The notes below the pieces were generated by a model. It was not told the DNA's origin, did not search any database, and saw only the letters and a list, made by a program, of their open reading frames with translations. Below, piece by piece: positions 1-64,000 of a DNA stretch of 64,000 bases. How positions within the stretch are numbered: position 1 is the first letter of the stretch; every line of letters starts with the position of its first letter. Position numbers and translations under genes: made by a program. Origin of the DNA: Orbilia blumenaviensis (Eukaryota > Ascomycota > Orbiliomycetes > Orbiliales > Orbiliaceae); contig JAVHNS010000003.1 of NCBI GenBank assembly GCA_036872755.1, positions 1,612,001 through 1,676,000 on the forward strand, in the 5' to 3' direction.

Positions 1-370
1 TATGCTATTCTAGTTACGATATCTTTATGCAATGTTCATAGCACGGCGTCATCGGGTCTCTCTGGCAATAGATTATGTTGCAAGCCTAATCTTAGCAATA
101 CTTAGTTCAAGCTTCGAACGTTCCCAAGGTTAATACGTTTACTGACTACAATGAGATATAGATAACCATCAAACACCCAGTTTCATTAATTTTTAGACTT
201 AAGTATTAAATCCCGAAAGAATATCCGCCAGCGCTATGTATATGTACGTATGTGCGTGTGCCACCCAGAAAATGCCGAAAAAATAGGTAAAAGGACGTTA
301 AAAAGGAAATTCATTATTATTACATTATCCAACTCATCACACCAAAAATACTTTTGCATCCACCATCTCT
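1..370. other. Left-edge spacer, no gene seen
   Basis: AT-rich spacer downstream of the Cys-rich protein gene, which reads on the minus strand and ends at 371. It probably holds that gene's 3' UTR. I see no other feature in it. Confidence 0.5.
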
Positions 371-1564
371 TTACAAGACGAAAGCAGCAACAACAGCACC
401 GACCAATCCAACAACACCAACGTTCTTCTTGTTGGCAGCACCGGTGTAAGTTGGGACAAGGGTAGGTGGGACGGTGGCGGTGCCGTTTCCACCATAGGTT
501 GGAGCAGCAGTGGTCAAGGAAGTAGATGGCTTAAGACCGTTGCAGAAACCCTGGTTGCAGGTGTTGAAGGCACACTGAGCATCGGAAGTGCAAGAGGCCT
601 GGAAGTTACCGCAGGCTGGGATGAGCATGGAGTTGGTAGCATAGCACTGAGCACCGTTGGCACACTGTTCGCTGGAAGAGCAAGTGGCACCGAGAGGAAG
701 AGATCCAGCTGGGGCAGTGACGGTTGGGATTGGTGGGGTGTTACCGCCAGTAGTGGTTGGGGCAGCAGTCTCAGATCCGGAAGGCTTCAGGCCATTGCAG
801 AGACCGTTGTTGCAAATATTGAAAGCACATTGGGCGTCAGATTTGCATTCAGCATTGAAGTTACCGCATCGTCGGATCAACATAGCATTGCTAGCCCAGC
901 ATTGAGCACCTCCAGCGCACTGTTCGGTAGTTGCACACTCGGCACCGAGCTCGAGGGTTCCAGGAGCGGCAGTGACAGTTGGCTCTGGGGCGCCGCTTGG
1001 GCCGGGAGCGTCAGTTGGAGCGGCGGTGGTGGTAGTAAGGAACCCATTGCAAAGGCCATTATTGCAAGAGTTGAATGCACAGTGGGCGTCAGATTTGCAT
1101 TCAGCATTGAAGTTACCGCATCGTCGGATCAACATAGCATTGCTGGCCCAGCATTGAGCACCTCCAGCGCACTGTTCGGTAGTTGCGCACTCAGCACCGA
1201 GTGCAAGAGTCCCTGGTGCAGCAGTGACAGTTGGCTCGGGAGCACCGCTTGGGCCGGGGGCGTCGGTTGGGGCAGCAGTGGTAGTAGTAGATACGAATCC
1301 ATTGCAAAGGCCGTTATTGCAAGAGTTGAATGCACAGTGTGCATCGGACTTGCACGAGGCGTTGAAGTTACCGCATCGTCGAATAAGCATGGCATTGCTG
1401 GCCCAACATTCAGCTCCACCAGCACATTGTTCTGTCGTAGCGCACTCTGCACCGAGTTCGAGGGTCCCTGGTGCAGCAGTAACAGTTGGCTCAGGAGCGC
1501 CACTTGCACCTTGAGCAGAGACGTAGGCGAGGGCAGTCGCAAGGAGGAAGATTGAGGAACGCAT
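371..1564 (-). CDS. Secreted, probably GPI-anchored protein with four Cys-rich modules
   Basis: Single exon, 397 aa. Residues 1-18 are a signal peptide (MRSSIFLLATALAYVSAQ). Four modules follow at about residues 41-87, 126-172, 210-256 and 295-341, each with eight Cys in the same spacing (first C-x5-C-x5-C-x10-C, last C-x4-C). They are joined by Thr/Pro/Ala-rich linkers likely to be O-glycosylated. The last 50 residues are a Thr/Pro-rich stem, a short NKK stretch and a hydrophobic tail ending AAFVL, which looks like a GPI-attachment signal. I infer a cell-wall or surface protein. Modules 1-3 are nearly identical and module 4 is diverged. I do not recognise a named family; chitin- or carbohydrate-binding is possible but unproven. 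The ATG follows an A-rich leader and gives a clean signal peptide, so the start is secure. Confidence 0.85.
   Translation of the reverse strand: MRSSIFLLATALAYVSAQGASGAPEPTVTAAPGTLELGAECATTEQCAGGAECWASNAMLIRRCGNFNASCKSDAHCAFNSCNNGLCNGFVSTTTTAAPTDAPGPSGAPEPTVTAAPGTLALGAECATTEQCAGGAQCWASNAMLIRRCGNFNAECKSDAHCAFNSCNNGLCNGFLTTTTAAPTDAPGPSGAPEPTVTAAPGTLELGAECATTEQCAGGAQCWASNAMLIRRCGNFNAECKSDAQCAFNICNNGLCNGLKPSGSETAAPTTTGGNTPPIPTVTAPAGSLPLGATCSSSEQCANGAQCYATNSMLIPACGNFQASCTSDAQCAFNTCNQGFCNGLKPSTSLTTAAPTYGGNGTATVPPTLVPTYTGAANKKNVGVVGLVGAVVAAFVL
542..1444 (-). repeat. Four in-gene module repeats (unit 84-85 codons for modules 1-3)
   Basis: DNA repeats inside the Cys-rich protein gene. Equivalent bases in modules 1, 2 and 3 are 255 and 252 nt apart (for example about 1338, 1083 and 831). 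The 60 bp around 833 and 1085 are almost identical, while the copy nearest the C-terminus (542-682) is clearly diverged. The pattern fits recent in-frame duplication or gene conversion of modules 1-3. Confidence 0.85.
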
Positions 1565-4260
1565 ATTGATATTAAAAAATTCTAGTAATTATTTAAAATA
1601 AAAAAGAGACTTTGTATTGGAATCGAAAGAAAAGAATCGAGAACGACGGAAAGCAGTTGGAATTAACGAATGCTTTTAAATTTCAAGTTCGGATATCGAT
1701 AGCTATAACGATTGTTGATAGTGAGAATGAGAGTAGAATTTACCTTGGGATGGGGATATGACTTCAACTTATACCAAATCGTTCCCCTCAACGTTACAAC
1801 GGCAAAAAAGAAAAGCCTTGGACGCCGTGCCTTGACGATCGGGGATGTTTACGCTTTGCTGGTTGGGAATGGACGGATTCTTCACGTCGTCCGCTAATAA
1901 TAGACGCTCCCCTGCACCCATGGCCAACGTTAAGATTCGGGTGACCACTGGCCCAAGCCTAGCCCGGCGACACTAACGAATTTGGTGAAAAAACACGGAA
2001 CTTCCGTAAAGGGACCCAAAAGGAACAAAAAAAGGGCTCAGCTCTTGTTTTGTTGCCAGCTGTTCTAGCGTCAAGAGCGGCTGAATGCAACATCTGGGCG
2101 GAAACGGACCTTCATTCATTCCAACTATTGATTGGGCATCTGGCCAGAAGGAGATCACACTGTGCCATTTTTCTTAGGGATCCCGGGGATCTTCGAACCC
2201 ATTATGCATCATAGTTTCTTGGGCTTCTTGAGAATATCTTGGGTAGTTACGTATGTTACGTAATTATGGATATACATGTCTATGTCATGACATATGACCT
2301 TCATGTACCTTTAGTTAGAACACCGAGTATCGTCGGGCCGAGAAAAATAACGTGAAGCAAGGTCAGAAGTCCAAAGATACATTTGGGTATCATGCCAGAT
2401 GAAAATTTGCAAATCCCTTTTCGAAAACAGGTCTGACAAATGGTGGACGGGCAAACCCAGAGAACTCCCCTCAGCAGACTAGACTCCGCTAGCGTGACTT
2501 CTTTGTCTTGAAGCCACAGATAGACTGCATATAAAATTAAATGGCTTTTCAGCCCGTCACCGTCATGTTACAATCAACCTTACTAACCATACTGTGTATG
2601 GTTATAGCATGTCTGCAGTAAGACTGATCCGACCAGAATACCTGCAGCAAGCATAGTTATAGGCGATCGATTAATGGGAGAAGCGACCAAAGGCCTCCAG
2701 AATTCAAGCATAAGGCGGCCCCGCATATGCACTCACAGAAAAGCTTAACGCAGGTCTAGCCCTACCGGGACGGGGGTTGTTAACAATAGCTTCCACAGCC
2801 AGCGAGTGCGACTCAGCCCCTTCGAGGCCGAACAAAGCAAGGAGCGCAGAAGGTCTATGGAAATCGAGTATCCATTGGTATGGAACTTTTCGACCTGGCT
2901 TTTCGTTGACGTCGCGCAGACCTTTTTTTCATGCGCATTAAGGGCCCAAGATCTCCTGCCACTTGGACGAGGAACTCTGACAGCACAAAAAAAAAACTTA
3001 CTTCAAAGTGTCGGGTGCAGGGAACTCTTAAATTTTCCCCATCAGGCGCGGATGTAACGCCAACCTCTATGTATATCCGTTTTATAGAACTTTATTCTTG
3101 AATATCGTCACCTGGTCCTTGAAATATCCAAGGCCATTTTTGCCGGACGTAAATTGAATTCCGGAAGGGATCTGTTTACTAGGAGTAGATCCAGTTGGTC
3201 TCCGATATTGTATGTAACCTTTCCCCTGGTTTTTTTAGTACAATTGTGCTTCAACTCCGTCGGCATCTCCCGTTTTCATTTTCCCAAAACCAAAATGACA
3301 CAACAACACGATTGCGAGGGGCGGATGCTGATTTGCCCGCCGAATACCACCCCGTGCTAGGCTCCTATATGGTTTTTAGGTATGGGTTATGCATAAGTGA
3401 TTAAGTAAGTACTTAGTCAGTACCCAGGATATGGTTTTCATCGGTCTACTCCGCCATCCTTTAGTTGTTCCACACTGCCTTCTAGAAGGACATAAAATCG
3501 AGAAAGAATAATTATGCATGCATGTAGCTAACCTCGATCCCCACGCCGGCGCATTTGCTAAACCAATTGATGTCATGAATGCATTACCCTGTTTTATCAT
3601 CGTATGATGTGCATATGTGCATGATACTAGGCTGCGTTTTATAACGTACGGTATCTAAGTTTAACATCCAAGTACCTCCATCGGCGTAATTCTGTCGGGT
3701 ACCTTTTTAAGTTTTTGAGCCGTAGTTACATCGACAGAACAGGCATTCTCCGAAATACGCCCCTTTCCCGTGCTCATATATATATATAACCTAGACCAGC
3801 AGTTGGTAGAGTATTATATGCAACCATACTCTCGAATTAGGAGATTTTATCTTCCGACGGAAGGACTCCATCCGGGAGTAGCAGCATCAACACGTGGTTG
3901 CCCTTCTCATACTTAGTATAAGACTGGAATCCCCTGGCAGTGAAAACTGGATGCTTGAGTTAATTCACGAGACCAGGCTAATCAATTTGGGACTCTCAAG
4001 ATAGGGTATGTTCTCCTCCACCGCAGAACATTTATATGGGCGAAGTTAAGTCTTATTACGAGGCTGGACGAGGTTAGAAGTTAGTTTACGGAAAGTTATG
4101 TTCTACTGTAATAGTTCAAACACGACAAACAATATTATACTTTATAATTCTACATAATCTAGCGATTTAGGTGTAATTTCGTCATGGAGTTGGATAGAGA
4201 ACGACTAAGGGTACCTGCAGCTCGGCAAACAATTCGAAAATTCTATGGGCATTAGATTAA
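1565..4260. other. Gene-poor spacer
   Basis: Holds the upstream region of the Cys-rich protein gene (an A-rich leader just before its ATG) and then about 2.5 kb with only short, unconvincing open frames. A (TA)n tract lies near 3777-3790 and a TAAGTAAGTACTTA-type palindromic stretch near 3402-3415. No recognisable gene or transposon. Confidence 0.5.
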
Positions 4261-4266
4261 TAAATG

Positions 4267-4267
4267 G

Positions 4268-4298
<31 letters not shown>

Positions 4299-4300
4299 AG
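4267..4300. repeat. (GAA)n microsatellite
   Basis: A run of AAG/GAA triplets directly beside the first tRNA-like repeat. On the minus strand it is a (TTC)n/T-rich tail immediately 3' of that element, where a Pol III terminator or a SINE tail would lie. Confidence 0.8.
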
Positions 4301-4307
4301 GAAGCAT

Positions 4308-4430
4308 GGCCAGTCTCCGGTTCGAACGGACATCTCTGGTGTCTCATTGGAGAAGAGGGCCTAAGGTACGCTGCCTTAGGGATAACTCAACTCCGAGCCC
4401 CCAACGCTTTACCGATTAAGCTAACAGGCC
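4308..4430 (-). repeat. tRNA-like element, copy 1
   Basis: Read on the minus strand it starts GGCCTGT, has an A-box-like D arm (TAGCTTAATCGGTAAAGC) and ends with a T-arm/B-box (GTTCGAACC) and ACTGGCC. The ends can pair at 6 of 7 positions, as in an acceptor stem. At 123 nt it is too long for an ordinary tRNA. The extra 40-50 nt lie between the D and T arms, so it may be an intron-bearing tRNA, a tRNA relic or a SINE head. A T-rich (TTC)n tail follows. Confidence 0.5.
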
Positions 4431-4603
4431 TTCTAGATATAATCATCATTAGTATTGTTGAAATTATAAAGGTAACTGTCGGGATTTGATTTTCATAAAT
4501 ACACAGGCTATAAACCCGCCCAACGAGGTAGAAATAAAAATAAAAATAAAAATACATATTCTGGAAACCAAGGGAGCCTGAAGGAAGCAAAATATACCAA
4601 GTA

Positions 4604-4689
4604 GCCAAGATCTAATTTGAACAGGCATCTTCACGCTTGGGGGCCTCTTAGTAGAACCTCCAGCAGCTTTACTATTAAACTACAAGGCC
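4604..4689 (-). repeat. tRNA-like element, copy 2
   Basis: Minus strand, 86 nt, about class II tRNA length. D-arm-like TAGTTTAATAGTAAAGC and T-arm-like TGTTCAAATTAG are present but diverged, and the acceptor ends (GGCCTTG / CTTGGC) pair only in part. Probably a decayed copy of the same family as its neighbours. Confidence 0.45.
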
Positions 4690-4876
4690 TTCAATAGCCA
4701 GCATCTCCCAGGCTTATATAAATATAATAGAGGTGCAATATGGGCTTCACCTCTGCCTTCAGAGCCCAGATTTGAGGAGCCGCGACTCCAATAATTATAT
4801 ATAAATGATGTTTGAGAACAGGACAAGAGATAAATGCGTATAGGAGAAAGGGTCCCTAAAAGAAACAAGAAAATTT

Positions 4877-4996
4877 GACCAAGGTCTGACTCGAACAGAC
4901 ATCTTTGAGAACTCTTGGAGGATTGATTTTTTTGATGGTTAATAGGTTTAGAGCCCCCCAAGAGTACCCATGCTTTACCACTTAAGCTACAAGGTC
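4877..4996 (-). repeat. tRNA-like element, copy 3
   Basis: Minus strand, 120 nt. It has the D arm TAGCTTAAGTGGTAAAGC, shared exactly with copy 4, and the T arm TCTGTTCGAGTCAGA with a canonical B-box core. A T-rich stretch follows the 3' end, as a Pol III terminator would. The sequence between the arms differs from the other copies. Confidence 0.5.
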
Positions 4997-5199
4997 TTTA
5001 AAATACAATTTTCTTCAGCCTTAGATGCATACTATATATCAAGATGTCACGTGGATATTTATCTGTCCGCTTCCAGAGCGCCTATATAGCTATATTTAAG
5101 GCTACCTCAGCGCTGACAAACGCATATAGATGGCATTCTTGTATATCCAGAGCAAAAAAGAATACATATATTCTCAAAAAGTTCAAAATAAAAAGAGCC

Positions 5200-5328
5200 G
5201 GCCAAGGTCTGGCTCGAACAGACTTCCCTAGTACCAAGTCTCCAGGAGTCAAGGCACACAGGCCTAGTCTAGGCGGGTGTGACAAACTCAAAGAGTGGGT
5301 TGTGCTTTACCACTTAAGCTACAAGGCC
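5200..5328 (-). repeat. tRNA-like element, copy 4
   Basis: Minus strand, 129 nt. It starts GGCCTTG, contains TAGCTTAAGTGGTAAAGC (A box) and TCTGTTCGAGCCAGA (a perfect 5-bp T stem with a 5-base loop core), and ends CTTGGCC followed by T-rich sequence. The outer four acceptor pairs form but the inner ones do not. Same family and orientation as copies 1-3. Confidence 0.5.
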
Positions 5329-6999
5329 TTTGATATTCTTGAATATCTCCAGAGGTGGTTTAAACTACCCCGCTTGCACAAGAATAGAATTACAGCTAAA
5401 ATACGCACCAGCCTGGAAACCGTGAACAGGTTCTGACGTGTGTTTATATGCCTTTAAACCAAATATTCTAACATAACTGCGGTAAATATAGAGTAGGTTA
5501 TTATATTCTTATCATGAGTGGTCATGGTTCCATAGTTGAATGTCTGAACTGAACCAAGCTTGCAGAGATATATATGTTATAATGTTTTGAACGACCGACG
5601 GTACTGCTTTTAAAATTGCGAACTCATAGAGTTAGGGTAGCAGAAGTACGAAGTACAACGGATACCACATGTATACTTACACGTGTCTGTACGATTTATG
5701 GTTTTGCAAATAGTTAGGTTTTTCTTAGATGCTTATGTATAGACATATCAATATCGTAGATAGGGTTAGATCAAGTTTCAGCTAAAGGTTATTGTCAAGG
5801 CTTCTTGGTTCTTGCCTTGTCCATATGCCCTCGCTTTGTTCTATGAACTCTCTGGATCCGCAGCAGTATAAAATCCCATAGCTACTTAGAGAATAGATGC
5901 TTCACATAGCGATGATACTGATTCTTTCTAGAGTAAATATCTCTATCAAAACATGTTAATTAACGGGATAATTACGTAGTGTCCAAGTATAAAGCTAATA
6001 AAGCTCGGAGGGTATTAGCATTTATATCGGGACTTGATAATACGAACTTCGTAAACGACTTGTTTTAGTCGTAGAAACCTGTGAGATACACGTAACAAGA
6101 GTTGTCATTACTGAACTCGATTCATTTGATATCACGATATCACCTGACCTAGATTATAAACCTATCAGGACGGGTGGATGATTTTGTATTGCAACTTTGT
6201 ACACATCCGCAGATTCCCACATCGGCCTAATCCCACCAGGGTTTACAGTTCCAAACTTGTTTTAATTTTGTTCAGAGTAGGATACTATTTTACGGTGTGT
6301 TGAGAACTTTTATATCATCTCTATGGCGATATTTCCACGCGATGCAAGAAACGTCCCATCTGTTAATTTTGCAGCATGATGGTAAGCGGACAGGATGCTT
6401 GCTGAAATATGCACCGAAAATCCAGCTATCAGATTCATCTTATCGAGAACCCAAGAGATCTATTTGTGTGATAACGTTGATAAGTATCCCGAAGGTTCGA
6501 TCGCTAATCGAGGATGGTGTTGGATCTTGTATCAACATTTGGTGTGGACAAAGTATCACGCCACTATCAGGTCTATATGCGGTGAGCACATGAAGAGAGT
6601 ATTAAGAAAGCGACTGATCATTAAAGCACGCTAACTAAAGGATTTAACTACAAGAGAAAGGAATAAAGAAAGAAAAGAAAACCAATAACGACCGTAGCGG
6701 AATAATAACAGTCGTATAGACGGGAAAAATGTACAAAAAAAGAAGGACTTCCTGATCCATCCTTTCTCTTCTTTATAACCCCCTGGCCAAAAAAAAAAAT
6801 ACGCCATGGCAAAAGTCAATCAATCAATCAGATAAGAATCTGAAAAGAAAACGGGAAAAAATGAGCTAAGCAGACCCATCGAGTTTCATCCGTCTGATCT
6901 TTAGAGTACTACTACTCAGTAGTGCCCTTGGTGTCTCGTCTCAATTTGTATACCTAACACTGCCTTTCTCCCTGCAGCCGATCGCGATACTACGTCACT
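5329..6999. other. AT-rich spacer upstream of the ISU1 3' end
   Basis: About 1.7 kb of AT-rich sequence with only small open frames, the largest near 6297-6634 and without recognisable similarity. The right end probably holds the 3' UTR of ISU1, which ends at 7000. Confidence 0.5.
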
Positions 7000-7707
7000 T
7001 TACGCTGTCACGCCCAATGTTGGCTTCCCAACTCGTTTCGACTTATAATCCTTAATGGCGGATTTGATGGCGTCCTCAGCAAGCATGCTGCAGTGCAGCT
7101 TGACGGGCGGCAGGCACAATTCTTTCGCGATCTCTGTGTTCTTGATTCTGCCGGCATCTTCGAGCGACATGCCGCGGACAAGCTCAGTGAGATATGAGGA
7201 GGACGCGATGGCAGAACCGCAGCCGAAGGTCTTGAACTTGACATCGCTGATTTTGCCGGTGACTTCATCGACACGGATTTGAAGTTTCATGACGTCGCCG
7301 CCTAGTAAGATGGGTTATGTTAGCCGGCAGATATCAATGGAGGGGTAGCGATGAGCATCGCCCGATGACATACAAGCTGGAGCACCGACGAGACCGGTTC
7401 CGACATCAAGGTCAGCCTTGTTCATTGAGCCGACATTTCGCGGGCGGGAATAGTGATCTAGCAGTAGATATCGCTGTTAGCTTTCACTTCGGCACAATTT
7501 TCACTACCCGGATATCAACATCCGACCAGCGAAATCAACGGAGCACCCCCCGGGAGACCTATCTTTTTCATGATACCCTCTCTTCGGCACGATTGTAACT
7601 GCCGGTAGAGGAGCGATGTGTGAGCGAGGGGCAACAGCGATGAGGTTCGGTCGGAGGGCACCTCGCGAGAGGGTTCTTGTGGCTGTCTGGAGTGTTCTCG
7701 AAAGCAT
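7000..7707 (-). CDS. ISU1: Mitochondrial iron-sulfur cluster assembly scaffold
   Basis: Scaffold on which Nfs1/Isd11/frataxin build [2Fe-2S] clusters in the mitochondrial matrix. Exons 7563-7707, 7374-7463 and 7000-7301 give 178 aa. Residues 1-43 are an Arg/Ser-rich mitochondrial presequence; the mature part starts near YHEKVLDHY. The three cluster-ligand cysteines are visible: C79 (PACGD), C106 (FGCGS) and C149 (LHCSM), and LPPVK (142-146) is the Ssq1 chaperone-binding motif. Intron 2 (7302-7373) is ordinary GTATGT...CTAG. Intron 1 (7464-7562) restores the conserved KVLDHY only if it runs AT...AC; see the separate entry. The start ATG at 7707 was chosen because it opens the presequence; the frame is open further upstream without conservation. 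Nearby genes are unrelated. Confidence 0.93.
7464..7562 (-). other. Candidate AT-AC intron in ISU1
   Basis: Exon 1 ends ...GAA AAA G. The next bases are ATAGGTCTCC; 99 nt later the intron ends ...GATATCTAC, and exon 2 opens TG CTA GAT CAC. Joining G to TG gives Val and restores KVLDHY of the family. A branch site GCTAAC lies 12 nt before the end. No GT-AG pair keeps both the frame and the conserved residues; the in-frame alternatives insert 10 or more foreign residues. The donor looks like an ordinary GTAGGT with its first G changed to A, and the terminal AC would be the matching change. It does not match the U12 donor (RTATCCTT), so a U2-type AT-AC intron is inferred. Confidence 0.75.
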
Positions 7708-10213
7708 GGTGGATATATGGACTGAAGGCAGATATGCGGTATATCGATGTCTTGATGATGGAGGAGCGGTGAGTATATTATGTATCTGCCGGTTAATATT
7801 GATGGGTGACGATAAGAGATATTTTTTTGCCTTCGGATTTGGGGTAATTTGGGGGCTGCTTAATAAAGTTGCTTTGAGGTACGTCAATGCCGAACAAAAT
7901 TCTGAGGCCTCGACAGACCTTGAAAACGGGTCCATCGTTTTGTTTGCTGCCGAGGTCGGCGATTACCGCAACACATGCGCAACACATTTCGCCTTAACGC
8001 CGACTAGGGCCGACTGCAACAAACTCTCCGTGTGGTATTTTTGAATCTTTCTTTCGGAGTATCGGCCACAATCCACGAGACTACGTAATTGATACCCTAT
8101 ACAAATATAAATTAAGCCCGAATAATTCAATAATGAACTGCTTACTCTACTATTACTATATGATATATTGGATAAGCCCTTCTGCTTTCCAAAACTAGAA
8201 TGGTATATTCTAAAAGTATACATGCTAAATCTCTCTTTAACCAATGATAACGTGGTTCTTCCGCGTGCCGCGGAGATAGCCCGAACCCTCTTTCTGGACA
8301 GCTTAAGTAAGTAAGTTGCTGTCTATGCTTAATAGATAGCATCATAATATCGATAGCACACCACTTTCTCGTAATACAAAACCTTTGGGTCTGAGGAAAC
8401 TTCGTCCGGCTGTATGTTTTGTCCTGAGCTCGACCATCTGCACATATCATGCAACTGTATTGATATCATCAAATGCAATCATGACTCGACCTTTATAGAC
8501 TCTGACCATGATTTTGAGTCCGCCACAGACAGTTTGAACAGTCTAAAAAAACAGTCTCGGAAGCGTAGGCGCGGATAATGACACACGGACTCTTCGGGCC
8601 CGCGGAGATGTTACATCGCGTCCTCAACCTGCCAACACGGCAGCTGGCGGATATAAGTTCCGGGCCGAGTACAACACTGTAGTGGCTTTTTAAATTTTTG
8701 TAGATAGTAGATTTCAAAGTTTGTGTCCCCTGACTCGAGTCCCCAAGCGAACGTAATAGTGAGTCATTCTTCTAGTGACTTGTGGTGTAATATTCATATA
8801 TGAGAGCATAGCTACATAGCAGCAGGGTCACAGAGGTTGATGGGCCTCTTGGCCACACGAATACTGACATAATAGATTGGCTAACCATATATATCGCGTT
8901 AGCACCCTCTCTGTTCGGTTGGCGATTCTAAGTTGTTGGTTGCTGGTAGTGATTCCGCAAGTATTTATCTCTTGGTCGTGGTTTTGAGGGCCCTAGGGGG
9001 TACGTCTCATCAATTCGGTGGTCGTAGTTCCATATACTTCGTACAGAAAATCGAAGGGAAGGCACAGATCACCCTTCTTAAGCTTCTTTCACGGGAAGTT
9101 TTCACATGTTGGGCTGGTTCTTGATATTGACATCGACACTGGTCTCGTAAAGTAACCTCTAACTAATATCTACCCCGACATCTTTAAAATCTGCTCGATA
9201 GCCATGACAAAGAAAAACAATCCACCCCATCGATCTCATATATTATCAGGGCGACATAGTGAAAGCAACTATGCGATCCTAGCTAGCACAATATTACTCA
9301 CCATAGGTGGCTATGTCAGTTATCAAGAAGGTTAAACTGTATTTTTCAGAGATATACCTCAACAGCAGTCCAGAAATCGTCATATTCGCACGGAAAATTT
9401 TCACCGTTGAATTTCGATGATATTGGTCCATCTTGTGGTATCCGCTTGGAGATCTATGTTAATGGATTATCAAAATAAAGAAGCTCGTCTCCAAAACTAG
9501 AGCGGCACAGAAGAAGCTCGTCCCAGCACGGCGGCAATTATAAACGAAATACTACATTTCCGATAACAAAGTCTATGCATCGTCATGATTATCATCTGTT
9601 TGATTTGATTTTGTTGCTGCAAAGCCTGTGCATTGTCGATCTTCAAAGCATGACCTTAACATCAACCAATCCGGAACCGGAGCGATCCCTATTAACTATA
9701 GTCAACGAGGGCTCACCGTAGCCCAAGTAAATACATCAATGGAAGCAACATTCGCGGCTCGTCTAGTATATTTCCTGTTTTTTCCAAGCAAATGCCCTAG
9801 TAGAGATCAACTTTCTCTCTAAGCGTTTGTTTCGTATCCTTCGCTATTCATTAAGCAGTCTGATTGAGAAGGCGCTAAGCAGGGTGTGTAGTTAATTTAA
9901 TCACTACCTCGCAAAGAAGGGTGCACCTGCGGGGTATTTATTTATATTCTCAGATTCAATAAATGAGTGACAGCGATAGATGATGCTAACGACAGGGCAG
10001 GGAAGGGTGTCCCTTTCCGCGGGCGGGACCAGATTTGATGATGTATATATATATATAAATGGGGCGAACCCTGGCCTCGTAAACCAACCTCCACGGTGTG
10101 GCCTGGTGAACCCTGCGTATTTGAATGAATCGGTCCTCGTAGACGCGGTTTGGCCGGCTCGGGAGCCTGGCCATCTGTTGCAAAATATAGGTAGCGTCAC
10201 AACAGGTCTGGAA
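7708..10213. other. Spacer upstream of ISU1, no recognisable gene
   Basis: The first few hundred bases serve as the ISU1 promoter and 5' UTR. The rest holds only short open frames on both strands without recognisable domains. One weak copy of a dispersed 24-bp motif lies at 9139-9163. Confidence 0.5.
10071..10094. repeat. Dispersed 24-bp motif, copy 1
   Basis: CTGGCCTCGTAAACCAACCT continuing CCAC. About 22 of 24 bases recur at 60824-60848, and a weaker match lies at 9139-9163. The flanks carry short direct repeats (GAACCCTG on both sides). Function unknown. Confidence 0.4.
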
Positions 10214-10362
10214 CCTAACCGGAGCATTGTAAGCATCGATCAGCTTTTGCTTGCCAATCGTATCAATGGTGCCATCGAGTCGCAGAGTCTGGAGCCTCAA
10301 CCCATTAAGAAGCTCCTCCATGATGTCTAGCATTCCAAGGAAATGCGTAAACACCGGATTTT
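10214..10362 (-). pseudogene. Relic of a SNF2-family helicase (helicase C-terminal domain)
   Basis: On the minus strand from about 10362 the frame reads NPVFTHFLGMLDIMEE, then LRLQTLRLDGTIDT, then KQKLIDAYNAP. This is the start of the SNF2/SWI2 helicase C-terminal domain: the 'F(S/T)QF..MLDILEE', 'RLDG.T' and 'R..LID.FNAP' blocks in the right order and spacing. About 47 residues are recognisable. The next block (LLSTRAGGLGIN) is missing, the frame breaks, and no ATPase core is found upstream. I read it as a decayed fragment, perhaps brought in by a transposon or left by a lost gene. The subfamily cannot be settled. Confidence 0.65.
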
Positions 10363-10414
10363 GTGGTTCTTTTCATAGAGCCCCGGCAACACCAGTCCTA
10401 GGGGTCCTCGACCT

Positions 10415-10450
10415 CGGGTCCTTCCTGACGGAAAGGAGAGGGAGGACCCG
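10415..10450. repeat. Imperfect hairpin
   Basis: CGGGTCCTTCC and GGAGGACCCG pair with one bulged T around a 15-nt purine-rich loop. It lies about 50 bp from the SNF2 relic and 43 bp from a second, perfect hairpin. Possibly the end of an old element. Confidence 0.5.
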
Positions 10451-10492
10451 CTTAGGTGCTGGTGAGTAGTTGCCGAAGAGTAAGGGCTAGGG

Positions 10493-10523
10493 TATACTAT
10501 CCCCATGACTTGGGGATAGTATA
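10493..10523. repeat. Perfect 12-bp inverted repeat
   Basis: TATACTATCCCC, seven-base loop ATGACTT, then GGGGATAGTATA. The pairing is perfect over 12 bp and stops sharply outside. No gene abuts it, so a transcription terminator role is not obvious. Confidence 0.8.
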
Positions 10524-13512
10524 TGGCTGATTGGGCCTATGGGCTGGCACCCCTATGAGAGAAAAGTCACGCCACAGCTCAAGTTGTCAATTGAGCATGT
10601 GGTATCGCATTCGTCATTTACGTGCCAAATAAGTCACCATGTTGGTGAGAGGGTAGAGAAGTTATTTGTTGGTAGGAAAGATGAATGTCGGGACGAAGAT
10701 GTTGATATCGATGTCGGTACCATGGGTTCAGATAGACATATGCATACGTATACCCATACGGTATAGTGGAGCTATGGTTTGAGGTCGTCAACGTAACAAA
10801 GAAAGAGAAGATGAAGGAAGATGAAGAAAACAAAAAAGCATAGTTAAGCTATGTGAAATATTTATACCCCTCAGGAAGTTTACGAGATCGGCGGAGGGCC
10901 TTAGGGATGTTTCTAGATTCTGGATATAATCTTGTGAATGCTAAGGGTTCGTGCAAAAAGCGTGTTGTTAGAGCGAAAATGCAACAGGTCAGGGCCGCCC
11001 AATTGGGCAATCTACTGTTTCGATACTTTGGTGTGTGATGGGAACAACAGCCACAGTTGTCAGGCCATTTCCGACCTATCGAATTCTTTACATTGGCTTC
11101 TCTCGAGGGGTGGAATCTCCGAGTTCGAGATGGAGCTACGCCAGATCTGATACTTCTGCCCTATGCGAAGAATATTAATCCCGACTTCGGCGCGATCCGA
11201 GAGATGAGATGTGCATGGTCATGGCATGGATCTTCCCGAGCCCTGCCGCAAAACCCTCCGGCCGCCGCATACATCCATAACATCCTGACTAAGGGTGTTA
11301 TCAGAGCAGTGGTAAGGATTGCTGTTATGTAGCATGTCGCACAGCCGCTCTGTTTACCATATTTTCCACTGTCATCGATCGAACTCCCTCTGCTAATATT
11401 ACGGCACACCTGCAGATATTACAGGCGTACGAAGTACAGGGAGCACGAATGTCTCGACGACATTCTCTCAGTATCCCTTAAGGCCTTGCGAATACCTGGC
11501 TATTAACTTTTAGGGCACTCCGAAAAGGGGGGGTTGTTTCAAGAAGCAGGCTGACATCATGCACAGCTCCGACCCAAGACTGATTCTCAGGCAGCCCTTA
11601 GTTTAGTTCGTGTGCACATTCGCGAGTACCTAGGGGGTTATTCTCCTCTCTCTGATCGCTGTTGCAGGGCTGCGTTCTGTTCCTGATTTAGCTTCCAAAT
11701 ATGTGCCCATCGACCAGCCCGAGCCGGCCTGTCGAATCATATGGTCTATTGTTTGCGCCCCCGAGTCTGCAGCTTCAGCCCCCACGAATACACACAAAAA
11801 GGTACACACCGTCGGGATTTGGACCGCTTTGCAGACAATCCATTACTAAATCATCTATCCGGAGGCTGTTAAAAAAAGGCTGTCGCCGGCGAGATCACCT
11901 TCTCGCTATAATTCTCACTAATCCTTCCTATTCGTTATTTTTCTGGTGTCTTTCGCATCTGAATGCCGCGTTTTCCATCCAGATATTGACGGCCGCTTTG
12001 TGAATCCAGCCACTTGCTAGTAATCACTTCCCTAGCGCCTGCTTTCAACTGCTAGTATCAGGCACGGAATATACCCCGAATGCGAAAATCGATTATTCGG
12101 CCAGTCTCCTTAAACTACGTACCAGGTACTTAAGTACTTTACTTACTTGGTGGTATTTCTTAATATCATTTCCTATCCTGACCGAATTCACCTGAGCACC
12201 TTACCGGTTCAAGTCGTCGCATCTGGTGCCTTAGCGAGGACCCGATTCCTGACCAAAGGTCATACGGACAGGTCGTCGTCGCCGCTCTGGCCTTACACTA
12301 CCCCCCATTCGAACTTCGAACTCTAACAGGGTCGAAAGGAAACAAAGCGGGAAAAGGGTCACACTTTCCCCCCTCCCTTGGCCCTGAGGCTAACTAATAG
12401 CATCAAATAATAATAAGCTAATGTGATGGTCTGAAGGAGGATGAGACTTTGCGACAAAAAGCAAAAGCTTGGACCAATCAGTTATAAACACTTTAATAAG
12501 ATTATAATAATAACACCCGCAGGCCGACCCTGAAATCGATTAAATCGAATCTCGCGGCTTCTGTTCTGTTCTGTTCTTTTAATTCCATCTTCCTCTTCTC
12601 GTAATCTTCACCAATACCTCTTTTCCTTATACATATATTCATAAATTTACCTTCGGAGTATCTTGCTACTTTTTTGCTTCCTTCCTTTCGAATTTCATAC
12701 GGGTGTTATCATCGATCGGTACATGCGACGACGACGTTGACGTATAACGCTGGATCCAGGATTGAATCGACTAGATTTCGCGACCTATAGGCATAAATAC
12801 AGCAGCAACAGCAGTACTGCAATTATAAATATCTACTTACTTGCACATACTCTATAAACATCTCCCGCAAATACAACCTGTCGACATACTAGATACTCGA
12901 TACCAGTAGATAGACAGATCGGACATACATGCGATATATCGCGCCGCATAAAAGATAGGATAGAACAGAGCGGAACCAATTCGAATTCTCTATCTAATCG
13001 CCCACCCTTGTCGACAAGACCTCGAAATCGCTCACCCACGGGTCTCAAATACGAACTACCAAGCAGGTATCTCTATCACAAAGACGGGGCGGAGGAACGA
13101 AGACCCGGGTTGATACTCCTAGTCCCGACGTGCAGAATAGAAAAAAAAAATTGGGGGTTTTCCTTGACAAAGATTTGAAGAAAGAAAAATCTAAAAAAAA
13201 TCTAAAAAAAATTAAATAAAGAAAAGAAGAAAAAATTTTTGAGGGAAAAGAAGAGATAGAGAAAAAAGAAAAGAAAAGAAGAAGGAGAAGGAGAAGTTGA
13301 AGCAAAAGAAGAGCTCACCCGAACGAGAACCCGACATTGCGGAGTGCGCTTTCCCCAGCATTCGATTAAATTCGCAGCTTCCGACCTATCAACATCTTCC
13401 CATCTCTCATCGTCCCCGCAAAACCTATCGAGATCGTATCATTCTGGAACGACAGACAAGCATCTAGTCTAGTCTAGTCGACTCTCGCCTCTAATCTCAT
13501 CCCGGCTGCATA
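10524..13512. other. Spacer and carrier-gene upstream region
   Basis: About 3 kb without a recognisable gene. From roughly 12.5 kb on it has purine- and pyrimidine-rich tracts, (TTCTG)n near 12558-12578 and A-rich runs near 13140-13290, typical of the upstream region and leader of the carrier gene that starts at 13513. A TACTTAAGTACTT palindrome lies near 12126-12138. Confidence 0.5.
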
Positions 13513-15328
13513 ATGGCAATATCCAAAGAAGAAACGGTAATAATGGCGAAAGACGACAAACCCGTAAGTAGCACCCGCACCTGCTTAGTACCTACCTTAG
13601 GTACCTATTAGTGCTCGCTCTCCCATGCCGAACCTCCCCTCTGCGAACCGACCGAAACAAAACAAAATAATCCCGAAACCGAGCAAACAGGGCAGACATC
13701 CTTGCAATGGCTTGCCGCTGTCCTCTTCAGCTCTCAGCTTCTCGCTGCCGTCCGGGACAAGCTCGCAAGCTACCCGGTCTTGGTCACTAAGACAGATCCC
13801 GAAAATTTTCTTGTTCGGGATTTGTCGCCCACCCTCAGCGAGACAAGCCAAAAAAAAAAGGCTTGTCTCAATCTAAGTTAATTTAAATTTTTTTATTTTT
13901 TTATTTTTTTTTGCGAGGCAAAATTGCTAACCTCCGTCAAACAATTTCCATAAAACCAGACCGCCCTACAAACACCTATCACGGCCCCGGCCAACCTCAC
14001 CACTTCAATGACGACAAGCGCCACTGCAGACCCGACTCTTGTCCTCCGAGCTCGAAAATATGTCGCCAGTCAGACTGTCGCTGCATTCATTGCGGGTGGT
14101 GTCGCCGGTGCCGTTTCCAGGACCGTCGTTTCCCCGTTGGAGCGATTAAAGATCCTGTATCAGGTTCAGGGAACAGGGGGAGCTTCCTACACAGGAATTG
14201 GAGCTTCCCTATCGAAGATGTGGAAAGAAGAGGGCTGGAGAGGATTCATGCGGTATGTTTTATCCCTTTCCCCCGGATTTTTCCTCTCACTTTACCCCGC
14301 GTTACGAAGCATCTACCAAGAGATGAGGGTGGGGAGCTCCTGTGGGGAAAATCCAAAATCGCAGATAGCTAATTCGATATATCTCTGAACAGTGGTAACG
14401 GAACCAATTGCATTCGAATAGTTCCATACTCAGCGGTCCAGTTCTCATCCTATACCGTCTATAAAGGGGTATGATACTTCGAGATGATTTTTTTGTGGTT
14501 GTCTGATTGGTGGGTTCGGTCTAACGGAAGCTCGTCACTAGATGTTTATGGAGGCTGGCAAAACGGAGCTTGACACGGCCAGAAGGCTAGTGGCTGGCGG
14601 CATGGCGGGTATCACATCAGTCGGTATGTTGGACTGGGGCTTTCGATAGTGTATTTTTCTCTCCCAAAATACTAATCTGGGGACTCTGATAGTCGCTACA
14701 TACCCGCTCGATATCTGTCGAACACGTTTATCGATACACACAGCGTCACTGGAAGCCCTTGGGAAAACGGGCCAGCATATCAAGATTCCCGGCATGTGGG
14801 AAACGATGGTCCACATGTACAGGAACGAAGGTGGCGTCCTGGCGCTCTACCGCGGGCTGATACCGACATTAGCTGGTGTAGCCCCATATGTTGGCCTCAA
14901 CTTCGCATGTTATGAACAGATCAGGGAGTGGATGACCCCTGAGGGAGAGAGGGGCCCGGGCCCGCTTGGGAAGCTCGCCTCCGGTGCCCTCAGTGGGGCA
15001 ATTGCCCAGACCTTCACATATCCCTTTGGTATGTCTGCCCATATTCCCTTTGAGTTTTGGTCTTGAGGATGAACTCGAAGCTGACTATTGCCAAGACCTT
15101 CTCCGGCGCCGGTTCCAAGTGAACACTATGTCTGGCCTTGGATTTAAGTACAACTCCATCTTCCACGCCATCACCTCTATTATTAGGCAGGAGGGATTGC
15201 GGGGGATGTACAAGGGTGTCGTCCCCAACCTCCTCAAGGTCGCACCCTCCATGGCCAGCTCATGGTTCAGCTATGAGCTCGTCAAAGACTTCCTAGTCTC
15301 AGTCCATCCCGACAACGAGCGATTATAA
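13513..15328 (+). CDS. Mitochondrial solute carrier (YPR011C / SLC25A42-like)
   Basis: Six exons: 13513-13563, 13960-14252, 14393-14468, 14542-14623, 14693-15028 and 15096-15328, giving 356 aa. The three tandem carrier repeats carry the signature PX[D/E]XX[K/R]: SPLERLK, YPLDICRTR and YPFDLLRRR, each followed by the usual G-rich and [FY]RG/YKG segments. The C-terminus SMASSWFSYELVKDF resembles the yeast YPR011C group (adenosine 5'-phosphosulfate/PAPS carrier) and the SLC25A42/Leu5 CoA carriers; the substrate cannot be decided from sequence alone. It acts in the mitochondrial inner membrane. Exon 1 encodes 17 residues before a long (396 nt) first intron containing a perfect hairpin; all other introns are 69-140 nt. 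The gene is convergent with RTG2. Confidence 0.9.
13840..13869. repeat. Perfect hairpin inside carrier intron 1
   Basis: GAGACAAGCC, ten A, GGCTTGTCTC: a perfect 10-bp stem closing a poly-A loop. It lies about 90 nt before the 3' splice site of an unusually long intron, which might influence splicing or contain an old insertion. Confidence 0.75.
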
Positions 15329-16282
15329 GCTCCCAGCTAGTCTTTCGCTTCCTCTTCGTCATTTTTTACAATACCTACCAAACCTCAGCTGCAACTAGCT
15401 TTGCACAGACAGTTTAAAATACTTAACCTAGGAGACGGCCGTTTGTTTTTTGTCTTTATCGGGGATTGTATTGCCTTTTAATTGCATTGTAATCATATCA
15501 TTCGGGGTGTTCTTTTTGCGTTCAGGTTTGTACCCATGGGTTTCTTCCATATTATATTCTTTTCCCTCAAAAAAATTGTTCCTTCGATACTTTCCTTACC
15601 AGATAGCTCGAAAATACTCCGCTAGCTGGTTGCTTTTTCCCCCCCAACTTGTACCAAATGCCAAATGGGGGATATTTTGCTTCTTTTTTCTATTACTATC
15701 ACTTTTTTTTAGATCTTTGGGTCCTTTCGTTCCAGGTTCTTCCTTTTCTCCGGGTTCTTCTCATTCTTCGTTTAGTTTTCGTTTCAGTATATACTATACT
15801 TATCCACCCGCATGCTACAGCCAGGGCAGAGAGGTGGCATATCAAGACGGGCTTTGAGATCTTCCATGATTTCCGCATTCGGAATATGGAAACACGTTGG
15901 ATTCAGGCCAGACGGTGTATTTTTATTGAGGCTAGTTAGAAGATTTTTCCTTTTGTTCAGAAGTTGGATGGCTCCAAGGCGATAGAGATAGAAATAATTG
16001 GTAAATTGAGATGGTGATACTGAATATACAACAATCACTAATTCTATTCGTAGATGCCTAGCAAGTCTGGGTGGTATGTCTGTAGGACAACCTACATAGC
16101 TAGGTGAAGTTGGGGGGGCAGGTTTACGAGACAAGTAGGTAGTATATAGACAGTTTCATGATGATATCGATATCCATTCGAATCCAAGCTACCCTAACGC
16201 TAAACGCCATGGTAAAAAAGTATCCAAATACAATACTCACTCGACGCTCCTACAAGAATGAAGAAGATCGCGATAGAAGAAA
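15329..16282. other. Convergent intergenic region (carrier / RTG2)
   Basis: 950 bp between two gene ends facing each other. T-rich on the plus strand after the carrier stop, consistent with its 3' UTR. No additional gene recognised. Confidence 0.6.
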
Positions 16283-18234
16283 TTAATTCCCGGACTCCAC
16301 TGTCTCCCAAATAACAGAAACCTTTCTCCTAAACCCCCTGCAGTTCTTCTTCTTCCCAACTTTTTCAATATCATCAACTGCCTTCTTAGGCATCAAGGCA
16401 GACGTATCTGGATCGTTTTGGACGACTCTGACCTTAAGCACGATATCCAAATGCCCTTTCCTAGCCGTATCCCTGGCGAAAAAGCTAATCTTCTCATCTA
16501 TTAAACTCGTTCGCTTTCTCCTCCCACTACTTCCACTTTCGCTCCCGCTGCTATCTCTCCTCTCCAAGGGTTCAATCCCGTCCGAACTACTAGTACTACT
16601 AGTATCACTCTTCTCATCTCCCCTAATCCCAACAGGGAATACTGCTCCCACAGCCTGAGCAACAGCACCAACATATCTAGCCCACCAAGCCATCTCATCA
16701 CCTACAACCCTCTCAAGTCTCTCCCTAAACCCTCCTTCAGCAACCTCTCCGCCCCATCTGGCACAAAGCACAAGTCCCATCAGTGCCCTCTCCTTATGCG
16801 TCAGTCCATGAACTCCACCAAGTAAGCCTGTAGTCGTAAAATGTAGCCCAGCAGCCGCTCTTCCTTCCTTTGGAACTCCCTGGTGAAAATATAACAGATT
16901 CGCAAGTGCAGGTACAATTTCCATCCAGAATACATCGGGTGTACTCTTGGGCAGTGCATCGTTGATGGCTCGGGCCAGCTTCCCGGCCCCACGGCTTCTA
17001 TAGACCTCTGTAGATACCACCAGGGGATTCGCGCTCCTCACGTCCTTGCTCAGTGTGTTATATAGACACCCTTCCCTAACACCGCCCTGACAGAACACCA
17101 CGTCCTTAATCTGTGGTAAACACTTCAACAAATTCCTGATCAAAAAGGCAACAGCGGGGACTTGCTTTGCCCTTCTTTCTGATATCCTAAACTTCCCAGC
17201 GAGCTCTTCCTGCTGGCCATTGGAAAGCTCAACTCCAATCCTCTCCGCCAACTTTACAAAATGCTCCCTTTTTGCAGAAAACCCGTTGATGATGGGGATG
17301 GGATACGGCTGCACCTCATGTTCCGCCAAAAGTAGATATCCAAATCCACGGAACCCGCCACCAGACAAGTAAAGCGTGTACCCACCTTCCTTCTCAGCCT
17401 TCACTGTAAGCTCGGGATGAACCTCCAACGAAGCAACAGCCTTCGTAAGTTCCTCTCTAATATGCTCAGCCGTAGCCTCAACGACAGTAGCATTAAGAGC
17501 CGTCTGCAACTTCTTCGTCAAAGCCGCCGCTCCAAACGGTAAAGAAACAGCTTCCTTCGCCGAATCCAATTCTCCACGTTTTGAAACCATCCACGATAAC
17601 TGCGTTGATCCGCCTCCCAGATCCATCACCAGACCTTCCACGGTTGCGAAGCTACTGGCGATACCCAGCCCGCCAACCCGTCCTTCCTCGGCCTTTGGAA
17701 GCATTTCAACCGGCCAGCCGACAGCATCTTGGATCGCTTGGCGGAATTCGGCGCTATTTGGAGCTGTACGGGTGGCTTCGGTGGCTATCAGTTTTATTTG
17801 AGATTCGGGGACTTTGTAAGCATTGCAGATGGTTCGGAAGCGAAGAAGCGTGGTAGTTATGGCGGATATGGTAGAATCGGGGATTGGAGATTTTATATCA
17901 GTTGACGAAAGTGTGGAGTACTGAAACTGTGCGTCATAGAGAGATATTGGAGCGCGGTCGGTATAAAGCGTAGGCAGAATACGAGCGGTAAGAGGATGAA
18001 GAGTAGTAATTGAAAAACGAACGCCGTTGCTATATTTGAAAAAAATTGACCGATGTCTGTTAGTTAACGCAAATCCCTAGCATCATAAACTATAATTTTA
18101 TGTTTTGTTGGTGGCGAGGGAAGTTTGGATTGTTGGATGTTGGCCTACCTGCCGATATCAACAATGGCGTGGAGGTGTTCTGGAGCCGTGCACTCGGAAG
18201 CGTAGGACGGTGACGAAAGCAGCGGGGCCGCCAT
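16283..18234 (-). CDS. RTG2: Retrograde regulation protein 2 (Ppx/GppA-type)
   Basis: Two exons, 18149-18234 and 16283-18029, give 610 aa. The N-terminal half is an ASKHA/exopolyphosphatase fold: VDIGSNGVRFSITT (about 25-38), ATEATRTAPNSAEF, and the second phosphate loop VMDLGGGSTQLSWM (about 163-176). The C-terminal half contains GLVLCARWGGEV, a helical region and a low-complexity Ser/Asp stretch. In yeast Rtg2 relays mitochondrial dysfunction to Rtg1/Rtg3 by binding Mks1; in filamentous fungi the protein is conserved but its role is less clear. Start: ATG at 18234 opens MAAPLLSSPS; the single intron (18030-18148) falls within the Ser codon of DIGS, in phase. The 3' end is convergent with the carrier gene. 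Confidence 0.92.
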
Positions 18235-19354
18235 GAGTTATTGCGTCTGAATCAAATGATTATACGAAAAAATGGGACAAGATTTTTTTTCTTTCTTTCT
18301 TTTCTTGCTTTCTTCCTAGAACGGTAAGCAGGCAATATGATGTTCAATGGAGTAACGTATGCAGTAGTATCGAGTAAATGGGATTGAAGGTTCAATTCGC
18401 AGGTTCGAGTTCACAGAATCACAAGTTCGAAGTTAACAAACGTCAGTCAGTCGGTCGGTTCAGGCCAGTCACAGTTGCAGTTGCAGAATTGAGCCGACTA
18501 TAAACAACAGGCCACCCCAAGAGAAAAAGCACCCCGAGTGCGAAAGCCCTTGCCTATATACTCGCAATCAACCTGCATTTCGCTACAGAAGCTAGGCACC
18601 TCATTTTTCTACAAGGGGGGGCTATGCAGGCAAAAAAAAAATCTGAACCTGCATACCGATTGATCTCTCACAGTCAAATGACCCGCCAGTTGCAAAGAAT
18701 CGAAACGAAGGAATTTCTTCAATTTCTTCAGTTGCGTGTCTCAGGATCACAGGCCAGGAGCGGGCTGCTGGATCCGCTTTGGCCCCCCGATCTCGAGACG
18801 ATCTCGAGCGCCGGGAAAGAGGAGAGTCATAGAGAGAGGTATTTTTTTTCAATTAGAGAGGGTCCCCGACTGTAACATGGGTTCTGCCGTTTTCTACAGT
18901 TGGTATTCCGCTACTGTCCATGAAAGTTCTAGACGGAGATATGCCAAATATTGACAGACAGGGGTGCTTTCGGGCGGGTGGGGTTGACGGTTTTCTAGAT
19001 TTCTTGGTGATGCAGGTACAGGTACTTGGGAGCCAGAAAACCGCTAACTTGCACGATAAGATAGTCTGGTCCGCTATCGGTGCAGTGTCTTATAATCCTG
19101 TCGACACCTCGGAACTGGGTTAGTGATAGTAGTGATAACAGTTTGAGTAACGGTAATGTAGTGACACCGATTCGTAAGAATATTCGGGCTTCCCCATGTT
19201 TCAATGCATTGAGAAATGAAAAAAAAACACAACAGCTCCTCATCTCAAACCCTTTAACATGATCACGCCTCATACCCCACCAATGCATCCAAGTATTATG
19301 CAATATAAAATCCACGCCTCACATACGCCACCCCCATCTCGCACACAAGCTTGT
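18235..19354. other. Region between RTG2 and UBP14
   Basis: Upstream region of RTG2 (T/C-rich tract near 18286-18312) and 3' flank of UBP14, both genes reading on the minus strand. Open frames here are short and unconvincing. Confidence 0.6.
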
Positions 19355-22180
19355 TCAGACCCGCTCAAAGAAATAGACATATGCAAACTTCTTCATCTCC
19401 TCAACATCTGCCCCCTCGACAACTTTCTCATCGTTAAACAGGACCCAGGCTTCTTTTGGCCCCGCCTCCCCTTGATCAACCAACTTCCTAATAAAGGCAA
19501 CATAGTGTCTATCAAATTCGCCTATCGTTAGTAAAATTGCGTAAAAATGTTGATCCATAGAGACGTGACATACCCAGCGTGAATGCTCGATCCTTTGTGA
19601 CAAACAATGCTATGTAGCTGGAAGCTGGCTGGTGTTTCTGTGCTTCCCGGGATAGTCTTCTCCTTTGGCTCGCTAGTCGCAGCTGGTGCAGCAGTATCAT
19701 CGTCTCCCATATCGTCGGGATGACTAAAAACCCACTCAACGGCTCTCTCTACATCCCCACCAGTCTCCCTCAATGCCTTCTTTGCTTGAGCATCCGTGAA
19801 CCCCATAGACGTTAACATGACGATCTTCTCGGGATCAGCGGACGAGACGGCAGCACCGCCACCACTAGAGCTTCCAGGTAGCTCCAAAGGAGCATCGATA
19901 TCCGGGTCGTCCATATGTTGGAACAACCAGTTCATCGCATCTTCAGCGCTAGAATTTCCAGTGTTGTAGAGAGCTTTTTGACAACGATTCCCTGGGAACC
20001 CCATAGCTTCAAGCTGCTGCATCGCCTCTGTGTTTGGTGCAAAGGCTTGTGCAGAACCCTCAGCTGCATCCTCCGGGAGAAGTTCCTCTGTATCCAGAAG
20101 ACCAGTAGAAAGGTATGGGTCCAGTAGAAAAGGAGCGGTGTCGACGACAACAGGGATATCTGAACCCGCTATTAGCTATGTCATTTGGGTTTCAGCATCA
20201 AGAAATACTACATACCGAGTTTCGTAGGCACCCAATTGATAAGTGCAAACCTTCTAGCATTGACTGCAAGCACTTTGGGGAAAGTCTTAAACCCGATTTT
20301 CCTATCCCTAAATTAGCATGGTCTCCCAAACGGTCACTCTATCGAGGAAACACCCACTTGACAGCTCCCTCCTTGCTCCCACAAGCTTTGCAAGTATATT
20401 CAATCGCCTCAGATGCAGTGAAAATATCTAAACATTCCTTCAAAGTCACCGGCTCATATTCCTCAACCTTCTTCCCGTCATCACCCATAACGACATCTTT
20501 AAGCTTCCTAGCCGGAACAGGGACCGTAATGTTATCCTGCTCATCGGTCCTATATCTAACCTTCTTGCATCCTAAGCACTGAAGCCTTTGCTCTACCGCA
20601 AATTTGAAATCCGAAACTGGATCCTTCAAAGGCGCTGGATGCGAAGATCGAGTAATGAGCTTGAAGAGATGAAGTAGGAGTTCGAAGGCGTCTTGTTGGC
20701 GCATGGTAGAGAATTCCTCGTGACCCTTACCAACCAATGTCTTAAGCATTGCAGGTGCGATACCCTTCTGATACTGAACATAGGTATGCTCAGTACTAGC
20801 TGGCTGTGGATCGTCAGGCTTCGAGTAGCGTCCAGACAACAACCCATCACCAACTTTCTTCAATTGGGTATCCAGATCCTCGGCAGGTCGGTCAGCGACG
20901 GGAACATCATCGACCTCACCATAACGCTTCTTAAACCCATCCAAAGAGAAAAGACACTGAAGAATCGAGGCCAAATAACATGAATTACCAAGATTTTTCA
21001 GACCGGTCAGCCCAGGTCCGAACAAGGGACTTAGCTCCTTCCCATCTTCACCAGTCATCCTAAACTCCCACCGAAGGTTCTGCTCAATGTTCATTTCCGT
21101 CAACGACTTCTCAGTCTTCTGTCGCTCAGCGATGGCAACACCCCAATGATGAAGGTGCTCGGTAAGATGAGGATCGAGGCGTTCGTCATTGCAAATGTAG
21201 CAGTAGATATCAGCAGTACCCTCGGGGGATATGCTACCGAGTTTGACGGAGGCAGGATGGTTTGTAGCGTGGAAGTGGGCGACACCGTGAGAGTTTCCGC
21301 CGACCCCACCGAATTGAGCACGGCCGCAACCAAGGTTTCCGCATTGAAGGCACATCCAAAGATTTTCTTTGAGGTCGCAGTCGGCGCATTTGGTTAAATC
21401 TATGCGAACATATTAGCAGATGCCCTGGTGGAGGTGGTTGAAGAAAAAGTAGAAATGTACCAATGTTCTTTCCAGCCTTATCATCCTGAACCAAGAAGGA
21501 AACATGCTCGCAATGTTCAAGCTCCAAATTCCAGGCATGAACTTCATCAGCTCGAGCGGCTGTCATAGCACTAAGAACACCCTCGACGACTTGCGGCAGC
21601 TATCGGTTCCCACAGTCAGCGTCCTGGACAGACCAAACCCCCCTAAAAATAATGACATCAGAGCATACATTTCCAACAAGCTCCACATCATCTACCTCGC
21701 AATTATAACATCTAACAAAGGTTTTGGTATCGTAGATATCGGCCTCGGTTTCAGCTGCGATAGCCAGCTTGGTAAGCTTGGTTGGTGGCTCGTCCCTCTG
21801 CAAAATGCCACAAAGTCAAAATCACTACCCCTCTATCATCTTTCCATCGAAAATCTACAAATAGCATACCTCGACCTTCGGTTTCTTCGTCCTTCGTATG
21901 TTTACAGCTAATGGGTGATCTCGCTGTGCCGAGTGTAGACGGCCGTGCATACGTTCACCAGCACAACCGCCGTTAAAGCAGCTAAGACAAACATCAAGAC
22001 CTTCTTCGTCGTCCTATAATTCATATTTTTAGTTTCCTAGCCTATAATATAATATATCATCCGAAGGTAAGAGGAAAAACGTACGATAGAATCAAAGCAG
22101 ATGGTACAGTCTTCTCGATAAACTGGTTGGGTAGCTGTCGGCGGCCGCAACGCTATAAAGCTCACCTCCTCATTAGTCAT
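19355..22180 (-). CDS. UBP14: Ubiquitin-specific protease, isopeptidase T type
   Basis: Disassembles free polyubiquitin chains. Eight exons: 22085-22180, 21870-22013, 21669-21797, 21461-21599, 20358-21399, 20216-20301, 19574-20159 and 19355-19508, giving 791 aa, the usual size. Domains in order: a variant N-terminal zinc finger (CTICFDS...CLSCFNGGCAGERMH), the zf-UBP that binds the ubiquitin C-terminus (CADC...CLQCGNLGCGR, from about 174), the USP Cys box NLGNSCYLAS (Cys310), a zinc-ribbon pair (CLGCKK...CKACG), two UBA domains (about 592-628 and 656-693) and the His box GHYVAF (His742) with the terminal AWVLFNDEKV and YVYFFERV blocks. UBA domains inserted inside the catalytic domain are diagnostic of USP5/Ubp14. 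The donor of the fifth intron is GTGGGT rather than GTANGT. Divergent from the hydrolase gene, 413 bp apart. Confidence 0.95.
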
Positions 22181-22593
22181 TCCCCCACCACCTCACATCA
22201 CAAATACAAAATGAAGCCAAGTTTTCTAACTTACACAGCTGGGAGATATGAGGACAAGCAGACATCGTAATAAAGGCACTGTCTGTATTTTAAGTTAAGA
22301 GAGAATATCGTAGGGTAAACGCGTGAGAATAATGGTGGTAAGCAGGAAGTAGGAATGGGAAGACGCGAAGTAGCAGAGTCGGAAGGGATCCGTTTGTCAG
22401 GATTTGGCGGGGTGGTCGCGGGGCAGGCACTAAAACCGGTCTGACGTACTCCCTTGGCCAACATCCCGGAGAAGCTACATAAGGTCGGTACTTGACCAGT
22501 AACTCGATCATCCCACGACCCCGAAAGCAACCATCTCTTAAGACTCGACTATTATTATTACTACCGTCCTTCATACAAAAAAAATTCCCGATC
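22181..22593. promoter_or_regulatory. Divergent promoter region UBP14 / dienelactone hydrolase
   Basis: 413 bp between two start codons pointing away from each other, so it must contain both promoters and leaders. No clear TATA box or known operator recognised. Confidence 0.55.
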
Positions 22594-23767
22594 ATGGCAT
22601 CAGAAGATACATCGCTGGCAGAAGGCGGCCGTGTCGACCAAGGACATACCATGGGCGAACATTGCACCACAGATTCGCCTTTAACAGCAGACGCCGGTAC
22701 GCCATACGGAGTACGTAACACTCTCGGCTCATATGTTGCCAACATGAAACTTTTTTTTATGGAAAAGGTTCTAGTCTGAATATTAATATCTCAAGCTTCA
22801 TAGGAAATCATTAAGCTAGGGAATGTCGATGTAATGGCCCCCATAATACCACAATATCAACACAGGTACCCCTGTATTCGACATTTTTAGACCATAGGCT
22901 CACATTATTACAGTGCTATATATCAAAACCTGCCGATTACCCGCATGTTAACTCCAAACTGCTATTGTTTCTCACCAATGGCGTCGGCCTCCACTCGAAG
23001 AATAACCAACTGCAGGCGGATTACTATTCTAAAGAAGGCGGCTTCTTAGTCGTCATGCCGGACCTGTATGTCCATAGACTCCATTCATTTTCGGCTTGGC
23101 ATCAATTGGTAACATAGTATGAACAATAGCTTCAATGGCGACCCAGCTCCCACCGCTGGCGCCACCAAAACCGAAGAAATAACCGGCCATGAGTCAGTGA
23201 TCGAACAGCTGAAAACCAAAGCAGCCGAGGGTGTCAAGCTCCTCATGATCGATCTTTGGCTTGCCCGCCATACCCCTGAGAAAACATACCCATTAATCCT
23301 TTCCGTTCTGGAAGCCGCAAAGGAAGAATTTGCAGATGCAGCTAGCCAGGTGTTTTGTGTTGGGTACTGCTTTGGAGGGAAATATGTCCTGAAGTTGGCG
23401 AGCACCGCGGAGATCACAGCCGGAGCTGTAGCTCATGGAACTGCAGTTACATTAGAGGATATTAAGGCTGTGGTTAAACCGGTCAGTTTTGTTTGCGTGG
23501 AGGGCGACGGGTTGTTCCCGGATGATATTCGGGAGGACGGGAGAAGATACCTTCAAGACCACAACCTGGAGCATGAAATGAAGGTTTATAGTGGCGTACC
23601 ACACGGTAAGTTTACCCTCAATCGGTTCCGGAATTCCATCCAAAACATTAGCTAATAGTATCATAGGTTTCGCTGTGCTGGGTAGTTATGACGATGATAG
23701 GATCCAACAAGCACAGGTAGAAGCGAACGCACAGATGCTGGACTGGCTTATCAGCCATGAAACATAA
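22594..23767 (+). CDS. Dienelactone hydrolase family protein
   Basis: Alpha/beta-hydrolase of the carboxymethylenebutenolidase (DLH) family. Five exons: 22594-22710, 22804-22830 (27 nt), 22914-23065, 23130-23605 and 23667-23767, giving 290 aa. The Cys-Asp-His triad is visible: nucleophile in FCVGYCFGGKY, Asp in VEGDGLF and His in SGVPHGFAV. The N-terminal domain has the family's TNGVGLHSKNNQLQAD and FLVVMPDLFNGDP blocks. Bacterial DLH cleaves dienelactone in chloroaromatic breakdown; fungal members are usually of unknown substrate. Start ATG 22594 gives a short Gly/Asp-rich N-terminus before GTPYG. The last intron carries an alternative in-frame stop, so retention would truncate the protein after the His motif. 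Confidence 0.88.
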
Positions 23768-24245
23768 ACGACTTCCTATTAGTCTATTGGATTGCTGGAC
23801 CCCTTGCAATTGCTTCGTTTATCGTGCTCCTTTTTTTGGTCTCCTCTTTAAGACAGCAATAATACCCCATATTAATACCTCTAATTCAGAATGCATGAGC
23901 CAGGGCATGTCCCTCATCAACACTAACTCCCCTAATGATCCCCTAACACTTCGGAGCTCCATTAACAACCCCAGAAAATAACTCAAGTAATGCATTATCA
24001 TTATGCGTCTCCCCTTTATAATATGAACAGAAAAGATACCAGGTAAGAGCAGAAACAAAGAAAAAAAAGGAATTAAAAGGAAAGTTTTTTGTGAAACAAA
24101 GAAATGACAAAAACACCTCCTGCAATGCTTGTCGTATCTCAAAAGGAAATCCAGCTCTCTAATCAATGATCTCAATATTTCATAGCCTTGCGAAAGGATT
24201 TTCTGTAATCAATCCCCTGTAGCACGCAACTAATAGTGACCAAAA
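23768..24245. other. Convergent intergenic region (hydrolase / hexokinase)
   Basis: 478 bp between two 3' ends. A-rich runs near 24058-24110 read as T-rich on the minus strand and could belong to the hexokinase 3' UTR or terminator region. No gene seen. Confidence 0.6.
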
Positions 24246-26133
24246 TCACTCAAGTTTGCTAATTCCAGCCAAAATTCCATCTTTAACCCTCTGATTCGTT
24301 AGAGCTGCAATCAAAGCAGCTCCAACGCCACTCCCATCTTCAGCGGGCTTGACAATAACATCGTCGTGTCCCAAGATCTCTTTCAATGCAGCAGCATTTC
24401 TCTCCCTGAAGTGTGGGTATTTGTTGAAGACGCTACCGTCAGCACCAACACTGCAGGGGGCGAGATCTCGCTTTCGGACGATGGCGGCGATGCCGCAGGC
24501 GGAGAGACGAGCTGCACGGGTGCCAATAAGCTCGGCGAGACGTCGAATGAGTTTTCGTTCTTGCTCAGTGGTTTCGATGCCCAGTCGTTTCTCAAAGAGA
24601 ATTTCAGTCTCACTCAGATTTTCCCATGGGTCGCTATAATCATTGTAAATTAGCGGGCCAGGTATATAACGAAACAAAGGTGATCAAACGAAGCAACTTA
24701 CGACTCGATCTCCGCCAGGAATGATGCATCAAGACTATATGGTTTCTTAAGTGCAGTCAAGTCTTGTCTCTCAAAGATTTCAACGTCACGTTTCTGAGCA
24801 AGGTCGATCAGTGTAAGTCGCAGGATCTCTCCAAGGTAGTATCCAGCAATCATTTTCTCAAATGCCTGTTGTCCAGGACGCGGGGATTGCTCGTCAATTT
24901 GAGCGTCATAGACAGTACGTGGGAGGACATAATGTTCGTTATCAAAGGCACCCCATTCGCAGTTGATAGCGATTGGCATATCTGGTGGAAGATTCATATG
25001 CTCAAGCTTGGGTATATTACCGGCGACCTCGAAATAGGCAGCTATACCAATGGTGTTACCAATGTTCATCAATTAAACTTTCCTTGTATTCGTAGAGCTT
25101 ACCATTGCATCCCGTGCCGAAGATACAACCAATCTTGGTAGTTTGGTCAGTGTAGTTGCTGGCGACGAGGGTTCCAGTCGTATCGTTTATGAGTGCAGTA
25201 ACCTTGATTGGGACGCCCTACAAACCTTCTGTCAGCTCTGTTTCATCAACTGCATCTTTCCTTCATGCCTAGTCCCACCTTCTTCATCAAAGCAGCCTCA
25301 AACATAGGAACAACATCTTTCCCTTCAACTCCCTGAACATCGAAACCCTTTGTCCACCTCTGCAAAACGCCATGATCGATATATTCCTGGGTGCAAGGAT
25401 ATGAGAATGTGAATCCAAGGCTCATCTCCTTCATGTTCTGGTCCTCATGGTTCGAAATCAAGAATTGTTTGAGACAATCAGCAACATAGTCGAATAAATC
25501 TTCTGCAGGGCCCGTCTTGATGGCAGTCGGCATCCGATATTTGCTCTGCATAATGTCAAATTTGCCAGGCTCCTCGGGGAGCTCAATTTCGCAAACTCGA
25601 AGGTTTGTGCCTCCCATATCAAGGGCGAGGTATGTGCCTGTCTCATGGCCGGTGGGGTTGCTGAGAACCCATGTTGGATTCATAGGCTAGCCAGGAGAAT
25701 TTGGTAAGTCAATTACTCCTCTCAATGGAATGCTCTCAAAGCTTACAATGCTTCCTCCTTCCTTTGATAGACCTAGGTACCAGAAACTTAGCGGTTATTA
25801 GACTTCTTAAAAATCCCAGGAGATTACCCACCCTTCTCCAATTCCTTGGTGAACCTCTCAGTGATGAACTTGAGTTTCTGGGTATCAACAGAAAACAAAT
25901 CCTCTAGGATTTTAATCTGGTCCATCAAATCCTTCGGGACATCGTGCATAGAACCTGCGACCCCGCCGTTTCCCCTATCAGCATCAACAATTTCCTTTTT
26001 CACTTGGATTTTCTTCTGCTTCTTCGACCAAAACACCGCGAAAACAGGTGTCGATGTCAAAGAGACAAGGGAAGCGAGTAGGGTGGAACGTACCCTTCCT
26101 GCTGGGAGGGTCTTTTGGACCTAATCCGACCAT
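24246..26133 (-). CDS. Hexokinase
   Basis: ATP-dependent phosphorylation of hexoses at C6, first step of glycolysis. Seven exons: 26094-26133, 25832-25954, 25747-25772 (26 nt), 25279-25686, 25103-25217, 24702-25041 and 24246-24633, giving 479 aa. Motifs: phosphate-1 loop LALDMGGTNLR (about 83-93), sugar-binding FSYPCTQEYIDHGVLQRWTKG, catalytic Asp211 in INDTTGTLVAS, phosphate-2 GTGCNAAYFE, adenosine loop GADGSVFNKYPHF and DGSGVGAAL. HGVLQRWTKGFD points to hexokinase rather than glucokinase. The start was taken at 26133 because MVGLGPKDPPSRKGSM is the family N-terminus; an upstream in-frame ATG at 26214 adds 27 unconserved residues. One donor (after exon 2) is GTGGGT. Whether it has a regulatory nuclear role, like yeast Hxk2, cannot be judged. 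Confidence 0.95.
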
Positions 26134-26861
26134 TGTGCAAATCTTATCAAACACGATACCCGGAGTTAGCACCTTCTCAACCTTATCCTCTGTAAATAGC
26201 TTGAGAGACAGCATATTTGCGGTTTGTCGGCTGTTTATCGTAGCAAATAAAAGTAGAAATATACTAAGAGGGACCGAATCCGGGGTTTCGCAAAAAAACG
26301 TGGAAAGTATGGGATATAACGTCTTCTCATAAATAAAAGAATAATAGCAAGAAGAGGCTACCTTTTTTTGTTTTCGCTACCACTCACCCAAGGATCTTAT
26401 AGATAAGTACGCGGGGATCGGGGATCGAGGATTGGGCGACTTGGTGGTGCCAATCCGGGGTAAATTTAGGCGGATGCGGTAACGACAACAGTTCCAACGG
26501 ACGGGGCGGTGAGAAAAAGCGATCGAACGTTGGCCACTCGGGTCAGCTGCAGCTGAACGGCAATGCAATGGTAATGATGCAGCTTTTGCTGTCGATAACG
26601 TTTGCGGTATGTGCAACGGGGCGGATGGACAGATAGGCAAGCGAGAGCCTATAGCAAGGCTAGCAGGGTGTGTGCTGATTGTGGAATGATGTAAGGCAGG
26701 TATGTTAGTATCTAGGAGGTACGTCGCTGTCGTGAGGATAATAGCAGTTTTGACGGTAGTTGCAGGTGTGGAGGTCTGGGATCAGGTCTGGGATTACGTA
26801 GGAAAGGGTAATATTGATGTCGGGCGAGTAGAACTTAGTGTGTCCGATGTAGCACAGCAGA

Positions 26862-26930
26862 GAACATCTAGACTCGAACCCAGCAGCGTCTGGCAGACAC
26901 CGGCCTTTTAACTGACACAGCTTACGCCGA
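26862..26930 (-). repeat. tRNA-like element with A and B boxes
   Basis: Minus strand: AAGCTGTGTCAGTTA (A-box-like), an anticodon-arm-like hairpin GGTGT-CTGCCAG-ACGCT with GCC in anticodon position, then CTGGGTTCGAGTCTAG (B box). The flanks do not form an acceptor stem, which argues against a functional tRNA and for a tRNA-derived SINE head or relic. Confidence 0.4.
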
Positions 26931-27358
26931 ACCGCCAGTTTTCTATCAATTCTACAAAGCTAAGCTTCCCAGTTTTTCCAGTATTTTCATTATCTCCCCT
27001 TTTACGGAATTGTTATTTTTGTTTTACCTTGAGCTCACCAGATTGATGAGGATCACGTACGAGTTCGGAGCCAGTCTCGGGGGCCTCAGGACACTGGGCC
27101 TACAGCTACAGAATGACGTCCGGTCTAGATGAGGGGCTAGGTCTACCACCTGCATAATCACCCCTGTAGCTTTTCAACCCCTCCCTTGTTCGCCAGCTTC
27201 AATTGGCCCATTAACTCTGCTTATCGATAACTGCTTTGGTTGAAAAGCTAGGACACCGAATCGGCTAGGGTTTGTTCAGCATTCGGCCTACTAAGCTCTC
27301 TACTAACTCGGGAGGCTTATCCAGACCTACTGTGTGGGCTCTTGATCGAGATTGAGAC

Positions 27359-27410
27359 TAGAGACTCTAACCCTCCCGAGCAAAAGTCCGGGACTCAAAT
27401 TCTTAACACA
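27359..27410 (-). repeat. Second, weaker tRNA-like element
   Basis: Minus strand: TGTGTTAAGAATTTGAGTC, hairpin CCCG...CGGG, then GAGGGTTAGAGTCTC, a diverged B box. It has the same layout as the element 430 bp to the left. No acceptor stem. Weak evidence. Confidence 0.25.
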
Positions 27411-30400
27411 TTTTTTTGTTCTATTTTTTCTCTCCTTTCAATCGAAAACTCCGGGATAGACTCCGTTGAAGAAAAATCCTGAGATATCACGGATTTGCAA
27501 CGTGAACGGAACAGGTCCGGCAGAAAGTAATTACTCAATTCTCGAGTTCAATCGCCGCCTGTGGAGGAATTCCCAAAAAGCCATCTGGTCACAGTGGCAT
27601 GCAAACGGCGTTCAGATCCTAATCTGGAGATCTGAGCTCTTTTAATCTCGAGATGTTCTGCTGATTCTACATTTGAATATACCACACCGACAACGCGCTT
27701 ACGGAGAAACTTCGAAAAGGTGGAGTCTTTCGGAACATTTATTAGACCCACATGTCGGAAAATCATCTATTTCGCCTCTCTTGTCACGTTGTCTAAGCTA
27801 TCGTCTAGAGCGACCAGTCAGAAACATCCGAATTAAAAAAAAAAAAAAAATTATCGCGGAAATGCATTAATACCACCCTTGAACCGTCGTCGTTGGCCCC
27901 CCGCACGCGGGAAACCCGTTTATCGACCAGGCAATCATTGGTTGGAAATCAGTAGTTTAAGTAGTCCCGAGACCAGAAAAGCACGAAATGCCCATCCTCT
28001 ACCAAAAGGATATTCATTCATAGACATAGAAGAAGGGTAGTATAAGCTGGTGTGTCATATCCTAGGTATTCCCGCACAAGGATAGTGACAGGCGGTAGCA
28101 CATGGATCTTTCGTGCATACGTGCAACTTGTTGACCTCTGCGTTTATGGCCCGACGACGCTCGAAGTTCTAAGAGACCCTGAGAGTAAGCTTGTCCCGTG
28201 GAGCAGAGAAATAAGCAGAAAACAGCCAAACATCTAGTACGCTCGGATGAAAGGAATACTGACTCAGCATGCAATCTATATCAATATAAACAACATTTCA
28301 GCACCTTAACTACGGACGGCTCCTCCCGTACCGTAAGCCGCAACCGAACCGTTAACCGCCGCATCATATGACTCCTAAACCCCACTCCCCACAGTTTTCG
28401 TATAAAAATTATAGCCACGGTAGATATTTGAAGATTTCCTTACGCGATCGCAACAGCATTCTTCTGTAAAACAAATTTTAAGAAAAAGAAGGAGAAGAAA
28501 AAGGAATACAAGAATCTATGGGGTTCCATTGGGCAGAACATAAGCTGCATCGAAATTAATGCCTGAAAGTTTGCGAAGGTACAGAATTAATACAGTATCA
28601 CGCGCATCTCATACGGTATTTATACGTAGCCTTACTCCATGTTTGCCTATATGCATCTACTTCCCCATCCTTACAGTCTGACAGGTCAAAATCCCCAAGT
28701 AATAATGTTGTGTAACCTGAGATAGCGACAAACGGAACGAGGAAGGCCTCCTAGGATCTAAAGCTAGAACTAGTCTGTGAAGCTAGCCCAAAGCCCCCAA
28801 ATGTCTACCGAGTACCGTGCACGTAGAAGCCACTCATGCCGGGTGCCGAGCTCATGAGGAGTAGGAGAAGAAAAAGGGGGAGTAAGTTGAGTGACACCAG
28901 GACACGTCGACATAGAAAAAAGAAGCGAAATAAATCAGAGCTCTGAACATCAAACCGTTGAGCTCGTGAATAAAAATGCCTGAATCCTCAACAGTTGAAG
29001 AAGTAAATGTTTTGTTGCTATATTACATTATCTAAATTCAATATTCTCTATGCGAACATGTTAACATACCGGCAGCCCCAAACTCAAACTCCCGGGCTCC
29101 CTCCCAGCGTGCATCTCTGCGCATAATATACTCTGGATCACAATAGATAATGAGCACGTATCCCACACACTCATGCATACACACAGACATCGCGGACCTA
29201 GCTCTCGCATCCGAAACGAAACCATAATATAAACCCAAATATCGCTCCGAGTGCCTCCGGACAATTAACACGAAATCCTGGGGAAGGGGGCAAACAAAGG
29301 ACCCGAAGCTGAAGATCCAGACCGGGATGCAGTTATTGCTTCTTCAATGTAAAATTTGGTAAAAGGTACCAGTACCAGCATACGAAGCGCTTACTGCGAG
29401 TGAGCGAGAGGGACTTGCATTGCATCAGCCTCAACTGCACGAACAACACAGCAAACCCGCCAGCTTGAAGCTTCGCTGTACGCAATTAATACTCGCCTCA
29501 CATAGAATATATCATCAATACATCGGCATCCCGAGAACTTCACACGATGAGGTTCTTCAGGCCCGCATCTTCCCTGTAGTTCTTCCGCCATTACAGGTAC
29601 GCCACGACAACTTGCTTTGTGAAGCATAAGATATCAAGCATTTTTAATTTATTGATAACGCCGTGGGCATCCAAGCGAGGCGAAATTCGAACAACCATTA
29701 CACGACAGAAATGATCCACCTCGTATATCTGCCTCCATCAATTCGCAAATTAATATATTCTGGCTGTTTCTGCGTGATTAATTTATATTAAACCCACTTG
29801 AAATCTTTAGCAGCGCTGCACAAGTTAACGCCATTGCTGTTGGTGGATACAATGTGACTCGATTCGCAGGGCTGCAGAGTGGGAGGGTGGTGCATTTACC
29901 CCAAGGCACCAAGGATATGGATGACCGATCTCAAATACAGATAGCGTATTATGGTAAATAGGTAGTAGGTAAGAAGTATGAAATATTCGCGATATCAAAA
30001 TCCCCCAAATCCTTCGAGCTAAAATACCACAAATGTATGTAAGAGCTCCGGATGAACTCCTACCCTCCTGAACACTTGTTGCAAGTTGATTGCGCACAGA
30101 GAGCGAATTCGCGAACAGAATTTTCGTTCACCTCATTTAAGCATCATCACCGCCACCACTATCGGCAAGTTCTTCCATCGGCTTGGCCAAAATATTCTTT
30201 CCGTGGGCAGCTGGTAAGCAATTGCGCAAGCTTGCTCTTTTTTCCGGGGATACCCCCCATACTTTCCCTTGGATCCGAAAGCCACCGTTTGAGCATCAAG
30301 CAAAAAATGACGCTTCTCACTCTCATCGGCAGGAACCATCAAATGTCTTCCTGATATCCGCATGCACTTTCCGGCAGGACCTGACACGTGTCGAACATAT

Positions 30401-33400
30401 AACGACATCAATAAAAATAATCTGGAATAACTGTGGAAAGTTCGCTGCGGCGTTGCCCTAGCCAATATTCTCGCACCCTGGTCTACAATTCAAAAAACTA
30501 CCCTACTTTTTCATCAGAGTCGCACAATATAGGCCTTACAGCAGATTCAGTGCAACCCGCCGTTGTTCTACCCCCAATATCGCTAAATTTGGCAATCCGA
30601 ACCTGTGGAAGCTTTCCCGTAAGCTCTTCCTTAATCCTTTCCTTCTCTATGTTTCTGCAGAGAACTATATGCACTTCTAAAATCGGAATATTTCACAGGC
30701 GATCCGCTGCATAAAGGTGGGGTGCACATAGTTGGTAGGTCCATAAAAGCAAAATGATAGCGGGCGGCCACTACGCGAGCGGTGTTTTAATTGCTAACTA
30801 GATGTTCCGGACAGTGGGAAGTTGAGTTACTAAAAAGTATTTATTTTTATAATTATTTTCGTCTTTCCTAGAGGACCCGATTCCGATAGCTGTCTTTCTC
30901 CTCTTTTTTTTTCTGCGCTACAGGGTTAGCGGAACATGGGATGAGATTGTGCAACATTGTACAATTCATCCTGCCTCGAAAGCACGTCGTCGGCATGTCA
31001 AACTTTTGATATCAACCCGGAACCGATGGTTGGAAAGGGCCCTTACTTTGTTTGTTACTAATATAGGTGATTCATCGAACCACAGATTCAAGCGACGTAT
31101 CTATTTCGTGCATCAAAAAGGGTTCGCCAGTTAAAACCGAGGTTACGAAAGGTACCCGGACTGCTACCCGGACTGATAATTAGCCGCCGTCTCTTAAGGC
31201 CTTCTGGGAACTCACAGATTCAATACCACAAAGTTTTATTATTATTTTTTTCACTTTTTATATTTTATTTTTCTTCCTTCGCTGATTCTGTCAAAGCTGC
31301 GACAATTGAGCTTAGATCCGAGATGTCGGGCAGCGACATCAACCCTGCAGCATCCGGAAATTGGAAGGGAACTTCCAGAGGGAAAAAAAAAACCACTCTT
31401 GCATACGCGAGGTTTTCTGGAAGACTGGACAGAAGGTTTCAACCCTCGGTCCTCCTCTTCAGGAATCAATGCGACGTTGGATGTGTAACTTAAGGTCAAT
31501 ATAAACAGCACGGTTGCAAAAAGCGGGGCCTAAAAGGAACCACAAAAATAAGAAAAAGGGAAGTTGGATAGCCACAGGAATACCTGGGGTTCCCCACTCC
31601 GGCGCCCCAAAACAACTGCTTCGTTTGAAAAATTTTTTCGCTGGTGACGATTTAAAATAGACAAGGTTATTAACACCAGCACAGAGGCAGGAACATCTGG
31701 CGTGTAGAATGAAGGTCAGACCATGAGGAAACGTGTGGAGTGGAGGTCACATTTTTTTGTGCAAGGGCATGCAAGCTCACCCATGTCCGGGAAGGGGAGA
31801 AAGCAGATGAGGCACGAGAAAAGATGGGATGGAACATTTCCAGAACACTTCCCTTCCCAGCCATTAAACGATCGCTGGTGTTTCAGAAAGCCTTCCCACT
31901 TCGCATTCGTCCGTCCGGCTGTTCCTGAGCGAATTAGGGAACCGTTTGCGAAAATCCAGGGTGGTTGGATGGGCACATCGTACTCCACGGCTAGGAACAG
32001 CTAGCGGGAAGGGGGGTTCGCAGAGCTGCTCGCTGCCGGGCGCAAACGGGCACGCGCGATGTTAAGCTGGAGCATCGATTCGATCATCCGATTTCACTCC
32101 AAATAAATACGACAAACCGAAGGCTCGTGCCTGGTGCTGGCGGATAAACTGAAGATATCATATCATATGTTGAAGACAATACACCAAACATCGTATCACA
32201 ACTGTGTCGCCTAGTGCTTAATCTGGAACGGGAGGCATCTCGCATATTAATCAATCTAGCAGTGAATTCGAAATGTACCTGTAACAAGGCAAGATATGGG
32301 GGTGTCTGCTTCAGCGGCGTTCGAGAAAAAACAAAAGAATGGAGATGGTGGTTGATGGCTGACATCAAACCCTCCCAGCCTAAAATCGTGGTACAGTTCC
32401 GGGCTCAGAAAAATCGACAATCTGGGACCGGGGAATGCAAGCCGACGAAAGAGGCTTTTGAGATGTTCGCCAATGACAGGGAGGGAGAGTTATCAATATG
32501 AGTACAGTTTTGGGGGCAATAATATGCACAGACTAATACATTTGGGGGTAAGAAGTAAGAATCGGTTCGGGGTTTTGGGACTAAGGATGATATGAGAGGT
32601 TTGGACAGGAACAGAGAGTATGTGGTTGGTCCTTGCTCCTCGTAAGGTTCTGTGGGCCGGACCTGATGGGGAAGAACTAGAATCTGAGAAAGGTATCGAG
32701 ACGAGTCAGTAGCTACGGGTTAGTATCCGATGCATAAAGCTCTCTGTCTCTTTCTCTCGATAGATCGGCTTCAAAAGGAAGCAATATCAAGACCTGAAAC
32801 GTAATATTTAAGTGCCAAAGTGATGTAGACGTGAATGGACAAGAGACGGTCGATGTAGTCTGCAAGGGTCATCCTTCATCAAGGCAGCATCTGTCGACGG
32901 AGGGAAAAACAGGATGTTGCTTTTCCCCAGCTTCCTCTTCCTCCATTGCGACTGGACAGCCAACGCGTACAACCAGGCTTCTGACGAGCGACCCCCATGC
33001 TTGTTTCCTCTTCAGTTATCCAATTCGCCTTTTTTCCTGCGATATGCCCATGGCGGCCGACTCACTTTCAAACAAATAGCTGCCCCACGGGTGAACGCTT
33101 GAAATTCCGTGAGGAACAAATGCAATGGAATTCCCGTATGAGGTGCTCCAAGGCTGCTGAGCCGTACAAATGCGAGGTAGGTTACCGGCCGAGGCGTCGC
33201 TTTGAATGCTGGGCCTCTCAATTAATTATTAATAATGAACTGCAGTTATCACCAGAAGAACCATTTGAATCGCGAGTATGCAAATGTTGCAAAACTGCTT
33301 GCAGTTTTTACTTTTTCCAACGATGGCCATGGGCTTTCCCATGCTCGAGTCCACAGCGTCGCGGTTAAGGACATGTATATGTACATGTACCTCGTGCAGT

Positions 33401-34100
33401 GAATTGAATACAGCATACCTACTTTATTTCCAGGACTCAGTAAGCCAGTTCTGACTTACTAAGTACTTAAGTATCGTCAGTATGTACGTCCTAAACAATG
33501 TACATACACGAACTAGAGTATACTAAGAATATTCCTCGGTCGACGCTGGCTCCCGTTCCCCACGATGGCCTGGTGGGCCGGAAAGTCATAGCAATCCATG
33601 GGGCTAATGCTAATTAACGGCAGCTACGGTTTTCCTAGCGCGGATGGTTGGTTAACAGTGCCCCGGTTGCTTCCAACTCCGTTGGCTTTCTCAACTTGCT
33701 TCATTCGGCCTCTGGCCCAAGAGTGTGCGATGCAAGGGCCAGCACAGGGAGGTCGGGCTTTCTTGCTCAATCCAGGACCGATTGGAATTAATGGGGTTTT
33801 CGAACGACAAAAAAGAAAAGAAAGATAGAAACTTAGCAGCTTAGTTGGAAAGGCAAAAGCAAAAGAAAAAAATGCTCCAGCTTCAAATGCACCGGGTATC
33901 GTTGGACTCTGAACAAAGGAGGTGGTGGTTGTGCATGTCCAAGTTAATTCATGTCTCCGGTGTTATTGATGCTAGCATGCTATTGCTTTTGCGACACCTC
34001 TCACTCGAGGCCTCTCTTCGATCCCCCACATCCTTAAGTAAGTTAAGTACTTTCTTGGATACATACATATTATTGTAAAGACTTACTTTCTCGTGGAGCA

Positions 34101-34108
34101 TATATAAA
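34101..34108 (+). promoter_or_regulatory. TATA box of the small 34.7-kb gene
   Basis: TATATAAA, followed by about 550 bp rich in C and T (TCTCTC, CAACATCAACATTAAC) before the ATG at 34662. This looks like a strong fungal promoter and a long leader, possibly with a 5' UTR intron. Confidence 0.5.
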
Positions 34109-34661
34109 GAACCCGGTGGCTGCTCTCGCGGCAGTTTCATTCAGACCTTCCTTCCTTTCTCTCCAACATCAACATTAACATCAACAGACTTCGACCTTCG
34201 ATTTCTTCTATTTCCAGCAGTCGCTCGTTGACTCAGACCTGCATCCCAGCTGCATATCCACTCTGCATCGCCAGATACAAACGTCCGTAGCCTCTTCTAT
34301 CCGAACAAACAAGGCATATCCACCCCTACTATACCTGATCTATCTCTCTATCTCTCTCTTGTCCATTTGAATTGGCTGTGCCAGAAAATACCCTATTCCA
34401 CTATAAAATAATATAATATTGTATCCGGCCCGGCCCTACTCTATTTTATTTCTATTTTTGTGCCGCACATTTGAATATCCTCTCTTCCATACAATTCCTG
34501 TTCGCGGAGAACTATATCTATCCCATAGATACTACTACAAACGCACACTAGTGCACTATCTATCTATATTTCTGGATTCACAGAATAGAATTATAGCATC
34601 CGTCGCAATAAACCCCCCCAAGAACAGCTGTTCCGTTTGCGACAACGCACAAGATCCCACA

Positions 34662-34838
34662 ATGCCTCAAGTCGGCCAGACCAACTTCCTCATCCCATCT
34701 GACCTCGTCCTTAAGGACTCGGAGTACCGTCTCACCAAACCACGAACTACCGTTCCAAAGGCCCCTCCACCGTCTCCTGCTGAATCCCGAGCTTCGTCTC
34801 CATTTCAGCCAGATCGCAAGCCACGCGGCTCCACCTAA
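34662..34838 (+). CDS. Small hypothetical protein, 58 aa
   Basis: ATG in good context (CCCACAATGCC) opens MPQVGQTNFLIPSDLVLKDS and continues into a basic, Pro/Ser-rich tail ending RKPRGST. No signal peptide or membrane segment. It is supported by the TATA box and long pyrimidine-rich leader rather than by recognised homology. The frame is open well upstream of the ATG, but that part resembles leader sequence. It might be a stress-type small protein or an upstream exon of something not recognised. Confidence 0.45.
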   Translation: MPQVGQTNFLIPSDLVLKDSEYRLTKPRTTVPKAPPPSPAESRASSPFQPDRKPRGST

Positions 34839-35930
34839 AGTTTGCCGAACTATATAAATTCTTAAGTAGTACGTACCTCCAGGTCTAACATGTGAAAGGT
34901 GAAACTTTAGGCTAACAATGTAACTCGGAATAGTTAGCACAATCGTTCGCCCACGACTCCTTCACGGCTTGCTCTCAACAATATGATATCCCTCATGCAT
35001 TCCTTCCTTTTCATGGCTGCTTCCGATATACCCCCATTTCTCGTCACGGATCAACTCTCCTAAAACAACCCGCTGGATCCGGCTTTAATACTGTTCTTTT
35101 TTTATTTTTTATTCTAACGATATATTGATGGTTGACTTTCCTTTGCAAGCGTTGGCTATTTTTGTCACTTCTATTTCCTTAAAAGCATATATATAGACTT
35201 GGGGGATATCGTATTTGGTTTTGTTTTTTCCTGGTTTTACTTCTGTGGGGTTTTCTTGCGATTGTCTTCTTACTTTGGTTTCTGGCGAAAGCAAGCGGGG
35301 TGGTTCATATTATTTCTCTTTCATCGGATATGTTACGCCTTCTTCTGAATTGAAACATTTCTTAGCGAACAACTTGTTCAAGTTCTGCTTTCCGTTTTTC
35401 TTGGACCTCGGACAGGCTTGCAATACAGTGGGACTGTATTTGCCTCGCTTTCCTAATAATTGTTTTAAGAACTTTTATTCTTAAAATTCGTTTATACCTT
35501 GGGCCATTTGATGTACTCCACTGGTGCATGGGCTGGAGAGCTTTTGTCATTGGGTTATTCTTTCTCTTGGAATTTTATGCGCAGATACTATCCTATCCCC
35601 TTTCTCTCCTCAGCTTTCCATTATCTTTCTGAGATATTTATAATCGAAACACTATATTCTTCGCCTTTCCAACTTTTAGTCTTAGTTAATAGGAAAAACC
35701 CCTCACTTGATCCAGATCCTTCAACCTATATCAATTCGTAGACACCGTGTTGGTCGCCTAATCGAAAGGGCTCATTGCAACCGCTTAAGCGCCTCGAAAC
35801 CAGAAACCCTTGAAGCCCTCAAGCCATTCCGCATGTTCTTCTCGCTATTAGGATCCTATCGATCTAGGCCTTCCAAGCATACCAAACCTATCCTGCAACC
35901 ACACGGACAACCCGTTGCCTTGCAAGCTTG

Positions 35931-35934
<4 letters not shown>

Positions 35935-35966
<32 letters not shown>

Positions 35967-36485
35967 TTACCCAACTGTGCATCACAGTGTGTGCCTCCTT
36001 CTCCACATTCCAGAGATCTAGACCGCATGAAACCATAAACCCGGTTTCGACGTCGCATCTTGGTCCGCCCAGATTTCGATAATATGATATGGGAACAAGG
36101 CAAGGGAAAGAACAAATGGCAAAGCCAGGTATGCAGAATGATTTTTTTTTTTTCTTTTAGTGATCAATTGAAGAAAAGGGGTGAAAAGTGATATCGTTTT
36201 TTTTTTTTTTTTTTTTACAGGTTTTGATCGGGGGGAAGGGCTAACCATGGCTGCTGGCATCGCTTTCAACGAAACCACGATGCGTCGATGTGGATAGAGT
36301 GGCTTGCATCCATATCTTGACATTTAGCAAGGCCCATCCGTTATGTGATTCGGCTCACTCCGCCTATCTCCTAGCTTGCCGTTCCGCGGGGACGATGGGC
36401 CGGTCGGTAGTTACCTACCGGAAGCTAAACCCTCTTCTCTTTGTATTTAGGTCTTGCTGGATGTTTTTTTTTTTTTTTTTTTTTT
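35935..36485. repeat. Cluster of long poly-T tracts
   Basis: Four T homopolymers within 550 bp: 35935-35963 (29 T), around 36140, around 36197-36216 and around 36464-36485. No shared sequence flanks them, so they look like expanded homopolymers rather than tails of copies of one element. Confidence 0.75.
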
Positions 36486-37118
36486 TGAGGTGAGCCTTTT
36501 CTCCACAAGATTGTCTTTTTTGCCTTACGGTCTAAGTTATGTATTGCAATATTGCAAGCGGGACTCGCATGTGCATCGTGCATCAATCAAATGCACGCGC
36601 GATTTGTGGCTCAAGCGTGTCCAGAGGGCCCCTTGCTCATATCATATCATAATAAGGAAGTACCTATTACTATACTATTATATTTCAAGCTTTTGCTTCC
36701 CACACCGTGCACCCGTGGGCGGCTCTTACATGTACGTTTGCAAACCGCTTTAGCAAATTGATATCAAAAAGGTATTAATAGTCCTGCAACCTCCATGGAT
36801 CCAGGCGAGCTTGAAGTAGTCATCCTCAATCGAATCCATTATGGCATCGAATGATTCAATTGATCGATCAAGAGAGAGAGAGAAAAACTTGAAATTGTAA
36901 TTCAATGGTAACGTAACCACCCCCCCTCCCCCCTTTTTTTCTTTCTCAAGTAGGTAAATATATGATTGGATTCGATATTATCAATTGTGATATATGTGTC
37001 TACACTTCAATGGGCGCATAAGCCTGAATAATATTTTGATTCCCACCAGAATAGGTTCCATAAGCATGAGTAACTATGGGGCCATGAGCGCGCGAGCTCG
37101 AGCAACATGCTGTATGGA

Positions 37119-37147
37119 GCACAGACAGACAGACAGACAGACAGATA
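37119..37147. repeat. (CAGA)n microsatellite
   Basis: About six ACAG/CAGA tetranucleotide units in tandem ending in CAGATAG. No gene overlaps it. Confidence 0.8.
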
Positions 37148-38275
37148 GCCCATGTACAGACGGGCGGGACGAGGACAAACATGGAAACGCAGAACCGTAC
37201 GTTATCGAATTACATCTACCGAACCCCAATTCTCCAATATGCAATGCGTACGCATGCAGGCTCCATGGCTTAACGTCTGATTGATTCCGAGCAAGACGAA
37301 TACTCGACCTTACCGATACCAGACCCCAAAATTGAGAGTTTCACGGCATATTCCTTCACTTCTGCTTTCCCCAACCTTTTTTTCTGCTTGCTTCTGTTTG
37401 GCTCGGATGAAAGATCCCAACTCGACGTTTGCAAAAAAAAAAAAAAGAAGTACTCCGTACTGCTGACTAGTATTGTATCTTGAGACAAAACAAAAAAAAA
37501 ATTCACCAGCTGTAACAGGATCCGGGTTCCCCGACTCCCCATGGATTCAGTTCCTCATATGTCGTGACACCTCATTTCATGTAAGTTCCAAAAACCTAGC
37601 TGAACATCGGCTGTTCTCCGGTACTATTTGGTAGAGTATTGTAAAAGAAAGACAATTAGCAATGGCATCCTAGCTTCTGTGTCGACGTGCAGGTAAGCAG
37701 AGGTCAGGCCAGATCAGGATTCATCTATGGAGTAATAACAGCTAGCTGGCTGTGAATGATTGGCTCTATCTATTGTATACGTATTGTAGTAGTATTCTCC
37801 ATCGTTTATTATCGTACAACTTCCTGATATAGAATTTTCTGCATCCCATTCTCTTTCCGATTCTTTCCATTCCAGATTCTGTATAGTGCTTCCCCTCCCT
37901 CTCTCCTTTCAGCCGAGAGTTTCGGGTATCAGGAGGTTTTTGAAGCAAGAAAACAAAGCGATCGTGATAACCACGTGAAATGAAGCCCTGCGCACGAAGA
38001 AACATGAAGAAGTCCATAAAAAGCAAACTCCATTGGCTTCCCCGAAGCATGAAATTGAAAAATAAAAAAAAAATAAAAAAATAAAGCTCTCAAAAAACAA
38101 ATATTTATCTGCAAGGAACATCGGTCTATATCGATAAAAATGACGTCGGTTTCCGATATTTCGGAAATTTTCGTAAAGATTCCGTACCGAGGATGAAGGT
38201 ATCGTGACAGTGATGATTCAAAGGATTTTGAACGTTTTTGCGTGCTTCTGATATCGCGGCTAGGCTCCGGGTAGC

Positions 38276-38899
38276 TTATTCGATCCCATGCTGCTTCTTC
38301 AACTTCTCGAGTTCCTCCTGTCGTTGCGCCAGGTCCTTCTCTGATCTTGCCATCTTTTCAGGTTGATGATATAGCACTATCAATCACATGCATTATCGTC
38401 AGTCGAAAAAAATCACTTTCCGAAGGACGATGTCCCCCCCTCCTTGCCACCCCCTTCTCACACCCGGTTCCTTGAAACGTACCGACTAAATATCTATTCT
38501 GGAAGTTGAAACCATTTAACTTGTCACACGCTGTTTTCGCATCGCCGACTTCTTCGTATACAACGAACGCCGTTCCCTTCGTGTTATTCGCTATGCCTTG
38601 ACGGATTTGCCTAGACCAGAGAGAAAGAGAAAAACAAAATTAACAATCAACATCATTGATCGCCGTCCTCAGGACGAAAAAAACCGGAAGTAGTACGTAC
38701 CTTATCGGCCCGAATTTACCAAATAAATCGAATAGTTCTTCCGACGAGACCTGGTAACTACAAGTTTTGTTCGCGATGAGATGTTAGTCATTTCTGGTGT
38801 CGTCCGACCAAAAGGACGATGAGGTGCGACGAACCTGAGGTTCTTGACGAATAGAATCCTGTTTACTTCCGGCGCGAGTTTATTCTGCGACCGATTCAT
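38276..38899 (-). CDS. Splicing factor 3b subunit 6 (p14, branch-site RRM protein)
   Basis: Component of the SF3b complex of U2 snRNP; human p14/SF3B6 sits on SF3B1 beside the branch adenosine. Four exons: 38835-38899, 38701-38757, 38483-38610 and 38276-38376, giving 116 aa, close to the human 125. The single RRM is clear: RNP2 ILFVKNL (about 15-21), [22 protein letters not shown]1 region GTAFVVYEE, and [24 protein letters not shown], which is the p14 signature. A charged helical tail ends KKQHGIE. S. cerevisiae lacks p14, so its presence fits the intron-rich gene structure here. The gene lies 399 bp from OST1 in tandem. Confidence 0.93.
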
Positions 38900-39298
38900 C
38901 TTGCTGGTTGAACTGCGCGACTCCGCGAGGTATGATCCGGATGACGAAATGGGTGGATTGTTGGAGCTGTCGCCAGTTGAAGGTTTGTGAGATGGGAAGA
39001 CGCGATGTTCGGTGTCGCTTAGGAATTTCTAGTTCTAGTTCGGTACGAATTTGTCCCCCGAACCCCGATATGGGATTCCGGGCGACCCCACGATGCAGGT
39101 GCAACTGCTCCCCGAGGCCTCTAATGCCATAGTCACGGGATCACCTACGATACGTAACGTACTACGCAGAAACATAGCAACGGGTCTAAAACCGAATGAT
39201 TACAACAGCTAAGAAACTTTTCATACAATAGATGCTTAGACACTACGATTATACTAATGCTCCAGATCCCCTGCTTAAATTCCAACCCTATATAGTGC
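38900..39298. other. Spacer between SF3B6 and OST1
   Basis: 399 bp holding the SF3B6 promoter and the 3' UTR of OST1 (both minus strand). No TATA box or gene recognised. Confidence 0.55.
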
Positions 39299-40906
39299 TT
39301 ATTTCCCAATCGAAAGGTCTATTCTCCCCAATATGGCTGTTACAATATATAGCGAGAAAACCGATGCCAAAACTACTAGTGGTTTTCGTAGCGCTGCCAG
39401 TGTGCTGTAGTTATAAGTGACCTACATATATTTTATTAGTAAGGAAGGCTTGATACTGGCGTCAAGGGAGGGAGGAAGCACGCACAATGATATCCCTGTT
39501 CTTCAATTCATCTACCACGTTGTCGATTGTAAGCTTGATGGATGTTCTACCAAGAGTATCCATGAATGTCTTATGCAAGAACCGTTCCTCCTTGTGGATA
39601 ACGACTGGGCTGTCGTATTTAACATCGCTATATAAATCGGTTAGCATACGCCCTCTAGTTGTCCGAAAGTCCGAGCTTGTATCTTACGTGGCACCCTCTG
39701 GCAGAATAATTCTAACTTCGACCTTTCCATACGAAGTGCTCTGGGATGGGCCTTGCAACAGTGGGACCTTCAATATATATTCGTCTCCCTTTCCGTGCCT
39801 GAGATATGCTGGAAGATCGTTGTTCCATCCGACGACGAAGCTATAGTTCCACCCTCCGAAGATGGGGAACCTTGGCTTGATATCAAGGATAGCCTCGCGA
39901 GAGTCGCTCCTGAACTTAGAAGTGGAAACATTTCCAACCTCGTCGGTGTAATATGCATCCTTACTACCGACGCGAAGAGGGAAAAGGAGCGATTTGATAG
40001 CAGCGGTTGGTGGGTTATAGTAAGAAGTCGTAGCCCAAGACAAACGAGAAAACTGATCCCTCAGCTTGGCGCCATTGTTAGTCATCCAGTACCTTTCTTC
40101 AACAGCCAGGTTGTTACCCCAATGTGAAACTTCGATATCCCTCTCTAGCTTCTCCATATAGATGACTGGGCTTGTAAACTCGAATCTGACGGTGAACTCA
40201 TCGATCTGCGCGTCGGTTTTCCAAGGTTCAACATTATCGTAGGGTCCATAGGTGACGATATATCCAGACTTTTCGGTATGCTCGAAAACGGTGTAGTCTG
40301 GGATCTCGCCATTGGCAGCTCGGAACTTGGTCTTCTGCTTCTCAGTGAAGTATGGGCTGGGGACGAATTTAGCAGCGGTGTATGAAAGGAACTGCTTGTC
40401 GCCTTGACCAATGACAGCTGGAATAGGTGTTAGAGCGCCCGTGATGCCCGCTGTGACAGCTAAGGTAATTTGGGATTTCGGCTGAAGTGTTTTTGGTAAC
40501 GTAATCTTGTAGTACTGCAGAGGACTATGTATATACGCCAATTGGTTAGAGAAAACACCCCACATATACCTTAACTACAACTGACCGCGAAAGCATACTA
40601 ATCTGTCGTATCATCTACAGCTTCAGCTGTACACGGGGTACCCTCCTTCTTATCTTTACACTCAACATAGCTGACCGCGGAAGACCCAGGTACTGATAGT
40701 GGTAGATAATATTCCGTCTGTGGTTTGTCGGATGTATTCTCGATAATCACTGCAATTGTCTCCTTGATATATGCCTTAGACGCATCAATCGTCCGTAATA
40801 GGTTTGTATTCTTGTAGACTTGCGGTACATTCAGCGAAGAGCCAAGGTGGGATGCCGCTAGCAGCAGGGCCGCGAGGAGGGACACGCGAGAGTTCGATGA
40901 CCGCAT
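39299..40906 (-). CDS. OST1: Oligosaccharyltransferase subunit 1 (ribophorin I)
   Basis: Non-catalytic subunit of the ER oligosaccharyltransferase that N-glycosylates nascent proteins. Four exons: 40599-40906, 39688-40524, 39486-39627 and 39299-39421, giving 469 aa (yeast 476). Signal peptide about 1-24 (LLAALLLAASHLGSS), then the lumenal ribophorin I domain with YYKITLPKTL, YGPYDNVEPW, VSHWGNNLAVEERYW, PRFPIFGGWNYSFVVGW and DTLGRTSIKLTIDNVVDE, and one C-terminal membrane span (about 443-460) with a short cytosolic tail. The start at 40906 gives the signal peptide; the frame is open upstream without conservation. The donor of intron 3 is GTGCGT. Divergent from the pseudouridine gene, 558 bp apart. 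Confidence 0.95.
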
Positions 40907-41464
40907 TGTGGTACTACGCACAGCGGATGGGAAACTCGGGGAAATTCGGATGATTAGGTAGGAGGAAAATCTAGATGTCGAGATGGGGCTCAATGCCTCA
41001 TCATCTAGATAGGAATTTGGCGGGGACGGTGGATTGATTGGTGAAGTCGTTCGGGGTTGAAGATAGTATTCAAGGTGCCCAAACAGCCACGGGAGCAAGC
41101 CAAAAGGACACGGAATTGCTTATGACGACGACAACCGTGCAACACGCGACGGCCGCAACCCAACGCCTTGTTGTAGTCTGAACCTGGCAACTGCCTACTT
41201 TTTATTTCTTAGCGAAACTCTGAAGAAACGACATCCATTGATATTCCAGCTTCGAAGAAAAGGTTTCCTGGAATCGCGGCGATAATCTGTAGCTGGCTAA
41301 TAGCAATTGGCTGGAGAGTCCAAGGCGGGGTGGTCGAACGGTTATCAAGACCATTTTGGTGGTATGCAACGGCCCCGATGCATCTACCCCATTGCATTAA
41401 ATTATTCAAGATACCAGGCTAACAGTATCCTTGGGCTAGGTATTAGTGCTATTTGTCACAAAAT
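40907..41464. promoter_or_regulatory. Divergent promoter region OST1 / pseudouridine gene
   Basis: 558 bp between divergent start codons. It contains a GTGGTCGAACGGTTA stretch near 41330 that resembles a tRNA D arm but has no matching T arm. No known operator recognised. Confidence 0.5.
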
Positions 41465-44400
41465 ATGTCGCTCCTTCGAGCCTCTGGCCTTCGGTGCCAT
41501 ATCCGGCCACTGCGTATATCGCAAGTCGCTCGTCGAAGCAGTCCCGTGTCACTGTCGAGACTCTATAGCGACGATGCAGCAGCTTCTTCTTCGCCTGCCG
41601 ACGAATTAGAAAAAAATATGTGTCGATTCCACAAATCACTCCCTAGAAAGGAAATACCAAAGATCTATTTCAACAGCGTGGCCCCAGGCTTGGTTTCAAT
41701 TTCCGAGGATGTTTTGGCCGCTATGAAGGAAAGAAAGCCAATTCTTGGGCTCGAGACCGCCATATACACCCACGGGTTCCCGAAACCGGATAACTACAAC
41801 CTTGCTTTGGAAATGGAAGAAACTGTTAGAGAGAATGGAGCTGTCCCAGCAACAATCGGAATCCTGAATGGGAAGATCTTTGTCGGGATGACAAATGAAC
41901 AGTTAAAGGAACTTACGGAATCGGCAGGATCAGAGACGACCCATAAAATCTCTCGTCGAGATATTGCATACCACCTCGGAAGCTCTGGCACACGACTCAA
42001 CGGAGGTACAACGATTGCTGGTACAATCTTACTCGCAACTATGGCTGGGATTAGAATAATTGCTACAGGTGGGCTCGGCGGAGTGCACAAGGGAGGCGAG
42101 AACAGTCTCGATATATCAGCCGACCTTACAGAACTGTCAAGGAACTCGGTTGCGGTCGTCACCTCTGGGATGAAGAGCTTCCTTGATACACCACGGACAA
42201 TGGAATTTCTAGAAACCCAGGGTGTATTTGTCTCGACATTCGGAAATAAGACGGATCGGGTCGATATTCCCGGCTTCTTCAGTCGCGAATCCGGGTACCC
42301 TTCGCCTTACATCGTTGAAGGCCCGGAAGAAGCTGCACGTATTTTTTGTATGGAAATCCCTCTATAAAAGGCCCCGGATTTATAGGAAGCGGTGGCTACG
42401 CCACAAGGCCACAAAGAGTTAACATCTTTATTGAAACTAGTCTCAAGCCAACGACTCGGTCTAACGTCTGGCAGCCTATACTTCAACCCAATCCCAGAAG
42501 AATTCGAGATCCCAAAGAGTGAAATAGATCCAATCATCGCCGCTGCTGGTAAGCTACCAATTCTAATTAGAAGTAAAAGTGGCTCCGCTAACCCTCACCC
42601 CTCTACAGTTGAGAAATCGAGTTCGATAACAGGTAAAGATAACACACCAGCCGTCCTCGCCGAGATCGTTAAACAGACCGAGGGTCGCTCTATGGAAGCC
42701 AATAGACAGTAAGTCTCTATTCCCAAAAATATAGGAAACAGTTTTACAGGTTATTGACTCAATCGCTCTACAGTTTGGTATTAAACAATGCTAGAATTGG
42801 GGCTCGTATGGCGACCGAAATGTCAAGACTTGACGCAATGCTCATGGGAAATTGGCCCGACAAGCCAAAGTACTATAAGAAGAATAAACCTAGAGCCAAG
42901 GGCAAAGATTCTAAGAAGGATCCAAGTGCTAAAAAAACCGAAGCATCAGCGAGTACAGGGACTGATTCCATGTAGGTACGCACCTATTCTTTCACCATAC
43001 TTTTTTCCCGACCAGATACTTGTAAGAAAAAACAAAAGAAAGAAAAGAACGCCTGCGAGTGTACATACTTAGAGCTCCACGAAGCCAAAATCTGTTACAT
43101 TTGTCTTGAAAGTCTTCAAAGTGAATATGTTCTAAGACTATATCAAAACCGCAGTTCTAGCAAAGGGACGAATGGAATTTTAAGAACAACAACATTGAAA
43201 CAGCAGACAACCTCAACCCTCCCATCAAATCAAAGAGGCTTCTCATCAGTTAGTTGGCAAAGGTCAAATGTCAAGGTGGTTTCTGATGAACCTCAATCGA
43301 AGCCTGAGGTAATCCCAGTAGTTGAAGAAGATACCCTACCTCCCCAGGACGATAATACACCTAGTATTGAAATTGCTGAGAACCCTGATGTCGATAACCC
43401 TGGCATCGAGGACCCTGTCACCGACGCCTTACCGGAGACTGGTGGGATTCTCGTCATTGGCGGTGTAGGCATTGACGTAGTCGCAAGGGGCGCAGCCAAA
43501 GAGCTTATAGACCGTACATCGAACCCGGGCACAGTGACATACTCAGTTGGAGGAGTAGCAAAGAATGTCGCAGCCACTATCCGACAACTTGACCCTCCGG
43601 GCCCTGTGAAATTTCTATCCATCGTTGGTCGGGATCTAAATGGCATTGCCATTATTCAGGAGCTTCAAAGGCTAGGCATCAGCGTTGAAGATATTAAAGT
43701 AACGGAACTTGAAGATCAAAGGACGGCCTGCTATGCAGCTCTCAATAGTGCCTCTGTTAAAGGGGGTCTTTCGGCAGCTGTAGCTGATATGGATATCACA
43801 AAACTCATCAGTGAAGATGATATTACGACGACTATCGAGAAGTATCAACCCCAGATCGTCTGCTTTGATGGCAATTTGAGTCAAGATAGAATACGACAAA
43901 TTTGCAAAACCGCCAAAGCTCAGGGAGCATTAGGTGAGATATCCCTTCGAAGCTCTAATCTGTTTCTGATGAATTGTGTAAAGGCTAACTAAATAACTTG
44001 TTTATTCTCGACTAAAAGTCGTCTGCGAGCCAACTTCGGTACCAAAAGCCAAGACTATTACGCAGACGATTACAGAGCTTGCATTGGAAATTGAAAACCC
44101 CGTCGACATGATCTCCCCTAATTATGAGGAGCTTAAAGGAATCTGGGAGCGGGCACGCAAAGCCCAAGAAGAAATGCGAAAAGAGACCCCCGAAGAGCAA
44201 AGGCTTCTATCGAACGCCAAAAAATTTCAGGACCTACTTAGCCTTCATCAGCACAGTAAGCCCTCCCCAGAAATCTTTCGCAGGTTATGCGCCCATTACC
44301 TGTTATATTCCTAGAGATGCCCCCGTCAAAAAGGAAGATATTAACCAGCATATAATTTCACATTATCCAGCACTCTCCCGTCTCGTCCACCAAATCCACA

Positions 44401-45173
44401 GAATCCCGAAAAAAGTTCCACGACTTTTATTCGAAGTTCCACCCATGACTACCTTCCAAGCCTGCGTTGGCAAAGCAATAGGCCTCCTCCACCTCATCCC
44501 TACTATAATAGTGAAATTCGGTTCAGAAGGTGTATTGGTCGTCAGAACCTTGAAGCACCCAGACCCAGTTGAAGGCGCCACCAAATCTCGCTATACTTTA
44601 TACCACAACATCCGTGATGACAGAAAACACCACGGTCATACACCGAGAGAGATCAGAGTTTCTGTTGACTGTTTTATTCCCGTAGAACTCTATGATCCAA
44701 AAGATCAGATTATTGGGGTTCATATATTTTGGGCACCTGCAGTGAAACAACTGAGCGAGGAGAGTATAGTCAGCTCCAACGGAGCCGGTGATACTTTCCT
44801 AGGCGCCTTTTTACACTCTATGGTACAGAGGAGCAACTGGCTCCCTGCGAATATAATCGCAAGCCCGTGGGCATACCTACATGGTGAACAGCTGGGAATC
44901 CTGGTACACAAGGCGCAAATGGCAGCAGTGCGCACTCTACTGAGCAACGAAAGCCATCCAGTTAGAAGCAGAAAGTCTCTAGAGCTTATCAAGAAAACCC
45001 AACATGAGGAGATGTGGGCTCATGTGACTGGGAGATCAGGCAAAATAATCGAGGAGGTTGTGGCTTTTGAGGCCGGCAATATGTCGCAAAGGAAGAGTGT
45101 GCCAGCTAAGTACACTTTCACTACAACGAAGTTCGCAGAAAGTGATAGCACTACACCAAACGCACGGAAGTAG
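41465..45173 (+). CDS. Bifunctional pseudouridine-5'-phosphate glycosidase / PfkB-type kinase
   Basis: Pseudouridine breakdown: the PfkB domain would phosphorylate pseudouridine and the glycosidase would split the C-glycosidic bond to uracil and ribose 5-phosphate. Best model: exons 41465-42347, 42441-42548, 42609-42708, 42774-42971, about 43155-43933, 44019-44255 and about 44371-45173, 1035 aa, frame kept throughout. Residues 1-35 are Arg/Ser-rich, probably a mitochondrial presequence. The glycosidase part has GLETAIYTHGFPKPDN, GGTTIAGTILLA, ATGGLGGVHKG, STFGNKTDRVDIPGF and NPIPEEFEIP. A Lys-rich linker leads to the kinase: ILVIGGVGIDVVARG, GGVAKNVA, CFDGNLSQ and the catalytic SNGAGDTFLGAF. 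Such fusions are common in fungi. Uncertain: the intron crossing 42972-43154 and the acceptor of the intron starting at 44256 (44337 or 44370). Two separate genes cannot be excluded, but no in-frame ATG opens the kinase part. Confidence 0.85.
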
Positions 45174-45791
45174 CTATAAATGGGGTTCGAAGAAGAAGAA
45201 GTAACGAAAATAATACCCAGAGCCCCTAAAAATAGCGCGAGGCCAGAAAATGGCGTAGAAAACGAGTTTCGTCGATGATGATGTTTCTCAACCTCAGTTC
45301 ACCCTTCTAAATACCCTCAGACTCACTGGTTCAAACACTAGATTCATAAGTAACTATTGCGAATAGGGACCGGAGGGATTCTACATTCACTTAGTTTTAT
45401 ATCCCTATTGTATTATTATACCTCAATTACCTATGTATATACATCTATCATATCGATGCCGCTCTGGATATACCTCCCGCCTACCAGGTTTAAGGAATTT
45501 GATATTACCAGATTAACACCATGAAATTTTCCCATATGAACAATTTAGCATCAATTACAAACTACATGCTAGGAACAGTGTATTGAAAAAGAATCATACC
45601 TCCCAAACACCAAACGGGGAAAGCCAACTCGACTTCGCAGACATACACGGAATAGAAACATATGTTACGAAAATAGGTGAACAGCAGGAAAAGGAGAAAA
45701 CAAGGTACCTATGTGATTTTCGTGATAAGGAAATCTAGAGCGTGAGGATAGGGATAACGGGTAAAAACAAAAAGAGGGGAATATGCAGTGA
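45174..45791. other. Convergent intergenic region (pseudouridine gene / Heh protein)
   Basis: 618 bp between two 3' ends, presumably both 3' UTRs. No gene seen. Confidence 0.6.
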
Positions 45792-48083
45792 CTAATAAAG
45801 GATCCTCGGGGTCAACTCCTCCCGAGGCCTAACCAGTTCCCTCCTATCATCATTCCCCATAAGGGACCTCAGCTCCTCCTCATCCTTCTGGCTGTCCTCG
45901 TCCTCAGCATCTGCGTTCAATAGCGCAGAGCTCCCAATCCACGTCCAACACCTCATAATCTCCCCCATATGTTCGCTATTTGCTGCTCGAACATTGCTAT
46001 TCAACTCGACAACTTTGGCGACACCAGCCCAAAGAGCCTGCCTCTTCTCGGGGTCAAATTCCCGAGAAAGAATCTGGTCCCGCAACTGATTCACGGGAAG
46101 ATAAGCAATCTCGGCGGTCTTGTCATTATAATACGCGCGTTGTTGCTGAGCAAGACGTTTGAGGGTGATGCCAACGAGGCGCTGCACTTGACGAGCATGC
46201 ACTTGGCGTTTGTGCATGAAGGATTTCGTCTTGAAGCCACCCAAAACAAATGCAACGATAACAAATATCTCAAGTTTCCAGCGGAAAAGAAGTGCAAGGG
46301 TGTTCTTCCTGATAGCGCAAGTCCAGTTCACATTAGAGAGGTCGGTAGACCTGAGATAACGGTCGCCACCACTAGATAATGACTTCGTTAGTTACGCTCG
46401 AATTGCGATATTCTTGGAATAATAGTGTACAAACCTGGTCATTGTGGTGACAACTTCGTCCTTATTTTCCAAGTCATGAACCGCATTGTTCCACAACTCA
46501 GCGAACTGGTCGTCGGATAGGGTTGGCGATTTCATCTCGTACAGGCCGTCTTTGATCTCCTTTTCAAGGATGCCCTCCTCTTCCTCTGAAGAGGCTTTGA
46601 CATAGCCGCACTCAACATCGGCAGCCCGATCCCTTAGTTTGGCGATAACAGCATCCGAGAGCACAGAGACTCGTCGAATTTTCTCAGAATCAGGCTGACA
46701 GGTGGGCGCCAAAGGTATCAAGCCACCAAGAGAAAATGGATGGGGCACGAGGACGTAGTCAGTGTAACATTCGGTGTTTAACCGGTCGCGACAGATCGCA
46801 TGCGGGGGGCAAGTTTCACACTGGGGAACGAGGGAATCCGCCCACTCCATATGCTCTATGTTCTTGATGGATGGCTTTCCGATACCGCAGTACCCAACCT
46901 TAATCTTCTCTTCTCTCCACCAGGCAGCGTATCCAATGATTGCAATACTGAAGAGGGTTGTCAGAATGCTCATCAAGGTCGTGGTGAGTTCTGACCCGCC
47001 CTTCCTACGGGCCAGCTTCGTTACTGCATTCGCGTTTTCATCTTCGAGCTCGACTTCTAACTGTGCTTCTGGGGTAAACTCCTCGCCAGGCTCCAGCAAG
47101 TCGTGGCTCTGATCCTCCTCCTTGATATAGACGTCGTTTCCAAATATTTTTCGCTCGATTTCGTTGTTGTTATTATCAATCTCGGCCTGCATATTGGCAA
47201 TCTTGCGGTCTGGGGTGAGTGACTTGAAGACGGACATAGGGATCATCTTTACTGGGGTCGGCGAGATGTTTGGTATAGGAGAGACCCTGTCGAATTCGGG
47301 AGTCTGAGGTGATCTGCGAACAGATGGCAGTCCCTCCGTCCTTCGGCGAGAGCTGTCGACGTGTCGCGGAGTAGCCTTATCTAGCATTGTTCGTCGTCTG
47401 TTGGTGTCAACTGATGGTTGGTATCGAGGTGATGAACCCATCTGGAAAGGGTTATCTGTTGAGAAGACCGGTTCATCATCTTGGGCAGCAACATGCTCCG
47501 GTGATGGGGATGGTGAAGGTTGCTTGACCGGTTCAGGCGTTTTGGGGGCAAGACTGCGTCTCCCTCTTCTGACTTTCGGTGTCTCAGCAACGACGATAGT
47601 TCCTTCTTCTTCATCGGTGTTCTCTAGCTGAGGCATGGCCGATGACTTCCTGCCCCGCTTTACGGGGGACGCGGTTCTTTTTCTCGGAGTAGCAACCTTT
47701 CGGGTGGCCGCCTTCCTCACAGAAGCTAAGACATCTTCATCACCGGTAGTTTCATCGTAGTCTGTTGTGGTGGTAGCGACAGAGCTAGCCTTTCGCCGAG
47801 GTGCTCTCTTCTTGGGCGTAGGAGCGACCGCTGGTTCCCCAATGGTGCCATAGTCCTCGGCATTGACAATACCCCGCGCCGAAGCTCTAACCCTACCGGC
47901 CTGGGCCAGGAGTTTCGGAGCCTGCGGAGCCAACTCGGTCTCGAAAATCTCGACCAGCTTCGCTTTCTTCGCGTTGCTAGGGAAATCGATCTCATGCTTT
48001 ACCAGAAGGTTGCGGATATGGGGCATGGTCAGTCCGGCGACGTCAAAGCCCGGCTGTAGGTAGTAGGTCTCCTCGTCCTCCAT
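45792..48083 (-). CDS. Inner nuclear membrane protein, Heh2/Src1/Man1 family
   Basis: LEM-like protein that tethers chromatin and assists nuclear pore assembly. Two exons, 46435-48083 and 45792-46371, give 742 aa. The N-terminal HeH (helix-extension-helix) domain is at about 16-52 (LTMPHIRNLLVKHEIDFP...AKLVEIFE). A long basic, Ser/Pro-rich disordered region with KKRAPRRK, RKVATPRKR and VKRGRK follows; these could act as nuclear localisation signals, as in yeast Heh2. Then come a first membrane span (about 366-388), a lumenal Man1-Src1 C-terminal (MSC) domain with Cys pairs (CETCPPHAICRDRL, CQPDSEKI), a second span (about 580-597) and a C-terminal nucleoplasmic winged-helix-like tail (YLPVNQLRDQIL...RCWTWIGS). 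Start ATG 48083 begins MEDEETYYLQPGFDVAGLT, typical of the family. Intron 46372-46434 has donor GTTTGT. Confidence 0.93.
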
Positions 48084-49880
48084 GGTGTCTGTATAGAGGG
48101 TGTATGATAGAGAATGGGATAGTATGTAGTCAACAAGCAAGAGGGGTTTGTAGTTAGTAGATTAAAAAAAAAGTAGCCTGCAGTTGGTTTTGGGAGGATA
48201 GATGGATGGGTGGATGGATATGATGGATGATGAGATGTCGAGATCGCGCGACAAAAGTTGTAGCCTGACAACGGGTTTGTTTTCTTGGGGTATCGACAGG
48301 CCAGGTAGGTGGAGTCGATGTAAACAAGACCAGGGATGAAGTTCGCGTCAGTTTAACTCCTATGGAGCCAAAGTTCGCGGTGGATAAGAAGGGAAGTCTA
48401 TGTTTAAAGACGAATCGAGAATAATGGAGATGCAGTAGAGCAGAGGGACAGAATAGCAGTTCAGATGGGGGGTGTTGAGCCAATGAGCAGTAGATCTGGA
48501 TTGGGGGGGTGGAGGTTTTTAGGGATGTGGTGTTGTTGCCCGCCAAAACCAGAAAGGAAAAAAATTCAGAAAAGAGAACACAAAACAAGAAAAATCAAAA
48601 CAAAACGTCAGAATCAGACGGAGGCTTGTTATTATTGCCAGGCTGAGTATCAATACCGCGACTGCAAACGAATGTTGATAGATCTTAGATAGATCTTGGA
48701 CTCTATACCAAAGCTCCTCGATATCAAATCTATATATAATACCATATCCTCATATCGTGCCTTTTTCGTCTATCTTTAAATGCAGGCCATATTCAACCTT
48801 CAGCATGCAGAAAAGAAAAGAAGAAAAAAAAAACTAGGAGTTTTTTCGGCGTGAGGCTCACAGCCAAACCCTGCATACGTAATTCGCCATTGCTGTTCGA
48901 CTGAACGCGCCCAGCATCCCCATTCGGCACTAGGCCCACAGCGGATGGCTTCAGCAGCAAACGTTCTGACAAGCGTTGCTGCGAGTCAGGTCGGATCGAA
49001 TGCCACCAAGTACCAAAAAACTAAATGTACCCGAATGAATTTGAACAAGTGGGTTTCGGTTCCACAAAATCTTCCTCCCAAAATATATCATGCCGCATGC
49101 CGCTGTCCTCCATAGGCCCAGAATAAGTAATGTAGACCGAAATTTAATCTCATATAAGTATATTATCGTATCTAGGCAGATTCAGTATATCAATGCATTA
49201 TATATACGAGTTAATATGCTATGGTCTCAGAAAACCAGCTTCTACACGTTACGAGACAACTAGTTGGGGTTATGTATGGAATACAGAAACTTACAAGCCT
49301 GACGGGTTTCTATCTGGTCATGAGCGGCCACGGCCACAGGGGCCCGAGACTAGTCAAATTATATAATTAAGTTTAAATTTGCATATGACGGTCGAGTTCA
49401 TGAAGCCAAACCGGTGAATGTTAACGTTAGGCATACAGCACCGACTGGACACTAGAATTCCTAACATCAGCATAAATAGTATTTCCAAAATGTCAAAGCC
49501 GGCGGCATTTTGTGTAAGTGCAGATAGCTCTCGACTGTAAATGTCCAACATATACAGTCATAAAACTCGATTAGCACGTACACTGACAGGATACAAGAAG
49601 ACACACACTGCCATGCAGGTATAAACCGGGTTAACCATTTCTCCGTAAGTACCAGGTTAACAAATCCCTAAACTTCACGGGTTAAGTCAAACAAGCATCT
49701 CCATCGGCCTCCAAAGTGTAAATCTCAAAATCCTGCCGACACAGCACCATCTCCAATAGCCTCGAACCTTCTACCTTGTGTCATTTTACCCACCGTGTTG
49801 CCACCCGCATGACCACATCCCTGTTTTCCTATAGAAAATTTCCTAATTTGGATAGCCAAGCTGTCCGAAAGCAGTAATTT
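48084..49880. other. Spacer upstream of the Heh gene and of Hsp20
   Basis: 1.8 kb without a recognisable gene. Near the Heh start it contains a GGAT-rich microsatellite (about 48197-48235) and an A-rich stretch near 48551-48604. The right part is upstream of the small heat shock gene. Confidence 0.5.
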
Positions 49881-50046
49881 CTTCGTGGAACTCGATCGAA
49901 CGTTCTAGCGGCATCCGGCAACACATAGTAACATCCAGAAATCACTCCACCGTTCCAGTACTATCACGATGTGCTTCTCCGACAAATTCTTAGCATCATC
50001 GATTGGACTCGAGATTACGAACTCTAGGGAGGAAAAATCTATATAA
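49881..50046 (+). promoter_or_regulatory. Heat-shock promoter with HSE-like site and TATA box
   Basis: GAACGTTC at 49898-49905 is a GAAnnTTC core of a heat shock element, with extra TTC (49882-49884) and GAA (49888-49890) units nearby at imperfect spacing. A TATA box, TATATAA, lies at 50040-50046. The leader to the ATG at 50252 is about 180-200 nt and A/C-rich. HSF control of the downstream Hsp20 gene is inferred. Confidence 0.55.
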
Positions 50047-50251
50047 GCACCCGTTTCATCCCCTCAAACGCTTCCATCTCCATTCTTCAGATCAATCTAC
50101 AATCTTCAGCAAGCATCTCTACATCTCTAAACAAAAGCATCAAAGCTTCCAAAAACACTCGAAAAGCTTCAAACCAAAAACCATCTTCACAAAAAAAACC
50201 ATTCTTCCAAAACAAACCATCTCTATAACTTCCTCAAAGAATCCAAACAAG

Positions 50252-50848
50252 ATGCTCTCCTTCCCTCGTCTCGTTTCTCGCGAAATGCGCCCATGGCTCC
50301 GCCTCTTCGAGGAACTCGAATCCTCAACCCCACAACACTATAACTCCTTCCGCTCTCAACTCTCTTCATTCACTCCATCCTTCGACATCAAAGAAACCAA
50401 AGATTCATATGTCCTGGATGGTGAACTCCCCGGTGTAACTGACAAGTCTGCTTTGGACTTAACCTTCGTCGATGAGAATACTCTTGTCGTGAAAGGAAGA
50501 GTCGAGCGGAACACCGAGACTGGCAAGCCTTCAACTACCGCCACCACTGAGGCAGCCGCAGAGAACAAAGACGCGACAAACTACCATGCCCCATCTGTTG
50601 AGGAGGAAGGTGAATCTTCGGCTGTGACCAAGACCGCTGGGACCTCAACCGAAGTTGAAAAGAAACAGGAAAATGGAGAGAAATACTGGGTTCGTGAACG
50701 ATATGTTGGCGAATTCCAGCGAGCATTCAACTTCCCGCAGTCGGTCGACCATGAAGCAGTCAAAGCTTCACTCAAAGACGGAATCCTCAGCATTGTAGTC
50801 CCAAAGAAGACCAAGCCAGAGGGATTCAGGAAAATCACCATCGAGTAA
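50252..50848 (+). CDS. Small heat shock protein (Hsp20/Hsp30, alpha-crystallin domain)
   Basis: ATP-independent holdase chaperone forming oligomers. Single exon, 198 aa. The alpha-crystallin domain starts near FTPSFDIKETKDSYVLDGELPG, is interrupted by a 60-70-residue Thr/Glu/Ala-rich insertion, and resumes with YWVRERYVGEFQRAFNFPQSVD, KASLKDGILSIVVPK and the terminal RKITIE. This split layout is typical of filamentous-fungal Hsp30. The ATG at 50252 was chosen over in-frame codons upstream because it is in the AAACAAGATG context after a TATA box and leader, and begins MLSFPRLVSRE. Heat-inducible expression is suggested by the upstream HSE-like site. Confidence 0.92.
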   Translation: MLSFPRLVSREMRPWLRLFEELESSTPQHYNSFRSQLSSFTPSFDIKETKDSYVLDGELPGVTDKSALDLTFVDENTLVVKGRVERNTETGKPSTTATTEAAAENKDATNYHAPSVEEEGESSAVTKTAGTSTEVEKKQENGEKYWVRERYVGEFQRAFNFPQSVDHEAVKASLKDGILSIVVPKKTKPEGFRKITIE

Positions 50849-51306
50849 ACCATTAGCTTGGGGAACAATATTTGGTGGAGGATATTGACAAGATCATCTG
50901 CTTGTTCGCTCAACTGTTTACTTCGCTCATTTGATCTGAATTTTTCCAAAAAAGAAAGTTGATCAGTTAATTGCTTCCTTTCCTTTACAAAATTTGCAAA
51001 AGATCTTGCACGAAGATTTAATATCCATACATTCCTTTTAACAACATTGCGACGGAGTTTCTGCTTTTATGCAATCATGTAATTAATACCAAAGATATCC
51101 AGATTGCAAAGGAAATATATATTACATTTTTAAAAACTTTATGTGCACAACTAAATCTAAAATTGATACCGGTATCAACGATACCATCGCTAAGAAGTCT
51201 AAGTAATCAACAGTGTGATAATGTAGTTGTTTAACCATAAACTTGAATGCTTCCAAAAACTTAGACCACAACTCTATAAACCGTACGCCATACGATCGTC
51301 CAGAAC
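50849..51306. other. Convergent intergenic region (Hsp20 / RFT1)
   Basis: 458 bp between two 3' ends, AT-rich, presumably 3' UTRs. No gene seen. Confidence 0.6.
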
Positions 51307-53276
51307 CTAACCCCTTCTCGCACGCCTGAATAGCTTGTAGCATTCTACAAAGAAGTGCCTCTCAGAGTATAAACTATATGAAACCGTAAATCATTAGAAC
51401 AATAGCTCGAAATCCACCAATTATAGGAAGATAGATAGCTTACCAAACAATCCCGACTACACCCGCCAGCCCTGCTCCTTTGACATAGTCCCCCAAAACT
51501 CCCTTCTCACTCACCACCCTCCTCGCCACTGCTCCAACACCGACAGCAACGGTAACCAATAAACTTCCAGGTATGATCTTCGTTAATTCAACTCCTTTCT
51601 TCCCATCCCCAACCTTTCCAAAATACCCCTTTATAAAATTCGCACTCCACAAAATCCTCATACCCATATTCACACAGTTCGCCCAAACCAACCCATCAGC
51701 ACCAAGCTCAAGATACTTCACAAACCCCCAACTCGCTGCACCAAACACCCCAGAGAACCAAAGCATCCACATACTCTGTCGTTTCAGATCTTGGGTTGTA
51801 GCGACGCTTTGGACGAATGCCTCCGTGATTCCGTTGATGGCGAGGAGAGGTATATAATAGCAATAGTTTGATAGTGTGACTGCGGCCGGGGAATCCGCCC
51901 AACGGGCACCAGCTACCTTCCGGAGTGCTAAAGGAGCAAGAGTCGGGCCTAGTGTTGCGATTAAGGTCGAAAGTATAGTGTAGAACCGAAGGATCAGATG
52001 AAGTATTGTCAAGGCTTCATTGATATCATCCGCTGTTAGGGTCTTCGTCCCAACTTTCTGTTTCTTATCCCCATCGGTCTTGCTGTCATTATTATCCTCG
52101 GTGCTCAATAGCTTCGACAATAGATTTCGACTCGTCTCCTCAATTGGCCTAAACAGTAGTCTCGCGATCAGAGACCCATAGTTCGCTGCTAAGGCGTATA
52201 TTCCCTGCTCATAGGTTGTAGCAAGCCTTGTAACGAGTATCGAATCACCCTGTGTTAACAAATGCTTTACAACGGATTGTAACCACATAGTTCGAGCAAC
52301 GGAAATAGTTGGCGGATGTAGATAGTATCCGTGTCCTGTTCTGATACCAAGATATCGATCAGTACCATATATCACCTAGGATACTAACAGTTAAACTATA
52401 GGAAGATGGTTCATACCTAGAATATATCTTCTTTGGTAGCAAGCTCCACCCATCTTGTTTCGCGATCTTCCATAGCCGTAATGGATATCCGAGTACAAGA
52501 CATAATGCAAATACGACCTGTCCGATAGCAAATGGTAGGGTTTCAAGTCCTCCTCCACCTAAGTCAATACCCTTCTCTTGAACGACAGACGACTTGATAT
52601 ATTTGGAGGCTAGAACTGTAACCGCCAGTGTAACTGCACAGTTGGAAATAACTGCCATAGATTCACATCCCGCCCGAAGGCTGTATAATAATCTCTGCTG
52701 TGCAACAGCAAACCCAGGTTCGGAGAGTAATTCGAGAAGTGAAGCGACAGCATAGACGCCCATCGAAAGACGAAAGTACCCCGTCGTAGCTTGACTGGTT
52801 TCTGACGGCCAAACATACGTATATCCAGTCTGGAGGAGATATAAACCAGCAACGACGGCAAACCCAATAGGCACGGCGAGGTAACTCGAGTTGACTACAG
52901 TTTGGGCCTGTCCCCGAGTTGTCCCTTCAATTATTTTATCATTATTATCGGATTCCTTATCATCTTTCCCCTTCACTTTGTCTACGGTGTCCTCATTGGC
53001 CTCTGCTTGTCGCTGCAGTGCCATTCGCAAGCTCTCGCGCGAAAAGAACAGGATGGTCATCATGTAGAGCTCCAATTGTGCGGCTTCCCCGAGTATCGCT
53101 GGCGACAGGTACCGTATCAGCAGTTGGTTCATAACGAACGTGAGCAGACGCGAGAGCACCTGCACCAGAACCAAAAACGCGGCACCGGCTGCAGAAGCAT
53201 TGAGCAGCGACTTTCGAGGTGTTGCGGGAGCCGTGGGTGGCCCTGGTGGGCCTTCATCGGTGGACGTGGATCCCAT
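51307..53276 (-). CDS. RFT1: Man5GlcNAc2-PP-dolichol translocation protein RFT1
   Basis: Polytopic ER membrane protein of the MOP/MATE-like superfamily needed for N-glycan precursor assembly. Its role as the actual flippase is disputed. Three exons, 52417-53276, 51444-52340 and 51307-51373, give 607 aa. Recognisable blocks: FVLIRYLSPAILGEAA-type N-terminus (MNQLLIRYLSPAILG), FFSRESLRMALQR, ELLSEPGFAVAQQ, MWLQSVVKHLLTQGDSILV, EQGIYALAANYGSLIARLLF, RPIEETSRN, NGITEAFVQS and the C-terminal SERHFFVECYKLFR. About a dozen hydrophobic spans are present. A charged loop (EDNNDSKTDGDKKQK) is longer than in yeast. The acceptor of intron 1 was placed at 52341 because the nearer AG sites run into a stop; this join is probable rather than certain. 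Divergent from the HAD gene, 613 bp apart. Confidence 0.92.
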
Positions 53277-53889
53277 CGGTTCTATCGCAATTCAAGGCCC
53301 TACTTTTCGACAGAACAATGCAGGCAGACGTTTTTTTTGTATTTGGTTGACGGATGGTGGATACAAACGGTGGGTGGCTTACACCCATGTCGCGGATCGC
53401 GGTTGGCGAACTTTTGGGGAGCTGGCTGGATCCAAAAGCTCAAAGCTTGGGCGACGAAGCGAAGTTTCTCCGTTCTCCGAGTTTGGTTCCGACGATGCGG
53501 CCGACCACCGAATAAGCATTATTACTAAGTTGGAGAGCTCCATTTGCAATTGGCCCAGGAGGGTGGCCTAACGGGGGCCCACGGACGGTGTTCGAGGAAT
53601 GTGATTTGCTTCCTGTTCCCTGCAGCTAGCTCTGTTTGGGTGTTCACGATAGCTCGATATAAACCCTCGAACTGTCGCGGTCCCTGAACCAGAACTGGAT
53701 ATACCTACCTACTAGCGTTTTTGCTTCCAACTAACCAAAGCCAGAGCTAACAAGCTACCTAACTTCACCCCTTCTTCCAACCACCTTATTTCACGATACC
53801 CCAAAGCTCGAATAGATAAACATATTAGATAGATATCCATTTTTTTTTTTTTTTAGAAACAAAGCTTCAGGCAGCAGGAAGCAGCAACA
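53277..53889. promoter_or_regulatory. Divergent promoter region RFT1 / HAD phosphatase
   Basis: 613 bp between divergent start codons. A long T run (53839-53854) lies just before the HAD gene leader. No certain TATA box. Confidence 0.5.
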
Positions 53890-54735
53890 ATGGGTTCCAT
53901 AGTAGAAACAACCGCGATCGAGCACTTCACCGCCATCCTCTCTGACATGGACGGGTACACAACTCCCCCTTACTACTATCCACTTCCTCGATACCTTCTA
54001 TCACCATCTAGTGGCAGTATATTAAAGTATATTAACTAACAGCTCTGGGACGTAACAATTAGCACAATATTCGACTCCACCGCCGCCGTCGTCCACCACT
54101 GGACCCGCATAGCCAACGAGCTCGGCATACCCCCTTCTGCAATCCTCTCGACCTCTCACGGCCGTCGCTCAATCGACATTCTAAAAATACACGCCCCCCA
54201 TTTAGCAACGGAAGAATACGTCCACCACGTTGAAGGCTTAATCCCAAAACTCTACGCTTCAGATGCAAAAATCCTGCCAGGTTCAGAAGCTCTAATAGCA
54301 AAACTCACAGAATACGGTACTCCATGGGCTATTGTTACGAGTGGCACGCATGTCCTAGTAGGGAGCTGGATGAAGGTTATGGGGCTACCGTTGCCGGAGA
54401 GCTCGGTTACGGCAGACAATGTAACGAACGGGAAACCGGATCCGGAGTGTTATAATCTGGGGTTGTCGAGGGTTTTTGGCGTACCTGTTGGATCTGAGGG
54501 GTTTGAAAAGATCGATAAGAAGAAGGTCGTGGTGCTCGAGGATGCCCCGGCCGGAATTAGAGCCGGCAAGGCGGCTGGGTGCACTGTTATTGCGCTGTTA
54601 ACGACGCATAGCCATGCTGAGGCCGTTGAAGCAGGTGCTGATTGGATCGTACAGGACTTAAGTGCTGTGAGAGCTGTTAAAGGTGATTCTGGTGGTATTG
54701 ATTTGCAGATTGCTGGAGAAAGAGTTTCGAGATGA
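53890..54735 (+). CDS. HAD-superfamily sugar/glycerol phosphatase (GPP/DOG-like)
   Basis: Two exons, 53890-53954 and 54063-54735, give 245 aa. The nucleophile motif I is DMDGTIFDST, split by the intron inside its Gly codon. Motif II is AIVTSGTH, motif III is the Lys in NGKPDPECY and motif IV is VVVLEDAPAGIRAGKAAG. The cap and the order of blocks match the yeast Gpp1/Gpp2 (glycerol-1-phosphatase) and Dog1/Dog2 (2-deoxyglucose-6-phosphatase) group. The substrate cannot be fixed from sequence, since fungal members range from glycerol 3-phosphate to sugar phosphates. If it is a glycerol-phosphatase, osmotic regulation would be expected. Confidence 0.88.
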
Positions 54736-55609
54736 ATGGGCTGGAAGAGGTAGACATACCAATAGAGATAGTATATCTAACCCTAGAGTAGATAGACTAG
54801 GTTTATGGTGTATGGTAGCGATACATATTACTTATTTAGACTTACCTAGTACTAATCAATAGATTCTGATATTATTTCGTATAGCATTCAAGTCTCATTA
54901 AACAATGGACACACATCTGGTATGCTACGTCGACAGCTAGTTAATAGTATGATTATGCATGGTCAATAGGAGCTTAAGAACAAAACATAGGAAACAATTA
55001 TATACACTCGAAAGTTGTAGGTACAGGGAACAAAGCGGAAGAGTTGGTCTTTAGTGTCATAGACATTATCAATCTCATGGTATGATTCAAAGGTAAAAAA
55101 AAGAATCGAAAGAGAATGAAGAAGACAAGAAAGGTGGACAATCGTCGGTGGAGACTTTTGCCTCTAAAAAGGAAAGGGATTCCAGCTCAGGTAAGAAAAA
55201 ACATAGTATCAAAAAGAAACATTAGCACAACCGCTTTCTCCGTGATAACGCTTGCCAGCCTAAAATGACATTTCACTTTTGGTGTGCTACTTCTGTCAAT
55301 AGCGCCACTACACATCTATAATAATCGCACAGGAAATTTCGGATCCGAGAAGATAGAGAGAGAAAAGAAGGGAAAAGAAAGGGAAAAAGGTAATAATAAA
55401 GGAAAGAAAAACAATAAAATAAGATAAGATATAATAGAATAAAAGACAGCAAGGGAAATGGCAAATATTGTGTCGCTTTCGTTCTTCTAATAGCCCGTTA
55501 AAAGGTGTGTTTTTGAGTATAAAGGCATCGTAAGTCGGAAGTTAAAGGTTCGATAGCGGGACAAAGGAATCGTAGAGGCAAGAAGAACAGCTCATCTTAA
55601 ACGCCTGTA
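54736..55609. other. Convergent intergenic region
   Basis: 874 bp between the HAD gene end and the end of the minus-strand membrane protein gene. Strongly A/G-rich on the plus strand (55090-55450), so pyrimidine-rich on the other. No gene recognised. Confidence 0.55.
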
Positions 55610-56986
55610 TCACGAGTAGGTTCGGACACCAATCTTCTTGAAGGCCTCCAAAGTCCATTTTCTGGCCAAGTTGATATTCTCGTCAATAATCTGTTGTCGG
55701 AGTTCCCTAACTTTTGCGGTCTTAGCTTTCCTGTCTTCGTTGCTCATCCTAAGAACTCGTCCAATAACGTCAAAATCGGTCTCGGACTCGTCTTGCAGCC
55801 AAACAGCTTCTTCAGTGAGGTATGCGTAAGCACTGATAATAGCCTTGGTAGCAACCAAAGGAGTGCCTGCGATCAAACTGGCAGGAACAGTGGACGAGGC
55901 CTTTCGATCAAGGTATTCAGGGGTGGCGAAAGCTGGCAAGAGAGCGAAGCATCGGGACAGGATAGTGTAGAAGTCGATATAGTTAAGTCCTTCGTCAAAT
56001 ACTACATTATTAATAACCTCCGCTGGAACCGGTGGGTGCCTTCCATGACCAACGAGATGAAGAGTAATGTTCCTTGGTTGTGTTTCGATCTTGGTTTGTG
56101 CCTCTTCGTCCTCCGAGTCGTCACGTTTAGCAGCAGCTGGTGCCTGTGGGTTTTCTGGTTGCTTAGCAGCAGATGCAGGCTTCAAGAATTCTCCAAGTCT
56201 TCGGAAAACCATTTTGTAGTCTCTTCGCTCCTGTCCAAAGTCACCTTGTAGACCGAAGCTGAGATTGCTATCGTCGGCAGGAATTGGTGGAAGCTGGACT
56301 GGGAAGACTGGGACGAAATGCCTGACAAGTGGCTGGTGACCTTCCTCCTTGACGACCTTCCACTTCTTTAAGCTCTGTTCCAGCAAGAATTCTGCAGTGT
56401 GAGGGCTCAGTGCCAAAAACTCGGCCCGATTGGCCCTGACCCATGGGGTAAGCGCCTCTTCCAAATGATGCTTCTCATAACCCCATCGATCGGCGTGATG
56501 AATAACACAGAAGAGATAAGTCTTATGATTCTCAAGCAGAACTGTCATATTCTCCTGATACTTCCTCATATCGAACTCGCAAGTCGTAGCGATGACGATA
56601 TCCGGAACAGGTTGGTTCTCACCAGCCCGTCTGAAATCGTCCATACCACGGTGATCAGGGATTGGATTTGAAAGGTCAAATGTCCTCATGATGTCGTGGG
56701 ATCCATAACGGGACAAGCGTTGGAAGAAGGTAAGTTCGGCGCCGGGGAGTTTACCCCAGGAGTTGACCAGGGCAGCAAGGACTTCATCGTGTGAACCACC
56801 GGTTTCAACAACAGCTATTCTCAAGGGGCGCTTCTCAGCTAGTATCCGTTCTCCTGTTGCAGATTGTATATTTGTATCGGTGCCGTATGTCGTGGAAGGC
56901 CTGCTGGGGGCCTGATAGATGAAAGTGCCGGCCAACAAAAGGGATGCGACTGCGAAGACGAGCAAGATGCTGACGCGACGAGCCAT
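55610..56986 (-). CDS. Type II membrane protein, glycosyltransferase-like, function unknown
   Basis: Single exon. From the ATG at 56986 (ACCATGGCTCG context) it encodes 458 aa; an in-frame ATG nine codons upstream (57013) is possible. A short basic N-terminus is followed by a hydrophobic anchor (ILLVFAVASLLLAGTFIY, about 7-24), so the bulk would lie in the Golgi or ER lumen. Blocks such as RIAVVETGGSHDEVLAALVNSW, NHKTYLFCVIHHADRW, a variable Pro/Ala/Lys-rich insertion with DDSEDEEAQ, and ITLHLVGHGRHPPVP...YIDFYTILSRCFALLPAF...SLIAGTPLVATKAI resemble the two-lobed GT-B layout of fungal orphan glycosyltransferases. I cannot name the family. The position near OST1 and RFT1 is suggestive at most. 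Confidence 0.75.
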   Translation of the reverse strand: MARRVSILLVFAVASLLLAGTFIYQAPSRPSTTYGTDTNIQSATGERILAEKRPLRIAVVETGGSHDEVLAALVNSWGKLPGAELTFFQRLSRYGSHDIMRTFDLSNPIPDHRGMDDFRRAGENQPVPDIVIATTCEFDMRKYQENMTVLLENHKTYLFCVIHHADRWGYEKHHLEEALTPWVRANRAEFLALSPHTAEFLLEQSLKKWKVVKEEGHQPLVRHFVPVFPVQLPPIPADDSNLSFGLQGDFGQERRDYKMVFRRLGEFLKPASAAKQPENPQAPAAAKRDDSEDEEAQTKIETQPRNITLHLVGHGRHPPVPAEVINNVVFDEGLNYIDFYTILSRCFALLPAFATPEYLDRKASSTVPASLIAGTPLVATKAIISAYAYLTEEAVWLQDESETDFDVIGRVLRMSNEDRKAKTAKVRELRQQIIDENINLARKWTLEAFKKIGVRTYS

Positions 56987-59062
56987 GGTGAAAGGAAAGG
57001 AGAAATCTCGCAAGGAGATTCGAGATAGCTCAATTGGCCAGTGGAATGAACGATATCGAGGGCAATGTCGGAGTTTGTGGTCCTGAACTCAACGTGGCAA
57101 GCTTGTTCGCGTGGATTTGGCGAGGTCGGTTGATCAGAGCAAAGGGAAGGAGAAAAGGCGTCGTCGAATTTGGCTGGGTTTGTGGTTTGGAAAGACGCAC
57201 GCACACGCACGCACGCACAACAACAACAACAACAACAACAACAGAAGGTTAGAAAGGAGGCCCTTTGACCATTCAGGAGACTTTAGGCGCTACTAGCTGG
57301 ATGCTAAATAGTTAAGGTGCTAATGGACGCCCCGGGAGCTAAATTACGTGTGTCAAAATATAGGGAAATGAGCGACTCGAAGAGAGACCTGGGCACAAAG
57401 CCGTGGAAAATATTCCGGTGCTGGACGCAGAGAGGGGGGGAATTGCACTCGTCGATTGGAACGAATGGAGATGCTTCGATATAAAATCAAGAATAGGAAA
57501 GGGACAGTGGGAAAATAGCTGCTGCTGCTATTTCGGCACCTGTAAAAGGGGTGTGTGGGAAGAAATCATAAGAATAGAAATATAGTAAGTCAAGCAAGGT
57601 GTCGATGGAGGGCCCAGCTGCACTCGTTCGTTTGCCCCGAAGCTAACCTGCTAGTGCAGCACACAAAGGGAATATCCGCTGGGCTGGGCTTGGGCTTGGG
57701 CTACTTGGTCTCACGGAACGTGGACTGTTGTCAGAACGATCTGGTGAAGCTGGAAATGAAAAATGAATGCTGCCCCGGAATGAATGAATGAGCGACTGGT
57801 TAACAAAAGGCCTTGTCTTCTGCAGCCCGGCGCACAAAGAAAGACTTGTCGACGGGAAGATACCTGGTAGATGGACCAGTAAAGCAAGTGGAACAAAATT
57901 TTTTTCAGGGAAGACAAGTTTTTAGTCCCACAGATAACGACATTGAAAGGGAAATAACTAATAAGATACCTGATAATAGCTTACATTAATACGACAGGCA
58001 GGCAGAAGACACCACAGTCGACCAAAGGCAAAATAGGGGAGCTAGAATAAATTAGATCTACGACATGGGACCCAAGTATGCACGGAACGGACCTGCATGT
58101 TCACTTGACAATCTGTTCCACCGTTCTGTTCAATCAATATCCATCGACCAACGGACACCGCAGCAAAGATCCTAACGGAAGGGTCGGAACGTGCGGCCAT
58201 GTCAGAGACAACCTAGGATGTATCGCGAGATCTCAAGATCTGTTAACGAAGTAGCATCCGAGAATCAACCCTCCCAAAGATACGCAATACCTGGTATTGC
58301 GGCTGCAACTTGATGCGATAACGCAGCAACCCAAGCAAGCCACAAAAAAATATTATTAGCGGATATCACAGGGTATGACGCTGACGAGAGCGAAAATCGC
58401 GAATCCGCTCGTCAAGGCCGAACGAAGGTGTCGCATGTCTCATCGCAATCTTCATTGGCCAGATATCTGCCAGAAGGGTTCAGGGGAGCAATCCAGGACC
58501 CATCTTCTAACCCCCTTAATATCCGCCAATCATTTTGAATATGAAAAATTTTAGTTTGACATCGAAAGGTCATTATAATCGCCAAGAATCCAATCTTAAC
58601 CATTTTATTGCTGCGTGATGCATAGCACTATCTCTGAGCAAGGGCAAATCTTCCGAATGAAGCTGCAGTTTTTTTTTTTTGATTACGGTTTCAATGGAAC
58701 GAATCGCAATTTACCCAAGTTGGTCTTCCAAGATCCGTACCAACCCAAAATAGGTATTATCAAGTCCAATGAAGGTTTAGTTTCGGGCTTGTTGCATTTT
58801 AACCCTCAACACGTTATAATTTGGGTAGGTTATGCCGATAGAATATAGGACTATTCAAGGCAAGAGCTAGAGATCGGAAATGGCTGTCATAACTTCGTAA
58901 ATTCGTTTCTACACATAAACTCATATAAAAAAAAACAACCGCCTAAATACAAGATTGGTTTTAAACCAGTCATGGCCTTCTAACCTGCGTACATGTAAAA
59001 GATCGCAACCCTCTAAAGTCACACATACATCTGCATTGCTGTGTGGATGGAAGGTATTTCGT
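56987..59062. other. Spacer between the membrane protein and the Egh16-like gene
   Basis: 2 kb: promoter of the membrane protein gene with a (CGCA)n/(CAA)n microsatellite at about 57197-57243, then sequence without recognisable genes, then the 3' flank of the Egh16-like gene. Confidence 0.5.
57197..57243. repeat. (ACGC)n / (CAA)n compound microsatellite
   Basis: Tandem ACGC units run straight into about 12 CAA units. It lies 210-260 bp upstream of the membrane protein start, so it may be in its promoter or leader. Confidence 0.8.
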
Positions 59063-60623
59063 TTAGAAGTACTCAAGTTCCTCAACGGTCTCTGGAGCTT
59101 CTGCCGGCTTGCCACCAGCCTCAGCCTCCTCCTTAAGGTCCTCCTTGGTCTTATCGTCGATCTTCTCATCCTCAACCTCCTTAAGATCCTCTGGGCTGAT
59201 CTCTTCTCCACCGGCAGCAGCCTCGATTTCTTCCTTTGTGGGGGTCTTGGTGGCTTCAGGTTCAGCGGTAGTCTTGTTGGCATCGTCGTTCTCTGGGTCG
59301 GCTGAGGCACTTGGCACTGGCTCGGCGTCCTTTCCACCGGCAGCCTGGCTGGTAGTCGTAACAGGGGCCTTGGTGACTGTGACTGTGGCATCTTCTTCAA
59401 TGGTAACAACGGACTTGTCGGTGACAGTGACGGTAGCCTGCTTGGTGACAGTGGCTGGAGTGGCGTTGGTGATGGTAGCAACTTCCTTCTTAGTGAAGGT
59501 TCTATATCTGGTGACACCATTGAAAATGATGGTGAGAACCTGGCCCTTGGTAGCATTGACGACCGCGGTTCTGGTGACAGTAACAACCGATGGTTTGGCG
59601 ATGGTAATAATATCGCCCTTGGTGACAGTGAGAGGCTCTCCCTTGGTGACAATGACGGTTTGTGGTGGAGGTCTGATAGTAATATAGATTGGCTTAGGCT
59701 TGACTTGCTGGAATGGGATGCAACCACCAAAAGGTCCGTTCCTAAAAAATTATATTGTCAACTTCGCAATTTTATGAAATTGGAATACCGCCGGGAGACC
59801 TACTTGGCCGAGTTCTCGCATCTCATCATGCAAAGGTCCTTGTAACCTGCATGAACTCCACCGCAGTTCAAGTGGGCGGGCAATTGGACTGTAAACCAGC
59901 AGGTCTTCTGAACACCCTTCAAGTTCAGGGAGTTTTTATCACCATGGCAGTTTTTCAGCACGGGCAACCACCCGCCGAATTTCTGTCCTGTGAGACCATT
60001 CTCGAGTCTGCACTTGAAGGGACCACCGCCATCAAGATTGACCTATTATATAATACTCAGTTTAAATACTAGGATAGGGTGGTGAAGGGATAATAATTTA
60101 CCTGCCAAACCAAGACGTTGAGAGTTCCACCAGCGGTGACCTTAGGAAATCCGTTCCTGAGATGCTTTCGGCCAGTGGCGATATCGTTTCTCGTGAGCTT
60201 CTTATTCTCGTGATTGACCAACCAGTCCAAATGTCCCTTGATGTTAATAAAGCCTCCAGCTGGGGTGTTCTGCTTCCAGTACCACGCCCTCTTGGCAGCG
60301 GTTACACCCTTGCCGCTCCATTTGGCAGGCTGGTTCTTTTGGTACCATTGACTAACAGACAAGATCGAAGTACCGCAACCTTGGGCTTGATAACCCTTCC
60401 ACCATCCAGTGTGCACAGGCCTGAGATTGAAAACTGCAATATCTGCCTGTTGGGGCCATTGGGCGAAACCCTTGCGAACGTGTGACGCGCTGAAACCAAG
60501 ACCGAAGCCACGGAGCACTGGGTCTTTGTTACCATAGGCGTCTACGAAAACACAATGGGCGGATGTAACATCAGCGAAAGTGAGGACGACAACCGCCGCA
60601 TTGATAAGAGTGGAGAAATGCAT
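59063..60623 (-). CDS. Egh16/Gas1-like secreted protein (DUF3129)
   Basis: Secreted protein of the Egh16/Gas1/Mas3 family, expressed during appressorium formation in plant pathogens and numerous in nematode-trapping and insect-killing fungi; the biochemical role is unknown. Three exons, 60102-60623, 59804-60042 and 59063-59741, give 479 aa. Signal peptide 1-22; the mature chain would start at His23 (AHCVFVDAYGN). Conserved blocks: DPVLRGFGLGF, YQAQGCGTSILS, VTAGGTLNVLVWQVNLDGGGPFKC, CRLENG, CHGDKN...CWFTVQLPAHLNCGG and CENSAKNGPFGGCIPF. After residue about 260 comes a Pro-rich hinge, a repetitive Thr/Val-rich stretch (TVTKGEPLTVTKGDIITIAK) and a strongly acidic Glu/Lys-rich tail ending EELEYF. 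This tail is unlike the usual family tail and is probably an extended stalk. Both introns are supported by phase and by rejoining of Cys-rich blocks. Confidence 0.88.
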
Positions 60624-63600
60624 GGCGAAATGATCGTCGTTTGTTTCTTTTGAAACTTTGAAAAAGAGTGTGAGTGAATGAACGAAAGTGGGGAATAAAA
60701 GAATGACTCGATCTCAGGAAGGAAGGAAGGAAGGACTGCTGCGAGCTACAGCTTAGAAGGCCGATGATGATCCTATCTTCTATGCAGGATGAAGACCGCT
60801 CTTTATACAAAGAATCGTTGACTCTAGCCTCGTAAACCAGCCTCCAACTTGACTCTAGATTCCTTGAACCAGTACACTAGCTTACCGCTCTCATTCCCAG
60901 TCAGACGGAGAAATCCATACTACCCCACAGCGGTTACAACATCCCGCGAATACTCTTATCGCGATAGACTGCAGGCCTATTCATGTCAAATTAGGCTGTT
61001 GACTTCATGAGGCACTACGAGCTCTCGGTTGTCAATACCGAAAGGCAAAACAAATCATACAGAATGAAGGCAGGCTAGAGCATATCCGGACCTAGTTTGG
61101 GCTAATGGAAAAAACCACATTCGTCTGATAGCAAGCTCGCCTGATCGTATCTTTCCCAAAAGCAAAGTTTTGGATTGAAGGAATAACTGATCAAAAACCA
61201 ATGATACCAACAGAAAAAAGTATTGCAATCCGTATCGATGCTGCTGTCATTCACAAACTAACCCGCTTGTGCGAAATCGTTGTTCTTGTTCAGCTTGTGT
61301 CAATTTAGTGTCGCATGGAGTGTCCAATCGCTTACCAGTAGTTGAAGTTTGAACAGGTTTATATATGCCAAGATCGGTACGGCCACCAATACGAGACTGG
61401 AAAGCCCTTAGCCGAGACTCAAATGGGATATCAGAACCATTTTGTCGAGAATACGTACCCCCATGAGCTCCAAAGCTTATAGCTTCAAGGCTGAAAAGCA
61501 TCACAAAAAAAAAAAAAAAAATACCCATCCTAAAAATTAAAAGGTCCACGAAATTAGGTTTCAGAAGCCATCTTAGATCTAGAACGGTGACAAAATTTGC
61601 AAGATGGCATGAAAACCCGGTCTATCGATCATGACCACCTCAGTTGCTCAGCACTTAGAAACCTGTCCTCAACACTAGCACTCACTAAAGACCCTTATAA
61701 TACTAGAGAACGTACATGCAAATCATTGCACGGGTAATTCCCGCACAGACTGGCTAAAAATTGCACAGATTTCGTGCAAATCTACTAACCTAGCTAGCTT
61801 ACGGGCGGACAGCTGGCCCGTAAGCGCAGTAATTGTTTGCGAACGAACTTCATAGCCGACGTCGTGACGCGATCAGTGATCCAGCCTGTATCCCTAAACT
61901 GGTGACCGAAATATCCGTGAACCGGCCTGCAGCGCTATCGATTACCTATCAAGGGATGTTCGTCGCGATTTCCGAAAGAAATGTTCAGACACAAATCCTA
62001 CAACAATCCGGTTTTGCCGAGTCCCCGTGTGTATATGCATAGGCCGACGTCCAAAGGTATTAGATTTGGAGGATCAATCTTACTTCCAAAATTTCATACA
62101 GGTAAGCTAGCGCTTTAGCTTTTTTAGGATTCAGTTCAAACTTCACAGTTGCAAAATTATTTTATAGGACTTGATACTATAAACTCAAAGCCATGCTATG
62201 GCACGGACGGAGACACATGGTAGCAGTTTCAAAACCAAGCTTAAGGATAAGTTCGAACTAGAACTACAGAGGGAAAAACAACAGGAACCCACCGTTCCCT
62301 AGCTAATCTATAGCATTAGTCTACTTACAGTATGGGTTACGGGGCTGCTACGAATTTTTGTTCGATTATGCAACAAGTGTATATAGAAAATGGCCTGATC
62401 TAAAAAAACCATCAACTACTAGTCTAAATGCCTGAGTAGTTAAAAACACGGGTGATAATTTGGCCAACAAAGTCAGTAATATCCGCCCTGTCTGGATGAA
62501 AGTATCAACACCCAGACTTGGCGAAACGGGAAGCAGAATCCTAAGAATATAGGAGAAGTAAATCTGATATAGGTTTATCAGGGTTTAAGAAGAAATAACA
62601 CCACATATAGAAAAAGATGTATGATCTAGAGGTCTATAAGATAGAGTCTACTGATATACCATGATTTTTAGACATCTAGGCAATTGCTTCTGTAGGCGCT
62701 AGGCAGGTGCAAGCAATATTATAGCAGGCGAGACTATATTAAGTACGCAGCTAGGTGTACAAGGACGCGTACGATTAGATTCAGCATAGTTCCGTAAATG
62801 GGATTGTGCTGCGATCACAATATGTACATGTTAACATCCCAGCAATGCAGCCAATGTTACCTGGCCTACATACCTAGTTACTTACATAATTGCATCGAGA
62901 TATGTCGCGATATCGGTATTTCGTCGGATCTAGCCAAGCTGCCTCTGCGATTACGCCTACATCTAACAAGGCTTCGTTTTGTAAACCCAAGAAGTGTGCC
63001 AATATTTGCCACTGCAGTTTAAACCGCGATGGCAGTTACGGAACCGGACCCTCTTTCGGCTATAACTATCGTCTTTGGAACGACTCCGGCCGTTTCTGCA
63101 GCAAGCACGCACCAGTTTTTCCCTCTCATGTACCCTCTCGAAAGAAAAAGGGAATCAGCAAGGCCCAACCGACATCCAATTAACTGCATCGTCAGCATAT
63201 ATATTTTTCGGGAGAATGCGTAAAGAAATGTCCATATTAACTTCCTGATATCGCATGCAAAGTCGGGATTCGGGTTCAAGACGGGATCAGTGGGTTATAT
63301 CACGACTGTGATATACACAATATTATCTTCGAGAATGCAATACAGCCTTTCCTTAAATTTAGAAAACACTGCATACCTATATGAGGGTGTACAAATATCT
63401 GTCATTATCTTGCTTAATCTAAGACGGATATATCGATACAGCCTAGATTAATCCCAGGTCAACAACCCTTCTATGCGCTATGATCGCGATCGGAATATAT
63501 TAACAGGTTTGCCTTTTGCCCAGGCTCTCGGCTTGATTCCGTTCGGTACAATCTGGAGCTGTAGGTGGGGTACATAAGTACTAAACACTTACCTAGGTAG

Positions 63601-64000
63601 TTATAAACTATAATATAGAATAATGTTACCTAGTGGGTCACTCTTATTTAAATTTACCGATTTTCAAAACTTGAACGATTTGGTATTCCAGAAAGTCAAC
63701 ATGGGCGAACATGGATTTTGCAAGGAATGTCCTTGCTTTGATTCAGAAGCGCCGATGTATAGCGTACGTAGACAGATACCATTTAGTAAGTCAAGCCCAC
63801 AGCTGTGCTTGAGCTGGCTTGTAAACTAGACCGAAATCCGGGTCAAAAAACCCAGGCAGTACCCGACCGAACCAGCCGATATCGTACTACATCGATAGGC
63901 TAGTCAAATTGGCGTTCCGAATCCTCCACCAGCCAGATTCGCGAATTCGAGCCCTTTTGAACTCGAGCTGCGCTACTAGAACATTGATGTGCATGCATCC
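60624..64000. other. Right-end region without a recognised gene
   Basis: Begins with the promoter of the Egh16-like gene, including a (GGAA)n run at about 60717-60737. The remaining 3 kb contain short open frames only. One (minus, 61247-61549) could give a hydrophobic N-terminus, but this comes from a poly-A/T run and is not convincing. Confidence 0.45.
60818..60858. repeat. Dispersed 24-bp motif, copy 2, flanked by direct repeats
   Basis: CTAGCCTCGTAAACCAGCCT continuing CCAAC, nearly the same as at 10071-10094, is flanked on both sides by the 10-bp direct repeat TTGACTCTAG (60818-60827 and 60849-60858). It lies about 200 bp upstream of the Egh16-like start codon. Confidence 0.45.

Follow-up and report, generated by a model that had tools for sequence, protein, structure and literature searches.

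U2-type AT-AC introns are best known from sodium channel genes, human SCN4A intron 21 being one of them (Dietrich et al., described in PMC2831892), and it has been proposed in the same account that such introns are trapped and hard to escape, as their first and last base must change together (PMC2831892). AT-AC junctions have also been reported, as counts or lists, for organisms without minor introns, among them Fusarium graminearum (PMC3577648), Trichoderma longibrachiatum (69 of 14,305 junctions; PMC4324775), human fungal pathogens (0.09-5.19%; PMC6176087) and C. elegans (PMC3033335), and in fungal annotations AT-AC is given as rarer than CT-AC (PMC7072748). AT-AC introns as such are no novelty among ascomycetes; as far as the text of these accounts was available, neither ISU1 nor a deeply conserved case is named in them. 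What appears to be new is that broken fungal Isu1 models reading into intron 1 would reveal its ends. The first intron of ISU1 in Orbilia blumenaviensis is like SCN4A intron 21 in its AT-AC ends, the G at position +5 and the U2-type donor. Unlike SCN4A intron 21, it lies in a single-copy housekeeping gene of a fungus in which no minor snRNAs were detected, is deduced in five classes of Pezizomycotina and has a fungal CTAAC branch site. With U12-type AT-AC introns it has the terminal dinucleotides in common, whereas the donor and branch motifs differ and searches for minor snRNAs, which had no positive control, gave no match in this genome.

The intron is located in a window of 64,000 nucleotides, meaning the whole stretch of DNA that was analysed, within contig C3 of the genome searched (42.5 Mb, 23 contigs), that of O. 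blumenaviensis, a member of class Orbiliomycetes. The features of the ISU1 locus are as follows:

7563-7707, minus strand: ISU1 exon 1, coding from the conserved-length ATG (MLSRTLQ...RGYHEK + G)
7464-7562, minus strand: ISU1 intron 1, predicted AT-AC intron of 99 nt, phase 1, the removal of which gives protein P0001
7557-7562, minus strand: predicted 5' splice site of intron 1, ATAGGT after AAG, U2-type (+5 G, +6 T)
7476-7481, minus strand: putative branch site of intron 1, GCTAAC; 7477 is the predicted branch A and lies 13 nt from the end
7464-7466, minus strand: predicted 3' splice site of intron 1, TAC
7458-7460, minus strand: TAG six bases past the AC end, a rival AT-AG site that with the same donor stays in frame and loses Val-Leu
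7374-7463, minus strand: ISU1 exon 2 (TG CTA GAT CAC TAT ...)
7302-7373, minus strand: ISU1 intron 2, ordinary GT-AG (GTATGT...CTAAC...TAG)
7000-7301, minus strand: ISU1 exon 3, up to the stop codon

Read on the minus strand, exon 1 ends in ...TATCATGAAAAAG, intron 1 begins with ATAGGTCTCC and ends with GTGAAAGCTAACAGCGATATCTAC, and exon 2 begins with TGCTAGATCAC.... The RGYHEK-VLDHY junction of the ISU1 exons needs the removal of exactly 7562 to 7464. The preliminary description of an intron of 99 nt that starts with ATAGGT, ends with TAC and has a CTAAC followed by 12 nt was borne out by the sequence in each of these respects. ISU1 was the sole NifU_N match in the genome at E <= 0.001, so that no second copy was found to excuse a dead gene; the possibility of a pseudogene was rejected on this basis and because the remaining frame is intact. 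A stretch of exon 1 (AATCGTGCCGAAGAGA) and one of intron 1 (AATTGTGCCGAAGTGA) have 14 of 16 bases in common, which may be chance. An introner origin of intron 1 from the short repeat that it has in common with exon 1 was considered and dropped.

Around intron 1, every excision of 40 nt or more that keeps the frame and leaves no stop was listed, whatever its terminal dinucleotides (4011 in total), and the products were scored with an Isu1 profile built from 181 non-Orbiliaceae proteins. The AT-AC pair 7562/7464 ranked first of the 4011 with 306.4 bits. Second place, at 303.7 bits, was taken by slides of the 99-nt piece by one or two bases (GA-TA, AG-CT), which turn the Val into Leu and to which, to our knowledge, no splice-site pair corresponds. 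The best scores in the other end classes were 295.4 (GA-AG), 293.0 (AT-AG), 291.8 (GG-AG), 288.2 (GT-AC), 286.8 (GT-AG) and 285.2 bits (GC-AG). It had been claimed that no GT-AG choice preserves both frame and conservation, and the scores agree with this, the best of the 10 in-frame GT-AG pairs being 19.6 bits below AT-AC. Similarly, the G at the end of exon 1 and the TG at the start of exon 2 do restore KVLDHY, as had been noted, in what is the best-scoring excision, and the public protein P0001 (ncbi, Orbilia blumenaviensis) is identical to its product (100% over all 178 residues). We infer from the sequence, and from the equality of P0001 with the product, that splicing takes place at 7563/7463 in the cell. 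P0001 starts at the ATG at 7935, 76 residues upstream of the conserved-length start, in an upstream frame that is open. Such a start would hardly be expected from homology alone, and a transcript-based model might give P0001. The N-terminal extension (7935-7708, minus strand) was absent from the other Orbiliaceae models compared and may not be translated.

The splice signals are those of a U2-type intron apart from the ends themselves, with G at +5, T at +6 and a GCTAAC branch site of which the predicted branch A is 13 nt from the intron end. The donor AAG/ATAGGT can pair with U1 (AUACUUACCUU) except at +1, with a G-U pair at +4. The computed U1 duplex of this donor was modest (-4.5 kcal/mol, compared with -11.2 for the same site with GT), that of the GT-AG donor of ISU1 intron 2 was weaker (-1.9 kcal/mol), and a U12-type donor gave only -1.0 kcal/mol, as did ATATGT, to which the models of Drechslerella and Aureobasidium point as donor. 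The U12-type donor (A/G)TATCCTT is not present, ISU1 having ATAGGTCT and not ATATCCTT, nor is the U12-type branch site (TT)CCTTAAC, in place of which ISU1 has AAAGCTAAC; the U12 branch site is given as CCTTAAC in PMC3033335. The earlier assignment of intron 1 to the U2 type is supported in that both donor and branch site are U2-type, and we regard it as very probable that this intron belongs to the U2-type AT-AC introns and that the major spliceosome removes it.

The ends of the intron in related fungi were deduced from protein models in which it had been read as coding sequence. The Val codon is split, with exon 1 supplying G and exon 2 supplying TG. When exon 1 runs on, the codon after HEK combines this G with intron bases 1 and 2, so that GT gives Gly and AT or AC gives Asp; when exon 2 is entered unspliced, the Val position is encoded by the last intron base and TG, so that G gives Val and C or T gives Leu; and when exon 1 is read in the next frame, MRK or MKK is followed by the first three intron bases, GT giving Val and AT giving Ile or Met. 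This rule holds in the O. blumenaviensis window, where read-through gives ...HEKDRSPGG... and ...RYLLLDHY. It was applied to 231 Isu1-like proteins with sequence, for which the best 120 of about 8000 matches per query were listed. Among these 231 listed proteins, 194 showed the joined form H-x-(K/R)-V, in 27 the Val position was occupied by Leu, five had Val without the joined form, P0011 and P0124 had other residues and three were without the region.

Among the 231 listed, all 14 models that run on past HEK without VLDHY had Asp (GAY, which in single cases also fits an AC donor), and all seven that start with M(R/K)K followed by I, M or V and reach LLDHY had Ile or Met (ATN). Unspliced entry into exon 2 gave Leu in 27 of 32 cases in the same set (in single cases Leu also fits a final T), and in 27/27 of these the preceding residue has a codon ending in A, as needed for an AC end. 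The five Val exceptions were P0135, P0138 and P0144, partial models of which this Val is the first residue and which come from the non-ascomycetes Acaulospora, Mucor and Cetraspora, and P0161 and P0162, which begin with M-x-Y-S-x-K-V and are bacterial-looking. The Asp cases were compatible with AT[AG]NGT in 14/14 (6 distinct residue pairs; 12.6% of random pairs), and ATATCC was possible in 0/14 (1.1% of random residue pairs). In the frame-shifted reads AT[AG]NGT was possible in 7/7, ATATCC in 5/7 and ATATCCTT in 1/7 (P0224). Six metagenome proteins read the whole intron in frame (51, 51, 51, 54, 75 and 75 nt), and RCTRAC was possible in 6/6 of them, its first base lying 18 nt ahead of the point where the last full intron codon ends. 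Of the 27 Leu cases, 14 allow RCTRAC somewhere in their final 14 residues and 13 do not; some of these 13 are too short or have had the middle removed, but P0143 and P0224 are neither.

Among the matches listed for Orbiliaceae, representatives of 9 of 13 named clusters contained ...HEKVLDHY; of the remainder, P0011 misreads into the intron (HEK-DMSCPP...) and P0121, P0122 and P0157 are truncated models that begin inside exon 2. The Isu1 protein of Arthrobotrys (Duddingtonia) flagrans, P0002, contains VLDHY, and RNA-seq is stated to have been used to improve introns in the gene prediction for this species (PMC6453484). The named public Isu1 models that share a break at, or close to, one codon were P0011, P0121, P0122, P0157, P0123, P0124, P0143, P0146, P0200, P0203, P0206, P0207, P0209, P0210, P0222, P0227 and P0229. 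The breaking of Isu1 models at one codon is most plausibly due to gene finders that do not allow AT-AC.

These counts have to be read with their sampling in mind. One query carried Leu at the Val position, favouring Leu proteins, and annotation handles GT-AG introns correctly, so that broken models are enriched for AT-AC. A query starting at DHY listed, among its matches, five broken read-ins, all with Leu (P0123, P0131, P0143, P0146 and P0155, of which P0123 and P0155 are nearly alike before intron 2), together with P0135, P0138 and P0144, which begin with Val, and P0124 (Tuber), which is broken in another way. The 27 Leu cases and P0011 fell into nine groups (single linkage, 95% over 60 residues). 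IscU-like loci of 60-75% identity in viral_contigs (29; best 80 of a longer list) were assumed to be non-fungal and set aside, as were those of 60-75% identity in genome_contigs (best 80 listed), which were bacterial by title. The preliminary description had suggested looking for a GT-AG form of the intron in related species; the comparison could be made by way of protein models, and the readable read-ins of Pezizomycotina exclude a GT start and a final G. The read-ins are strong evidence that the intron of these relatives does not start with GT and does not end in G, and good evidence that it is AT...AC.

Both ends of the intron were obtained from DNA in O. blumenaviensis and by read-in in Dothidotthia, Neocucurbitaria, Lasiodiplodia and four Aureobasidium clusters (Dothideomycetes) and in metagenome fungi. 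The 3' end alone was obtained in Maublancomyces gigas (Pezizomycetes), Ascosphaera atra (Eurotiomycetes), Trichoglossum hirsutum (Geoglossomycetes), Didymella pomorum and Coniosporium apollinis, and the 5' end alone in Drechslerella dactyloides; the class placement of Didymella and Neocucurbitaria is our assumption. P0224, which has the same read-in as Trichoglossum hirsutum, also shows the 5' end, with Ile-Ser, a pair compatible with ATAAGT as well as ATATCC. The Tuber brumale model P0124 has a break close to the same codon but of a different kind. Many Sordariomycete-like proteins, several of them encoded on 5-50 kb contigs, read through YHEKVLDHY without a break, which suggests that intron 1 is gone in these sequences; the whole intron has probably been lost in some lineages. 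The Leu and Asp cases span five classes of Pezizomycotina, and the intron is therefore probably old there. It was probably already AT-AC in the shared ancestor of Orbiliomycetes, Pezizomycetes, Dothideomycetes, Eurotiomycetes and Geoglossomycetes, and the AT-AC intron may have had a single origin across these classes. What had been taken for an oddity of one species instead looks old and widely kept, with read-ins in five Pezizomycotina classes.

Of the other explanations for the locus, the one that fares best, though we consider it very improbable, is splicing from the same donor to the TAG at 7458, which would yield, as the main product or beside it, a protein lacking Val-Leu. An intron of 105 nt with a normal-looking AG within reach of the branch site would result, in frame and with a product of 293.0 bits, but this is 13.4 bits below AT-AC, two conserved residues are lost and P0001 is without such a form. 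Work in yeast leads one to expect that an A at +1 goes more readily with a final C than with a final G, which is against AT-AG. An interaction between the first and last intron base is stated in PMC2831892.

Slightly harder still to credit is ordinary GT-AG splicing in a gene with a divergent N-terminus, from the GT at 7526 to the TAG at 7458 or from the GT at 7539 to the CAG at 7474. Both choices keep the frame, and the GT at 7526 pairs with U1 nearly as well as the AT donor (-3.9 vs -4.5 kcal/mol). However, twelve foreign residues would replace Val-Leu (7526/7458) or Val (7539/7474) where the joined form is found in 194 of the 231 listed proteins, the deficit of 19.6 bits applies to the better product, the CAG at 7474 comes directly after the branch site and P0001 contradicts this splicing.

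Removal as a U12-type intron by the minor spliceosome has a very low probability, below that of GT-AG splicing. AT-AC ends are typical of one U12 subtype, and the branch-to-end distance of 13 nt would fit a U12-type intron. Against this stand the donor and the branch site (GCTAAC, not CCTTAAC), as detailed above, and the searches of the genome for U11, U12, U4atac and U6atac and for the PDCD7 protein family, none of which gave a match. U1 and U6 were found by the same search method as was used for the minor snRNAs; these latter searches and that for PDCD7 had no positive control, so that absence is supported and not proved. The check for U11 and U12 snRNAs foreseen in the preliminary description thus gave no match, with no positive control of its own. 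This result agrees with published surveys, in which Ascomycota are reported to be without (convincing) minor introns (PMC10639083, PMC2846911).

Four U1-like genes were found, and since 4/4 have the 5' end ATACTTACCTT with the normal C8, a U1 variant compensating for the A at +1 was rejected. These genes (L004-L007, on C4 and C15) form two pairs and score below the Rfam cut-off. U6 was found in two copies. One (L003, C14:918080-918190, minus strand) apparently contains an mRNA-type intron (GTAAGA...GGTTCGAAC...CTAAC...ACAG) immediately upstream of the ACAGAG box, and one stretch of that intron we take to be B-box-like. The other (L002, C7:1420791-1420893, plus strand) is a U6-like gene that has no intron and has diverged in its 3' part (CACAAGGATGACA, other 3' hairpin).

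Assembly or base-calling errors that mask a GT-AG intron at both ends, for which a change of only two bases is needed, can be practically disregarded, as the two errors would have to strike exactly the two terminal bases of a single intron, P0011, which comes from another species, carries a GT-incompatible residue there and 27 read-ins elsewhere among the 231 listed proteins are incompatible with a final G.

A second candidate was found in PDB1, encoding pyruvate dehydrogenase E1 beta (L009, C4:93031-93092, plus strand, 62 nt, phase 2). It has the form ATAAGT...GCTGAC...TCTAC, with an AG within five bases after the AC end, and its exons join as GVAAQH-S-QDFTAWYG, gapless against the human enzyme. 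The AT-AC product scored 146.7 bits compared with 128.7 for the best GT-AG, and read-through hits a stop at once, making it on sequence grounds a convincing candidate for a second AT-AC intron of the genome. Whole-genome scans for AT-AC motifs, one of which recovered ISU1 itself, showed no excess over a reversed-pattern control (12 matches against 21, 53 against 63, 66 against 66 and 41 against 59), and AT-AC introns are therefore rare at best in this genome. When 54 and 66 donor sites were passed through a coding filter that required flanking frames of 45 or more, or of 30 and 25 or more, residues, ISU1 and PDB1 were the convincing cases that remained, a lower bound given the strict motif and short exons. 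From the scan with 41 matches, 7 + 13 rows with sequence were considered. Rows without a recognised protein were set aside (for example, L013, L217, L226, L239, L255, L264, L284, L299, L316, L319 and L323), and L258, L259, L267, L292, L294 and L302 were by eye better explained as GT-AG introns with the donor a few bases further. Of these, L267, presumably a BCS1-like AAA protein (the names of the L258-L302 candidates are likewise our assumption), looked good until the read-through ERVRYVEYWR was seen.

If ISU1 intron 1 is a U2-type AT-AC intron, U1 and then U6 would recognise AAG/ATAGGT despite the A at the first base, U2 would recognise GCTAAC, and the second splicing step would work with a final C and not G, an A-C contact between first and last base replacing the usual G-G contact. 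A change at a single end would hinder splicing, so that the ends would be locked together, which would explain the persistence of the AT...C form. The pattern seen for ISU1, with ascomycete read-ins lacking GT or a final G and the intron seemingly lost whole elsewhere, fits the proposed trap. A tentative extension, which we think possible and rather less than likely, is that the intron is a fossil: perhaps a former U12 AT-AC intron, taken over by the major spliceosome when the minor one was lost in the ancestor of Pezizomycotina, and trapped since, with loss of the whole intron as its only escape.

An AT-AC intron at this position offers a reason for the same-codon breaks in public fungal Isu1 annotations. 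ISU1 may also provide a natural setting where an AC end would be preferred to an AG lying six bases further on. An ISU1 case spread over five fungal classes would open the questions of when AT-AC arose, whether there has been any return to GT-AG and whether intron loss is the sole exit, and would make the trap idea testable across hundreds of genomes.
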